Source: Lepus europaeus (taxonomy: Eukaryota; Chordata; Mammalia; Lagomorpha; Leporidae). From it: a stretch of 64,000 nucleotides of DNA. This document shows, piece by piece, positions 1 to 64,000 of the stretch. The DNA lies in NCBI RefSeq assembly GCF_033115175.1, contig NC_084827.1, positions 125,271,701-125,335,700 of the forward strand. The letters run 5' to 3'. The position numbers and the translations under genes are program-made. Position 1 is the stretch's first letter; each line of letters starts with the position of its first letter. The notes beneath the pieces were generated by a model. That model saw only the letters and a list, made by a program, of their open reading frames with translations, was not told where the DNA came from and did not search any database.

Positions 1-2440
1 TGATTTTCCTTCTTATAATTCAAAAACCATTGAGAAAAATAAAATATAAATATTGCCTCAAAATTTTATGTCTCTCTATAAAGCATCATCCTTATCAGAT
101 AACACTTTCCTGATCAGGTAGTACTGTCCCAAAGACTTGCAGAATTAGCTACACAGAACATAGTGGTTGAAAAATTGACAACCAAGGATTATAGTGGAGA
201 ATTATCTGAAGGGTACAAAGAGTTGTTTATAAATCACAGAAAAGAGTAAGTTCTTCACAATTTTAATAAAGCCTGGTGCTGCTCATTTTAGGATGAATAT
301 AAACCACCCATCTTCTTTCTACATGGAGGTGCTGTGAGATTTATGGTCTGGTTATTTCCATTGATTTTCCATATCAAATTCATAGAGTCATGCAATGATT
401 AAAAGGAAAGAAGATTAGTGACCTTATACCCTGTCTTCTCCTACCCAAGTGGAAGAACTGGGGCTCAAAAGTTTTCCAACCTCCATTTCCTTCATCTGCT
501 CCAAACATCTTTTACTTGCTCTGTGTGTATGTCTTCAAAAGTTTCTAATGATGTTTTCCATTAACAGAAAAATCAGAATTCTCCTTTCATGGGCCTTGGT
601 TTTATTGCTGTGCCCTTGCTTATGTAGTTTCTCCATTTACAGTCGACTGAACCAGGCAGTGGGGATGTCAAAGACATTCCAGGTGTCATCCAGACATCAC
701 TTTCTAGTAGGAGAAACTCATGTAAACAGAGAATAATTACTCTATTATCTAGTGCCATAGATTCATGAAAATTATGAATTGAAACATGTTCAAACACTAC
801 TTCTGTGCCTGTTGGTATTGCAGAAATTCCATTAAAATACATTTGAATAACAGAAAATATTTTAGTAGGTAATAAGTCCATGATGCATACTAAATAAAAT
901 TGATGAACTCAACAAACCAGAAATTTTTAGTGATTCTCTGAAGTCAAGAGCAGATACAAAAATCTTACTGGAGAAATCAGGAGAAAGAGAAATATAGTAT
1001 AAAAACTGTGGTAGGAGAAGGCGCTATATTGTCATTGCAGCACTTCCTAAGGGAGGAACAGAAACAACAGTCTCAGATTGAAAAAATAAATAAAAACTGG
1101 GGAGGGACATCTGGGAAAATTAATTAAAGTTTTTATTTTAATAAGTAGGACTCAAGGCTCCACCCTCATACCTGTATCTTTTGGCAGCAGCAGTGTTTGC
1201 TCCAGGATGAGTCCTGGAGGATTATTTGATAAACAAAGTGAGCTACCTCCCTAGGAGAGTTCCTAGTGCAGAGGTTGGGGCTGGAGATGAAGGGAAGCAG
1301 AGGCTGAGCTCACTCTGAAACTTCACATCCACAGTGAGGAAGGGGTGGGAAGGAGAATCACAGATTCTCTCTCACAGGACAAATTTGGGAGAAGAAGTGC
1401 ACTGAAGTTGAAATTTGGATGCAGGTTCCTCCTAGAGTGTGCAATGTACCAGTTAACTTCAACGCAACAAGCAGCAGGGTTGGGAAGCCCCTGGAATCTC
1501 AATAAAATTGTTTATGTGCCCTGCAGGTTTTTCCAACTTGACCCTCTAGCAGACATCCTCAAAAGGCTTCTGTATTCTGAATTTCTATTCACTGATAGAA
1601 AAAGGGGTTCTCCTTTGTTCTGATGAAATACATTCTAACAATCCTTTTTATTAAAGCTGCTCAATCAGAAATATAAATAGTAGCCCCACCCTCAAGCTTA
1701 TTGAGGAAATTTTGGATGAAAATGAGTCATTCAAAATATTGAAAAAAATCCAAAGAGTTTTTGAGCAACATGAATAGAAAAACACTACCCACACTTAGAC
1801 ACACCCTAAAGTAATTTAAGAAAGTCGAAGATAAAATAAAATCCTAAAAGTTTCTCTGATGAATAAATTTTCTCTCAGCTAAAATCAGTAACTGGATACA
1901 AGTTGACAGTGGAGAAATATTAAAGCTCTGAAGAGCATTGAGTCACTTAGGTGGGAGGATGAAAAAACAGTCATGTTTAGTAATGCAAAGATTTAGAAAG
2001 CTTAGTACTTATGAGTCATTCCTAAAAAGTTTTCTTGAAGAATAAACTTCAGTAAGACAGAGAATGACTCCACAACAGAGAAGTGTGATATAGGAATTAC
2101 AATGGGAAAATAAAAGTTGATTTCACCATTGCAAGTGAGTGAAGATATGGGAAAGGAACATCTTGTTTGTTTGGAGGTGAATGTAGACAACGGATGTGTA
2201 TTCACCTATTACATTAACTATTAATATAATTAATATTTGTAATAGGGCAAAAAGCAACATGTAAAAATTGTTTTGTGAAATTCCGGAGAATGAAGCATCA
2301 AGTCACCTGGATTATTGTGAGCAGACATTTCAGCCAAGGGGACATTTGAACGTAGTCCTAAAGGTAGAGGTGTTAGGGAGAAGTGGTGGGCTGGAAGGAT
2401 GCTCAAAGCAAAGTGATTGCAAGTACAAATGCTTGGATTC
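1..2440. other. Unique AT-rich DNA, no gene recognised
   Basis: I see no repeat with intact ends and no credible coding frame here. The longest open frames are about 90-100 codons, overlap on opposite strands, and show no recognisable protein motif. Confidence 0.6.
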
Positions 2441-2454
2441 TCTTCAACACTCCA

Positions 2455-2522
2455 GGAGTGAACCAGTAGATGGGAGTGTGGAATGTATGCTCTCTCTTTT
2501 TCTGTCTCTCAAAAACAGAAGA
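2455..2522 (+). mobile_element. Possible CSINE 3' remnant
   Basis: The stretch reads like the end of a CSINE: a GGAGTGAACCAGTAGATGG block followed by a CT-rich tract. The head and middle are not recognisable, so this is either a decayed fragment or chance resemblance. Confidence 0.35.
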
Positions 2523-2649
2523 AATCATTAATCAAGGAAAGGAAATTGGAACCAATGTTTAGAGTTGATTGAAAGCATGTATGTACTCTTTATCATCTTT
2601 CCCCTGCCTTAATCACAGAGAAGCTGTAAAAGATAAAATAACACGCAGA

Positions 2650-2976
2650 ATGAGCTGGGTATTGTGGCACAGTGGGTGGAACTGATGCTTGCATCCCAGT
2701 TAAGAGTGCTTGGGATTGAATCCCCTCTTCTGCTTCAGATCCAGCTTCCACTAATGCTCATCCTTGGGAGGCAGCAGATGTTGCCTCCAGTGTTTCAGTG
2801 CCTGCCACAAGCATGGGAGATCTGGATGGACTGTCTGGCTCCTGGCTTCAGCCTGCACCAGCCATGGTTGTTGTGGCCATCTGGGGAATGGGCCAGCAGA
2901 TGGAAAGATGGAAGGTCCTCTTTTTCTCCCTCTCACTCTCCCTCTGTCTTTCAAATAAAAATAAATTAATTTAAAA
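2650..2976 (+). mobile_element. CSINE, old diverged copy
   Basis: A tRNA-derived head with a degraded A box (GTGGCACAGTGGGTGG) is followed by the conserved middle (CTCCTGGCTTCAGCC), the CCATCTGGGGAATG block, a CT-rich tract and an AATAAA-rich tail. Divergence from nearby copies is high, so it is an older member. The open frames over it on both strands are translations of the SINE. Confidence 0.85.
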
Positions 2977-3148
2977 ATAACATATAGAACTTGCACTATG
3001 AGACTATTTATTGCTTACTATTTGTCTGTGTTACCTAAATTTCAAATTGAATTCCATGGAGTGTATTTGTAGTTATAAATGTTTAAGAGAAGCTAGTATT
3101 AAAATATTTCACTGAACAACCACAAATATAACAAAAAATCTTTTCTGG

Positions 3149-3149
<1 letters not shown>

Positions 3150-3189
<40 letters not shown>
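3150..3189. repeat. Homopolymer T, about 40 nt
   Basis: An uninterrupted T run of about 40 nt lies in unique DNA. No SINE or L1 body adjoins it on either side. It could be an orphan minus-strand poly(A) tail or a sequencing length artefact. Confidence 0.9.
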
Positions 3190-3191
<2 letters not shown>

Positions 3192-3333
3192 GTGATCATA
3201 GAACTCAGATTCTGACTTTGTCACAACTTGTAATTAGAAAAGATTGTAGTAATGCTCCTTGCATAAAGATTTGGTTTCTATTCTGAGACAGGATTTTTCT
3301 AGATAAATCTAAAGTATCTAATGTCAATCTTTT

Positions 3334-3630
3334 TTTTTTTTTTTTGACAGGCAGAGTTAGACAGTAAGAGAGAGGCAGAGAGAAAGGTTCACCCCCAAAA
3401 TGGCCACTACGGCCGGCACGCTGCGCTGATCCGAAGCCAGGAGCCAGGCGCATCCTCCTGGTCTCCCATGCGGGTGCAGGGCCCAAGCACTTGGGCCATC
3501 CTCCCCGGCCCTCCCGGGCCACAGCAGAGAGCTGGACTGGAAGAGGAACAACAGGGACAGAACCGCCACCCCACCCGGAACTGTGGGCGCCGCAGGCGGA
3601 GGATTAGCCTAGTGAGCTGCGGCGCCAGCC
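3334..3630 (-). mobile_element. CSINE, young copy with perfect TSD
   Basis: On the minus strand this runs from the tRNA-like head (at the 3630 end) to a T-run representing the poly(A) tail (at 3334). It is flanked by the perfect direct repeat TCTAATGTCAATCTTTT at 3317-3333 and 3631-3647. High CpG retention (several CCGGCG-type sites) and the exact duplication indicate a recent L1-mediated insertion. Confidence 0.95.
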
Positions 3631-3909
3631 TCTAATGTCAATCTTTTAGGAGGAGAAGACCCTTCCTGTTATTTCTCTGGGAAACTTAGATTTTCCTATG
3701 CTGTCTTGGAGTTTTAAGAAACTATTTGAGAATGTCCGAACATGAAGGTGTGAACCAGGAGATGGACCAAATACCAGCCAAAGGTTGGAAGTTTGAGAAT
3801 AAATCAGAAATTTCACTGATCCCAGAGAAGATCAGAGTAGGCTGTCTTGGATTTATCTGATCTTCAACTTGGCTTACCTGAGTATCCTTTAAAAAGTTAG
3901 ATTCATTTT

Positions 3910-4283
3910 GGGGCAAGCACTGGGGTGCAGCAGGTAAAAGCTACTGCCTGCAGTGCCAGCACCCCATGTGGGTGCCGGTTTGAGTCCCGGCTTCTCCTCT
4001 TCTGATCCAGCTCTCTGCTAAAGCCTGGGAAATTTTAGTCCTGGGAAAGCATTAAAGATGGTGCAAGTTCTTGGGCCCCTGCACAAATGTGGGAGACTTG
4101 GAAGAAGCTCTGGGCTTTGGATCATGGATCAGCTCAGCTCTGAGTGTTAAGGCCGTTTAGGGAGTGAACCAGTGGATGGAAGACCTCTCTTCTCTCTCTC
4201 TCTCCCTTTCTCTCTCTCTCTCTCTTTCTCTGCCTCTACCTACCTCTCTGTAACTCTTTCAAATAAATAAATAAATCTTTTTT
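3910..4283 (+). mobile_element. CSINE, longer copy
   Basis: A full-length CSINE with A box, B box (GGTTTGAGTCCC), a CT-rich tract and an (AATA)n tail. A short internal duplication around CCTGGGAAA makes it longer than its neighbours. The imperfect TSD is AAAAAGTTAGAT before and AAAAAGTTACAT after. Another CSINE follows directly at 4298. Confidence 0.9.
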
Positions 4284-4297
4284 AAAAAGTTACATCC

Positions 4298-4633
4298 AGG
4301 GGCTGGCACCGTGGCTCACTTAGTTAATCCTCCGCATGTGGCTCCGACATCCCATATGGGTGCCAGGTTCTAGTCCCGGTTTCTCCTCTTTTAGTCCAGC
4401 TCTCTGCTGTGGTCTGGGATAGCAGCAGGGAATGGCCAAAGCCCTTGGGCCCCTGTACCCGTGTGGGAGACTTGGAAGAAGCTCCTGGCTCCTGGCTTTG
4501 AATCGGCACAGCTCCAGCCGTTGCAACCATCTGGGGAGTGAACCATCGAATGGAAGACCACTCTCTCTGTCTGCCTCTCCTCTCTCTGTGTAACTCTTTC
4601 AAATAAATAAATAAATCTTAAAAAAAAAAAAAA
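4298..4633 (+). mobile_element. CSINE, second of a tandem pair
   Basis: A full-length plus-strand CSINE whose head starts only about 14 bases after the tail of the preceding copy. The head, middle, CT tract and (AATA)n tail are all present. The insertion used the A-rich tail region of the first SINE as target, a common habit of L1-mobilised SINEs. Confidence 0.9.
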
Positions 4634-4851
4634 GACAGTTAGTTACTATGCTAAGTAGAGAAGGGCTGGGTGCTTTGAGATTCTGGAAGAGTTTTGTGTT
4701 TTGTTTTTTTTTTTTTTCGTTTCAACCCAATGTAAGAAGGAGTAATTCTACTAAAGTTTCTTAGAAGCAACGATATTCAGTTGAGTCCTGAAGTTTTCAC
4801 AGAAATTTGAACAACTGAAGGAGTTCAACAACTAGGAGCTTAAAAATGTCT

Positions 4852-5038
4852 CAGGGGTGGGGAATCTTCTTCCTGCCAAGGGGCATTTGGATATTTATAA
4901 CATCATTTGCAACAAAATATCTACCTAAAAATTAGCCTGCTTTAGAGGTATTGAATTTTGAGTCACACCAGCAGTTACCTAGGTAGGGACAGACCAAATG
5001 ATTTTCTACGGCTCACGGGCCAGATGTTCCTCACCCAT
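4852..5038 (+). mobile_element. Small hAT-like non-autonomous DNA repeat
   Basis: A unit of about 187 bp starts CAGGGGTGGGGAA and ends TTCCTCACCCATG, giving imperfect terminal inverted repeats of the hAT/Charlie type. A second, more diverged copy sits at 30466-30660, which supports it as a dispersed repeat. The flanking octamers AATGTCTC and ACTGTCTC could be an 8-bp TSD with one mismatch. The family name was not determined. Confidence 0.55.
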
Positions 5039-5059
5039 GACTGTCTCTGGTCACACTAC

Positions 5060-6375
5060 TCCAGATAGAGTAGTCAATGAGAGTAGTTTTATTGGTATTT
5101 ATAATGTAACAGGAACATGGAATTGTACCCAATTCCTGCTGGGAAATTTTATTGGGAAAAAAAACTAATCTATTAATGCAACCAGGCAACGATTCTCAAG
5201 AAGTCAGGTTAAAAATAAATCATTAAGACATTTGAAAAATCAAATTGAAATAAAGCGGTTGAGGCCATCCTTGTTATAAGCTCTTTTTAAGAATGTACCC
5301 ATCTAAACCTCACAAGAAGAGAATTCTCTTGCTGCTGAAGTTAAACTTAGTAAAGAGCAGAGGCAGGTTTGATCTGAAAGCTGCCAAATGTGTGCTCTAA
5401 AATAGTACCAGAGACAGTCATGGATGGAGAACATCTGGCCCATGGGTAATTTTGAATTAACTCATTGAAAGTACTATTTTCCTTTTGTTTAGAATCAATA
5501 TGCAGATAAATGACTTCATTAATGATATTGTTTCAGATTTCTTTCTCTAAGTAACTTTGTTAAATAAAGCATTATAATTTATAAGCTTCTCTTCAACACT
5601 CCAGAAATGAACTCATCACAAGATTTCTTTCTGGTTTCCACTATTCTTCCACTTTCGCATTCACATCTTCATTTGCTTTGCCCCCCTACAGAGTACAGAA
5701 AACTACTTGAATAATGCATGCCACTTTCTATATTCTTTCAACAAAACATTGTATACTTAAATCATTAAATGGATTCCTGGTTATGGCATCAGAATTCTAA
5801 AAAATAAAACATAAAAACTTTGTCTGTAAATACCTGGAATAGTAGTTAAAGTCTAACTGTATAGGATAATTCCAAAAACATATTTAACAATCTATTCATC
5901 AAAAACTACCTTTCAAATAAGGATATCTCAAGTTATACTTGATAACTTGATAAGTAACTCAGGTTCTTTTTAAAAATCTATTCAGATAGCTTTTTTCAGA
6001 CTTCCATCATGAAAGTTGTAGAATGCATGAAGGCCATTGAGCCGTGCTACTGCCTCCTCTTTGACACTGAATGATGTTGCCATCAGGTCCATGTCCCCTC
6101 CTCCCTGACCACCAGTCATATGACCGTCATCCTCTACCCGTCAGCAGATTTCTCCCTTTAGGGTTTTTCTCTGATCTTTATCCTTGCATACTTACTCACT
6201 ATTGACAGCAAGACACAGTGGTGGATGCAATTAGGTTTTCACTAATGTTTTCCATTCAGCCCTGTATTCTTCAAGTTGGAGGATATAACTGGCTCCATCA
6301 AGAAAATAAAATAGAGGTCATTTCAGTCACAATGACTTCCAAGCTGTTTGCTAAATTTAGCTGTCCAATACTTTC
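5060..6375. other. Unique DNA, no gene recognised
   Basis: AT-rich sequence without a recognisable full repeat. It includes 5407-5446, which is an inverted copy of 5010-5054 (see findings). I see no coding signal. Confidence 0.55.
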
Positions 6376-6379
6376 CATT

Positions 6380-6620
6380 CTAATGAAAACTGTGAACTAC
6401 AATTATAGAATGCTGGAACAGGATGGAAGCTTAAAGGTCATTTATCTATTGAAGGTATGGAGGCCTAGACAGCGCCTGTGATTTTCTTGAGGCCACATAG
6501 CTTGTTAATGGTGGTGCTGGAGCCTGACTTGAGATGTTCTCTGCCCCAAGGCCATACTGTGCTTACCAACCATGAATGCTCTGCCCTCTACAATCAGTCC
6601 AACCTAAACAGATCTCACAG
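6380..6620 (+). mobile_element. MIR-like ancient SINE relic
   Basis: The pattern of a recorded-baseline block (GGAAGCTTAAAGGTCA), then GAGGCC...CACATAGCTTGTTAATGGTGG, then a degraded end matches the 3' half of mammalian MIR-type SINEs. It is highly decayed, and the boundaries are approximate. Confidence 0.45.
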
Positions 6621-9600
6621 CATAAATATAGCTGATATCGGTTGTGGCTTACCCTCCATGGCCATTCATCTATTTGGTGGCTGAACGTAAAATAGCAAAG
6701 GTGTCTGACTTATAAGTTGCTGCAAGAGAAATGAAATGATTCCATTCCCAAACCCTGCCCCCAACTCTAAAAACTTCCTGCTTGATCTTCATCAATAATG
6801 AATGGCCCATCCCTGCAATACTCAGAGGGAGCTTACATTGCACTTTTGAGCAGCCGGTGAGTTAATGTACAGTGGATAGAGCCTTTCTTTCAAATCCCAG
6901 GACAGCGGGTCCTTCAAGGCTAGCATTGCATTTTCAATTAGCTGCTGAGTGAATGCTTGGCATGTGTATTAGTGAACAGGCACACAATTAGCTTATTGTT
7001 CCTTTCTGTATTGTGCTGAGAGGATCCAAGGGACTGGTGGGGGAATAGGCAAGCCAGGCATCACTGTGGATGTTGAAGAGGGGAGTCACTCAGACCTCGG
7101 TATCTTCACTTGCCCACTCTGGAATTACAGCTACTTGTTTCAGAGCACTCTCTGTATCTTGATAGACTGCACCCGAGGAAACACATCCAGGATACTGCTT
7201 GGGGTTGGTCTTTCTGAGCTCTTCACATCTCTAACTAATTTTCATCATTGTCATGGAGCCCAATAGTCCCAAAAAGATACAATTTGCTGTGCCTTTATTC
7301 CAGAGTCAGATTGCACCAGAGGCAGCAGAGCAGGTAAGTGGAATTGGGTGGGGAACAATTCCTATATATGATAAAGTAGCACGGACTTACATTCTTATCA
7401 TTAGTTGAAAAGTTCTCTTCCCCTTAAATTTTCCTAACTCTGAATTTTAGGGTATGTGAATGAAAAGTAAGTTGGTTTCTTTATGAATTTGTATTTGTAT
7501 TGCTTTGGGAGAAATATTGGTTAAAACATAGCACTTTATTTAACACAAAATGAGCACCCATTAAGGAAAAATGGCTGCATTAGTAATTTAGATTTGCATC
7601 CATAAATCTTTGCTTTTGTTTGTTAAAACAGCAGGCTGAATATTTACATCAAATTTTAAAGGGTCAAAATTAGCAACATTTTTATTTTATTATTTATAAA
7701 ATAAAGAGCTTTATTTAATAACAAAAACATTAATTCTAGATTATAGGTTTAACATTTTATTTAATATATTTTTCATTGTGTATACAAAGCAGTGATAGTA
7801 GGCGTATGTAACATGATAGATGGAGTTTGTAGCTATCTGTTATAATTTTAAAAACACTTTATTCAGTTATTTCAAACCGTCCTTTAATATTTGCTATATT
7901 TTTTTCCATGTATAATATTGTTTTAGGTCTGTATCACTGCTCATATTCAGATTTACTCATACTCTTGATGCAGTGGCACATTTGAAAGATCTTTTGTGGT
8001 AAACTACAACTATGGAAAGACAAAAAAGCTAAGGAATTTATGAGGATGTCGACTTAATAGATAATGTCTTAAAACCTAAGTTATCTCCAAATTCTTTCCT
8101 AAAAATTTGATATAAGTTCTTAAAATTAATTGTTGAATATGACACCCATAACTTTCTAGGATGCTTTGACAATCTGAATTAGATCTACCTAGATTCTGGT
8201 CAGATAAATACAACCTTGAACCTGTAACTGTTGAGTGGGGCATTCCTTCTATCATGGACAAACTTTCATTGCTAAATTTTACCCTCTATTTTGCTGACAT
8301 ATGCTTAGTGAATTTACCTATTCGATATATTAAAGAAAATCCGATTCAAAGATTCTAATCATAAATGCTCCTATGACTCTTAAAATAGCAGAAAATCTGA
8401 AAAGGATTTTAAATGAATTATATATTCTCAATTCTCATAATGTCTATATTCATTCTTAATTTGCTGATTTGTTCTAAATGTTATACTAGAAAATTAAAAA
8501 AAATTAATTGAAACTAATAATTCATACTGTTAACTTCACAATGACTCTGGCTACAAAGTTGAGGTTTCTAAGCTTCTATTCCTTCATTTGGAAATGAGGG
8601 TAATGGATCTTGAAAAGATCACCAGTAATATGGGACTCCAAGAGATCCATTAGATTTAGTAAGTCAACCCTACTCCTTCACTGATTCATTTTCAGTCGCA
8701 TCATTTGATTATATGCAACTAAAAGATTTTCTGTGACATATAACTTTTAGGTCAAAGAGGGTAATACTAATATTTGTCATTTTCTACTGTCTAGCTTTTT
8801 GTTATTTTTAAATAAAATTAGTGAACACCAACTGGGTGCCCTCCAGCTGTTTGCTTTTGGGTGTTGGGAAATGATGAGGACCGGGACAGTTTTGCAAAGC
8901 TGTAGAGGAACCTAAGGCAGGGTCTGATTCTCACTGACCTTTGTTGTTTACAGATCAGGAAAAGAAGACCCACTCCAGCATCACTGGTGATTCTCAATGA
9001 GCATAACCCCCCAGGTAAAGAAACATGATGTCTTTTACACTGGTGGTACCAAGTAGAGTTGTTCAAAGAACATCAAAGAACATGTTGTTGCCTAGAAGTT
9101 TCAGTTCCAAAGTTCAGTTAGCAATACTCCAGCATATAAATATATAAAACGATCCATAACCACAATCAGAAATGAATATTATCAGAATAGTCTCAGCCAA
9201 CAGCCTGGTTTTTCTCTAGGACAACACACATTGGTGATGATATGCTCTGAAATGTTTTCTTAGCATTGGTTGTTGTATGTTCAGTGTCAGTGTGGAATTT
9301 GGTTCCATGCTTATTAATGAGGTTCATGGAAAGTTGCTTAATTAGGTTTAAGTAATCAAATTACAACCCTGAAATGTTTTTATCTTTACAGAGCAGTTTT
9401 TTCCTTTATGAAAGGTGGCCCTGGGGTGGGCAATGAGCTAACGGTGTTGGCTACGGCTTTGCTGATGATGTCATCTCGGAATAATGCAATTGACAAGTAA
9501 CCGGATCAATTGTCAGTGCCCATTTGAGGGCCATTCTGAGCAGTCACATCCATTTGTTGAGGTTTTATTTTCCATTTCCTGGAAAAAGTAAATCTGCATT

Positions 9601-10205
9601 AATATTCCTGATAAAGGACTACTCTCTGCAATATACAAACATTATTTACTTACCGAGTGGGGTGATTGCAATCTCACACTGAATGCTGCTTCTAGAAATA
9701 TGAGCAGGACAGGAAAGGTCAGGGCCCAATTTGTAATCAGGTAGAGATGGTGTTGAATTTTTTGCAGGTATAGACAATAAGAGTGGACAAAAAAGGATTT
9801 CAATTATGGAAACATAATACACCTAATAGTGGTTTGTAGTGAAAGATCTGTTTTAAGGACACCAGGGTAAAGTAGCTCTTGGCCTTTTCAGATTCTTTCT
9901 AATTAGAGAAACACAGAAAAAGAACGCAAAATTCTAATGGAATATTCATCATTGAGCCCATTTACAGGAACATTTTCAGCTGATGGGAAACAAGTAAGCT
10001 AATTTAATTCTACTGAAAATAAAGGATTATAGTTTGATCATATCTATTTACTGTACTAGAGAACTTAAACACTATTTTCCAATATATTAGTTCAACAAAT
10101 GCTGGTATACTTGGTTGAATAAGAGTTGAAAATGATTTGTACTCACTGTTCACAAATAAATACAAGTATATGCACTTAATTCCTAAATCTTAATTTGAGG
10201 GTAAT
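6621..10205. other. Unique DNA, SINE-free stretch
   Basis: About 3.6 kb without any recognisable SINE or L1. Two segments (6720-7040 and 9420-9580) hold clustered homeodomain-, SOX- and CRE-like motifs and are discussed as possible regulatory elements. The open frames present have no recognisable domain. Confidence 0.5.
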
Positions 10206-10207
10206 TT

Positions 10208-10540
10208 TTAATATATATATTTATTTATGTGAAAGGCAGACAGAGAGAGAGAGAGAGAGGAAGAGACAAACAGCAAAGAGAGATCTTCCATCAGCTGATT
10301 CACTCTCCAAACGCCTGCAACAGCCAGGCACAGGCCAGGATGAAGGCAGGAGCTGGAAACTCATTGCAGGTCTCTCATGTGGGTGTGGAGACCTAATCAC
10401 TTGATACATACCTGCTGCCTCCAAGGGTGCATCTTAGTAGAAATCTGGAGATAGGAGTGGAGCCAAGACTCAAACCCAGGTACTCTAATATGAGCTGCAG
10501 GCATTCCAAGTGATAACTGTGAGACTAAAAGGCCACCCTT
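10208..10540 (-). mobile_element. CSINE, old copy
   Basis: A minus-strand CSINE with a GA-rich tract (complement of the CT tract) near 10240-10262, then diverged middle and head. The CCATCAGCTGATTCACTC block corresponds to the conserved end module. No clear TSD was seen. Confidence 0.75.
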
Positions 10541-10839
10541 AGAAGTAATTTTCCATAATAGATTTGCTTACAAAGGCAGATAAGCCACAATGGCCCAGAC
10601 CTTTCCTCTCTATCCAGCCTTGACAAGTGCAGCCCAACTTGACTTCTTGGTGTACTTCAGCTCACAAGAGAGCAGCTTTCAGAGTGGTGTAGGCATTATT
10701 ACCGTTTTAATGGAGTGAAAAAAGGTTAACTGATCTTTGTGGCTCTCATTTGAACCCCCAAAATCATAACTATTGTTTCTTGAGTGCTAAATACATGTCC
10801 TTTTGCAGACAAGGAAAATGTGTATCAGAAAAGTGAGAG

Positions 10840-11353
10840 TTTTTTTTTTTTATTAAACTTTTATTTAATGAATATAAATTTCCAAAGTACAGCTTATGGG
10901 TTACAATGGCTTCCCCCTCCCAAAACTTCCCTCCCACCCACAACCCTCCCCTTTCCCGCTCCCTCTCCCCTTCCAATCACATCATGATTCATTTTCAATT
11001 CTCTTTATATACAAAAGATCAGTTTAGTATATATTAGGTAACGATTTCAACAGTTTGCCCCCATATGGCAACACAAAGTGAAAAAAAAATACTGTTGAAA
11101 TACTAGTTATAGCATTAAATAAGAGTGTACAGTACATTAAAGGCAGAGATCCTACATAATATTTTTTTTAAAAATTAATTAATTTTCTATGCCGTTTCCA
11201 ATTTAACACCAGGTTTTTTTTTTTTTCATTTCCAATTATCTTTATATACAGAAGATCGATTCAGTATATAATTAGTAAAGATCTCATCAGTTTGTACCCA
11301 CGCAGAAACACAAAGTGTAAAAATACTGTTTCAGTACTAGTTATAGCATCACT
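10840..11353 (-). mobile_element. L1 3' end, 5'-truncated, with perfect TSD
   Basis: This is the leporid L1 3'UTR on the minus strand. The poly(A) appears as a T-run at 10840-10850, followed by the complement of the terminal AATAAAAGTT module, the C-rich strand of the G-rich tract, and the upstream 3'UTR. The perfect 12-bp TSD GAAAAGTGAGAG lies at 10828-10839 and 11354-11365. The 3'UTR block ending in CTAGTTATAGCAT occurs twice, near 11000-11130 and 11228-11350, so this copy has a duplicated 3'UTR module. Confidence 0.93.
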
Positions 11354-11365
11354 GAAAAGTGAGAG

Positions 11366-12014
11366 ATTTTGGAGATGTTGTTCCACCAGGTGTGACAGAT
11401 TCCCAAGACAAACTCAGATGGTTCTGATTCTAAAGTGCATTTGCAAGAGCCTAACACTGGCCTTGAAAATTTTGTCTTGCATTGTATGGTAAAGGCTCTG
11501 TCAACAGAACTAGACATTCAGGCTGTATAAACAAGCAAATTCAATTTTCATATAACTGTTAGCTTAGTAGATTAGGAATTATATTTAAATATCCTGGAAA
11601 CTACATTTAGTTTTTCTCTAGAAAACCTTTTCTTGCCAGGCCTCCTGATTCTTCAATGACACTGCCCTGTTTCTCTAAATGCCCTTGTCCTTCTCTGTGT
11701 TTAGAATCACCATCTGGGAAAAATGTTAGAAGTCAGTAAGATCGTACAGATGAGCTTCCTGAATCTTACTCTCCTTTTTAGAAACCAATTTACTAGGGAC
11801 TGATCAGCCTTGGCTGTGGATTCAGCACTTGTATCCATTTGTATGGAACTGGAGATTTTGGAGTATTGATGGGTTCTTGCATAGAACTCCTGAAAGCTTA
11901 TAGTTTTCCCAGTAAAAACAGTTTAGCACTGTTGTTACCTGGGGAGTAACTCCAAAAACTTAGACAAACAAACAGCACAAAACAACACCAAATCAAATGA
12001 CACTAATCTTCATT
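11366..12014. other. Unique DNA
   Basis: No repeat or coding feature recognised. Confidence 0.5.
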
Positions 12015-12140
12015 AATGATGTGGTCTTGAATAAGGGACAGTTCCCAGGTTTATTTTCTCATCTATAAAATAGGGATTGTAGTGACTATTCTTCATAGCC
12101 CACAGGCTTGGTTCAGTTATCAAAAGAGCAAAAACATACT
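12015..12140 (-). mobile_element. MIR-like relic
   Basis: The run TTTTCTCATCTATAAAATAGGGAT, followed by a CATAGCCCACAGG-type block, matches the minus-strand 3' region of MIR (complement of CCATTTTACAGATGAG...). It is short and decayed. Confidence 0.55.
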
Positions 12141-13378
12141 TCAAAAATTGTCAAGTGCAGCCCAATTTAAGTGTCATTAACTGATATATTTTGGAATATA
12201 ACTATTGCGTATGATGCTTAAAAGGTAAAATATACTAAAACAAGAACAGAATCTTCATAATCTGTACAGAACACTTCTGTTCTATACAACAATTCTTTAT
12301 GTTTCAAACATAAACACTCTTTATCAAGCCAAGTAATGGCAGCAATAACAATAAAGAAACCCCTCGTAACTGCTAAAGGATGCTTCTAAAAGAACTGTTT
12401 CTTCTGCCTCTCAAAAGCAATGTATTCTTTGGCAAGTAAAACTTTCATGCAGCTTTGAATTCTGATAAAATTTTAAAAATCTATTTAATTCACGGGAATT
12501 GCCCAAGGAATAATTGGGTTTTCTTGGAATCACCTATCATTCAGGCTGTTCAAAATTCAAATCTCTGAAATTTCCTATTATCAATTAATAAAGCAATGAA
12601 AATTTAATTTTCCATTAAGGAAATATAATTAACAAACTCTTCCAATGCATAGGATTATGCCAGTGTGGTATAATTATTGTAAGTGAATTAGACCTAGCTT
12701 GCTATTTTTTTTTAACATTTTCCAGAGTTTGCAGAAAGTCAATTATAAAAGAGCATTTAAAAGAATGATTTAATTTTAGATTTAGATATATATTCACATT
12801 TGGCTTGCATTTGGTGGAGGGAAAATAGAAGTTTCATCATATCAATAGATATTTTTCTGTTTGTGGGCTAGTTCATCTATGTAGCATAGATGAGGTAGCA
12901 CTTCACTGGTTGGATTCCTAAGGCACACAATGTCTCATCAGTCACTTTCAAATGAATGACTTAGAATTTGCTGCAGTAGAAATCCTAAGAGACAGATATA
13001 TCACCTGTTAAAGCTGATAAGGCTATATCCCCCTGTGGCATGGATTAGCAAATCAGTTTAACTCAATGGGAAATGAGACTAAAAGAAATCTTAATTGAAG
13101 GCTTTAGGCCTGGAAAACTTAATAGCAAAGGCTGTGTCTTGATGGCACAAAGGGCAGAAAATATACATTTATTCTCAGAAATAACTCTGAACATCTAGGT
13201 GGTAGCAAAAAGATACTGCGAGCCTGAGGCATAGGTGTAGGAAATCACCAAAGACAAATTTTATTTTTTTGAAACATTTTTTTGGAGCTACCATGTGAAT
13301 ATTCTTCGTAGAAAACTGCTTCTCTTTGTGTGTCTTTAGTTCCTTTTCTGATTAAGGGCCTATTTATGATAAACTCTG
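12141..13378. other. Unique DNA
   Basis: AT-rich, with no recognisable repeat body or gene. Confidence 0.5.
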
Positions 13379-13390
13379 AAGCTATCAGTA

Positions 13391-14099
13391 ATTTTTTAAT
13401 TTTTTAAGGAATACAAATTTCATCAGTATAACTTTAGGAAATAGTTATTCTTGTCACCATACATGCCCTCCCACCCATACTTCCACCCTTCCTCCTCCTC
13501 CCTCTCCCCTTGCCAGTCCCACTGTCCATTAAGATTCCTTTTCAATTAACTTTGTACACAGAAGACCAACTCTATACTAAGTAAAGATGTCAATAATTTG
13601 CAAATGCACACACACAAACACAAAAAACTGCTTGAGAACAAGTTTTACAGTTAACTCTCATAATACAGCTCATCGAGGACAGAGGTCCTGCATGGGGAGT
13701 TAGTGCACAGTGACTCTTGTTAACTGAACACTTTACATCCTTATGTATGATGTCAGTGATCACCCACAACTCTGGAAATGAACAGCCTGGGCTATGGAAG
13801 CCTTTTGGGTCCACAAACTCTATCAGCAATTGGACAAAGCCATAAGCAAAGTGGAAGTTCTCTCCTCCCTTCGAGAAAAGTACATCTTTCTTTGATGGCC
13901 ACTTCTTTCCACTGGGTCTAACTCACAGAGATCCTTCACAAAGAACATTTTTTGCCATAGTATCTTGGCTTTCCATGCCTGAAATGCTCTCACGGGCTTT
14001 TCAGCCAGACCAGGAAGCCTTAAGGGTTGATTATGAGGTCAGAGTGTTACTTAAAGCAATTGTCATTCTATTAGTCTGCTCTGTGGACTGCTTCCCAAT
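13391..14099 (-). mobile_element. L1 3' end of an older subfamily, with TSD
   Basis: A minus-strand, 5'-truncated L1 of about 709 bp. It shows the C-rich complement of the G-rich 3'UTR tract (CTTCCTCCTCCTCCCTCTCC) and then 3'UTR parallel to the copy at 61948, including complements of AGAACTTCCACTTTG-like and CCAAGACACT-like blocks. The TSD AAGCTATCAGTA is perfect at 13379-13390 and 14100-14111. Its extreme 3' end differs from the younger copies here, suggesting an older lineage. Confidence 0.9.
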
Positions 14100-14344
14100 A
14101 AGCTATCAGTAGATTTTTGTATGATGTGGTGTGCTATTTGTGTTTACTTTTGTATAATCTGTAGTTAATTAGTTGGCTCCATTTTTTTTTTAAAATTTAG
14201 AGGGATAACTTCACATAAATCCTGTGAACGTAGAAATAAACAGCAAAGCTATTTTTTTTTATTTATTCTATCACATTTATAGATTTGCTTAAACACCATG
14301 ACCCTTCAAAAAGCTTATGGAAAAATGGGGTTGAAAGGTAAGTT

Positions 14345-14665
14345 TAGGGGTGAGTGTTAGGCCCAGCAATCAAGACACCAGTTAAGAAGCTTGTGTCCCA
14401 TATTAGTACCTTTGAGTTCTGGCTCCAGCTCCTGATTCCAGCTAATGTGGACCTGTGATTGTGGACCCTGGAATCCAGTGCTGATGTCCTCAGTTACTGG
14501 CTTCCTGCCATACACATGCAAGATCTGGGCTGAGTTCCTGGCTCCCTGCTTTGGCCTAGTCCTGTCTTGGCTGTTATGGGCATCTGGGGTGTGAACCACT
14601 GGATTGAAGATCTCTTTCTGTCTCTGTTTGCCTCCCTCTCTCTGCCTCTCAAATTATTTTTAAAA
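14345..14665 (+). mobile_element. CSINE-related SINE, very diverged
   Basis: Diverged tRNA-like head, then GAGTTCTGGCTCCAGCTCC, CCTGGCTCCCTGC, GGGCATCTGGGGTGTGAACC and a CT-rich end. The order of modules fits the CSINE superfamily, but every block is degraded, so an early subfamily is likely. Confidence 0.7.
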
Positions 14666-16064
14666 GTTAAGTTTATTCAGCACAAAATAAAGTAAAAAAA
14701 AAAAAACCACTTTCTTCATAAATAGGCATTTCCCTTGAACTTCTGAAGACTGCTTGGACTTGTCTTTATGAGACAAGTTTTGTGAGACAAAAGTTTATGA
14801 CTTTGTGAGACAAGACTTCATGAGCAGAATGTGTATTAGACTACCAGTATTAAAAACATAATAAAAATGGAAAAGAATTGCAGAAACTACTTAGTGTGAA
14901 CACACATCTTCATGGAATATACACAGAAACCCAATCCAAATTCCTGAGATTGTCCCATTTTTCTATCCCTCAGAGGATAATCAATCCATAATTGCCCCTT
15001 ATTTTCAATTCCAGGTCTGAGAGTTTTACAGGTTAGAAAATATGGTTTCTCATAATGAACTTCAGTATGATTTCCCAAAGTTATACTAAAATAGCTTTGT
15101 TGTATTCAATAAAAAAATCATTTTTTCACCTTTTGAAATGCACAAAATAATTAGTTATCATTTTTGTTCCTGAATTGAATATACTGTGAGGAACTTAATG
15201 AACTCTATCAAATTTTTCCCTATCTCTCTCTGATTTTGGAGGCCAGAACCAAACATAGTCTTCCAGTAAAAAGCCTGTCTAACCCAGGCCTCTTGAATAT
15301 TAAAGTTTGTGGCATCTGTTCTTTTCCACTTACTGTTAGGCAGAAACAATATGGTAACAATTATATTTAATGGACCTGCTGCCTATTAAACATGAGTGAA
15401 CAGTAAGAAGCTTGAGCTAAGTGAAAATTTGGGTAAGTACCCAGGACTATTTGGCAGCTTATCAATGCTTGTTGTACCATCTAAAAAGTGACACCACAAA
15501 CATGAAGTGAAATGTATTTGGAGATATTTATTGAATTTCCTTATCACCATCAAATTTAGGAGAAATTAAGTTCTCTTTGAGCCTTAAGCTTTAAATATCT
15601 TAGATACTAGGAATAAAAAGAAAATTATATTTTCATATGACTCAGGACCCTAGAACTATTTTGCATGAAGCATTTGAGATATATGAATTAAATAACAAAC
15701 TCTCTCATGAGTCATGATATTCTTTCCAGTTAGAGGAGAAAACTGGGGTTTCAGTTCCTTGAGCTATTCAGCTCCATGGAAAGCTGAAAGAGAAGTCGCA
15801 GTCTATTCTACATGTAGTCTTTAACTTTCTAAATGATCCAAGCATTTCAGGACTCTAAAATTAAGTTAACCAATGAGATTTCGAAGGACATGGATTTGTA
15901 ATCCTAAAACGTTGGATCATAGCTAGAAAATAATTTTGAACTCACAGGGAGGTGTTAAAAAAAATGGACTTCTAGAGGTATCAGTTTTCTCCTCACTCAA
16001 AAATCAACAGTTTTTGTAGGGTTACCAAAACGCATATGGGGATTTATTTCCTTTGTTGAGGCAT
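14666..16064. other. Unique DNA
   Basis: No recognisable repeat body or gene. Two minus-strand open frames of 63 codons show no motif. Confidence 0.5.
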
Positions 16065-16397
16065 TCATATGCACATGTCTTTTTTTTTTTTTTGACAGGT
16101 AGAGTTATAGACAGTGAGAAAGAGAGACAGAGAGAAAGGTCTTCCTTCTGTTGGTTCACTCTCCAAATGGCCGCTATGGCTGGAGCTGCGCTGATCCAAA
16201 GCCAGGAGCCAGGTGCTTCTCCCTTGTCTCCCATGCAGGTGCGGGGACCCAAGCACTTGGGCCATCCTCCACTGCTTTCCCAGGCCACAGCAGAGAGCTG
16301 GACTGGAAGAGGAGCAACCGGGACTAGAAGCCAGTGCCCATATGGGATGCTGGCACCGCAGGTGGAGGATTAACCAAGTGAGCCACAGTGCCAGCCC
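16065..16397 (-). mobile_element. CSINE
   Basis: A minus-strand CSINE ending in a T-run at 16080-16093. All modules are present and moderately conserved. Flanks CATATGCACATG and CATACACATG are an imperfect TSD. Its head faces the head of the plus-strand copy at 16455 across about 57 bp. Confidence 0.92.
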
Positions 16398-16454
16398 GGC
16401 ATACACATGCATTTTCATGGATACTCTTTGTTTTATGGAAGAAATGATTGTGGG

Positions 16455-16689
16455 GTCAGTGATGTTGCATAGCCGGTAAAGCCGCCGCCTGCAGTGCTGG
16501 CATCCCATATGGGCACTGGTTTGAGTCCCGACTGCTCCACTTCCGATCCAGCTCTCTGCTATGGCCTGGAAAAGCAGTAGAAGATGGCCCAAGTCCTTGA
16601 GTCCCTGCATCCACATGAGAGACCTGGAGGAAGCTCCTGGCTCCTGGCTTTGGATTGGTGCAGCTCGGGAGTGAACCAGTGGATGGAAG

Positions 16690-16735
<46 letters not shown>

Positions 16736-16804
16736 TTCTCCTTCTCTCACTGTATAACTCTGACTTTCAAACAAATAAATACATATTTATAAAAAAGAAA
16801 TAAA
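16455..16804 (+). mobile_element. CSINE with perfect TSD and long CT tract
   Basis: Full-length plus-strand CSINE. The TSD GAAATGATTGTGGG is perfect at 16441-16454 and 16805-16818. The CT dinucleotide tract is expanded (about 16692-16733). A segment normally between the CAGCTC and GGGAGTG blocks is missing, removing the usual CCGGCCGTTGCGGCCATC module. Confidence 0.95.
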
Positions 16805-17116
16805 GAAATGATTGTGGGATTGAGAGACATTGGACACCCTAAATGGAAGCTCCAGGGTTGACTGGGACTCTTAAGAACATCTGAGACTATTTGGATCCAG
16901 ACCGGGGTATGCCAATCACCCACAAGCATTTCAAATGTATTAAATCAAAACTGTACAGCCATATAGTCCCTACAGTTATGTTGTAATGTGGTTGGAATTT
17001 ATTTTAACCCACAGTGTTTTTTTTTTCCTTTTTAGTATTAATGACGATGCAAAACAAAAATAAGTCTAATGTGTGAAGAGCATTTGAGAGTTTTTGGGTA
17101 TTGATTTCTAAAGATT

Positions 17117-17458
17117 TTTAAAGATTTATTTATTTATTCAAAAGTCAGAGTTACACAGAGAGAGGAGAGGCAGACAGAGAGAGAGAGAGAGAGGTCTTCC
17201 ATCCGCTGGTTCACTCCCCTATTGGCTGCAACGGCTGGAGCTGGAGCTGCGCCGATCTGAAGCCAGGAGCCAGAAGCTTCTTCCGGGTCTCCCATGTGGG
17301 TGCAGGGGTCCAAGCACTTAGGCCATCTTCTACTGCTATCCCAGGCCATAGCAGAGAGCTGGCTCGGAAGTGGAACAGCCAGGGCTAGAATCCGTGCCCA
17401 TTTGGGATGCTGGCGCTTCAGGCCAGGGCGTTAACCCGTTGCACCACAGCACCGGCCC
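17117..17458 (-). mobile_element. CSINE
   Basis: Full-length minus-strand CSINE: (TTTA)n tail complement, GA tract, CCGCTGGTTCACTCCCC, AAGCCAGGAGCCAG and a head with B-box complement near 17370-17390. The head contains GCCAGGGCGTTAACCCGTTGC, a variant head also used in other CSINE copies. No clear TSD. Confidence 0.92.
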
Positions 17459-17735
17459 CTTTCTCAGCACTTACTTCTGTGAGTTATAGAATGCCAAGTC
17501 ATGTAGAATGATTTAAAGGCAAGTGACACGTCTGGCTTCTAGTGCTTCATGAGCTATAATTGATTGACTTATTTTCCCATAACTGTTCAGTCTGTGCAGC
17601 CAAACAGCCCAATCAATTGGAACAATTGTGAGCCAAAGACGAGTTTCCAATTTTTTACTAATGCCAAGTTTGCTGTACTATATGTATTTATATGAATTTT
17701 TTAAAAACCAGAAATAACTTTGTGAAATATGGCAG
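17459..17735. other. Unique segment with homeodomain-like motifs
   Basis: Non-repeat DNA containing TATAATTGATTGACTTATT and CAATCAATTGGAACAATTG. Nothing coding is visible. See findings. Confidence 0.4.
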
Positions 17736-17739
17736 AATG

Positions 17740-17945
17740 ATGGTAAGGTCAATTCACTTCATCTTTCTTGACCTCTGTTTTCCTACCTGTAAGTGATAAA
17801 ATTGATGAAAATATTGCTAACATATGTTTCATGATATAGAAAGGCACTGGTTTTGGAGTAGGCTCTGCATTTGAATACCAGATTTGCCAGTCACTGGTAG
17901 ATGATATTGGATATCTACTTAATTTCTATGGATTTGATTTCTTCC
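17740..17945 (-). mobile_element. MIR-like relic(s)
   Basis: Two adjacent decayed stretches carry the minus-strand MIR pattern (CTTCATCTTTCTTGACCTCTG, then TTTGAATACCAGATTTGCCA with a following AATTTCT block). Boundaries are approximate. Confidence 0.45.
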
Positions 17946-17975
17946 TTTTTAAAACTAAAATAAAAAAAAAAAATT

Positions 17976-18329
17976 GGGGCCTGCACTGTGGCTTAGTGGG
18001 TAAAGCTGTTGCCTGCAGCACTAGCATCCCATATGGGTGCCAATTCAAATCCAGGCTGCTCCATTTCCAATCTAGCTCTCTACTATGGCTTAGAAAAGCA
18101 GTGGAAGATGGCCTAAGTCCTTGAGCCCCTGTACCCACATAGGAGATCCGGAGGAAGCTCCTGGTTCCTGGCTTTGGATTGGCCCAGCTCCGGCCGTTGC
18201 AGCCATTTGGGGAGTGACCCAGTGGATGGAAGACCTTTCTCTCTCTCTTTCTCTCTCTCTCCCCCTCTCCCTGCCTCTGTCTCTGCCTCTCTGCAACTCT
18301 GCCTCTCAAATAAATAAATCTTCAAAAAT
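17976..18329 (+). mobile_element. CSINE
   Basis: Full-length plus-strand CSINE with head, GCTGCTCCATTTCC, GGAAGATGGCC, CTCCTGGTTCCTGGC, a long CT tract and an (AATA)n tail. Open frames on both strands are SINE translations. Confidence 0.92.
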
Positions 18330-18759
18330 TTTTTCTACTCTATTTTAGAGATATATATTGAGATATGAGAAAATGCTTAGCACAGTGTCTACTACCAAAC
18401 TACTGGAGACAGATGATCCCCCTTCCATCACTATGTTCATGCTAACATAAACTTGAGTTCTCCCCAAAGCTGCATTTTTTATTCAAAGATGGACTAGCTC
18501 TTTTCCAGTCCTGATCATGTCGAGCAGTGGTAAATGGAATCGTGAACAAATAAGAGTACCTGATAAAACAAAGATGTAAAATACCTCCTAACACATCGGG
18601 AGAAAAGCACACAGTGGTGGAATTGTTCTATATCTCATACTATGGTATTGTTCCAAATCAGCATGGCTAGTTTGCAAGTATAATTTCATGGAATATGAAT
18701 CTTTGAGAATCTTCTTTAAAATAAGCTTGTTACTGATGTCCATAAAGTTATGAGAAACT
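18330..18759. other. Unique DNA
   Basis: No recognisable repeat or gene. Confidence 0.5.
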
Positions 18760-19074
18760 TTTTTAAAGATTTATTTGAGATGCAGGGTTACAGAGAGAGA
18801 AAGAGCCACACAGAGAGATCTTACATTCACTGGTTCACTTCCCAAATTATCACAATAGCCAGGGCTGTGCCAGACTGAAGCCAGGAGCCTGGAACTTCTT
18901 TCAGGTCTCCCACATGGGAAGGGGCCAAGCATGTGGGTCATCTGCTGCTTTCCCAGGTGCACTAGCAGAGTTCTGGATTGGAAATGGAGCAAACAGGTCT
19001 TGAACCGGCACCCTATGGGACGCCCGTCTGTCTCACAGGCAGCGGTTTTATCCACTACGCCACAATACTGACCC
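18760..19074 (-). mobile_element. CSINE
   Basis: A minus-strand copy with TTTAAAGATTTATTTGAGA tail complement, TGGTTCACTTCCC, AAGCCAGGAGCC and a complete head ending CACAATACTGACCCC. Short AAACTTTT flanks on both sides may be a TSD. Confidence 0.9.
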
Positions 19075-19738
19075 CTCAAAAAAACTTTTGTAAGAAGTAG
19101 ACATATTTGTGTCATACATGGGTTTCATCAAAAATGAAATTTATATTCTAATAGTATATAGAAAGAAAGAAGGTGGAATAATCAGTATAAAAATTTTAAA
19201 TATGCCCATCAAAACTCCAGTGGCTTTTGATTCTACTTCATTTTCTCTCTCTCCTTTCATATGTAAATCCTGTGCTATAGTCTAGCTAATATTTTTTTCT
19301 TTGCTTCTCCTATGTCAACTTTTAGGACTGGATTTGGTCTAGACTGGCTTATTTACACAAATCAGTCACTACCTTTTCCATCAATTATTCTTATTTAAAA
19401 TGCAGCACAAGGCTCCCTAAATCTCAAAAGCTCTCCCTTACTAATATGAGTCAATATCTGGTTGTGTTATTTTAATACTTTCCTCCCTATATCTACTCTT
19501 TCAGCTGTTTATTGGTTTATAATAATATGCTCAATTGAATTCAGTAAATATTTATTGAGTCCTTAATCTAAATCCTACAGGGACATGTGATTTGGGTAAC
19601 AAATAATTATGAATCTAGATGGATCTGAATGAATTTGTAAAAATACAAATCCCAACTACTGAAACTAGGGTAAAATTAATTCTGGCCAAGGCATTGAGGC
19701 ACGTATTGATTATACTGACTATTCTATAAAACATTTGT
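19075..19738. other. Unique DNA
   Basis: No gene recognised. TAAATATTTATTGAGTCCTTAATC near 19546 resembles the core of a MIR-type repeat but is too short to call. Confidence 0.45.
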
Positions 19739-19752
19739 ATGACTTATTTTAG

Positions 19753-20076
19753 GGGGCCGGCGTCGTGGCTCACTTGGTTACTCCTCCACCTGTGGCGCTG
19801 GCATCCCATATGGGTACTGGTTCTAGTCCCGGTTGCTCCTCTTCCAGTCCAGCTCTCTGCTGTGGCCCAGGAGGGCAGTGGAGGATGGCCCAAGTGCTTG
19901 GGCCCCTGCACCCGTGTCAGATACCAGGAAGAAGCACCTGGCTCCTGGCTTCGGATCAGTGCAGTGCCGGACGTAGTGGCCATTTGGGGGGTGAACCAAT
20001 GGAAGGAATACCTTTCTCTCTGTCTCTTTCTCTCACTGTCTGTAACTCTGCCTGTTAAATAAAAAAAATTTTAAAA
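19753..20076 (+). mobile_element. CSINE with perfect TSD
   Basis: Full-length plus-strand copy with CGTGGCTCACTTGG A-box region, GGTTCTAGTCCC B box and CCTGTTAAATAAAA tail. The TSD ATGACTTATTT is exact at 19739-19749 and 20077-20087. It has the 'gctcact' head type but lacks the duplicated B-box module of the young copies at 32-35 kb. Confidence 0.95.
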
Positions 20077-20089
20077 ATGACTTATTTCA

Positions 20090-20418
20090 GTTTTTTAGCT
20101 TTAAGCTTTTAAAGATTAGAATCAGCTAAAATTCTTATATTTATTTCAAAGGGTGAGTAGAGTAGATATTAAACACCCATGAGCTATAAAATTTAATTTA
20201 ATAAAAAAATTTCAGATCCAATATAAATCTGTCAAACTATTTTGACACCTATTATGATTAAGACATGGTGTTAGCTCTTCTAAGAGACAGAATAGTCATC
20301 ATCCCTACTCTCACTGAGAAACTTACCTGAGACATTTTCATAATCTGACACACGTAAATTGATAGTGAAATCAATGGAATATGAAAAAACTACAAAGTAT
20401 ATTTCAGTTCAGTACAGC
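20090..20418. other. Unique DNA, possible ancient repeat trace
   Basis: The stretch around 20240-20330 (TATTATGATTAAGACATGGTG and following) vaguely follows a mammalian MIR/L2 pattern. I would not assign it without a search. Confidence 0.35.
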
Positions 20419-20433
20419 AATGCCTGCCAGAGG

Positions 20434-20786
20434 GGCAGGCACTGTGGCATAATGAGTAAAGCCACCGCCTGTGATGCTCGTATCCCATATGGGTGCTGGT
20501 TTGACTCCTGCTTGTTCCACTTCTCATCTAGCTCCCTGATAATGTGCTTGGGAAAGCAGCAGAGGCTAGCCCATGTCTTTGATACCTGCACCTTTGTGAG
20601 AGACCCAGAAGAAGCTCCTGGCTCCTGAGTTCAGTCTGGTGCAGCCCTGGCCATTGCAGCCATTTGAGGAGTGAACCAGTGGATGGAAGATTTCTCTGTC
20701 TCTGTCTCTCTCTCTCTCTCTCTCTCTGTAATCTGCCTTTCAAATAAATGAAATACATCTAAAAACCAAAAGAAAAAAAAAAAAGA
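20434..20786 (+). mobile_element. CSINE with TSD
   Basis: Full-length plus-strand copy. Flanks AATGCCTGCCAGAGG (20419-20433) and AATGTCTGCCAAAGG (20787-20801) are a TSD with two mismatches. The CT tract and A-rich tail are intact. Confidence 0.94.
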
Positions 20787-20801
20787 AATGTCTGCCAAAG
20801 G

Positions 20802-21255
20802 ACTTTTGAGGGATCAGATTACATAAAGTAGTACAGTCCACAGATGCTATGTAGATTGAGAAGGCAGACATGGTATACTTTACTGGGAAGAAGCTTATAC
20901 TCATTTAGGCCTACATATGAATCTCAGAGGGCTACGTACCACCTGAAGTATCCTAGGAAGGTGGCTCCTCCTAAGGCCCGGTAAGTGAGGAAGCCAGCCT
21001 TATGTGGTTACAAAATGCGTGATACCTTCCGCATCACCATATTTACTATATATAGAATATATAGCATCACCATACTTTACCATATATAGAATACATATTT
21101 ACTCATGAGAAAGAAGGGTAGACTGAGTCCATTGAACAAATAGATGCATATTTTTGTGTCAATAATAGCTACAGCAATCATCACTGTCAACTGCCCTTAG
21201 TAGCTTAACTGCACATTTTCTTAAAAAAAAAAAAGATATAAAAAATCAATCCTTC
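20802..21255. other. Unique DNA with short AT tandem
   Basis: A small imperfect tandem lies around 21035-21095, where ATCACCATA and ATATATAGAATA blocks occur twice. Nothing else recognised. Confidence 0.45.
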
Positions 21256-21259
21256 TCTT

Positions 21260-21530
21260 TAAAAATATTTTTTTGAGAGAGATAGAGAGATATCGAGTGA
21301 GATCTTATCTGTTGGGGTCACTCTCCAAATTCCAGTATTTGGGAACTCAGTCCAGGTCTCCTAAGTGCCTGAACGTGATCCCACTACTTGAGCCATGTCT
21401 TGCTGCTTCCCAGGGTCTGCATTAGTAGAAACTGGAATCAAGGGCAGAGCCAAGACTTGAAACCAGGCCGTTCATTTTGGGACACAGACATTCGAACTGC
21501 TAGGCCAAAGTCCTAGCAGGCCAACTCTGC
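21260..21530 (-). mobile_element. CSINE-related, old minus-strand copy
   Basis: GAGAGAGATAGAGAG tract, TCACTCTCCAAATTCC, GTCCAGGTCTCCTAAGTG and a degraded head. Module order fits a diverged CSINE lacking the strong middle block. Confidence 0.7.
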
Positions 21531-21598
21531 CAACAGCTTTCTAAATTCCTTCTACTCCCTGGTCAAATTCAATGAAACAGTAGTGGACTTCTAACAAT

Positions 21599-21924
21599 AG
21601 ATTTATTTATTTATTTGTTTGAAAGGCAGAGTTCAGAGAGAGAGAGGCAGAGGCAGAGAGAGAAAGGTCTTCCATTTGCTGGTTCATCCTCTAATTGGCT
21701 GCAATGGCCAAAGCTGCACCGACCTGAAGCCAGAACCCAGGAGCCAGGAGCATCTTCCGGGTCTCCCACATGGGTGCAAGTGCTCGGGCCATCTTCTACT
21801 GCTATCCGAGGTCATAGCAGAGAGCTGGATTGGAAGTGGAGCAGCCGAGCCCTAAACCGGTGCCCATATGGGATGCTGGCCCTTCAGGTGGCAGCTTTAC
21901 CCGCTATGCCTCAGTGCCGGCCCC
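21599..21924 (-). mobile_element. CSINE
   Basis: Full-length minus-strand copy from the (ATTT)n tail complement through GA tract, CCGACCTGAAGCCAG, CCGGGTCTCCCACATGGG, and a head ending CAGTGCCGGCCCC. The head is well conserved. Confidence 0.94.
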
Positions 21925-21929
21925 TGTAA

Positions 21930-23900
21930 ATGTCCTTGTTTTGAGATTTCTCAGGAGCAAGCCTTCAAGTCTTGAAATTTTCTATCATTCACGCCTTTCC
22001 TACATCCTCCCTCTGTCCCCCTCATTTCCTGGGCATGGCTTCCATAAACTAGAGATCCAATTCTGCTCTCAACAATTCCAGACAAAGTTTAGTAGCAGAA
22101 TTTACTAGGGGATTCAATTAAAAACTTCCTGGGCAGGTGAAATAGATGAATGCTGTGCCCCTGAATAGGGTAGCAGGGTTGTGATGAAGACTGCAGTCTG
22201 CTTAGAGAATGCACGCTCCACGCAAGCTCTTCAAACTAAATAGAGAAACCTATGAGGAATTTTTAAACAACAAAGCACTCTAAGAGATGGGTTTATTTCC
22301 ATACTACCTGACATCTTATCTTTTGAAGTTCCTGCTGACTTCTAAAACAAAAGTGCTCTAAAGGCATAACACATTGTCTTGACACCTTAGAAAAAATCAC
22401 CTGCCAGGGACTCAGGAGGGACCAGAGAAAGGCTGTTAGACACATGAGACATATCCTTGAAGAAAATAGCCCCTCTGTGAAGATTAGTGAACCTCAAATC
22501 ACCTCTCCGCTTCTTCACTGTGTATTGTCTCTGCTGTCTCCATACTCTGCCATTTTCAGATTGTTGCTAGCATTCCAAGGGTTCCCAGCACATGTTGGGA
22601 TATGTTATATCAATATCCCCGTGTCTCCTCTGTTATGTGTAGAATATTGTCTTTTATTTAGCTCAATGACTTTATCACTTGGAATAATTTGTTATAATGA
22701 CAACTAGGGTGCTTAGCAAAGCTATTTGTAAAGAAAATTGCCAAAAGCTGAACCATTAAAGGTAGATATATTGACAGTCTGGTTAGAATGCAATTACAAT
22801 TTAACCTTGACAATGATGCTGAGGAAAAAGGACCATGTGAACTGAGTCAGAGATTTTATAATCTGTCTTCCAGTTTAAAAACTCTCTAGGGGCAATTGTC
22901 CATCATTATGTGAAGCAATTTTCAGAATTACATTTATATGTATAAATACACATTGACCTGCTTATAAAAATATAACTGAATGCATAAAATGGAAAATAAG
23001 AACAGTTACTTTGAAATTCAATTTTTAGAATAATTTGTCTCAATGATGCCTTTTTCCTTGTCTGATGATGGAGAGATTATTAGATAATATATACACAGAT
23101 ATCTATGTGCACAGACACATCCACACATGCACACAAACATCTGATACCCAATTCTGCTCATATGTAAAAAAAAAACACATGGCTATTTATACACATAACA
23201 CAGGCTATATCTGCTTAGTGATCTGATATACAAAGAGGCCAACTCCTAGCAATGTGTAGAAAACCTTTGTAAATTCAGGTTTTACATGGAATAAATAATT
23301 ATTTTAGTTTCCAGCCCTTTGAATTCAAAATCAGTAAGTTAACAACTAATCACTTTATTTGAAAAACATTGAATAAAAAACATTGAAATTACTGACATAA
23401 TTTCAAATAGTGATATTTATTAAATTATTTTTCTAAAATATAGGAGAAATGTTCTTAATATGAATTGTATTTTTGAATATTTATACTGTTTTAGAATTAT
23501 CCTCTCAGTTGAGTAGGTTTCTTGTGCCTGTTTTTATGATTTGTGGACATAAGGGGAAGTAATTAGATATAGAAAGTGAGCTCTTCCTGCTACCACTTGA
23601 AAGTCAGTGTCTAACTAAAAATATAGCATCCATCTTTGCAAATAAATTTTCAACTCTCAACATGAGCATTTCTATTATCATATCCTTTTTCTTCTAACCT
23701 GAACCATATAACCTAATTACCACTGGGTCCTCTTTTCTCCCCTGCCTCCTGAATATAGCATTGTCTTTTCTGCTGACTATTCTACAGTTTGAACCTATCC
23801 CTGCATATTTTTATGGCTTCTCCTCAGACTATAACAGTTATTGTTGTAAATATGTAAGATCACATGGTAATGTCCACATTATTTGACTTGACTTTAACAC
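21930..23900. other. Unique AT-rich DNA
   Basis: No CSINE or L1 recognised in about 2 kb. An 87-codon plus-strand frame at 22444-22707 has no recognisable domain. 22730-23000 is low in CpG and rich in AT-motif clusters. Confidence 0.5.
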
Positions 23901-23904
23901 CGGG

Positions 23905-24010
23905 AGGTGATTTTGTATGGTGGTAAGAGCCCTAGCTTTAGAATTTAGTGACCATGGATTTAAATCACATATTATGTTAATCTCTGAGTCCTTCCCCTTC
24001 TATTAAAGCA
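23905..24010 (-). mobile_element. MIR-like relic
   Basis: GTGGTAAGAGCCCTAGCTTTAGAATTTAG followed by GATTTAAATCACA matches the minus-strand 5' part of MIR-type SINEs. Decayed, with approximate ends. Confidence 0.45.
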
Positions 24011-24079
24011 CATTACATTAAGCAACTGTGGGGTTTATCATGTGACTGGAATCACTTGAGATGATAGATGCTAGCAGCA

Positions 24080-24137
24080 CTATTGACACTAGACTTGTTC
24101 TTCATTCCCTATTGACACTAGACTTGTTCTTCATTCC
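24080..24137. repeat. Perfect 29-bp tandem duplication
   Basis: The 29-bp unit beginning CTATTGACACTAGACTTG occurs twice in a row without a mismatch (24080-24108, 24109-24137), followed by a partial CTATTG. Perfect identity implies a recent slippage or repair duplication. Confidence 0.97.
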
Positions 24138-24139
24138 CT

Positions 24140-25170
24140 ATTGTAGTTAGTGGGAGAGACTCTTGGCAGACATAAATAAACAATAGGTGGTTGACTATAG
24201 CAGCTGCTCATAACTGATTTGTCATAAGCTCTAATTTACGCCCTATGATTTACCCATCCTAGCTTTAATAAGCTAGAATAATACACATAGGGTCATCTAT
24301 GAAGAGCTCATATATTTCATTATAAACACTAATTTCACTTTTTCTTTCAAATGAGTTAGCCATTTCCTCCACAGTCTATAGAACCTTCAGTACAGAAGTG
24401 GTCCACTATTGCACTAAAGGTAATATTGGATTAATATTAATAAATAAACAGAGGAAAGGAAAATAATTATGTTTGATTACAGTTACTAGCACCACTTTAT
24501 TTTCTTTCTAATTTTTTGGCTGACAGTTCCCAAAACAGAATACAATGATTTGCCAAAGATACTTTGCTATTGAAAATAAATTTTCAAAATGTATGAGGAT
24601 TTCAGACAATGAGGAACAGGCTCAGGTTGGATGTAGTTCCTAAAGCACTGTAAGGAATACTCATTCTTTTGCATAGATTTGAAGGACTACCCAGTGCCCC
24701 CAGTGATTAAAAGGTTTTCAAGAAACAGTGCCAGAGACCCACTCACCATCACATTTCAGTGAAGTAAAATGGCAGGGATGATTGTGCTAAAATGGCTCAT
24801 CACAAATTCTACCACAGATCATTTTACTTGGTGAACAGCCCAGAGTTCCTGCTTCTCTCAATCAAAGACACTTTTTTCCTTCAGTGCCTGGACACAACTG
24901 CAAATATTTTCATACTCCAGTTCCACAGTATACAGCCATGATTCTAATCAAGGAAAATACCAGCTGCCCTATGTGTACAGACAGTTACAGAGTATACAAC
25001 ATATTTATTTAAAATATATTTTGAAATAGATTTAGGACATAAAAGACAAAAAGTGTTCCCATGCTATAAGTAAAATAATTTCAAGAGAGAAACATATAAA
25101 TTCAAAGGTAAATTTTAAGGAAGAAATAACATATCTTACTTTTGGCACTTTTACGGTTTTCGAATGAACT
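24140..25170. other. Unique DNA
   Basis: No recognisable gene or repeat body. Confidence 0.5.
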
Positions 25171-25174
25171 TGAC

Positions 25175-25330
25175 TTATAATATATCTCCACAACAACTCT
25201 TAGAGATGAATGTTTTAACCTCCATTTTACAGAGGGAACGTGATAGGCAGGTTGCTCCAGGTCAAAGAAGCTATTAAGTTATCAGGTCTGAGATGTAAAC
25301 ATATGTTGTCTATCAAGGTCAAAGTTTTCC
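25175..25330 (+). mobile_element. MIR relic
   Basis: AACCTCCATTTTACAGAGGG, then GGTTGCTCCAGGTCAAAGAAGC, then a TCAGGTCTGAGATGTAAAC end. This is the plus-strand MIR 3' pattern (tissue-wide conserved CCATTTTACAG and GGTCA blocks). Confidence 0.65.
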
Positions 25331-26700
25331 CATTACATTAATGATATTTCTCCCACTATATTAATAACATTTTTCTTTCCATAAATAAGCAACATCACAG
25401 TCTTGCTATTTTATTTATGTTATACTTTCTGTTATACTCATGGAAATAAATATAAGCAAATTTGTCATTATTACTAGCTAAATTCTCACTCTTCTGAATT
25501 TATCTTAAAATGGTTTTTCTATATCTTTTTTTCTTTTCTTTGATATTTATTAGTTAAAAAACCTTAGAGTTGCTATTTTATTATGTGAGCAACCCCCACC
25601 CCCAAATTAGATGGCTGAAAAGAAAAAAATAAATCTCACCTGTTAGTCCCTGCTTAGAGTTGGACCCTGTTATTTACCAATCTCCTGGTTTATTACCCAT
25701 AAATCCATACTTAAAGGTAATTTAAAATCTTATAAGAAAAGTTGAATTGAAAGATAAATTTATTTCGGGATCACAAGTTTTAAAATACATGCATAGTTTT
25801 TTCATAATTTGCATTGCATTTCCATGAAACTTTTACAGATATTACATATAAAAAATCATTGTCTTGACTTAAAACTTTATCAGTTGGAAGGCAAAGAGTT
25901 TACATAACCAATCTGCATGCACTGGAATGTCACCATCCTTTCCCATGTACTATAATCCTTATCCTACCAGACCCAGATTAAATCCCTCTTCCTCCACAGA
26001 ATCTTCATGAGTCATTCTAGTTGAAAGGTTTTCCTCCAGGAGGAGTAATAAGTCAAAGAACCATTACACATTTGTCCAACTTTCACTCAATGTCTTTGCG
26101 TCCAAGCCAGGAAGGAATGGATCACAAAATTAATACATTTTAATGTGGATTGGAAGTAGAAATATTTGGTCATACAGCACTCCATGTATATCAGGCTTTA
26201 TTAAGTCCTGTCTGGATAACAGAGCTGCAGAATAAGGCTCTGAGAACCTGGGGTGGGCAGGTGACTAGGAGGAACCCTGACTTGTGAAGGAAAATAAAGG
26301 CCATTAAAATAAATCTGATTATACAGCAAGGATTATTATTGCTTTCACACTTTGTAAGTACCTACAAATGCTGATGCACAACCCAATGGGCTCCTACACT
26401 AAATATTTATGGGCATAATTTAAAGTGGCCTTTGAAGTACAGCACACAGGATGAAAAAGGCCTTGGAATCATCTGCACAAGAATGAATTCGAACAGGTGG
26501 CCTCATTGTTTGAGTACAGAAATGTTTGCATTGGGGACCCAGGTAATTTGTGGCTGTAAATGCATGGGCAGTTTTGGGTAGTGATGATTCAGGGACTTCT
26601 TGAGTGTTAGAGAAAAATTTAAAGCCTGCACATATTTTGGATTAATGATCCATTTTATTATTTTGTTGTCTTCAAATTGTTTACATCTGATTTTATTACA
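25331..26700. other. Unique DNA, partly motif-rich
   Basis: No CSINE or L1. 26290-26520 is a non-repeat segment with clustered TAAT-type motifs (see findings). 25980-26060 has an L2-like feel but could not be assigned. Confidence 0.45.
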
Positions 26701-26707
26701 TTTTAAA

Positions 26708-27008
26708 ATTTTTTAGAAGATTATTTATTTGAAGAAGAGAGTGACAGAGAGAGAAAGAGAGAGAGATCTTCCATCTGGGAGTTCAGTCCCTCAACTGGCC
26801 AGGTGGGTTCAGGCCAAAGTCAGGAGCCTGGAGTGCCATCTGCATCTCCCATGTGGATTGCAGTGGCCCAGGTACTTGGGTCATCTTCTCCAGCTTTCCC
26901 AGGCATATCAGTAGGGAGCTGGATGGGATGCAGAGCAGCCAGGACTCCAATATGGGATGCCAGCACCTCAGGTGGCAGCAAAGCTCACTGTACCACTACA
27001 CTGACCCC
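26708..27008 (-). mobile_element. CSINE, moderately diverged
   Basis: Minus-strand copy: ATTATTTATTTGAAGAAGAG tail complement, GA tract, CCATCTGGGAGTTCAGTCCC, AGTCAGGAGCCTGGAG and a head ending ACACTGACCCC. A piece of the middle is altered. No clear TSD. Confidence 0.85.
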
Positions 27009-27009
27009 T

Positions 27010-29460
27010 CATATTTAATTTTAGAGTGACAGTAAAATGGTGATGCTGGAAAATTGAGTATATAATGAATTTGGCTGCTATCTTGCAAGAATATAGGAAC
27101 TCAAGGGTTCACTACTATGAAATAGGAACGATCTCAATCTCACTGAATGGTTGCAGATTTTGCTTTTATGTTACCTAGATATGTACCCAGATAAACAGAG
27201 GCTAGGTTTTCATTGCAATTCCTTTGAAATGTAAAATGACTATTTTATCCAGTAATTCTCTTCAAACTATTTCTTTGGTTGGCAATAAGGACAAGAATAA
27301 TTAAGAACCTTGTAGTCAATACTGAAAATCAAAGAATTCCTAGCGTATCTAAAGCAGTTGAATTATACAGCCTTACCTGAAACTCCATTTGATTGGTTTG
27401 AGGGTAAGATTTCTATGTAAGTGGAACTTAGTGATTGTAAGAGAAACCATCTTAGTAAAGTGGACCTTATAGTGCATTCCTCCTTTCCCTATTAACCAGG
27501 GAAACCTTGGAAACAACATACCCTAGCCCTAGTGAATTGCTTGCAAGCATCTGCATGCATGTCTATAACTTCACATAACAGCATTCTAGCTGCTTCATTA
27601 TTTTCTGAGTGTGATAAGATTGTGTTCTATGTGTTTCCATTATCTACGTGCCTATTAATACATCTGTCCTTGTGGGCTTACTGCTATTATATTGCATAAC
27701 AATGAGCTCATTGCAGGCACCAGCTCCATTTCCTCATTTCTAACTTAGTTTGACATTCTTCCTGGCATTTTTTGCAGACATGCTGCAACCTACTTTCTTT
27801 TGAGATAATTGTTTCTCCTTAGTATTAAATTTTTCTGTGTAGCAACTAGAGTTTGGAGTTGTCTTACTGTTTTTAGAGCTTTAGGTCTACCTTTCATTTC
27901 AGTGGAAAATCCCAAAGGCTATTCATATTATGCTCCTTAAGAGAAAATAATTTTATTCAATATGAAATAAATTTAAACTATGACACAACACAAATTGAGG
28001 AAAAAATAGAATACAATTTTACACTCCAAATGTTATTTTCAAAGGAAAATATGCAAACTAAACTGAAACAGGAAAAAAGGAAACAAAGAAAAAAACCAAG
28101 AAAACCCCTTGAAATATCATTTCTCTATATGTTATTAGATTTATATATTAATAACAATTAGCATATAATAACAAAAAGATTCTCTGTACTTAAGGTAGAA
28201 ACTGGGATTTTAACTTTTATTAACAATCCTGATTTTAATGTTGAATGAAGGAAAAACAGAAAACAACTAAGACAAATTCACCCAAATGATATTTTAAAGA
28301 ACTATAAAACAAAATATTACTGGCTTTTAAAAACGTTGTTTATTAATACATTTTGTGATCTAGGCTGATTTACATGCTTTGAAACTCCAAATCCAGGTGG
28401 GAAATAATGTAGTAGCCTCACTAATTGCCCCAAACTTTTGGTAGAGCGAAGCACATTTATTTAAAAACTGAGTTTATAAGATCACTCCAAGTATTGGGAC
28501 ATCGTAATTCTCACCAGAACTTCTAGAACTATACCACCCAGAGAATGGCAAAACCAAAGAAACAGAAATCTACTATCCCTCAGGTTCCCAACTACCATCA
28601 ACCATCATATCAGTACAGGGTTAACCTATATTCTTTCTCGTAGCTGAGCAAATAGCAGCCCCCCACCCCAGAAAAAAAAGACAAAAAGCATTTCCTTGGA
28701 CAGGAAGGTTAATAACCTCTTGGGAAACTGCTCATATGTTGGGGAAATTGATTTTAAGAAAATCATATAACTTATCAATATTTTAAACTATTTTGATAAA
28801 GGCATTTGCAACCTGTGCCTATAATTGAGACCTGTTCTACATATTGCTGCTTCATCTTTTCTGGATGTCACGCTTGTATTTCAATGCTGCTGTTCACATT
28901 TTGCTGTAGTAATGCTTAGATTTTGCCTGAAGAAATCTCAGGTGACACCAAATTCTGTAACTACTTTTTTTCTGAGGCCTGAACTCACATCTTTTGAGCA
29001 GACTGGCTATTGTCCTCTAACCATTTCTACTTCAATAGAAATTTTTTCTACTTAGATTGAACTTACCACTATCTTATTTAACCAATACTTTCATTTTTTA
29101 AGATTCTCAGATCCATTTTATTTCATATATTTTGGGCATGGTCAGACTTAGAAATGTGTTTTCTATAAAATCAGGGTAGAAAAAAAACACCACTAAGTAG
29201 AATACAATTATATAGTGATTTAAATCCCCAAATTGTCTATTTCTACTACAGGTGGACATAAATCGATTTTGTGGTATCTGTAACCTAATAAACTCAATAG
29301 TCAGTCTCTCTGATTTTTGTTGAATTGTGACTGTGTTTCTCCCCAAACTGAATCTTACCACTTGCACTTTGCATAAGTTTAATCATTGAGAAAAGTAGGG
29401 CTGAATAGCTACATAAACTCCCACTAAAATCTTCTTTCATTAATTTTGTTTGCAAGTATT
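27010..29460. other. Unique AT-rich DNA
   Basis: About 2.4 kb with no recognisable SINE or L1 and no coding signal. 27590-27790 has a weak L2-like pattern (CTTGTGGGCTTACTGC and CTGGCATTTTTTGC), not called. Confidence 0.5.
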
Positions 29461-29467
29461 ATTTTTG

Positions 29468-29514
29468 GAAATTTTTATTTATATTATTTGAAAGTTGAGA
29501 AACAAGGCAAGAGT

Positions 29515-29564
<50 letters not shown>

Positions 29565-29834
29565 AGGAATCTCCCATCTGCTGGTTCACTCCCCAAATGC
29601 CCACGACATCAAGAGTTGGGCCAGCCTGAAGCCAGAATTGCAGAAATCAACATGGGTCTCCCATGTGTGTGGCAGGGGCACATCTACTTGAGTCATCAGC
29701 TGCTTCCTTGCAGGGTGTGTGTTAGCAGGAAGCTGGAATTAGAAACTCGTCAGGACTCAAACCCTGCACTCCGAGGTGGAATGAAGGCATGCGAGGTGGT
29801 TTCCTAAATGCTGAGTCAAATGCCTGCCAGCCCC
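29468..29834 (-). mobile_element. CSINE, old copy with long GA tract
   Basis: Minus-strand CSINE of an older type: (GA)n at 29517-29561, CTGGTTCACTCCCCAAATGCCC, GGGTCTCCCATG, AGCAGGAAGCTGGAATTAGAA and a head ending CCTGCCAGCCCC. The GCAGGAAGCTGGA block marks the older CSINE1-like body. Confidence 0.85.
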
Positions 29835-30365
29835 TGATGGGGTTCGTGCTCCTCCTGTTCCTCTCCTCCTCCTCTTGTTCCTCCTTCTTCTTTTTTAGAA
29901 GAAAAGAAAGTACACAGTAAAATTGGCAAGTGCCAAAGTATTGGTGCTGTTTTGATCTCGGCACCATGCAGGATTACATTCTCCAGGGATTTCACCTGAT
30001 GATTAGTCAGATTGCACCTGATCATTTCCAGTGATGGGTATTGTAGCAATTTTTGGCAACATTATGGTTATGGTTGGACAGCTCTGATTGCTAGAAATAA
30101 ATGCCTTATATCTAGTCGAAATGTACTTCCTTAATCTTTCAACTATTGGTCTTGCTCTGGCCTTCTAAGGGATTTCAGAAAAAGGGTGATACTCCCAGTT
30201 GGAAACCCTTTGGATGTTAAGTTTACTGTAAGAGCAAATTTTAGCCTTACATTGATATGTATAGCCTTGTATTGATATGATAAATATGGATTCAGATATG
30301 TCACTATTCTTCTCCATAAATATACTCAGAGTTTCATCACAGCAATCAAGTTTCATTCATTGAAC

Positions 30366-31100
30366 AGAGTTACTGAACACCTACTGTAGGTCAGCCAGTG
30401 TGATAGGTGCCAGGATTCACCACGAAAGGTGATAAGGTCTGGATGGCAGAAATATAGGACACATGCAGGGGTGGAGAAACATTTTTTCTACCATGGGCCA
30501 TTTGTGTATTTATAACACCACCCATGGGTCATACAAAATTCTCTACTTAGAAATTAGAATGCTGTAGACTTATTGAATTTTGAGTGCTATCTGCAATTGC
30601 CTTGGCAGGGCCATACCAAATGATTTCCTGGGTCTTATACAGCTCTCTGGCTGGCCATTGCCTGCTCCTGCTAGAGGCACACACCAGGAGCACATAATCC
30701 AATCAGTGAAGACTTAATGAAAGCAGGAAATTTATGCTGAAAACAGAGAAGCCAGAGAAGACTTTCGTACAAAGGGAAAAGCAGGAGCAGTGGTCCAGAA
30801 ACATGACAAGGCACTACAGACTGGAAGAATGGGAAGGAAACAACAAGATACAGTATGGTGTGGCATCAGGTCGAGTGGACATTAGGTAGGTGGCATGTTG
30901 GAGGGTGTTGTGAAGTTTGCTAACGATTTAGGATTAGGAACCACAAAAGGTTTTTAAGTGGGAGGGCATACAACCTCAGATTTTACTCTAAAAAGATCCC
31001 TGTGGTTGTAGATAAAGAATGGACAGGAAGGAGAATGTGCAAGTGCAAGGAGAATTAGTGGACTTGGTGATTTATTTGCTGACAGAAGGCGAGGCAGTGA
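30366..31100 (+). mobile_element. Ancient mammalian interspersed repeat, class uncertain
   Basis: TTACTGAACACCTACTGTAGGTCAG opens a stretch whose later blocks (AGAAGCCAGAGAAG, AAGATCCCTGTGG, GACTTGGTGATTT) follow a pattern common in old mammalian repeats. It is interrupted by the hAT-like unit at 30466-30660. A similar pattern recurs at 39800-40250. Confidence 0.35.
30466..30660 (+). mobile_element. Second copy of the small hAT-like repeat
   Basis: Aligns by eye along its whole length with 4852-5038: same CAGGGGTGG start, TATTTATAACA, ATTGAATTTTGAGTG, ACCAAATGATTT blocks. The 3' terminal inverted repeat is decayed. Confidence 0.55.
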
Positions 31101-31229
31101 TAAGAAGGAATAAACATTGAGTTAGGGCTGTAGATGCTGAGGCCTTTCCTAACAAGGCAGAGCACTCTGGGAGAAGTGGGGGTGGTGGTGATGAATTTAG
31201 ATGGAACACATTATTCTAGATATGGTGGG

Positions 31230-31955
31230 CAAAATAGCTCTCGTTCTATTTTTGTATGAAATATTCATAACATTGTTGGAAGTAATGCCTCAATAATGAA
31301 CTTACTGGTATTAACACTCTATTTACTACAGCCATTTTAGAGTAAGCATGCTGTGCTTATTAAAAAGGAGAAATATTTGCTTAGTAATTATTACCTTATG
31401 TTGGTAATATATCTGCTATATAACCCAGTATAATCACCTGAAAAACAACTATTGCTCTTAATCATTAAAAGAAATTCAATTAGACATATATATATATATA
31501 ATTAGTCATTCAATTAATTTTAGCCACTTATCTCCATCGGTCTACTGAGTCACTAACATGCAGCCAATCTGGTGTGTGAGGTACTAGCCTACTTTGACAG
31601 CTGTTGCACATACATAGGCTCTGAGGAATAGCTGATCCTAAAGTGTAAGACCTCAGCTCAGTGTATCCATTCATAGTCAAAATCCAACAAGATGAACTTT
31701 GTCTCCCTCTCATTTTCAATTTTTAACAAAGTGAGTATGTGTGTGGGGGGGTGTTGATCAAATTATGTACTTCTGAATGTTTGAAGTTTGAAGATTTGTA
31801 AGTCAAAGGTAGCAAATTGTCTCAACCTGTAACTAAGGGCATTTGTTATATCATCTTCAAACATGTGTTATTTATACGTTTAGTTTCAGGTTTAACTAGC
31901 TATTTCATTCAGTCTCAATCTTAGAAAAATTACATTTCCAGCAGTGCTGTATGGT
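31230..31955. other. Unique DNA with short (TA)n
   Basis: No gene recognised. A short AT dinucleotide run lies at 31486-31501 and a G run near 31745. Confidence 0.5.
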
Positions 31956-31959
31956 ATAA

Positions 31960-32140
31960 TCAGAGGAAAGCTTTGTAACTAGAAAGATTTAGATTTGAAT
32001 GCCATTTACAATTTCTGTCACTACAAGCTAGTTACCTATCTTCTATGAGCTTGTTCACATAAAAAATGTGATTAATATTATCTACTTCACAGTGTGGTTT
32101 TGAAAACAAAAATAATGAAATATTTAGCATTTTAATACCA
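31960..32140 (-). mobile_element. MIR relic
   Basis: AGATTTGAATGCCATTTAC, then ACTACAAGCTAGTTACC, then AATATTATCTACTTCACAG follow the minus-strand MIR order closely. Confidence 0.6.
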
Positions 32141-32362
32141 CAGTATATTAAAGCCAGTGGTACTAAAAGTAAATGAAACATTAATATATTGGATTTTATT
32201 GAAACAAAGAGTGTTCTCTAACTTTTCCATAGCTGGAAATCTTGCTGGTCTAACTGCACTTGCTGGTTATGTCTGACAGTGATTTTAAAAATTGAGGGAT
32301 GAAGTGTCTTCAGTGACCATTGATTAAAATTTAAAAATTAGCAGCTTAAAACTCAATGAAAG

Positions 32363-32705
32363 GCCGGCGCTGTGGCTTAACAGGCTGATCCTCCGCCTTG
32401 CGGCGCCGGCACACCGGGTTCTAGTCCCGGTTGGGGCGCCGGATTCTATCCCAGTTGCCCCTCTTCCAGGCCAGCTCTCTGCTGTGGCCCGGGAAGGCAG
32501 TGGAGGATGGCCCAAATCCTTGGGCCCTGCACCCGCATGGGAGACCAGGAGAAGCACCTGGCTCCTGGCTTCGGATTAGCGAGATGCGCTGGCCGCAGCG
32601 GCCATTGGAGGGTGAACCAACGGCAAAAAGGAAGACCTTTCTTTCTGTCTCTCTCTCACTGTCCACTCTGCCTGTCAAAAACAAAACAAAACAAAACAAA
32701 AAAAA
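32363..32705 (+). mobile_element. CSINE, young duplicated-B-box subfamily
   Basis: Plus-strand copy with perfect TSD AAAACTCAATGAAAG at 32348-32362 and 32706-32720. CpG-rich. It carries two B-box-like motifs, GGTTCTAGTCC and GGATTCTATCC, 24 bp apart, and an (AAAAC)n tail. It is among the youngest SINEs in the window. Confidence 0.96.
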
Positions 32706-32724
32706 AAAACTCAATGAAAGGGAA

Positions 32725-33415
32725 CTTGAACTAATTTTTGTTTTTATTGTCTATGATTTCACTAAGTAAAATAAAGACTCAATGATACCTGGAAGTGAGG
32801 ATTTGATTGTAAGAGATAAATGCATACTTTGATTTTGTACTAGAAGTTAGAAGACCCTTAAAATATTTACTTTTGATTTCTTAGTCACAAGTTAAGGAAG
32901 AGAGACTGTAAGTAGATTTAAGGTTAATCAGATCTGCACACATGGTACAGAGTACTGATGAACAAAATTTCTTTACAAATAAAAAGATACTCTAGCCAGT
33001 TTGTATTTCAGGACTCCTTGATTTTCTAGACTGAAGGATAAGTGTTACTGTTGGATGTGGTTATAACAATAGACATTGTCCTTAAAATTTCTATAGAGCT
33101 TTTCTGGCCCATCTGTTCCTTTGTTAACAAGGACCTTGAGTTTCAAGCGTTTTTTTTCTTGTAAGGCAGATGTGTTTAAACGTGTATGTGAATTCATGCA
33201 CCATTATGAGTGAAAAACAAGAAAGTTGAAACCACACCCTACACATGAGCCATTATGGAAAAATTTAAGGTACCACAAAAAAACCAAGACACTTAAAATC
33301 TTGAGCAATGAACAAAATGGAAACTATGGACACTGCAGTCTCAGGATTTGAACTAACCTGCCTTCTCACTAATAACTAATAGTTTTCAAACTCATCACAA
33401 AAGAAACCCTTCCAC
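32725..33415. other. Unique DNA between young SINEs
   Basis: No gene recognised. Confidence 0.5.
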
Positions 33416-33431
33416 AAAAGAAAATATAAGC

Positions 33432-33770
33432 GGCCAGCGCTGCGGCTCAATAGGCTAATCCTTCGCCTGCGGCGCCAGCACACCAGGTTCTAGTCCCGGT
33501 TGGGGCACCGGATTCTGTCCCGGTCACTCCTCTTCCAGTCCAGCTCTCTGCTGTGGCCCGGGAGTGCAGTGGAGGATGGCCCAAGTGCTTAGGCCCTGCA
33601 CCTGCATGGGAGACCAGGAGAAGCACCTGGTTCCTGGCTTCGGATCAGCACGGTGCACCGGCCGCGGTGCACCGGCTGCGGCCATTGGAGGGTGAACCAA
33701 TGGTAAAGGAAGACCTTTCTCCCTGTCTCTTTCACTGTCCACTCTGCCTGTCAAAAAATAAAATATAAAA
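33432..33770 (+). mobile_element. CSINE, young duplicated-B-box subfamily
   Basis: Same subfamily as 32363-32705. It has a private short internal duplication in the GC-rich middle (CGGTGCACCGGC twice, near 33649-33675). Flanks AAAAGAAAATATAA and AAAAGGAAATATAG form an imperfect TSD. Confidence 0.93.
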
Positions 33771-33879
33771 AAAAAAGAAAAGGAAATATAGACAAAAATA
33801 TGCAAGAGCTATTAGTTTTCTCTGTACGTATTACCAATGTAGGAACTGAAAAATTTTAAGTAGATTCAATACATGTAAA

Positions 33880-34790
33880 GTTGTTTCAAAATGGAAGTCA
33901 CTATCTGCATAAATGTCTCAGCTATCCAGCTTTTGGGACATATATTAAAAGGAAATGAGGCTGGCGCCGTGGCTCAACAGGCTAATCCTCCGCCTTGCAG
34001 CGCCGGCACACCGGGTTCTAGTCCTGGTTGGGGCGCCGGATTCTGTCCTGGTTGCCCCTCTTCCAGGCCAGCTCTCTGCTGTGGCCAGGGAGTGCAGTGG
34101 AGGATGGCCCAAGTGCTTGGGCCCTGCACCCGCATGGGAGACCAGGAGAAGCACCTGGCTCCTGGCTTCAGATCAGCGCAGTGTGCCGGCTGCGGCAGCC
34201 ATTGGAGGGTGAACCAACGGCAAAGGAAGACCTTTCTCTCTGTCTCTCTCTCTCCCACTGTCCACTCTGCCTGCCAAAAAAAAAAAAAAAAAAAAAAAAA
34301 AGGAAATGAAGCCAGCATATGAAAGAGATACCTGCACTCTGCAGCACTATACACAATAGTGAAGATAAAAAATCACCTAGATGTCCGTCAATGGATGGAT
34401 GGATAAAGAAAATATACACAAAATGGTCTATTACTCATCCATAGGAAAGAATGAAATCCTGGCACTTTCAAAATGAACAGAATTGAAGATTATTATGCTA
34501 AGTGAAATAAGCCAGACACAGAAAGACAAATAACATGTAGTCTCTCTTATGTGGAAATGTATGCCATATTATTTGGTATATGGTTATAAATGTTGTCTTC
34601 ACTAAGCAGACTCTTTACATAATAATATATCCTTATATCTTCTTTTAAACAGATATATTAAGTGTTTTAGGAGATAGATATATATTTCCCGGTGTTAACA
34701 TTACACAGTACATACATTTATCAAAATATCACATTGTTGCCCATAAATAGATATAATTTTTATGTAAAAAATTAAAAAAGTTGAAAAGAC
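33880..34790 (+). mobile_element. Ancient L1 (L1M type) 3' end, interrupted by a CSINE
   Basis: The classic old-L1 3' sequence is visible: GCTATCCAGCTTTTGGGACA, then CCTGCACTCTGCAGCACTA, TGTCCGTCAATGGATGGATGG, TTATTACTCATCCATAGG, AAGTGAAATAAGCCAGACACAG. A young CSINE with its own TSD sits at 33959-34297, splitting the unit. The sequence joins smoothly once the SINE is ignored. The 3' boundary is approximate. Confidence 0.85.
33959..34297 (+). mobile_element. CSINE, young duplicated-B-box subfamily, nested in ancient L1
   Basis: Perfect TSD AAAAGGAAATGA at 33947-33958 and 34298-34309. The two B-box-like motifs are at 34014-34024 and 34038-34048. The poly(A) tail is long and pure (about 29 A), another sign of youth. 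Confidence 0.96.
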
Positions 34791-34934
34791 CACAAAAACA
34801 AAATTAAAATGTTAAAAATTTATAAATATTGAGATCACACAGCAAGACAGGAGGTCAGAGAGAGACTTACTAGAATCTATGTAAGGGCATTCCTCAGGAC
34901 CTAAGGACCTCTCACTATCAACTGAACTTAATAT

Positions 34935-35268
34935 ATATATATTTTTTTTTTGACAGGCAGAGTGATAGTGAGAGAGAGAGACAGAGAGAAAGGTCTTCCT
35001 TTTTGCCGTTGGTTCACCCTCCAATGGCTGCTGCGGCCGGCATATCTCGCTGATCCGAAGCCAGGAGCCAGGTGCTTCTCCTGGTCTCCCATGCGGGTGC
35101 AGGGCCCAAGGACTTGGGCCATCCTCCACTGCCTTCCCGGGCCACAGCAGAGAGCTGGCCTGGAAGAAGGGCAACTGGGATAGAATCCAGCACCCCAACA
35201 GGGACTAGAACCCAGTGTGCCGGCGCCGCAAGGCGGAGGATTAGCCTGTTAAGCCACGGCGCCGGCCC
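34935..35268 (-). mobile_element. CSINE, young duplicated-B-box subfamily
   Basis: Minus-strand copy with perfect TSD CAACTGAACTTAATAT at 34919-34934 and 35269-35284. The head (complement GGCGCCGTGGCTTAACAGG) is nearly identical to the plus-strand copies at 32363 and 33959. It therefore forms an inverted SINE pair with 33959-34297, about 640 bp apart. Confidence 0.96.
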
Positions 35269-35393
35269 CAACTGAACTTAATATTATCACATTACCAAAG
35301 CTGGTGGAAGGAATTGATATAGGACCCCCAAAACTGGGTCTCCTCACCCTGACCTGCAGGAAAACCAACCAGGTAGATGGAAGGAGTAAAAAA

Positions 35394-35398
<5 letters not shown>

Positions 35399-35442
<44 letters not shown>
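35399..35442. repeat. (TA)n microsatellite
   Basis: About 22 uninterrupted TA units preceded by an A-run. Likely polymorphic in length. Confidence 0.97.
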
Positions 35443-35445
<3 letters not shown>

Positions 35446-35636
35446 TCAACTAATTATTTGAAACTAAGGTTGTTATAAGCAAATTCTGTTTAGTGTGAGA
35501 TATGAGTGCATTACAGTATGTTTGGGAAAATGTGAGCTGGCTCCTCAAAGTCACTGCTGGTGTCTGTGGTGAAGGCATATTGGTGAGGAAGTCAAAGGAC
35601 ACCACCATCTCTAACATTTAATACTTCTATTGCTTG

Positions 35637-36004
35637 TTAAAAATGCATATTTCATTTTATTTGAAAGGGAGAGAGAGAGTGGGAGAGTGGGAGAGAGGGG
35701 GGAGAGAGAGAAAGAGAAAGAGGGAGAGAGAGAGAAATTTATTTTATGTATCTGCTGATTCAGTTCCCAGATGCCCACAACAGGCATGGGCCAGGTCGAA
35801 GCCAGGAACCAGGAACTCTTTTTCCTGGTCTCCACGTGGTGGCATAGAACAAAGTGCTTGAGCCATCACCTGCTGCCTCCCAGCATTCACATTAGCAGGA
35901 AACTGGCTTGGAAATAGAGAAGCTGGGACTCTAATCTGTTTCTCTGTTAGGGGACGTGGGCATCCCAAGAGGCAACCCAACCACTCCTTGCTCCAAAAGC
36001 CCAC
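35637..36004 (-). mobile_element. CSINE, older type, long GA tract
   Basis: Minus-strand copy with an extended GA/GGGA tract (35669-35735), CTGATTCAGTTCCCAGATGCCC, AAGCCAGGAACCAG, TCACCTGCTGCCTCCCAG and AGCAGGAAACTGG, an older CSINE1-like body. Confidence 0.82.
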
Positions 36005-36390
36005 CCTCCTTGCTGCCTTTGAAAATCATGCTTAATTATAATTATGGATGGCTTGCAATCAAAAAAAAGCATAAAATATAATTTTATTAAGTGTACTATA
36101 AAGGCAGCAGACAAAATATGAGGGTTTTTTCGTAGGATAGATGTGGTTTTATGTCTCAGTATTACCACTTAATAATCAAAAGATACCACAAAAGTAAAAT
36201 AATTTCCTTGAAAAACAGTTCCTTCATCTGGAGAAGACTACAGTATTATTCACTTTTTGTAAATGTTAAATAAGGTTAAATGAATTTATACATTTGGGAC
36301 ATGGTAGTTGAGTAGAAAAAAGTTTGCTTTTTCCTTTCATTTTAAATATAAAAGTGCACTGAACTAGCTTTTTGTACAAATAGTTCCATA
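36005..36390. other. Unique DNA
   Basis: No gene or repeat recognised. Confidence 0.5.
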
Positions 36391-36394
36391 TACA

Positions 36395-36462
36395 TTTGAA
36401 AGAAGAAACTGATTCTAGTTTTTCATTTTCTTTGAAAGAAGAAACTGATTCTAGTTTTTCAT
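36395..36462. repeat. 36-bp tandem duplication
   Basis: The block starting TTTGAAAGAAGAAACTGATT (36395-36430) is repeated directly at 36431-36462 without a mismatch over the 32 shared bases. Confidence 0.95.
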
Positions 36463-36890
36463 AGCTGAAACATGGTTTTATTACAGCTTCTATAAACCAC
36501 AGGCATCATTTAGTCAGACTACACATCTAATTTTGTCTTTGTTTCTGAAAACTAACTGTAAGAGGCTGGGTTCTTGATTATACAGTCAACTGGTTGTTAT
36601 CCTTCTATTATCTACTTAAAGCTAGTTAGACATCTGTTTAGGTTTTGTGTCATTTTTATAGGCTAGACCCTAAAATATTAACTTGTGTGATTCATAGCCA
36701 AATTTCCAATTACAGTGCTAAAATTTTAATCTCACTTTCATCATGATCCAAAAGGAATCCTTCTTTGTCATCACAGATACTTGATAATATATAGTTTACC
36801 CATATTTGAAGAGGTTAAGCCTTCTTTGAAGCCTTTGCCAGATACTTGGTAGGCCAATAGGTTTTATATAAGTTTCCTCTAAAGGAAGAA
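36463..36890. other. Unique DNA
   Basis: No gene or repeat recognised. Confidence 0.5.
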
Positions 36891-36891
36891 A

Positions 36892-37215
36892 TGGGGTCAG
36901 CCCCGTACCATAGCAGACATCCCATATGGGCAATGGTTTGAATCCCTGCTGCTCCACTTCTGATTCAGCTCCCTGCTAATGCACCTGGGAAAGCAGTGGA
37001 AGATGGCCCATGTGCTTGGGTCATGCACCCACTTGGGAGATGTGGAAGAAGCTCCTAGCTCCTGGCTCCTGGCTTCAGATTGGCCCAGTTCCTGACATTG
37101 TGGCCATTTTGGGAGTGAACCAGCAGATGGAAGATCTTTCTGTCTCTCCCTTTTAGTAACTGTATTTAAAATAAATAAATAAATCTTCTAAAATAAATTA
37201 AAAATAATAAAAGAA
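36892..37215 (+). mobile_element. CSINE with shortened head
   Basis: Plus-strand copy. The head is abbreviated: after GGGGTCAGCCCCGTACCATAG it jumps directly to CAGACATCCCATATGGG, so part of the region between A box and B box is missing. The middle, end module and (AATA)n tail are normal. Confidence 0.88.
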
Positions 37216-37320
37216 GATATTACAAATAGATCAACTATATCATTAAGGCTTTTTTATGCATTGAATTAGTATAAATTTAGCAATAAATTCATAAATTGAT
37301 TGTGAAAGCACATTTCTGAA

Positions 37321-37362
37321 AACACACACATTATATCTGTGTATATATGTGTGTGTATATAT
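37321..37362. repeat. Mixed TG/TA microsatellite
   Basis: CACACACAT, then GTGTATATATGTGTGTGTATATATA.. pattern of alternating purine-pyrimidine DNA. Confidence 0.8.
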
Positions 37363-37408
37363 AAAACAGGACCTAGCAATGAATCTTGGTGATAATAATT
37401 TCTATTTT

Positions 37409-37741
37409 GGAGGCTACTGTTGTGGCCCAGCAGGTAAAGTTTCTGTCTGTGACACTGGCATGCCATATGGGTGCCTGTTTTAATTCTTGCTGCTCCACTT
37501 CTGATTCAGCTCCCTGTTAAGGGCCTGGGAAAGCAGCAGAAGATGGCCCAAGTGCTTGGACCCCTGCTGCCCATGTGGGAGGCCAGGATGAATCTCCTGA
37601 CTCCTGGCTTTAGCCTGGCCCATGCTGGTCGTTGTGGCCATCTAGGGGAGGGAACTAGTGGATGGAAGATCTCTCTGTCTCTGTCTCTCTCTTTCTGTAA
37701 CTCCGACTTTCAAATAAATCAATAAATAAATCTTCAAGAAA
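37409..37741 (+). mobile_element. CSINE with TSD
   Basis: Full-length plus-strand copy. AATAATTTCTATTTT (37394-37408) and AATAATTTCTGTTTT (37742-37756) form a TSD with one mismatch. Confidence 0.93.
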
Positions 37742-37759
37742 AATAATTTCTGTTTTTCT

Positions 37760-38750
37760 AGAGTAGTCTAAGTTTATATTTAACTCTCTCATCCTTATCC
37801 AGCTATCTTTCCAAATTTTTGAAATTAGTATTATCAAATTTTTTTCCAATTAACTCTATGCTTTATATATAACTTATTGGAAAACTTACTCTAATTTCTT
37901 CTCACACTTTTTTATCATCTGGTTTTAGGTTTGTAAAAAAAAATAACAAGAACAACAACAACAAAAAAAACCCAGGGTATTTTAGAATGAGGTAGAGTAA
38001 ATGTCTCCAACCTGACATTTCATGACTCTGGAACAGGCTCCAAATAATTCAACATAATTGCAACTTCTGAATAGCACTTTTGTGTCTTGTTCATCTTTGT
38101 TCTTCACAGAGTATATTACTGTTCTTACACATTAGAATGTTAACATTTATAGAACAGAGAATTGACATATTTTTTAATTAATTAACTAATTCATTCAATC
38201 AGTTACTAGGCATTGATTGCTGACTACATATTTCAGGTGCTAGAAACATAGAGATGAAGAAAACAAAGTGTTCATTCTATTGGTGCACTCATTCTATTGG
38301 TGTCTAGCGGGAAAGAGTTGTTAATCACTGTGTTATTATCTCTGATATGAATGCTTCTGTGGATTTGTGTTCTGTCAACAATAACAGAAGTTGAAAATAT
38401 AAACTGTGCTGTATTTGCAAAAATAACATTCACCTCCATATATTTAATGGGGGTTTGGTAGAGAACACATGGTTTTCATAGACTATCATACTGCAAAATT
38501 TTTGTAAGTCTCAACAGATGTGTATGACACTAAATCTCTGGATTTCTGTGATATATCAACAAAGGGAGAAGGATTCATACTTTTTTGTTTTGTTTTGCAC
38601 TGTAAAACTGTGTTTATATTGGTGAATGATCATTATTCTAAATTAATGTCAGTTTAAAGGATAAAGTTATAATTCAAGGTATAGTTCAAGATTTTGAGAC
38701 TTTTTGTTCATTCAGACTAACAAAAGCAGGCATCTCTATTGATTTTACAT
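37760..38750. other. Unique DNA
   Basis: No gene recognised. A near-perfect 17-bp tandem (CATTCTATTGGTG twice) lies near 38273-38302. Confidence 0.5.
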
Positions 38751-38762
38751 CACATTTTGTCT

Positions 38763-39100
38763 GTTAATTTTTTAAAGATTTATTTATTTATTTGAAGGTC
38801 AGAGTTACAGAGAGAGGGAGAGGGGAAGGGAGGGATGGAGACAGAGACAGAGCAGTTTTCCATCTGCTGGTTCACTCCCCAAATTGCTACAATGGCCAGG
38901 GCTCAGCTAGGCTGAAGCCAGGAGCCAGGGGCTTAATCCAGACCTTCATGGGTGGCAGGAACCCAAGCACTTGGGCCATATTCCCTGCTTTCCCAGCAGA
39001 GAACTGTATTGGAAGTGGAGCAGCTGGGACAGAAACTGGTGCCCTATGGTATGCTGGTCCACAGGCAGCAGCTTTACTCACTCTGATACAGTGCTGACCA
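38763..39100 (-). mobile_element. CSINE with perfect TSD
   Basis: Minus-strand full-length copy. CACATTTTGTCT is exact at 38751-38762 and 39101-39112. (TTTA)n tail complement, GA tract, CTGCTGGTTCACTCCCC and a head ending CAGTGCTGACC. Confidence 0.94.
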
Positions 39101-39253
39101 CACATTTTGTCTTTGAGGTCATAAATATTAATAGAAAATAGAGGGCCCTAATGTGGAAACATGGCTTCAAACTATTGTAGTTCTTGGCTGTAATGGTCTA
39201 TCAAAATTAAACCAAATTAGAAATACTGAGAGTGCAATTACTGAATTCAATTT

Positions 39254-39301
39254 ATTTCCCTTTTTAAATAAATTTGAGAGGCAGGGTTACAAAGAGGCAG
39301 T

Positions 39302-39348
<47 letters not shown>

Positions 39349-39582
39349 CTTCCATCCACTGTTTCACTCTCCAAATGGTTGCAACAGTCATGGCTGAGCT
39401 ATACTGAAGCCAGGAACCAGGAGCTTCTTCCAGGTCTCCCATGTGAGTGTAGGAGCCTAAGAACTTGGGCCATCCTCTGCTGGATTAGTAGTGAAGTAGC
39501 CAGGACTTGAACCAGTGCCCACATGGGCTCCTGGTACTGCAGGTGGTGGTTTTACCTGCTACACCGCAGTGCTGGCCCCAGT
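39254..39582 (-). mobile_element. CSINE with TSD and (GA)n expansion
   Basis: Minus-strand copy. TGAATTCAATTT (39242-39253) and TGAGTTCAATTT (39583-39594) form a TSD with one mismatch. The GA tract is expanded at 39305-39344. A deletion removes part of the region between the CATCCTCTGCTG and GTAGTGAAG blocks. Confidence 0.93.
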
Positions 39583-39799
39583 TGAGTTCAATTTCTGTAC
39601 TGGGTATGCTGGGATAAAATGGATCTCAAGGGCCTGAGCAAAGAGCTAATACACTAGTTTAAGGAAATAGGATGAGGAAATTCGAAGAGTTAATGAACAT
39701 AGGAAGTTAGATAAAGGAGTTTCAATAAGACAGTAGACAGCTCATTATTTAATGAGTATTGTCAACAGCAACTGCTATAAGATTTATGAGTAAGAGCTC

Positions 39800-40250
39800 T
39801 CAGGTGATTGATGTCTTAATATTTGACTTTATGGAGGAGTTGGAGTTTCATTCCAGGCATAGTCTGTGGAAAATCATGGAGGCAGAACATGTCATGTTCA
39901 GATTGTTCAGGTCATTGAGACTATAACGGATAATTAACACAGATGAAAGAGAATTTAGGTGTGTGGGGTCCACTGTGTGAAAGACTAGGGTAAGTAATTC
40001 TAAATTTATCTTGCAAGGTAGAAATCATTGGCATTGTATGAGCCAGAATGTGATGTGATCAAATGAGGCTGCCTTGCAGCATGCAATTTAGAATGAGGAA
40101 TGGAATGCATGTCAATTATGAAACCCAGAGAATCCTGTAGGAATGAGTGATAAGGATCTAAACTGGGAGATGGAGTAATGAGTTGTAAGCAACTAATTTG
40201 TGAACCATTGAGAAAAATCCAAGTATGGATCATTAGTAAATTGGAAACCT
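39800..40250 (+). mobile_element. Ancient interspersed repeat, class uncertain
   Basis: GGAGTTGGAGTTTCATTCCAGGCA, GGTGTGTGGGGTCCACTG and CTGGGAGATGGAGTAATGAG follow the same old-repeat pattern as 30366-31100. Decayed, with approximate boundaries and a tentative assignment. Confidence 0.3.
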
Positions 40251-40259
40251 GGAGGAGGA

Positions 40260-40565
40260 AAACAACTTTGTGGTGAACATGAAGTTAATCATACATAATA
40301 ATGTAACAGTTATATACATACCTACCTTATAATGTGTTAATTGCACATAATGTATGTGGTAATCTATTATGAAATCTTACGATAGTTATATTTATGACAT
40401 GAAACATTGCTTAGGTACCAAATTCTACTTTGACAATAAAACCAAATGATAGATTCATTAAAAGAATAAAATTTCATATATTCATAGATCTATCTTTATG
40501 TTTCCTAAGCCTTGGCAATTTATGGATACAAATGTGATTTTTATTCAGTAATTCCTGTAGTTCTC
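40260..40565. other. Unique AT-rich DNA
   Basis: No gene or repeat recognised. Confidence 0.5.
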
Positions 40566-40567
40566 TT

Positions 40568-40815
40568 GTGTGGCAGCCATTACCTACTAATTTGAGCCCT
40601 TCAGGGCTTTCTCTCATCAGATGTTTTTGGTATCCCATGGGTGGGGTGTCACAAGTGTGCCACTTCCTATTATTTTTACTGCTCCATTGGACACAGCTGC
40701 TGCTATTGGAGCTGTTTCAACCAGCAGGCATGTTATGTCTCAGTGTGTGGCCATCCTCAGTCCTGAGTGGTGTATTCAATGGTGCCTTGCTATTGGGAAA
40801 AAAAAAAAAAGACTC
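40568..40815 (+). other. GC-richer segment ending in an A-run, possible retrocopy
   Basis: This stretch is less AT-rich than its surroundings and ends in about 15 A. An open frame of 84 codons crosses it, but I recognise no protein. No AATAAA signal precedes the A-run and no convincing TSD is visible, so the retrocopy reading is weak. Confidence 0.25.
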
Positions 40816-41004
40816 TTCTTGATATCAACACATTAGAGCAACTCCAAAATACTTAGGTGCAATTTTATTATGGGGTACGACGAATTGTCTCTTTCAGTTT
40901 TTATTCACAGGGCTTTCTCCTATTTTTACATGAGAAAATGAGTTCAGAGACATTAAGTAGCAACCTGATTCCACATACCATGTCAGTATCAGAACTAGGA
41001 TTTG

Positions 41005-41313
41005 GGGATGGTGCTGTGGCACAGCGGGTTAAAGCCCTGGCCTGAAGTGCCAGCATCCCATGTGGGTGCTGGTTCTAGTCCTGGCTGCTCCTCTTCTGAT
41101 CCAGCTCTCTGCTGTGGCCTAGGAAAGCAGTAGAAGATGTCCCAAGTCCTTAGGCCCCTGTACCCATGTGGGAGACCCAGAAGAAGCTCCTGGCTCCTGG
41201 TTTTGGATCGGTGCAACTCTGGCCATTGTGGCCATCTGGGGAGTGAACCAGCAGATGGAAGACCTCTCTCTGTGTCTCTAACTGTCTCTGTAACTCTGTC
41301 TTTAAAAAACAAT
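41005..41313 (+). mobile_element. CSINE with perfect TSD
   Basis: Full-length plus-strand copy with AACTAGGATTTG exact at 40993-41004 and 41314-41325. The head has a clear A box (GTGGCACAGCGGG) and a B box (GGTTCTAGTCC). The tail is short and lacks the (AATA)n array. Confidence 0.95.
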
Positions 41314-41329
41314 AACTAGGATTTGAACT

Positions 41330-42290
41330 CAGGTCTATCAAGCCACAAACTCTCTGCTCTTAAATGTGAAAGTTTTATGAGACAACATTGAAATAGACTT
41401 CGGGGATTAGATCCCAGAGGTTTATAAAATCAACAAAACTTATTAAATAGATACTCTTGAACTGAAGCCAACCTTAATGTAATAAATTTGATAAAGTTTT
41501 CTTCCAAGTGAGCAGCAGCACATAGATCCATTGCTGTAACAGCAACATGAGAACATCAGATATACTGAATAAATGAGTTGCCTAAGAAATCAGTTCTCTG
41601 AACACATGAGCATTTGAAACTGGTTTAAACATGTTAGTTATTTGTTTGACATTCAATATTGAAACCTCATTAGAAGGATAATTAGTTTTCAGATGAGCAT
41701 ATGAGATTACAGACAACTAAAGGAGAAATGGAAAAGACTACAATGCCTATGTGTATTTGAATAGTAGTGTTATTTTGATTTTTGAGTTGGTAAATTGTTT
41801 AAAACACTTATAAATATTCATACTGTGATTCCGGCAAGATCTGAGGTAAATAGATTATGCATTTTAATTCCCACATTATCATTGAATTAGAATTAGAGGC
41901 AAGAGTAATTATGTGAAGTATAAGTAACTTATTTAGGCATGTTTGTGATTTCTGGATTTGGGAGTAAAGAATGCGAAAGACTATACAATCAGCTTTCCCT
42001 GTCTGTTTTCCTCTCTGAGAACCACATGTGGACTCTTGTTAACCATGAGAGGCCTGATGGTAAAGGTCAATGTTTGGGGAAACTCAATGAAGAGAAAGAA
42101 GTCCACTGGGGCCCCTCTCACCCTGGTGCTACTTGCATCCATTCCCTGACAGCATCAGAGGAATTCACATCTTCTCAACATGCAGTTTCTCTTGTCCTGG
42201 CATTCTTTGTCCTCTTTTGCTATAAGCATTCTAATTCCTGTCCTTTCTGGTATCTTTTCCTTTCCCTCCCCTCTGTCTTCCTTCCTTCTG
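41330..42290. other. Unique DNA
   Basis: No gene recognised. A 126-codon open frame (41939-42319) overlaps the end of this stretch and runs into a SINE. It has no domain I can identify, so it is probably chance. Confidence 0.5.
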
Positions 42291-42295
42291 TCTTA

Positions 42296-42594
42296 AAAAA
42301 ATTCTTTAAAATTATTTGAAAGGCAGAGAGAAAGAGAAGAGAGAGGAAGATCTCCTATCAGCTGGTTCAGGCACAAATGCTCATGTTGACCAAGACTGGG
42401 CTGAGGACAAAGCTGGAAGACAGCAGTGAAATCCAGGCCTCCCATGTGGAAGGCAGGGACCCAACTACTTGAGCCATTGCCTGCTGCTTTCCAGGGTGCA
42501 CATTAGCAAGAAGTTGTTACTAGGAACCCAAACTGGGGATCTATTGGCAATCATCCCTGGTCATGTCTTACCCACTGCAGCAAAAACTACCCCT
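42296..42594 (-). mobile_element. CSINE, old copy
   Basis: Minus-strand older body: TTATTTGAAAGGCAGAG, TATCAGCTGGTTCAGGC, CTGGGCTGAGGACAAAGC, TGAGCCATTGCCTGCTG and CACATTAGCAAGAAG. Head decayed. Confidence 0.78.
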
Positions 42595-42599
42595 CTTCT

Positions 42600-43974
42600 G
42601 CCTTTTAACATGAGTTGAAGACCGTATCTGAAGAAGAATAAGAAGGGAAAAACTGGTTCTGACCCGTGTGAACGCCTCGTTTATGCTCCTTGATTTCTCT
42701 CTGGCTGTTCATGACTCATCTTTTCAAAGGTTGGTTTGACCTTGTTTTTGGATTCTCATTAGGCACTCAACCCGCTCCAGTCTGGCGCTCACCAATCTCC
42801 TTTCCCTAATGTCATTTTTTATCCAAACACACATGTCCCTGTTCTGTACTTACCTGATTTGATCTCTCAGCTGCTTTTGAAAATTCTGACAATTCCTTCA
42901 TTGAAATTCTAACTTTGGCTTACGTGATTCTTCACCCTTTTCTTCTGTCACAGCTTGGAAGAATGCTCTTTCTCAATACTGTTAGCTGGTGGCTCCCCAT
43001 GCTGTTGAATCCTTACTCCGCTCAAAATTAGTGTAATGAACTTTCTCCCAGCTCCTCTTTATGGCTGGCCCACCCTACTATGGGTCTTGTCAGTATTTAT
43101 AGATTTGAATACTTACCATCCTTTATGTTGTAATATAAATAACTGCATATGCTCAGAACAGTTATTTGAAATATCTTATGCCTGTTTTGAAGAGATGGAT
43201 AGATGATAGATAGCGATGATATTTATATACTGATGATTAGAAAAGAGACCCCAATTCATATACTTATCCCAGGTCTATGAATTAAACTCAGATTTCCCAT
43301 CTTTTACACTTTTCTTACTTTACTAAAAGGTGCTTCTTTAATTTATGCACAAAGCACTTCTTGCACCATGTCATTTACTTCTTCCAATATTGTTATAAGG
43401 TTGGTAGCTCATGTGTTCCAAAAATCTGTTTTAAGATAAGGAAACCTGTTCTCAGAGACCTGACTTCCCTTGTTGGTAGATACCAGAGTTGCTTCTTAAA
43501 TGCAACTATTCTGATTTCAAATCCACATTTCTTTCTGTTTATCATTTTGGGACAAGTATGTGTTGCATTATAATTTCATAAAGGTGAGCTCTGTGCAGCA
43601 CATTAAATAAGTTAATAGAGTTAGATAGCTTTACATATGGCAGAGATCTAATCATTAGTTGTTGACCGTATTTATACTTTAAATTAACTTCAGTTTCTAA
43701 AACAGGTTTTGAATTAAAGTGGAATAAATGGATATTTATAATTATATCTGTTGTATTAAAATTTTCTCTAACAGAGAAAGGTACCTTAACTTGAATGATA
43801 TCCCCACTCTCATACTCACAAAATAGTTTGTTGAATTTTAAAGAATTAGCCTCCTGAGAACATTTGTACTACAAATTGAATTGTATATTTACTTTAAAAT
43901 TTTTTCTTGTACTGGCAGTAAATGTTCTGATGGAATCATTATAGTCTCATAATTTACTAATTGGTGCAAATCAA
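42600..43974. other. Unique DNA with possible L2-like trace
   Basis: 42690-42960 (GGCACTCAACCCGCTCC, ATTCCTTCATTGAAATTC) hints at an old L2-type repeat, but not enough to call. The rest is AT-rich DNA without a gene. Confidence 0.4.
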
Positions 43975-44118
43975 GTGTCTGGAGAAAAGGTCATAGTAGA
44001 AATTAGCAACAGGTGGCAGGAGGGAGGGAAGGGTGGGAAATATCACTATGTTCCTCAATCTGCATACATGAAATATATGAAATTTATATACCTCGAGTAA
44101 AATTAAAAAAAAAATTAG
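43975..44118 (+). mobile_element. Old L1 3' terminus
   Basis: GGCAGGAGGGAGGGAAGGG, then TATCACTATGTTCCTCAATCTG, then ATGAAATTTATATACC and an A-rich tail. This is the G-rich-tract-plus-terminus arrangement of an older L1 3'UTR, truncated to about 140 bp. Confidence 0.65.
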
Positions 44119-44164
44119 TGACAAACCTAAAAGACAAAACAAATGAAATTAAAAAAAAAAATGC

Positions 44165-44525
44165 TGGCTGGCTCCGAGGCTCACTTGGCTAATCCTCTGC
44201 CTGCAGCGCTGGCACCCCGGGTTCTAATCCCGGTTGGGGCACCGGGCACTAGTCCTGGGTGCTCCTCTTCCAGTCTAGCTCTCTGCTGAGGCCAGGGAGG
44301 ACAGAGGAGGATGGCCCAAATGCTTGGGTTTCTGTACCCCATGGGAGACTGGGAGGAAGTACCTGGCTCCTGGCTTTGGATTGGCGCAACGCTGGCTGTG
44401 GCAGCCATTAGGGGAGTGAACCAGCAGAAGGAAGATCTTTCTCTCTGTCTCTCTCTCACTGTCTGTAACTCTCTCTCTGTCTCTCTCTCTCACTGTCTAA
44501 CTCTGCCTGCCAAAAAAAAAAATAA
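44165..44525 (+). mobile_element. CSINE with duplicated B-box module and duplicated CT tract
   Basis: Plus-strand copy with the duplicated-B-box head (GGTTCTAATCCC and then GGCACTAGTCC). The CT region is also duplicated: CTCTCACTGTCT occurs twice, around 44452 and 44490. The TSD starts GAAATTAAAA and ends AATGCT on both sides (from 44145 and from 44526), differing only in A-run length. Confidence 0.93.
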
Positions 44526-44783
44526 GAAATTAAAAAAAATGCTCACAACAATTGTAATAAAAATATGTATATTTATAATGGAGTAAAAAAATACATAGTT
44601 TCTATGCATATCCATATGGGTTGAGGTTACAGAGACATATTTTAGTATGTGTTTCATTCAAATAATCAAATCTCCTCCATGGGAAGGGATGAGTTAACAG
44701 TGAAACTGATTCTCCTTAACTCCAGCAGAATCTGAATGATTATCTCTCATACATATGGTAGAAAGGAATTCTCCATAGTTGCT

Positions 44784-44828
44784 TTTAAAGATTTATTATT
44801 TATTTGAAAGGCAGAGAGACAGAAGAGC
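44784..44828 (-). mobile_element. CSINE tail fragment
   Basis: TTAAAGATTTATTATTTATTTGA and the start of a GA tract: the 3' end of a minus-strand CSINE, cut off where the L1 fragment begins. Confidence 0.7.
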
Positions 44829-45755
44829 TTTTTTTTGAGGAAATAAACAAAATGTATTAGCCCAAGTAACCAAAAGAAGAAGAGAAAAGATAAATCAATG
44901 ACATTAGACATGAAAAAGGAAATGTAACAACAGATACCACAAAAATAAAAAGAATCATCAGAAATTACTACAAAGAGCTGTATGTCAACAAACTGGGAAA
45001 CCTGCAAGAAATGAATAGATTTCTAGACAAATATAAGCTACCTAAATTGATCCATGAAGTCACTGAAAACCTAAACAGACCCATAACCAAGACAGAAATT
45101 GAATCAGTAATAAAGACTGTCCCAAAAAAGAAAAGCCCAGGACTGGATGGATTCATTGCTGAATTCTACCAGACATTTAAAGAAGAACTAACTCCAATTC
45201 TTCTCAAGTTATTCAGAATAATTGAAAGTGAGGGAATCTTTGGAAATTCTTTCTACGGAGCCAATATCACCTTAATTCCTAAACCCAAAAAAGACACAAC
45301 AGAGAAAGAGACCTGCAGACCAATTTCTCTGATGAACATAGACACAAAAATCCTCAAGAAAATCCTAGCCAATTGAATGTATATTAATAATTTAAAAACC
45401 CAATTACTTGTTTTGGACAATTAGGTGCCAAACTCTTTCTTGCCTCATTTATTCATTAGACACATTTTTATTGTGCACTGTGTGGTGCTCACTCTGCCAG
45501 GTTCTGCCTGATCTTTTACCTTTTACCCTCTCATTTCTTGCCTTACCTCTACACTTACCCTTCCCTCCAGCAAAATTGAAACTTTCTCTGTTGTGTGGCA
45601 ATGTTCTTTCCCCACATCATGATCCCATATGCTGATTTAAGTTCATCCTATCTGGATTTTTATGGATATTCTAATAAATTCATTGGACAAAACCTTAAAA
45701 AAATAAAAAGAAAATTCTAGCCAATTGAATCCAACAATACATCAGAAAGATCATT
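44829..45755 (+). pseudogene. L1 ORF2 fragment (start of reverse transcriptase), broken
   Basis: The plus strand encodes an L1 ORF2 segment just before and within the start of the reverse transcriptase domain. In 45011-45376 an open frame shows [46 protein letters not shown] and [19 protein letters not shown], the hallmark first RT blocks. Stops and shifts lie upstream, and the catalytic YADD-type block is absent because the fragment ends earlier. A 329-bp retrocopy at 45379-45707 interrupts it. By comparison with typical L1 ORF2 it covers roughly residues 395-585. It is inverted relative to the 5' half of the same L1 type that follows. Confidence 0.9.
45379..45707 (+). mobile_element. Processed mRNA retrocopy (3'UTR fragment) inside L1 ORF2
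   Basis: A 329-bp insert splits the L1 fragment. It ends with an AATAAA signal (45673-45678) and an A-rich tail. The flanking 23-bp duplications at 45356-45378 and 45708-45730 (both beginning AAGAAAAT and ending TAGCCAATTGAAT) differ at one base. The inserted sequence is unique, non-SINE and non-L1, so it looks like a 5'-truncated copy of a cellular mRNA 3'UTR. The source gene was not identified. Confidence 0.88.
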
Positions 45756-46510
45756 CTGATAATTTTTTGATTTCTCGTGATTTCTTCTATGACCCACTGT
45801 TTATTCAGGAGAAATTTGTTTAGTCTCCATGTACTTGCATATGCTCTAGAGATTTCTGAGTTGCTGATTTCCAGCTTCATTGCGTTTTGTCCAAGAAGCT
45901 GCATGATATGATTTCAATTTTTTTGAATTTGCTGAGAATTGCTTTATGACATAGGGTGTGGTCAATCCTAGGGAAAGTTCCTTTGGTCTATTGTGTCAAT
46001 TAACTCTGCTGTTTCCTTTCTGATTTTCTGTCTGGTTGATCTGTCAATTACTGAAAGTGGGGTATTTTAATCCCCCATTACTATTGTATTTTAGTTTATG
46101 TCTCCCTTTAGATTCCTTAACATTTATTTTAAATAACCAGGTGCCCTTGTCATTAGCTGCATATACTTTTATAGTAGTTACATCTTCCTGTTGAATTGAT
46201 CCCTTAATCATTACATAGTGCCCTTCTTCATCTTCCTTAGTGGTTTTTGTCTTAAAGTCTATGTTGTTTTATATTAGTATGGTGACACCAGCTTTTTTGG
46301 TTTCTATTAGCATAGAATAATACCTTTTTCCATCCTTTCACTTTCAGTCTGCATGCATCTTTTTTGGTGAGATGTGTTTCTTGAAGGCAGCAAATATCTG
46401 GATTTTGTTTTTGAATCCATTTAGCCAGTCTGTGTCTGTTAACTGGAGAGTTGAGGCCATTTTCATTCAAGGTGACTATTGATTGATAAGTAGCACCTTT
46501 GCCTTGCCAT
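45756..46510 (-). pseudogene. L1 ORF2 endonuclease region, broken
   Basis: Minus strand. At the 46470 end the frame shows NENGLNSPVNRHRLAKWI and CCLQETHL, the N-terminal asparagine and QETH glutamate motifs of the L1 AP-type endonuclease. Frame disruptions follow. The last recognisable part (about 45780-45850) corresponds to ORF2 around residue 255-280, just past the endonuclease. The sequence then abuts the inverted RT fragment. Confidence 0.85.
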
Positions 46511-46569
46511 TTATCAAAAAAATATTCCTATTTTTACTTTGAATTTACTTAGTACTTTTACTGATAGAT

Positions 46570-47580
46570 TTTCTTATTTACCTTATTTCATAGTGATGAC
46601 CACATTTCTGTGTTTCTGTGTGCAGCACATCCATAAGCATTTTTTTAGGGCTGGATGGGTGGTGACAAATTCTTTCAATTTCTGTTTGTCATGGAATGCA
46701 TTTATTTCACTTTCATTCATAAATGACAGGTTTGCATGGTACTGTATTCTGGTATGAACGTTCTTTTCTCTTTAGACTTGGAATATATCTCGCCATTGAA
46801 TCCTAGCCTGTAGGGTTTCTGATGAGAAGTCTACTGTGAGTCTAATTGGAGATCATCTGAAGGTAATCTGTGTTTCTCTGTTGTACATTTTAGAATCTTT
46901 TCTTTATGTTTTACTGTGGAAAGTTTGATTATAATATGTTGTGGTGAAGATCTCTTCTGGTTGTATCTATTAGTAGTTCTATGTGTTTCCAGTACTTGAA
47001 TGTCCCTTTCTTTCTCCAAATCTGGGAAATTTTCTGTTATTTTTTCACTAAAAAGGCCTTCTAATCCTTTCTCTCTTTCCACACCTTTAGGAACTCCTAG
47101 ACACCAAAGTTGTGTCATTTGATAGTATCCTGTATATTTCCAACAGTGTGTTTTAGTTTTTAAATTTCTTCTTACTGCTTTTGGTTTGACTGTATATTTT
47201 CCTGGTCTTTGTCTTCTAAGTCAGATGTTCTTTCTTCTGCTTCACCAGTTCTGTTGTTAAGGCTTTCCACTGCATTTTTTAATTTGTTCTATTGAGTTCT
47301 TTATATCTAATATTTCATTTTGATTTCTCGTTAACATATCTTTTTTGTAGGAGAAATTTTCTTTCATGTCATGTACAGATTTCATTTGTTTGTGCATTTG
47401 CTTTGGATTACTTCTAAATAATCTCATGATCACTTTTTTGAATTCCATTTCTGGCATTTCTTCAATCTTATTATCTTCACAATCTAGTATTGAAATGTTG
47501 TGTTCTTTTGTGGGTGTCATGTTGTCTTCCTTGTTCTTGTTTCTTGAATTAGTGTGGTTCTTTTTGGCCTTTGTGGAGAT
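46570..47580 (-). pseudogene. L1 ORF1, decayed
   Basis: Pieces in shifted frames match the intact ORF1 at 53576-54613: KIEEMPEMEFKK near the N-terminus, RNQNEILDIKNSIEQ in the coiled coil, LGVPKGVEREKGLEGLFSE and HIIIKLSTVKHKEKILK in the RNA-binding domain, and VLHTETQK at the C-terminus. Multiple frameshifts and stops show it is old and non-functional. Confidence 0.88.
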
Positions 47581-48950
47581 ACTTGTTGATTTCTTTGTTG
47601 TTTTTTCACTGGTAGCTTTAATTTTTGTACTATGCTACTATAGATTAGTGGAGTTTTTGCTTTCAGGGACCATGTACAGGGGTGTGATGGGTGTGGCCAG
47701 GGAGTTCTGTTCAGTTCTCTGGTAAAGGGCATGTCCGAGGTGACACACCCAGGTTTGGTGTGCCAAATCCCTCTCTCTCTCTATTTTTAATAAGAGGAGA
47801 GGTTTGTTCTTGTCTGTTGGCATAGACTAATCTGAGCTCCTCTCCTCGAAGGAGTCCAGTGTCTGGGCACTAGCCCCAATGGGTATATTATTTGTCTGCT
47901 CTGCATAAGGACCACAAAAATTATCTGTGCAGTCCTTAGTGTAAGTTCAGATTCCCCAGCAATGTCTTTTACTAGGCAACCAGGGAGCCCTGAGCATATG
48001 GACCCTCCCATAGTAACTGCCCAAAGTCCCAGCCATACCCTGAGTCCTACCATGCAGCCTCAGTACTTTTACAGTCTCAGCACTCAAACCTCCCCCAGTT
48101 ACGAGCACCCAGCCCCTTGTCCTCCCACTTGGCTGTCTCCACTTGGCTGGTTGCTGGGCATGGACATGGGCTGGTGCAGCTATTATGGATGTCAAAATGG
48201 TGCCTGCTCTCTATCAGCTTGTTACATGATGCCATTGCAGGGTGATTGTGGAGAGAGAAACATGCCAACCATTTTGTTTTTCCTTCCCTAGTTTGGCAGG
48301 TACACTATCTCCCGTGGGACTCCAGCCAGATTCCCTCCAGGCTCTTCCTGCAGCTTTGTTGCCAGTGGCTTGGGCTGCTGCAGTCTGGTCTCACTGCACT
48401 ATTCAAGACTGGTGAAGAGGCTTTCGGCTGCTGGGGTCCTGAGTTGTGTGTGTTCATGCCCTTCACAAAGCTCCCACCGTATCCATCTGATTTGCATAGA
48501 ATTTCCTCTGCTGTTTTCTCTCTAACTCTTCCCTGAGACTGTATTCTTTCCACTTTTTAAAAACTATCTTCTTGGGGCCGGCGCTATGGCATAGCAGGTA
48601 AAGCTGCCACCTGTAACATCCCCTGTGGGTGCCAGTTCGAGTCCTGGCTGCTCCACTTCCAATCCAGATCTCTTCTGTAGCTGGGGAAGCAGAAGAAGAT
48701 GGCCCAAGGACTTGGGCCCCTGCACCCATGTAGGAGATCTGGAGGAAGCTCCTGGTTCCTGGCTTTGGATCAGCCCAGCTCTAGCCATTGGAGCCATTTG
48801 GGGAGTGAACCCAAAGACTTCTTTCTCTCTCTGCCTCTCCTTCTCTCTGTGTAACTCTGGCTTTCAAATAAATAAATAAATCTTTAAAAAAAAACTGTTT
48901 TCTCATAGACTAGAGAAACAAGCTCCCTCCCTACTCTGTCATCTTAATCC
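47581..48950 (-). mobile_element. L1 5'UTR (minus strand), with nested CSINE
   Basis: Upstream of the decayed ORF1 lies a long GC-richer leader ending at 48950. On the minus strand it begins GGATTAAGATGACAGAGTAGG, the usual start of a full-length L1 of this type. A plus-strand CSINE at 48574-48890 interrupts it. The 5' end is therefore complete even though the downstream half of the element is rearranged. Confidence 0.8.
48574..48890 (+). mobile_element. CSINE nested in L1 5'UTR
   Basis: Full-length plus-strand copy with CTATGGCATAGCAGG, GTTCGAGTCCTGG B box and (AATA)n tail. A few head bases before ACATCCC are missing. Imperfect TSD: AAAACTATCTTCTT (48560-48573) and AAAACTGTTTTCTC (48891-48904). 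Confidence 0.92.
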
Positions 48951-49159
48951 AATCCTAAATTTTTTTTGTTAATACTATCTTCACACTCAAGTCATTCTAT
49001 ATTTTCAATTAAGTTCCAAAATATTTATTGGGCATAGGCTCATCACTGTGTTAAGCTCTTGGAGGAAATCAGAGATAAAGGAATTAAAGCTCTTAAATTT
49101 GGATAAAGAGAATTTAATAAAGTTATAGACTGTTCCTTCTCAGTTATTTATAAACTTAT
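48951..49159. other. Unique DNA
   Basis: Short flank between the L1 5' end and the next SINE. Confidence 0.5.
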
Positions 49160-49173
49160 AAGAATTAAGACTT

Positions 49174-49513
49174 TTGGGACCTGCACTGTGGTGTAGCAGA
49201 TAAAGGCATTGCAAGCAGTGCTGGCATCCCAAATGGGTGCTGCTTCAAGTCCTGGCTGGTCCATTTCTGATCCAGCTCTCTGCTATGGCCTGGGAGAGCA
49301 GTTGAAGATGCCCCAAGTTCTTGGTCCCCTGCAACCATGTGGGAGGCCTGGAGGAAGCTCCTGGCTCCTGGCTTTGGATCAGCTTATCTCCAGCCATTGC
49401 GGCTTTTTGGGGAGTGAACCAGTGGATGGAAGACTTCTTTCTATCTCTTTCTGTCTCTGCCTCTCTGTAACTCTGCCTTTCCAAAAAATAAAAAAACCAA
49501 AATCTTAAAAAAA
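49174..49513 (+). mobile_element. CSINE with TSD
   Basis: Full-length plus-strand copy. AAGAATTAAGACTT (49160-49173) and AAGAACTAAGACTT (49514-49527) form a TSD with one mismatch. Confidence 0.94.
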
Positions 49514-49566
49514 AAGAACTAAGACTTGTAAGACAATAAGATGAAAATTATCAGTACCAGTGTCAG

Positions 49567-49842
49567 TTAAACACACCCACCTTCTACACTGGAGTGCATG
49601 GTTTCAAGTCCTAGTTTTGCTCTCAATTCCATCTTTCTGCTAATGCACATATTCAGGGAACCAACAGGTGATGACTCAAGAGCTCAAGTGCTGCCACCCA
49701 TGTCTGATACTCATATTGGCTCTGTTTCTGTTTCTGACTGGCCTATTCCCAGAAGTTGTGGGCATTTGGGGCATGAACTGATAGATAGAAGATCTCTCTT
49801 TCTGTTGCTATACCTTTCAAATAAATTAAAATAAATAAAATG
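49567..49842 (+). mobile_element. CSINE-related, old copy
   Basis: Diverged plus-strand body: GGTTTCAAGTCCTAG B-box trace, TTCTGCTAATGCACA, GGGCATTTGGGGCATGAAC and an AATAAATTAAAATAAAT tail. Confidence 0.72.
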
Positions 49843-49844
49843 AG

Positions 49845-51500
49845 CATCACTAAAATGAGTAAAAGTATACAATGCGATGATGTCAATAAAGAAAGAAATA
49901 GATGACTTAGCTCCAACTCAAAATACAAACTTCTCTGGTGAATTTTTATTTGAGCCCTCTAATTTTGTGGAATTTCTGCTAAGGGACATCTAGTACAGAT
50001 ATCTGGGGAGAAAATAAAACTCTAAAAAGTAGGATCTGTCATCCATCACCATAAAACTTCAGAATCTCAGTAGAATATTAAAAACTACTAGATATCATCA
50101 TATCCAGGTTTTCATATTTAATGAGAAGATAAATGTACTTCCTTTATGAATAATATATATCACTATAGGTAGAATGAACACTAAATGCAGGGAGTTTAAT
50201 AATAGTTTTGAAAAATACCTGTGAAACTATATTTCCCCATTCTCCCCCTACTAAATCCTCAGGTTATGCCAAGTGGGTAGAAAAATGCCCAGCCCTCATC
50301 TGTAACTTGAAAAAAAGGCAATTAAGTCCCATATAAAGTGGGAATGGTATAGAGTGATGCATAATTTGTCATATAAAAATATAGAATGGCAACTTGGTAA
50401 ACATTCTAGAGAGAAAAACTAAAACCACACTGCAGCTTGCTAGACAAGTGAAAAAGCCAGTAGGAACAAACATACCACGCAATGAACAGGGAAAAAAATC
50501 ATCAGTTCTTAATCATACGTAAATATGTAGCAACAATCTGAGTGTCATGGTCCCATAGGTGAGTCCTGAGATGATAAGAAGACAGATGAAATAAAGGGTG
50601 GGTAATAGACCATAATAACACCACTAAAATAACTTACAAATAAAAATGAAATGTAATAGGAAAACTAATAGTAGAATTACTGAAATGGAAGAAAGAAAAG
50701 CTTGAGATAATTTGGGCTAATGTGAAGGGAAAAGGCAGAATGAAACAATTAGAAAAAACACAGGGAACACAATGATAATCTGAAACAGGGGTAAATGAGC
50801 TCAAATTCCTTCCCTCACCAAAAGAAAACAACAGAACAAACCCAAAGTTGGAATAGAAAATTTTTAATTGTGATAATGGAAGAAAGAACTGAATATTGGA
50901 AGATATCTAATTATCTAATAAAAACTTGCATAGTATATGGTAAACTATTAATGTTAAATTATTCAATAATAAATAACACTTCAGATGTAGATATTTAAAA
51001 GGCAAATTTCTCCTCAATAATAGCATTAAGTCATAGAAGACAGCAGAAGTGTATCTACATGGCCTGGCTGTGAATCTTGGCTCTTTACCCAGGCATATTG
51101 ATTTTCCCTATCCCCATCATTGATCTGATTCACAGAGAAATTTTATTGCATGAGTGGACAGTGAAATGTTGTCATTATGCAAAACTAGATTTTAAATTTA
51201 AATGTCTAAGTTAGTATTTTACTAAATATTTTAACTATTTCACAATATTAACTGTCTTTGTGCTAATTAGTTTTCAACTCATAAGCATTTTACAAGTCAT
51301 TTCAATGGCTTAGTAGTTAATAAAGTTGCTGTGATGAATTATGTGTAATTTTTTTTCCTGTGTAAACTTCTCAACTTTCTTGCTATCAGTTCTAAATACC
51401 TGGGAAGGGGAAAAGTTAGCTTGTTTTTGATTAATTCCAGCAAGCTTTTACTATAGAGACACATGCTATATTTACTCATTTCATTGTTCTTTTTAAACTG
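49845..51500. other. Unique AT-rich DNA
   Basis: No CSINE, L1 or gene recognised in about 1.65 kb. Confidence 0.5.
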
Positions 51501-52555
51501 ATTTATTTATTTGTAAGAGAAAAGCAAGATTTATTTAAGGCAGAGACCTCCAGCCAGAGTGGCAAAAGGGAGTGGGGTGGGCTCCAAGAGGGAAAAATTC
51601 GAAGGGGCTGATAATATTGGGGTTTTTAAGCACAATTTTGGGGAAGGAAAAAAAAAACTTACCAGCTTGACATTCAGTTATAAGGCAAAGATATAACCCA
51701 TCAAAAGACCTGATATGTAATTTCATTTGCTGAGCAGTAGGATAGGTAACTTGTTTTTTACAGTAAACTGTGAGCTCAGAAGGATGGAGTCACCACTCCC
51801 TTGCTATTCTTATGATACAATTGGAAATTCCTAAGGAATGGGACAAGCACTTTTGGGCTTGCTAAAGATAACTTTTGGGGAAGAAAGAATTTTGCACCCT
51901 AAATTCCACTGGAGCCAACCTGACTCCTTACTTTCCCTCCCCTGAAGAATGGGCCCTAACTTCTGTTAGGGGTATGGGGAGATTACTGCTCTGGATTCTT
52001 CAATCAGAGTAGAGGCAGAGTTGGGAACAGCAGTCAAGATAGGAAATGCCCTCTCAAGAGGGGCGGGGGGGACGCAGTGCCAGCTTGCAGAAACTGCTTC
52101 CATCCGAGGTTTCAGGTGCATGGCCATCTAGAATTTCACTATTTCAGTCTGGTGAAATGAATTTAGCAAACAGATTAAATTAACAGGGTCTAAAACAAAG
52201 GACAGAGTCATTATTAGAGGACCTAAGAAAGGTGCTATCCAAACAATGAGAGTTTTCTCACTGAAAAGTAAATAGAAACCGACAAGAGGGACCTGATAAC
52301 AATCAGGTGAGCTAAGGACCTGGTAGGAGGCCTAGATCTATCTGTCTCTTCACATAGGGTGCCAAAAGAGACATCATTAAGAGAAGTATGAACCTCCTTA
52401 GGGAAAGCACCCTGTTGACTTCCATTACCTAGCTAGCCTAAAAGGAGAACTGGCCTGAATAGAAGGCAGGTGGCATCTCTAAAGGAAATTTACATTTGCA
52501 ATGTTGCTGACCCTACTTGGCTGTCCCCTCAACAGTGGTGGCTACTTTGGAAGCT
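51501..52555 (-). mobile_element. Class I ERV 3' fragment with LTR and A-rich tail
   Basis: On the minus strand the order is protease remnant (from 52555), env transmembrane remnant (about 52250-52100), a polypurine tract (complement of CCTTACTTTCCCTCCCCT at 51926-51943), and then an LTR-like region to 51513. The LTR has an AATAAA signal (complement at 51530-51535) and runs directly into A-rich AAATAAATAAAT. That ending suggests a poly(A) tail rather than a full LTR with U5. The coding parts carry stops and a large deletion joining protease to env. 52183-52555 is the inverted equivalent of 55919-56292. The 5' end is truncated. Confidence 0.75.
51513..51924 (-). repeat. ERV LTR-like segment (U3-R)
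   Basis: Lies downstream of the polypurine tract on the minus strand. It contains the AATAAA signal about 18 bases before the A-rich end, as expected for U3-R of a polyadenylated transcript. The canonical TG...CA ends and U5 are not evident. Confidence 0.5.
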
Positions 52556-52638
52556 GTATTTTGTTTATCTACACATAAGGACTAAGAAGGGAATAGAAGA
52601 TAGAATATCTAAAAGAAGTGCTTTCAAGAAATTGAGTT
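52556..52638. other. Unique flank between ERV fragment and composite L1
   Basis: About 80 bp that match neither the ERV fragment nor the composite element, so the two are separate insertions in neighbouring positions. Confidence 0.6.
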
Positions 52639-52652
52639 AGAAGACTGGAGCT

Positions 52653-53575
52653 GGGCAGAATAGGAAGGGAGCACATTGATAGTTCAGCAAGACACACAGG
52701 TTAATAAAAGTGGAGATACTGCAGGGTCAAGGAAGAGTAGGGGAAGAAACAGCAGCGGAAACTCTTCCGGAACTAGTGATTCACAGTGGACCTGCGTGGA
52801 GAGCGTGGGAGCCCAAGTTCGGGACACCAGCGGCAGACTCAACACACCAGCGCTGGAACGCGAGGTGAGCCGAACCTCAATAGCCCAAGACACCAGCGGG
52901 CAAGCAGAAAGAGGAGACTAGAGGGAACGAGGCTTGAAACTACGTGGGGAAAAGCTCACCAGGCTAACTAGAAGAGAGAGAGGAAAAAAAAAAAACTGAC
53001 TGATACGGACACGAGTTTCTCTCTCTCCACTCACCCCTCAAAGGCAAGCAAGACAAAGAGCAGGCGCCATTTTGGACATACGTCATAAGCAGGGCGACCT
53101 CAGGTCTGCACCAGTCCTGAGCCTAGCAGAAAAACCTGACTCTGTGGGGAGGGGTGAAATAACAGGAGATTAGCATCTAACTTGGCAACCCAGTGGGAGA
53201 CTGCAGGAGAATTGGAGCCCACACTGAGGGCAGCACAGATTCCCTGTGTGGTCCTTGGGAAAGAGCTTCCGATCTCTGGCTCCTGTGGGTATAACATTCG
53301 CCTGCTAACTACCTCCAATTACGTTCAGCTGTGTGGAATTACTTCCCTTTTGAATAAAAAAAAAAAAAGAAAGAAAGAAAGAAAGAGAGATTTACCACGC
53401 CTAACCTGGGAGTGTCATCTTTGACACACCCTCAACCCTGAGGAACCAAACACAGCTCTCAGTCCACACTTATCTCAAGCCTCTAAGGCTCCACCGAAAG
53501 CAGACAGTCCACTTAATATAGAGCCATAGTGTAACAAGAAAAAACACCACAGTGAAGAAACCAAATATCTCCAAC
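52653..53575 (+). promoter_or_regulatory. L1-type 5'UTR / internal promoter
   Basis: A 923-nt leader that is CpG-richer than its surroundings, as expected for an L1 internal promoter driving transcription from its own first base. A YY1-like CGCCATTTT (53065-53073) and a TACGTCA half-CRE (53079-53085) are visible. An A-run plus (GAAA)n occurs near 53357-53388. No upstream ATG-initiated frame looks coding. Promoter activity is inferred from family knowledge. Confidence 0.65.
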
Positions 53576-54613
53576 ATGCCAAACAACAAACGCAAAAACC
53601 GAGGTAACAAGAACAAGGAAGACACTATGACGCCCCCAAATGAAAAAGACACCCCAATTCAAGATTATGAAGATGATGAGATAGAAGAAATGCAAGAAGC
53701 AGATCTCAAAAAATTGATAAGAACATTAAGAAGTTCTCAAAAACAAATTCTTGAACTACAGAAATCCTTAATGGACAAGATAGAAAATCTCTCTCGTGAA
53801 AATGAAATATTAAGGAGGAATCAAAATGAAATGAAACAACTAGTAGAACATGAAACTATGATAGTGACAAAAAACCACAATGAAATGAAGAACTCAATAG
53901 ATCAAATGACAAACACATTAGAGAGCCTTAAAAACAGAATGGGCGAAGCAGAAGAGAGAATATCAGACTTAGAAGACAGAGAACAAGAAAGGAAACAGGC
54001 AAACCAAAGAAAAGAAGAAGAAATTAGAAATCTAAAAAATATTGTCGGGAATCTACAAGATACTATTAAAAAACCTAATATTCGGGTTCTAGGAGTCCCT
54101 GAAGGCATGGAGAGGAAGAAAGGATTAGAAGGCATTTTCAGTGAGATACTAGCAGAAAATTTCCCAGGTTTGGAGAAGGACAGAGGCATCTTAGTACAGG
54201 AAGCTCATAGAACCCCTAATAAACATGACCAAAAGAGATCCTCACCACGACATGTTGTAATCAAACTCACCACAGTGAAACATAAAGAAAAGATTCTAAA
54301 AGGTGCAAGAGAGAAATGTCAGATTACTCTCAGAGGATCTCCAATTAGACTCACAGCAGACTTCTCATCAGAAACCCTACAAGCTAGAAGGGAATGGCGA
54401 GACATAGCCCAGGTACTAAGAGAGAAAAACTGCCAGCCCAGAATATTATATCCTGCAAAGCTCTCATTTCTGAATGAAGGTGAAATTAAGACTTTTCATA
54501 GCAAACAGAAACTGAAAGAATTTGTTCCCACTCATCCTGCCCTGCAAAAGATGCTTAAAGATGTGTTACACACAGAAACACAGAAACATGGTCACCAATA
54601 TGAAAGAAGGTAA
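53576..54613 (+). CDS. L1 ORF1 protein, intact open frame
   Basis: An uninterrupted frame of 345 codons starts at the ATG at 53576 (MPNNKRK) and ends at TAA. An in-frame GTG 8 codons upstream is not needed. ORF1p is the RNA-binding, trimeric nucleic-acid chaperone that coats L1 RNA in cytoplasmic particles. Visible parts: a basic/acidic N-terminus (1-40), a long heptad-rich coiled coil (about 40-160, ending in a Glu/Arg/Lys-rich stretch), an RRM-type domain (about 167-250, starting NIRVLGVPEG and ending AREK), and a C-terminal domain (about 255-335, with SPIRLTADFSSETLQARREW and YPAKLSFLNEGEIK). Human ORF1p is 338 residues, so this is full length. It sits in an element without ORF2, making it the element's only protein. 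Confidence 0.93.
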   Translation: MPNNKRKNRGNKNKEDTMTPPNEKDTPIQDYEDDEIEEMQEADLKKLIRTLRSSQKQILELQKSLMDKIENLSRENEILRRNQNEMKQLVEHETMIVTKNHNEMKNSIDQMTNTLESLKNRMGEAEERISDLEDREQERKQANQRKEEEIRNLKNIVGNLQDTIKKPNIRVLGVPEGMERKKGLEGIFSEILAENFPGLEKDRGILVQEAHRTPNKHDQKRSSPRHVVIKLTTVKHKEKILKGAREKCQITLRGSPIRLTADFSSETLQARREWRDIAQVLREKNCQPRILYPAKLSFLNEGEIKTFHSKQKLKEFVPTHPALQKMLKDVLHTETQKHGHQYERR

Positions 54614-55560
54614 AGGAAGGAAACCTCACAGCAAAAGATCACAGGAAGCTCAATTTCTCTTTGACATAGAATTACACTCTGATGCTCTGTTAAAGCAATG
54701 TGTTAAAGTAATCTAAAAACAAAAAGCAATTCAAATCAATTGGCAATCTACAAAAAGAGTTAAAGATTTTAAAAGCTATTATTAAAATTGCTATATTGGT
54801 CTATTATGCTATGTTATATGTGTGTACATATTGTATGTCCACATAGGAAATTTTATTAAGAGTTTTATTTTAAATGGCTTATAGATAAGATTGTCCATAA
54901 ATTTAAGCTGCTAAAATCAATCAAAGATACATTTTAATTTGTGTGACCTGAATCTGTGTATCATGTTTTAAACTTGTTGGTAGAAAGAAACTAAAAACAT
55001 TTTATATGGTTGTGCTTAAGTTTACTGGTTAAACAAACTATACCATGTTAGATCTTTAAGAGGTGTTTTCAAATACAAGATTCTTAAAATTTATAGAAGG
55101 CATTGGACCTTCTGGTAAATGTTTTCTTAAGTTGTTATCTAATGGTTGAAACGGTTTGCTAAGTATTCATGTAATATTGCTATTGTCAGCAAGCGATCTA
55201 GGACTTGCTCCCTCATTTCTCTATTCTAAGCCCAACTTGTTCTTTCATTTCTCTATTCTCTTCAAGGTAGGAAACCAATTCTATTATGAAGGAATCTGTA
55301 GGACGTACAATTTAATCTTTAGACCTTATAAAAGAGATGGCTAACATTTTTCTGTAATAGCATAGCCAAAATAAGAACTTAAATAATAATCTCATAGCTA
55401 GATTCACTTCGCCATCAGCGAAGTATACAGTAAGTAGAAAAAACCTCCCTTTCAGACCAAAGGGAAAGAAAGTTTTAAAGTGAGAATATAATTTTCCTCA
55501 TGGGCATTGTCTACCTTAGAAAAACTACTACAGAACATACCTGTGACTATAGACTTGTAG
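54614..55560 (+). other. Unrecognised internal segment of the composite
   Basis: About 0.95 kb of AT-rich sequence occupies the place where ORF2 would start. I recognise neither ORF2, nor L1 3'UTR as in the copy at 61948, nor a retroviral motif. A perfect 7-bp-stem hairpin lies at 55406-55424. It could be untranslated ERV sequence, a captured mRNA 3'UTR, or element-specific 3'UTR. Confidence 0.6.
55406..55424 (+). other. Perfect small stem-loop
   Basis: ACTTCGC, CATCA loop, GCGAAGT: a 7-bp perfect stem with a 5-nt loop, inside the composite's unrecognised segment. Function unknown; it could be chance. Confidence 0.6.
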
Positions 55561-55582
55561 TTCAGGCCACCGAAGATTAGAG

Positions 55583-55920
55583 ATGGGACATGGGCACTCC
55601 CTTGACTTGCGTCCTCTGGTCTGCTTTAACACAAACCAGGAGGAAAAGAAAGCTAGGCATCAGAAGCAATGGGTGGCAGGCCTATTAATGGCTGATCTGT
55701 ACAGTGATTTGCCCTCAAGCAGACCCAACAGGCCAGTCCACTGCAGTGGCTTTCAAAGTGGTAAGCCTGGGCTTCAGCAGAAGTCAGCTTGTGAAGAGCC
55801 CTGGCAGCTCTGCCAAGAGTTGGATCACTGGAAATGGACCTGCCCTGGAGTCGAAGGATGCCCAGGTCAGAGCCACAGATCTTATTGGCTCTAAGCTGAA
55901 AAGCCCTTCACTCAGCCCAA
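55583..55920 (+). pseudogene. ERV gag nucleocapsid remnant (degenerate zinc knuckles)
   Basis: One frame carries the layout of two adjacent retroviral CCHC knuckles. The first is broken (FQSGKPGLQQ, with the second cysteine and the histidine replaced). The second keeps C-x4-H-x4-C (LCQELDHWKWTC, 55811-55843) but has lost its first cysteine. Two knuckles in this spacing, followed by protease-like sequence, fit a class I (gamma-like) ERV. It is non-functional, and no complete gag is present. Confidence 0.65.
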
Positions 55921-56292
55921 CTTCCAAAGTGACCACTGCAGCTGAGGGGACACCCAAGTAGGGTCAGCAACATTGCAGGCAGAACTGTAAATTTCTTGTT
56001 AGAGATGCCCCCTGCCTTTACCTGGCCAGCTCTCCTCCCAGGCCAGCCAAGTAATGAAAGTCAACAGAGTGCCTTCCCCTAGGAGGTTCACACCTCCCTT
56101 AGGATATACCCCATGTGAAGAGATAGATAGGTCTGGGCCTCTTAACTTACAAGGCCTAAAGCCCACCAGATTATTATCAAGCCCCTTCTATCAGGTTCTA
56201 TTTGCCTCTCAATCAGAAAACTTAATTGTAGCTTAGACAGCACCTTTCTTAGCTCCTCTAATAATGACTCTGTCCTTTGTTCTAGACCCTGT
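55919..56292 (+). pseudogene. ERV protease-to-env remnant, internally deleted
   Basis: The start resembles the region before and into a class I ERV protease: VNFLLEM occupies the place of the active-site strand, but the D-T-G catalytic triplet is missing. The end matches an env transmembrane tail (PLIMTLSFVLDP, about 56250-56290). Polymerase and most of env are absent, so pro and env are joined by deletion. The inverted copy at 52183-52555 has the same junction. Stops and shifts are present throughout. Confidence 0.62.
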
Positions 56293-56460
56293 CTAGCACA
56301 CTTGGGCCTCATTCCTTTGTAATCATAACCTCTACTCTACCACCAATGGCTCTACTCCCAACCTGTGTGTCCTGATGGTCCTCTTCCCCACTTAATGCTG
56401 TATAATTGTTCAAACCTGGTAAATGCCACTCTTAGGATCATTGGTTACTATCCTCACTCT
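56293..56460 (+). other. Junction between ERV segment and L1 3'UTR
   Basis: About 170 bp present in neither the neighbouring ERV fragment nor the L1 copy at 61948. Similarity to the ERV copy stops at 56292 and similarity to the L1 3'UTR starts near 56465. Confidence 0.55.
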
Positions 56461-56464
56461 GTCT

Positions 56465-56914
56465 TTTATGACCTTGTCTAAATATGATCAGAGTCGGCAA
56501 ACTTGGAAGGCTTCCATAGCCTTGGCAACTCATGACGACAGCATAGGGTGGTTACTGGCACCATAAACTAGAGTGTCAATTTGTTGGGTCAACAACAGGA
56601 GCCACTGTGCAGTTGCTCCTCATGTGGGATCTCTGTCCTTAATGTGCTGTACATTGTGATTTAATGCTATAACTAGTGCTCCAACAGTATGTTTCACTTT
56701 GTGTTTCTATGTGGGTGCAAACTGTTGAAATCTTTATACTAAATTGATCTTCTGTACATAAAGAGAATTGAAAATGAATCTTGATGTGAATGGGAGAGGG
56801 AGCGGGAGAGGGGAGGGTTGTGGGTGGGAGGGAAGTTATGGGAGGGGGAAGCCATTGTAATCCATAAGCTATACACTGAAAATTTATATTCATTAAATAA
56901 AAGTTAAAAAAAAA
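56465..56914 (+). mobile_element. L1 3'UTR and poly(A) of the composite
   Basis: Aligns with 62352-62819: ATGACCTTGTCTAAATATG, CTTCCATAGCCTTGGCAACTC, ATCTCTGTCCTTAATGTGCTG, the G-rich tract GGGAGGGTTGTGGGTGGGAGG, and the terminal ATTCATTAAATAAAAGTT before the A tail. It differs consistently from the other copy at several sites (for example GGCAAACTTGG against GGAGAACTCAA), suggesting a distinct 3'UTR lineage. Confidence 0.92.
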
Positions 56915-56928
56915 AGAAGACTGGAGCT

Positions 56929-58100
56929 CTCTAAATTTCTTTTGAATTCATTTGGTAGTCCAGGACTCCTTTTCCTCTTGTATAGTCTCTTAAAATCTAT
57001 CTCAAAAACTTCTTCTCTTAAGGATTTGACCATTTATTATTTGATTTACCTCTGTTTGTGGCTCTAAATTGAGGATAATGATAATGATCCACTAGTGTTA
57101 ATGAAAAAGATTAAACAGGATAACATATATTACAATGCTTAGCATAGTTGTGAAACAAAGTATCTTTAAAAAGTTGCTATTGAGTTGTTACTATTATTAT
57201 TTGCTGCTCATTTCCATGATTATATCTAAAATTCACAAACTTTTAAAGCGAAGTTGGTACACAGGCATACTCATATTTAATTCTGTTTCTTTGTATAAAT
57301 ATAGTTTTTGCATATTAAGAATTGAAATAATCAACTCAAACACTTATTTAGAAGATGATCTCAGACATCCCAATGTATTTCACTCTCAATGTTTTATAAT
57401 TTTAAATTTATTGAATCAAAGTTAAGGCAATAATTATACCTTAACACTACCTGACAGAGTATTTGAAAGAGTTATAATGTGTTTTATTAAAATATTGTTT
57501 TAAAAGATTCTCTCTCCATATATATATATATATATCCATATCCATATATAGATATCAAATGATCCATGTATAAGTACTTACATTTATAACTTACATTTCA
57601 AGGCAAAATCACTAGAAGCCTAGATTTTTATCTTATCCTTCTATAATATCATCATATTTTAAGGAAAATGAAATATTAGCATTCAGTTTTTAGAAACAAT
57701 ATAAAGTTGAAAGAAAGAATATGTAACAACAAATGAATTTCAAAGAGTGGTATGGATTTGTAATAATTATATCAGAAAGGCTAAATACTATAACAAGCTT
57801 GAAAATAAAACATTATGACACAAACATAGCTTTTATATCCTTCAGAAGCAATAAGAAGGACATTCCCAATTGCTTTGTTAAGATACTCTGAGCTTAAAAA
57901 CAAAACAAAAATGTAGAAGTATCAAATGTTAAATTTCTTTCATGTTTTTCTATATGGAAAAGTATCCTCTAAATCAGGATGTGCTAGGAACACTATTCAA
58001 GGAAACTCAAAGCTCAGTTCAGACATAAAATAAGAGACAGTGTTGTTACTTTAAGTTCAGATTTCCAGACTCAGAAAAAATAAAATGAAAGGTAATAAAA
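56929..58100. other. Unique AT-rich DNA
   Basis: No gene recognised. A short (TA)n lies near 57520-57536. A 96-codon open frame at 57135-57425 has no motif. Confidence 0.5.
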
Positions 58101-58114
58101 GTATAGCATTTGTG

Positions 58115-58437
58115 GAATATGTGCTGTGGTGTAGAACACTAAGCCTCGGCTTGCAGTGTTGGCATCCCATACAGGTGCCGATTCAAGTACTGACTCTTCC
58201 ATTTCCAATCCAACTCCCTGCTAATACAACTGGGAAAACAGTGGAAGATGGCCAAAGTACTTGGGTCCCTGCACCCACATGGGAGACCAGGCAGAAGCTC
58301 CTGCCTCCTGTCTTTGGCCTTGGCCACCCCCAGCTGTTGCAACCATTTGGGGAATGAACCAGCAGATGGAAGATCTCTGTCTCTCTTCTTTTTCTCCTTC
58401 TCCCTGTATCTCTGCCTTTCAAATAAAATAAACAAAT
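58115..58437 (+). mobile_element. CSINE with perfect TSD
   Basis: Plus-strand copy, fairly diverged in the head. TAGCATTTGTG is exact at 58104-58114 and 58438-58448. Confidence 0.92.
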
Positions 58438-58449
58438 TAGCATTTGTGA

Positions 58450-59270
58450 ACAAAAAACCTCAATATCTACATTTAAAGATACAAGTAAAATCAATTACTT
58501 TCCAAAAGCCTGTAGATAGCCCTAAGGTTCATGGTTGAGAAAACATTGCAGTTAGGAATTGTGTTCATTTGACATTAATTTAAAGCATAATCTATTATAG
58601 ATATCTGAGTGATCTAAAATAGCGATTACTAGTTATAACAGGATATTCATTAAAAATTATTTCTCTGTATTTCTACTCTCATATTATTATAATAATTAAG
58701 AAGGGAATATACATGTACACATGTACATCAGCAAGACATCTCATAGATATCCCTGATAAATATACATATATATATGTATGTGTATGTATATATATGTATA
58801 TATAAAAATGAAAATTAATCATGGATATTACATTCAGGGAATAAGTTTTAAATAACCATATCTAAATACCAGTGAATATACATGTGAACCTGAAGTAAGT
58901 TACCTTGCTGGCTTGCATCTGCTGTCTTGTTATTTACTTCCTTCCCAGTTTGTTTGATTTTTTTTTTTTATTAGTGACTCCTAGTGAAGTCTTTCCAATG
59001 CCTCAAAGATGGAAAGATACATTCAGGCATTGGATGGCAGAATCAGTCAAAGAGCTATTTGGATATACTCCTATCCTTCAAGATTAAATATATAAGGGAG
59101 AATATAAGATTCTGTATTTATTTAAAATTGAATGTGTAAAGAACAAGCAAATTTGGATTAAATTTGTAGATTTGTATGGACAATAGCTTGTGTGTGCCAA
59201 ATGCATATAGCAGCTTATATGGTCTTTCTGACACTAAGATATATGCCCTCATCATGAATGGAGTCTTCAG
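58450..59270. other. Unique DNA with (TA/TG)n
   Basis: An alternating TATA/TGTA microsatellite occupies about 58761-58804. No gene recognised. Confidence 0.55.
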
Positions 59271-59288
59271 TTTTAAGAATTAGCTTCT

Positions 59289-59593
59289 CCGCCTTGCAGC
59301 GCCGGCACACCGGGTTCTAGTCCTGGTAGGGGCACCGGATTCTGTCCCGGTTGCCCCTCTTCCAGGCAAGCTCTCTGCTGTGGCCCAGGAGTGCAGTGGA
59401 GGATGGCCCAAGTCCTTGGGCCCTGCACCCCATGGGAGACCAGGATAAGCACCTGGCTCTTGCCATCAGATCAGCGCGGTGTGTCAGCCGCGGCAGCCAT
59501 TGGAGGGTGAACCAATGGCAAAGGAAGACCTTTCTCTCTGTCTCTCTCTCTCACTGTCCATTCTGCCTGTCAAAAAAAAAAAAAAAAAAAAAG
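59289..59593 (+). mobile_element. CSINE, young subfamily, 5'-truncated
   Basis: Lacks about the first 35 bases of the head, including the A box. It starts CCGCCTTGCAGCGCCGG and still has the duplicated B-box module and a long A tail. Perfect TSD AAGAATTAGCTTCT at 59275-59288 and 59594-59607 shows that the truncation occurred at insertion. Confidence 0.95.
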
Positions 59594-59609
59594 AAGAATT
59601 AGCTTCTGA

Positions 59610-60200
59610 GGGACATCAACTGACCAGAGTAATAAGATTCTTCAAAGAAGCAATGGGTAGGTAGATTTTATCTCAGAATCTAGAACAATTTTTTTAACAG
59701 TGAAGATTTTTATAATGGGGTGTATTAGAAGACCTTAATTCACTCCTTTATGTTTTAACTGTTTAAGCTAATATTGAAGGAATACCTGTTAGGTTTCACA
59801 GGCAGGATTCCTGCTTTGAACATTATGTCCTAAGTATCTCTGTTCTTTATTTTTCAATAATACTATAAAAGTAACTTTCCTGTCTATACAAGAATTAAAC
59901 TTTTCTATTGTTTCATTAAGCAGTACAAATATTTGCACCAGGAGAAGAAACATAAGCCATTTACTTTGAATTTATTTCTTATGTTGGTATTGTGGGTTAT
60001 TTTATCACAATTTTGGTTGAAAATATCTTATAGATGGTCTGCAAATGACATTGTTCAAACCAGCGCCCTGTTTGAGACCTCATTTTGGTTGGACTGGCCA
60101 TTTAAATCTTTTATTAAATCTCAAGTCTTAGTAGTCATATTTTGAAATGTTTACAGCCCTTGTGCAGGATTTAAGCAGTGGTACAGTGACATATGCAAAA
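59610..60200. other. Unique DNA
   Basis: No gene or repeat recognised. Confidence 0.5.
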
Positions 60201-60206
60201 ATATTT

Positions 60207-60520
60207 CTTTTAAAAAATTATTATTTATTTGAAAGAGTAACAGTGAGAGGGAGAGAGAGAAAGATCTTCTATTGCTGGTTCACTCCCTAGATGGTACAAC
60301 AGCCAGACTGGGTCAGGTTGAAGCCAGAAGCCAGAAGCTACTTCCAGCTATGCCACATTGGTGTCAGGGGCCCAGGTACTTGGGCCATCTTCTGCTTTTC
60401 CCAGGCCATTAGCAGGCAGCTAGATTGGAAGTGGAACAGCAGGAACATGAACTGGTGCCCATATGGGATGCTAGCATTATAGGCTATGGCTTTACCCTCT
60501 ACACCACAAAGTTGTCTACT
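60207..60520 (-). mobile_element. CSINE
   Basis: Minus-strand copy: TTATTATTTATTTGAAAGAG tail complement, GA tract, TTGCTGGTTCACTCCC, AAGCCAGAAGCCAG, GCCCATATGGGATGC and a decayed head end. Confidence 0.85.
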
Positions 60521-60537
60521 CCAACCTCCCTTTTTCT

Positions 60538-60615
60538 TAAAAAAAAAAAAAAGATCTATTATTTATTTGAAAGAGTTATATAGAGAGAGGGTGAGACAGA
60601 GAGAGAGATCTCAAA
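60538..60615 (-). mobile_element. CSINE tail fragment
   Basis: T/A-rich tail complement, TTATTTGAAAGAGTTATATAG and a GA tract, then it stops. It is only the 3' end of a minus-strand CSINE, next to the full copy at 60207. Confidence 0.75.
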
Positions 60616-60619
60616 GAAT

Positions 60620-61935
60620 TTTTTTTAGTGGCTACTTTTTTATCTAAGGTGTTCTAAATTTGTAGAAAAAGAATGTCTATCATAAGCATTAGTAAGACCT
60701 TTATACAAAACCCTACTCAATAAAAATTGTCCCCAATGTAGCCATTTTGAGTAGGTAAGTAGTATGTGAAATGTAAATGCCATAAAAGAAGATTTTAAAA
60801 AAATTACTATTTTATTTGTGAAAAAACTACAAGCACAATTCATAAATAGATGTTTCTATTTAAAGCAGGAAATTGATACAGTGGCTTCTAATAACATGGT
60901 CTTACACATGCCAGTAACAGGAATATATTAACATCTTTTATTTTCTAGACAAGGAACAGTGTCCAATAAATCTCTCCCAAACCTTTAAGACCTGTGAATT
61001 TCTCACCAGTTCACAAAACCGCCAACTGACACTTTAGCATGAAAGAAAACCAAACGCAACAGACGTTCAGCTCTAAATATGCTGCAAAGCAGAAACTTCC
61101 AGAATCGCTATACAAGCTGTCTTTCTGGGCAAAAGTAAAATAGAGCTCATATAATACACTGATAAAAATTCACAATATAAGATTATGTTTTGACATACTC
61201 AACAAGCATTCTCTATTTGTCTCTAACAAAGCTAATGAAATAATGTAACCATCTTTACACAGTAAATTAAGGTTACAAGTCTCACACAAGAACAGAATGG
61301 CTTGTGCATTAGTAACTGTTCAGCTCCATTGTCATACTCTAAATGCTGGCTCTTAAACCATTTCTGGTTACATACAAGCAAAGGTTATTATATACTCAGC
61401 AGTTAATAAAGTTTCATTGATTTGAGTACAGTAGCTTAAAAAAGTAGACTGAGAATGGTCTTGATAAGGCAAGTGAAACTAGTGGAACTAAACTCACAGA
61501 AGCTTCTGCCAATGTTGTTGAAATAACAAGACTGAAATGGAAAGGTTGAGATTAACATATTTTGTGGGTGTTAATATGTCTTTTATTTTAAGCTGCATGA
61601 CTAAAGCAGAGAAAGTCAGGTAAGCTATGTATGTGCACATGCAGGCACAAATGTGAAAGAGTGTGTGGTAATAAAACAAATGGGAAATTCCAAGTGTTAA
61701 CACTGTGATATTTGTTGTGTTTTGTAACTTGCCTTTTGTGTCACTGAATACCAAGTATTTCTGATCCTCTTTTAATATATTTCCTCATCATCTACACTAG
61801 TGTATTTACACACTGCCTACTTATTTTAAAACTCTTTTTTACACGCTGCCTATTTATTTTAAAAATTTATCCTTAACCTTAAATCTATCTATCTGTGCAA
61901 CCTCAAACAATAAGGCATCAAAGAAATTTTTAAAA
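60620..61935. other. Unique DNA
   Basis: No gene recognised. A diffuse duplication of about 40 bp lies at 61800-61870 (CACACTGCCTACTTATTTTAAA and CACGCTGCCTATTTATTTTAAA). Confidence 0.5.
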
Positions 61936-61947
61936 ACATGACTACTG

Positions 61948-62819
61948 CCAAGTGATGAATTTCTGTTCACAATTGATCATAATGATAGGACTAAGAGTCA
62001 AAGGGATCACACAAACAAGACTAGTGTCTTCAAATACTAACTGATAGAATAAAAAAATGAAGAGAACGATCCAACATGGGAAGCAGGATACACAGCAGAC
62101 TCATAGAATGGCAGATGTCCTAAACAGCACTCTGGCCTCAGAATCAGCCCTTAAGACATTCGGATCTGGCTGAAAAGCCAATGAGAGTATTTCAGGCATG
62201 GAAAGCCAAGACACTCTGGCAAAAAAAAAAAAACAAAAAAACAAAAAAAAAAACCTAAATGAAAGATCTCTGCGAGTGAGATCCCAGTGGAAAGAATGGG
62301 GCCATCAAAGAAGGAGGTACCTTTCTCTGAAGGGAGGAGAGAACTTCCACTTTGACTATGACCTTGTCTAAATATGTTCAGAGTCGGAGAACTCAAAAGG
62401 CTTCCATAGCCTTGGCAACTCATGACAAGAGCCTAGGGTGATTACAGATGCCATAAACAAGAGTGTCAAATTGTTAAGTCAACAACAGGAGTCACTGTGT
62501 ACTTACTCCTCATGTAGGATCTCTGTCCTTAATGTGCTGCACATTGTGATTTAATGCTATATCTAGTACTCAGACAGTATTTTACACTTTATGTTCTGTG
62601 TGGGTACAAACTGTTGAAATCTTTACTTAATATATGCTAAATTGATCTTCTGTATATAAAGATAATTGAAAATGAATCTTGATGTGAATGGAAGGGGAGA
62701 GGTAGCGGGAGATGGGAGGGTTGTGGGTGGGAGGGAAGTTATGGGGGGGGAGCCATTGTAATCCATAAGCTGTACTTTGGAAATTTATATTCATTAAATA
62801 AAAGTTTAAAAAAAAAAAA
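61948..62819 (+). mobile_element. L1 3' end, 5'-truncated, with TSD
   Basis: About 872 bp of leporid L1 3' region: CAAAGGGATCACACAAACAAG, ATGGCAGATGTCC, AAGCCAAGACACTCTGGC, an A-rich stretch, GAAAGATCTCTGCGAGTGAG, GGAGGTACC, GAACTTCCACTTTGAC, the G-rich tract and the terminal AATAAAAGTTT plus poly(A). The TSD TGACTACTG is exact at 61939-61947 and 62822-62830, and extends two bases further with one mismatch. ORF2 coding sequence is not included. Confidence 0.93.
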
Positions 62820-62830
62820 CTTGACTACTG

Positions 62831-64000
62831 GAGGATAATAACCAACTTTTAGAAAAGGAAGAGACAACTCAGCATTTTTATTTCAATTCAGTATTCATAG
62901 TGTTATATTTAGATGAGTGCAAAATGCATTTGGTCAACCACTTCATATTAAGATTCATGTGTGGAAGTAAATTTGATCCATCTGCTCCTGAATTATTTTT
63001 TTAAACCACTAACATCTTATTTTATAAGAACTTATTTCCAAGGAGTCTTATGATACCCCCCACCTCCTGCCAAACCTACTCAAATTATCTGAGAAACTTC
63101 CTAAAATAGACATCTTTATAAAAATTAAAGTATGAAAAAACAAGCAAAAGAATATCTGATTTATCTGCTATAATGGCATTCATGTGGAAATCAAGCATAG
63201 AACATGAAAAAATTGAAAAAAGAGCTATTTAGTACCTATTTTTTAATATGCTGTAGGACCAGGTATGATCTGATATAGCTAAATTATCTAGACAGCAAAT
63301 CATGTGTGTAAGAAGTTTACATATGTGCCACTGGTTTACATGTGGAGTGGCTGATCCAGGAGAAATTCACTCTGAAGAATGACTTACGTCATACAGATTA
63401 CCAATGAAGTTTTCCTACCTGCTCCTTCGCTACCACTTTGCCTCTGTACACACCTTTAGTTGCTGCTATTATTCTTGGTAGCCACCTAAGCTCCCCCTTT
63501 GTCTAGCTTTCCAGCCTCTTCCTGGGCTCTCCCATCTATTCCGTTGCTGCATTAGCTATGCAGAGATTGACAACTTGTCGTTCTGCATCTTCAGCTCTGC
63601 TTTCACACTTGAGAGTGGCTTTTTCTGACTCCCTGTATTTGGATAACCAAGTAGCTCAAAATCAATAATCCCATGAGTATTCAAAATCTAATCTAAAATT
63701 GGATACAATTTTTGATTCTTTTCTTGTTTTATCATCTGCTACGCCCCCATACACACATCTAGTCATTGTCTGAGTCCAGTCCATTCTTTCTCTGAAACAT
63801 CTTTCTAACCTGATCGAAACCATCACATCCATCATCTGAATAACTGCAGTCCCTATCAGATGAACTACCTGTACTCATGGTTCAACGATCGACACTTCAT
63901 GTGCTTCCTGCTTAAAACCCTTTAATGATTTCCCATCACTTTTAGAATAAAGTCCAAACTTTTAATATAGTTTCAAAATTCTAAATCAACCATTTTTCTT
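62831..64000. other. Unique DNA, possible L2-like trace at the end
   Basis: No gene recognised. 63760-63990 (CTTTAATGATTTCCCATCAC, AGAATAAAGTCCAAACTT) matches the style of an old mammalian L2-type repeat and may continue past the window. Low confidence. Confidence 0.4.

What the first reader, a model, noticed from the sequence alone, without database searches (positions are those of the whole stretch)
52639..56928. ORF1-only L1 carrying an ERV-derived segment, inserted as one unit
A single perfect 14-bp TSD (AGAAGACTGGAGCT) encloses L1 5'UTR, intact ORF1, an unrecognised block, ERV gag/pro/env remnants and L1 3'UTR plus poly(A), with no ORF2. The fusion therefore predates this insertion, which makes it a mobile chimera rather than nested debris. 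Half-L1 elements are known. An ERV-derived interior in one is unusual, and may give the RNA new structure, splice sites or localisation signals.
Basis: partly seen in the sequence, partly recalled or inferred. Interest (0 to 1): 0.9.

Follow-up and report, generated by a model that had tools for sequence, protein, structure and literature searches.

The report
ORF1-only LINE-1 with retrovirus-like interior
This stretch is one of thousands of copies of a jumping element that keeps only the first gene of LINE-1, carries a borrowed repeat of probable retroviral origin in its middle, and probably spread by borrowing the missing LINE-1 enzyme.

Summary
A perfect 14-nt target-site duplication encloses L1 5'UTR, an open 345-aa ORF1, about 1.8 kb of non-L1 sequence and L1 3'UTR with poly(A); no ORF2 was found. 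The chimera is not unique. In the window's own genome an exact 22-mer across the block/3'UTR junction occurs 9,394 times and a 27-mer across the L1/block junction 6,230 times; reversed controls 0. Of 21 copies read, 21 share the 3' junctions, and 14 have a target-site duplication of 13 nt or more, all different, against 1 of 420 mismatched flank pairs. This copy is internally deleted; the commonest form has about 840 nt more. ORF1 variants shared by copies are depleted in amino-acid changes (14 N:18 S against 87:40 for singletons). ERV origin is plausible but not shown: no retroviral Pfam match; gag/pro/env are not confirmed. Best reading: a HAL1-like, L1-dependent retrotransposon with a captured interior; a new variant of a known kind.

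The parts
52639..52652 (+). 5' target-site duplication AGAAGACTGGAGCT
   Evidence: bottom-strand cut site reads TTCT/AA
52653..53575 (+). L1 5'UTR; lacks roughly the first 15 nt that full copies show before GCGGAATAGG (by eye)
   Evidence: full-length copies L023, L027, L032, L036 begin just upstream
53576..54613 (+). L1 ORF1, 345 aa, open
   Evidence: purifying-selection signal in shared variants
54614..54652 (+). L1 inter-ORF sequence after the ORF1 stop; L1 homology ends at about 54647-54653
   Evidence: against eight L1 loci L057-L064; junction 27-mer 54643-54669 found 6,230 times
54653..54702 (+). short stretch at the 5' junction, source not settled; similarity to the older family may begin inside it
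   Evidence: by eye
54703..56292 (+). interior segment colinear with an older dispersed repeat family of probable retroviral origin
   Evidence: 71-77% identity over the longer matches; no Pfam domain
54713..54715 (+). deletion join (CTA microhomology): about 840 nt of the long form are missing here
56293..56465 (+). about 173 nt of unknown source between the interior repeat and the L1 3'UTR
   Evidence: in 21 of 21 copies
56466..56905 (+). L1 3'UTR including a G-rich tract and AATAAA
   Evidence: 86.7% to window 62357-62819; junction 22-mer found 9,394 times
56906..56914 (+). poly(A) tail, 9 A
56915..56928 (+). 3' target-site duplication AGAAGACTGGAGCT
51510..52556 (-). independent older copy of the interior repeat family just upstream of the insertion; not part of the mobile unit

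Best explanation
A non-autonomous, L1-dependent retrotransposon of the half-L1 kind. Shown: one unit with L1 5'UTR, ORF1, a captured older repeat (probably retroviral), a short unplaced piece and L1 3'UTR is present in thousands of copies; those read carry the marks of L1 insertion (own target-site duplications, 5' truncations, inversions, A tails). Inferred: the L1 5'UTR promoter makes the RNA; the RNA encodes its own ORF1p, which coats it in cis; a complete L1 supplies ORF2p in trans through the shared L1 3'UTR and poly(A); target-primed reverse transcription inserts the copy. The interior stands in place of ORF2 and may be only a passenger that tolerates deletion: internally deleted forms have joins with little or no overlap, as template jumps would leave, and at least two of them seem to have amplified. 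The chimera probably arose once, by RNA-level joining (template switch, read-through or splicing).
For: Junctions shared by 21 of 21 (3') and 14 of 21 (5') copies. Exact junction counts 9,394 and 6,230, reversed control 0. TSD of 13 nt or more in 14 of 21 against 1 of 420 mispairings; 8 of 15 insertion sites inspected have a bottom-strand cut before AA (no control run). Inversions in L030, L037, L039, and 7 of 21 begin inside the block. Ten 3'-junction places not chosen by similarity: 8 of 10 lead upstream into the block or ORF1 and none was seen to lead into ORF2. Of 65 5'-junction places on C1, 33 have an exact 3' junction within 8 kb, at discrete spacings: 19 at 2637-2662, 7 at 2101-2107, 3 at 1809-1811, 4 others. 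ORF1: shared non-CpG variants 14 N:18 S against singletons 87:40, one-sided Fisher p=0.009; approximate omega 0.28 against 0.79. Thirteen chimera ORF1s group together, with none of 35 Oryctolagus ORF1 proteins inside the group (branch support not read).
Against: No transcript, protein or mobilisation data. The 20 fetched copies were chosen by similarity to the window copy, which favours young, similar copies. ORF1 is open in only 4 of 13 near-full copies, and two stop codons are shared by two copies each (codon 275 in L021 and L029, codon 9 in L034 and L037), from recurrent CpG change or from passing on a broken ORF1. No young complete L1 partner was retrieved; that search did not complete. 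The selection test rests on 13 copies and could be affected by exchange with complete L1s. Six of 21 copies gave no TSD of 12 nt or more.
Confidence: 0.87

Rival explanations
1. Nested debris: separate insertions of L1 and ERV pieces that happen to lie together at this locus.
For: The 5' flank holds an older copy of the same interior repeat (51510-52556, minus strand), so the area is repeat-rich.
Against: The same joins recur at thousands of places, and in the copies read with different TSDs.
Confidence: 0.01
2. Deletion derivative of a complete L1 whose 3'UTR had already captured the repeat: ORF2 was lost later, so the ORF1-to-block join is an ordinary ORF2 deletion.
For: HAL1 elements are described as L1 derivatives that arose several times (PMC5753468, passage). 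The L1 parts are in L1 order.
Against: None of 20 sampled junction places (10 for each junction, on one contig) was seen to lead to ORF2. Limits: the comparison set held only about the first 1.7 kb of ORF2 and no ORF2 end, and one 3'-junction place stayed unmatched at -900 and five at -2.9 kb. None of the 14 copies read across the 5' junction has ORF2 there. An ancestor extinct or rare today is not excluded.
Confidence: 0.2
3. The ORF1 signal is not selection on the chimera: ORF1 is a passenger that is refreshed by recombination or gene conversion with complete L1s.
For: The L1 5' half of the window copy is more diverged from the long-form copy L036 (94.5%) than the rest (96.9%). Two stops are shared by pairs of copies.
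Against: The 13 chimera ORF1s group apart from the 35 rabbit ORF1 proteins, though complete L1s of this genome were not in that tree; shared changes are depleted in N relative to singletons from the same copies.
Confidence: 0.2
4. The interior is not retroviral but another host repeat or non-coding transcript.
For: No retroviral Pfam match in 11 fragments of the element and 8 of older copies; no protein relative.
Against: Six of 12 older copies end shortly after an AATAAATCT[CT]GCTTT-type block in an A-rich tail, as a transcript polyadenylated in a retroviral R region would; zinc-knuckle-like and protease-like residues are visible by eye (recalled pattern).
Confidence: 0.3

Closest known systems
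HAL1 (half-L1) retrotransposons
   Same: L1 ORF1 only, poly(A), TSDs, dependence on complete L1s in trans (passages of PMC5322556 and PMC5753468; Bao and Jurka 2010 itself is not held)
   Different: Here about 1.8-2.7 kb of foreign sequence stands where ORF2 would be. Exact 3'-junction count is 9,394, against nearly 2,100 HAL1 copies stated for human (PMC5322556 passage).
SVA / LAVA composite retrotransposons
   Same: Composite of unrelated repeats (in SVA with a retrovirus-derived SINE-R; origin recalled), mobilised by L1 in trans with need for ORF1p (PMC7353768 abstract and passages)
   Different: SVA and LAVA are specific to hominoid primates and carry VNTR/Alu parts and no ORF1 (the last recalled); this element has L1 5'UTR, ORF1 and L1 3'UTR.
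LINE-1 chimeric insertions with other RNAs (Law and Burns 2026, PMC13174262)
   Same: L1 RNA joined to another RNA and inserted as one unit (abstract and passages)
   Different: As far as abstract and passages show, those are catalogued as individual insertions of the human lineage; this one is a large family with its own copies of the join.
L1-mobilised ERV transcripts such as HERV-W processed pseudogenes
   Same: Part of the older interior family looks like polyadenylated retrovirus-like transcripts with A-rich tails; HERV-W case from the start of the abstract of PMC5537654 in the listing
   Different: Source ERV not identified here, and no TSD was found around the one older copy tested; the chimera uses only part of that transcript, inside L1 ends.

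Membership tests
HAL1 (half-L1) | encodes L1 ORF1p | tested here: met
   open in 4 of 13 near-full copies, the window copy among them
HAL1 (half-L1) | no ORF2 | tested here: met
   window element; none of 20 sampled junction places was seen to lead to ORF2, with the limits named under the rivals
HAL1 (half-L1) | poly(A) tail and TSDs | tested here: met
   TSD of 12 nt or more in 15 of 21
HAL1 (half-L1) | body derived from L1 only, without foreign interior | tested here: inconclusive
   interior is not L1, but whether pure L1 origin is a defining feature could not be read (Bao and Jurka 2010 not held)
HAL1 (half-L1) | relation to a named HAL1 family | not testable with these tools
   no repeat library at hand
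SVA-type composite | non-coding composite with VNTR | tested here: not met
   ORF1 present; only one weak array of 1.9 copies, within ORF1
ERV provirus | LTRs and retroviral genes | tested here: not met
   no long terminal repeats, only the 14-nt TSD at the ends; no retroviral Pfam match
L1-mediated (TPRT) insertion | TSD, A tail, 5' truncation/inversion, T-rich/AA cut site | tested here: met

The most novel reading that the evidence does not exclude
The captured retrovirus-like interior is a cis-acting RNA module (export, stability, packaging or translation) kept by selection in source elements. An ORF1-plus-viral-module element would then be a separate strategy of L1 parasitism: it brings its own ORF1p and a viral RNA signal and needs only ORF2p. 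A hint, not a test: the ratio of shared to singleton non-CpG variants is 41:190 in the interior against 18:40 at ORF1 synonymous sites and 31:94 in the 5'UTR, but the L1 3'UTR (13:64) is equally low and the copies were chosen by interior similarity. Against it: the interior tolerates several internal deletions.
Probability: 0.13. Interest if true: 0.8.

Novelty: new variant of a known kind. Interest (0 to 1): 0.57.

Why it matters
It shows that an L1 derivative without ORF2 and with another repeat in its place can still become a large mobile family of a mammalian genome. If the 6,230 copies with the 5' junction run on to the tail, they alone hold about 18 Mb, roughly 0.6% of the 2.93-Gb assembly (inference). 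Because ORF1 seems conserved in source copies, the family allows a direct test of why half-L1s keep ORF1: cis-binding of ORF1p against mere youth. Its discrete deletion forms give natural experiments on which interior parts mobility needs.

Tried and rejected
Nested debris rejected. Splicing as the cause of the internal deletions rejected for the four joins examined: no GT-AG; short or no overlap at the joins. Splicing remains possible for the 56292 join: the older family has GT there in 8 of 12 copies, but no acceptor or source was found. Pfam, PDB and protein searches with interior fragments gave no retroviral match. Rfam on the element: only a sub-threshold CPEB3-ribozyme-like hit at 55757-55832 and a sub-threshold sRNA hit, taken as chance. 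The possibility that the 3' junction word belongs to ordinary L1 3'UTRs was tested by sampling upstream sequence at 10 places and rejected for 8 of them; one has an L1 3'UTR upstream and one is unmatched. Young complete L1s, a count of the short-form join, and LTRs of the older family were sought, but the genome search did not complete. Literature: Bao and Jurka 2010 not held. Ten paper searches were answered (two searches were rejected for a too short term). Their listings show no L1-ORF1/ERV chimera in a lagomorph; most subscription papers and repeat libraries were out of reach, so it may be catalogued there.
Full report
What is in the sequence. The unit 52653-56914 lies between two exact copies of AGAAGACTGGAGCT. 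It holds L1 5'UTR, an ORF1 of 345 aa from 53576 to 54613 with both L1 ORF1 Pfam domains and LINE-1 ORF1p as nearest solved structures, a non-L1 interior, and an L1 3'UTR from about 56466 with nine A. Other L1 sequences in the window match the ends: 46539-48574 on the minus strand (two pieces) for the 5'UTR and ORF1, and stretches at 62357-62819, 13392-13845 and 10838-11349 for the 3'UTR.

Where the L1 parts end. Eight L1 loci were fetched, one of them the window's own L1. In 8 of 8 the match to the chimera that comes nearest the junction ends at 1987-1993 of the long form, which is window 54647-54653. The L1s printed in readable orientation (L058, L061, and the window's L1) go on into the sequence before ORF2; the chimera does not.

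The interior. The 5' flank of the insertion holds an inverted, 76-77% identical copy of 55918-56292. A genome search with that copy gave 3,470 first-look candidates (chimera copies may be among them), 40 of them scored, at 79-82% identity apart from itself. In two of four older copies with extended flanks the match to the chimera's long form is colinear from about 2043 to 4478, that is from window 54703 to 56292 (71-73%); the other two matches are shorter. So the 'unrecognised block' and the 'ERV' piece are one segment. The older copies continue past the point where the chimera departs. A probe for their polyadenylation block, five substitutions allowed, matches in 8 of 12; in 6 of these an A-rich tail follows at once, L051 has a changed AATAAA and no clear tail, and L045 reads like a different LTR. 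This fits transcripts polyadenylated in a retroviral R region and copied by L1. Against it, no TSD of 8 nt or more was found around the one older copy tested, that of the window. Retroviral genes were not confirmed: 11 fragments (3 from the window interior, 1 across the ORF1 end, 7 from copy L035) and 8 from older copies gave no retroviral Pfam match, one gave no PDB match, one found no protein relative. Zinc-knuckle-like and protease-like residues are seen only by eye.

The family. A search with 55583-56000 gave 1,833 candidates; of the 40 scored, one is the window itself and 39 are 98-99% identical. With the window copy that makes 21. All 21 carry the 55560, 56292 and 56466 points within an alignment; 14 of 21 carry the L1/block junction and the other 7 begin inside the block. 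Inversions occur in L030, L037 and L039. A flanking repeat of 12 nt or more is found in 15 of 21, of 13 nt or more in 14 of 21; among 420 mismatched flank pairs 2 reach 12 and 1 reaches 13 (with the 5' ends of L024, L031 and L039 corrected). These repeats all differ. The inferred cut lies before AA in 8 of 15 copies listed (no control).

Counts over the whole genome. The 22-mer across 56466 occurs 9,394 times, the 27-mer across the L1/block junction 6,230 times; the reversed patterns occur 0 times. To see whether these words are specific to the chimera I sampled places from the position-ordered lists, not by similarity, all on one contig. Of 10 3'-junction places, 7 have the block and 1 has ORF1 about 900 nt upstream, 1 has an L1 3'UTR and 1 has no match; about 2.9 kb upstream 4 of 10 have ORF1 (one at its start), 1 has only a repeat-like match that looks like a SINE by eye, and 5 have no match. 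Of 10 5'-junction places without an exact 3' partner, 9 have the block 400 nt downstream and 1 an inverted L1 3' end. None of the 20 was seen to lead to ORF2, but the comparison set held only about the first 1.7 kb of ORF2 and no ORF2 end, so the unmatched pieces are not fully cleared.

Long and short forms. Of the 15 copies that reach this point, 8 span the middle of the stretch of about 840 nt that the window copy lacks, 4 share the window-type deletion with CTA at the join (window, L021, L029, L030), and L032, L033 and L034 have other deletions of 552, 728 and 1,607 nt. None of the four joins has GT-AG borders. On C1, 33 of the 65 5'-junction places that lie within the range of the listed 3'-junction places have an exact 3' junction within 8 kb: 19 at 2637-2662, 7 at 2101-2107, 3 at 1809-1811 and 4 at single distances. 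The 2.1-kb and 1.8-kb classes match the L032-type and window-type deletions in length, so at least two deleted forms seem to have amplified.

Age. Over 55534-56880 the 21 copies differ on average by 3.1% (2.2% outside CpG), with terminal branches of about 0.6-2.7%. The set is biased to copies close to the window copy. With a mammalian neutral rate of about 2.2e-9 per site per year (recalled) this is roughly 5 million years. None of 35 Oryctolagus ORF1 proteins falls within the group of 13 chimera ORF1s (tree read by eye, support not read); the best identities to the window protein are 92-93%. A rabbit-hare split about 12 million years ago is stated in PMC5568218 (passages). A leporid other than Oryctolagus and an expansion after that split are plausible, not shown.

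Does ORF1 matter? In 13 near-full copies, non-CpG variants shared by two or more copies are 14 amino-acid-changing and 18 silent; singletons are 87 and 40, stops counted as changing (one-sided Fisher p=0.009). Against a site-by-site expectation of 73% changing, shared variants give an approximate omega of 0.28 (p=0.0004) and singletons 0.79 (p=0.23). With CpG included the counts are 25:27 shared and 103:53 single. Source elements thus seem to keep ORF1p, as expected if ORF1p helps its own RNA. Against it: ORF1 is open in only 4 of 13 (window, L032, L033, L036), and two stops are shared by two copies each.

How it most likely works. Shown: a single structure, present at thousands of sites, with the marks of L1 insertion in the copies read. 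Inferred: transcription from the L1 5'UTR, ORF1p in cis, ORF2p in trans from complete L1s through the common 3'UTR and poly(A). How the join arose is open. The chimera departs from the older family at GACCCT|GT, where GT is present in 8 of 12 older copies, so a spliced transcript is possible at that point; the 173 nt that follow have no known source.

Comparison. Features of HAL1 that I could read (ORF1 only, poly(A), TSDs; passages of PMC5322556 and PMC5753468) are met. The foreign interior sets it apart. SVA and LAVA are composites mobilised by L1 with need for ORF1p (PMC7353768, abstract and passages). L1-RNA chimeras are catalogued in PMC13174262 (abstract and passages). The listings of the ten paper searches show no such element in lagomorphs; PMC3183009 (passages) lists HAL1 families for guinea pig and marmoset and none for rabbit among families under 1% divergent.

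Noticed in passing
window 51510-52556 (-); L042-L052: Large older repeat family (3,470 first-look candidates); 6 of 12 copies end in an AATAAATCT[CT]GCTTT-type block plus A-rich tail: probable L1-copied transcripts of a retrovirus-like source.
   Followed up: partly
L032, L033, L034, L021, L029, L030: Four different internal deletions of the chimera; two spacing classes that match them recur on contig C1.
   Followed up: partly
window 55757-55832 (+): Sub-threshold Rfam match to the CPEB3 ribozyme (18.6 bits, gathering 35), inside the interior repeat; probably chance.
   Followed up: no
L036 7000-7068 (-): SNORD30 snoRNA match (74 bits) in the flank of one chimera copy.
   Followed up: no
window 44900-48574 (-): Older L1 with ORF1 and the start of ORF2, then what looks like a piece of ORF2 in the other direction (by eye).
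   Followed up: no
window 56293-56465: 173 nt present in 21 of 21 copies with no source found; the older family has a splice-donor-like GT where this segment begins in 8 of 12 copies.
   Followed up: partly
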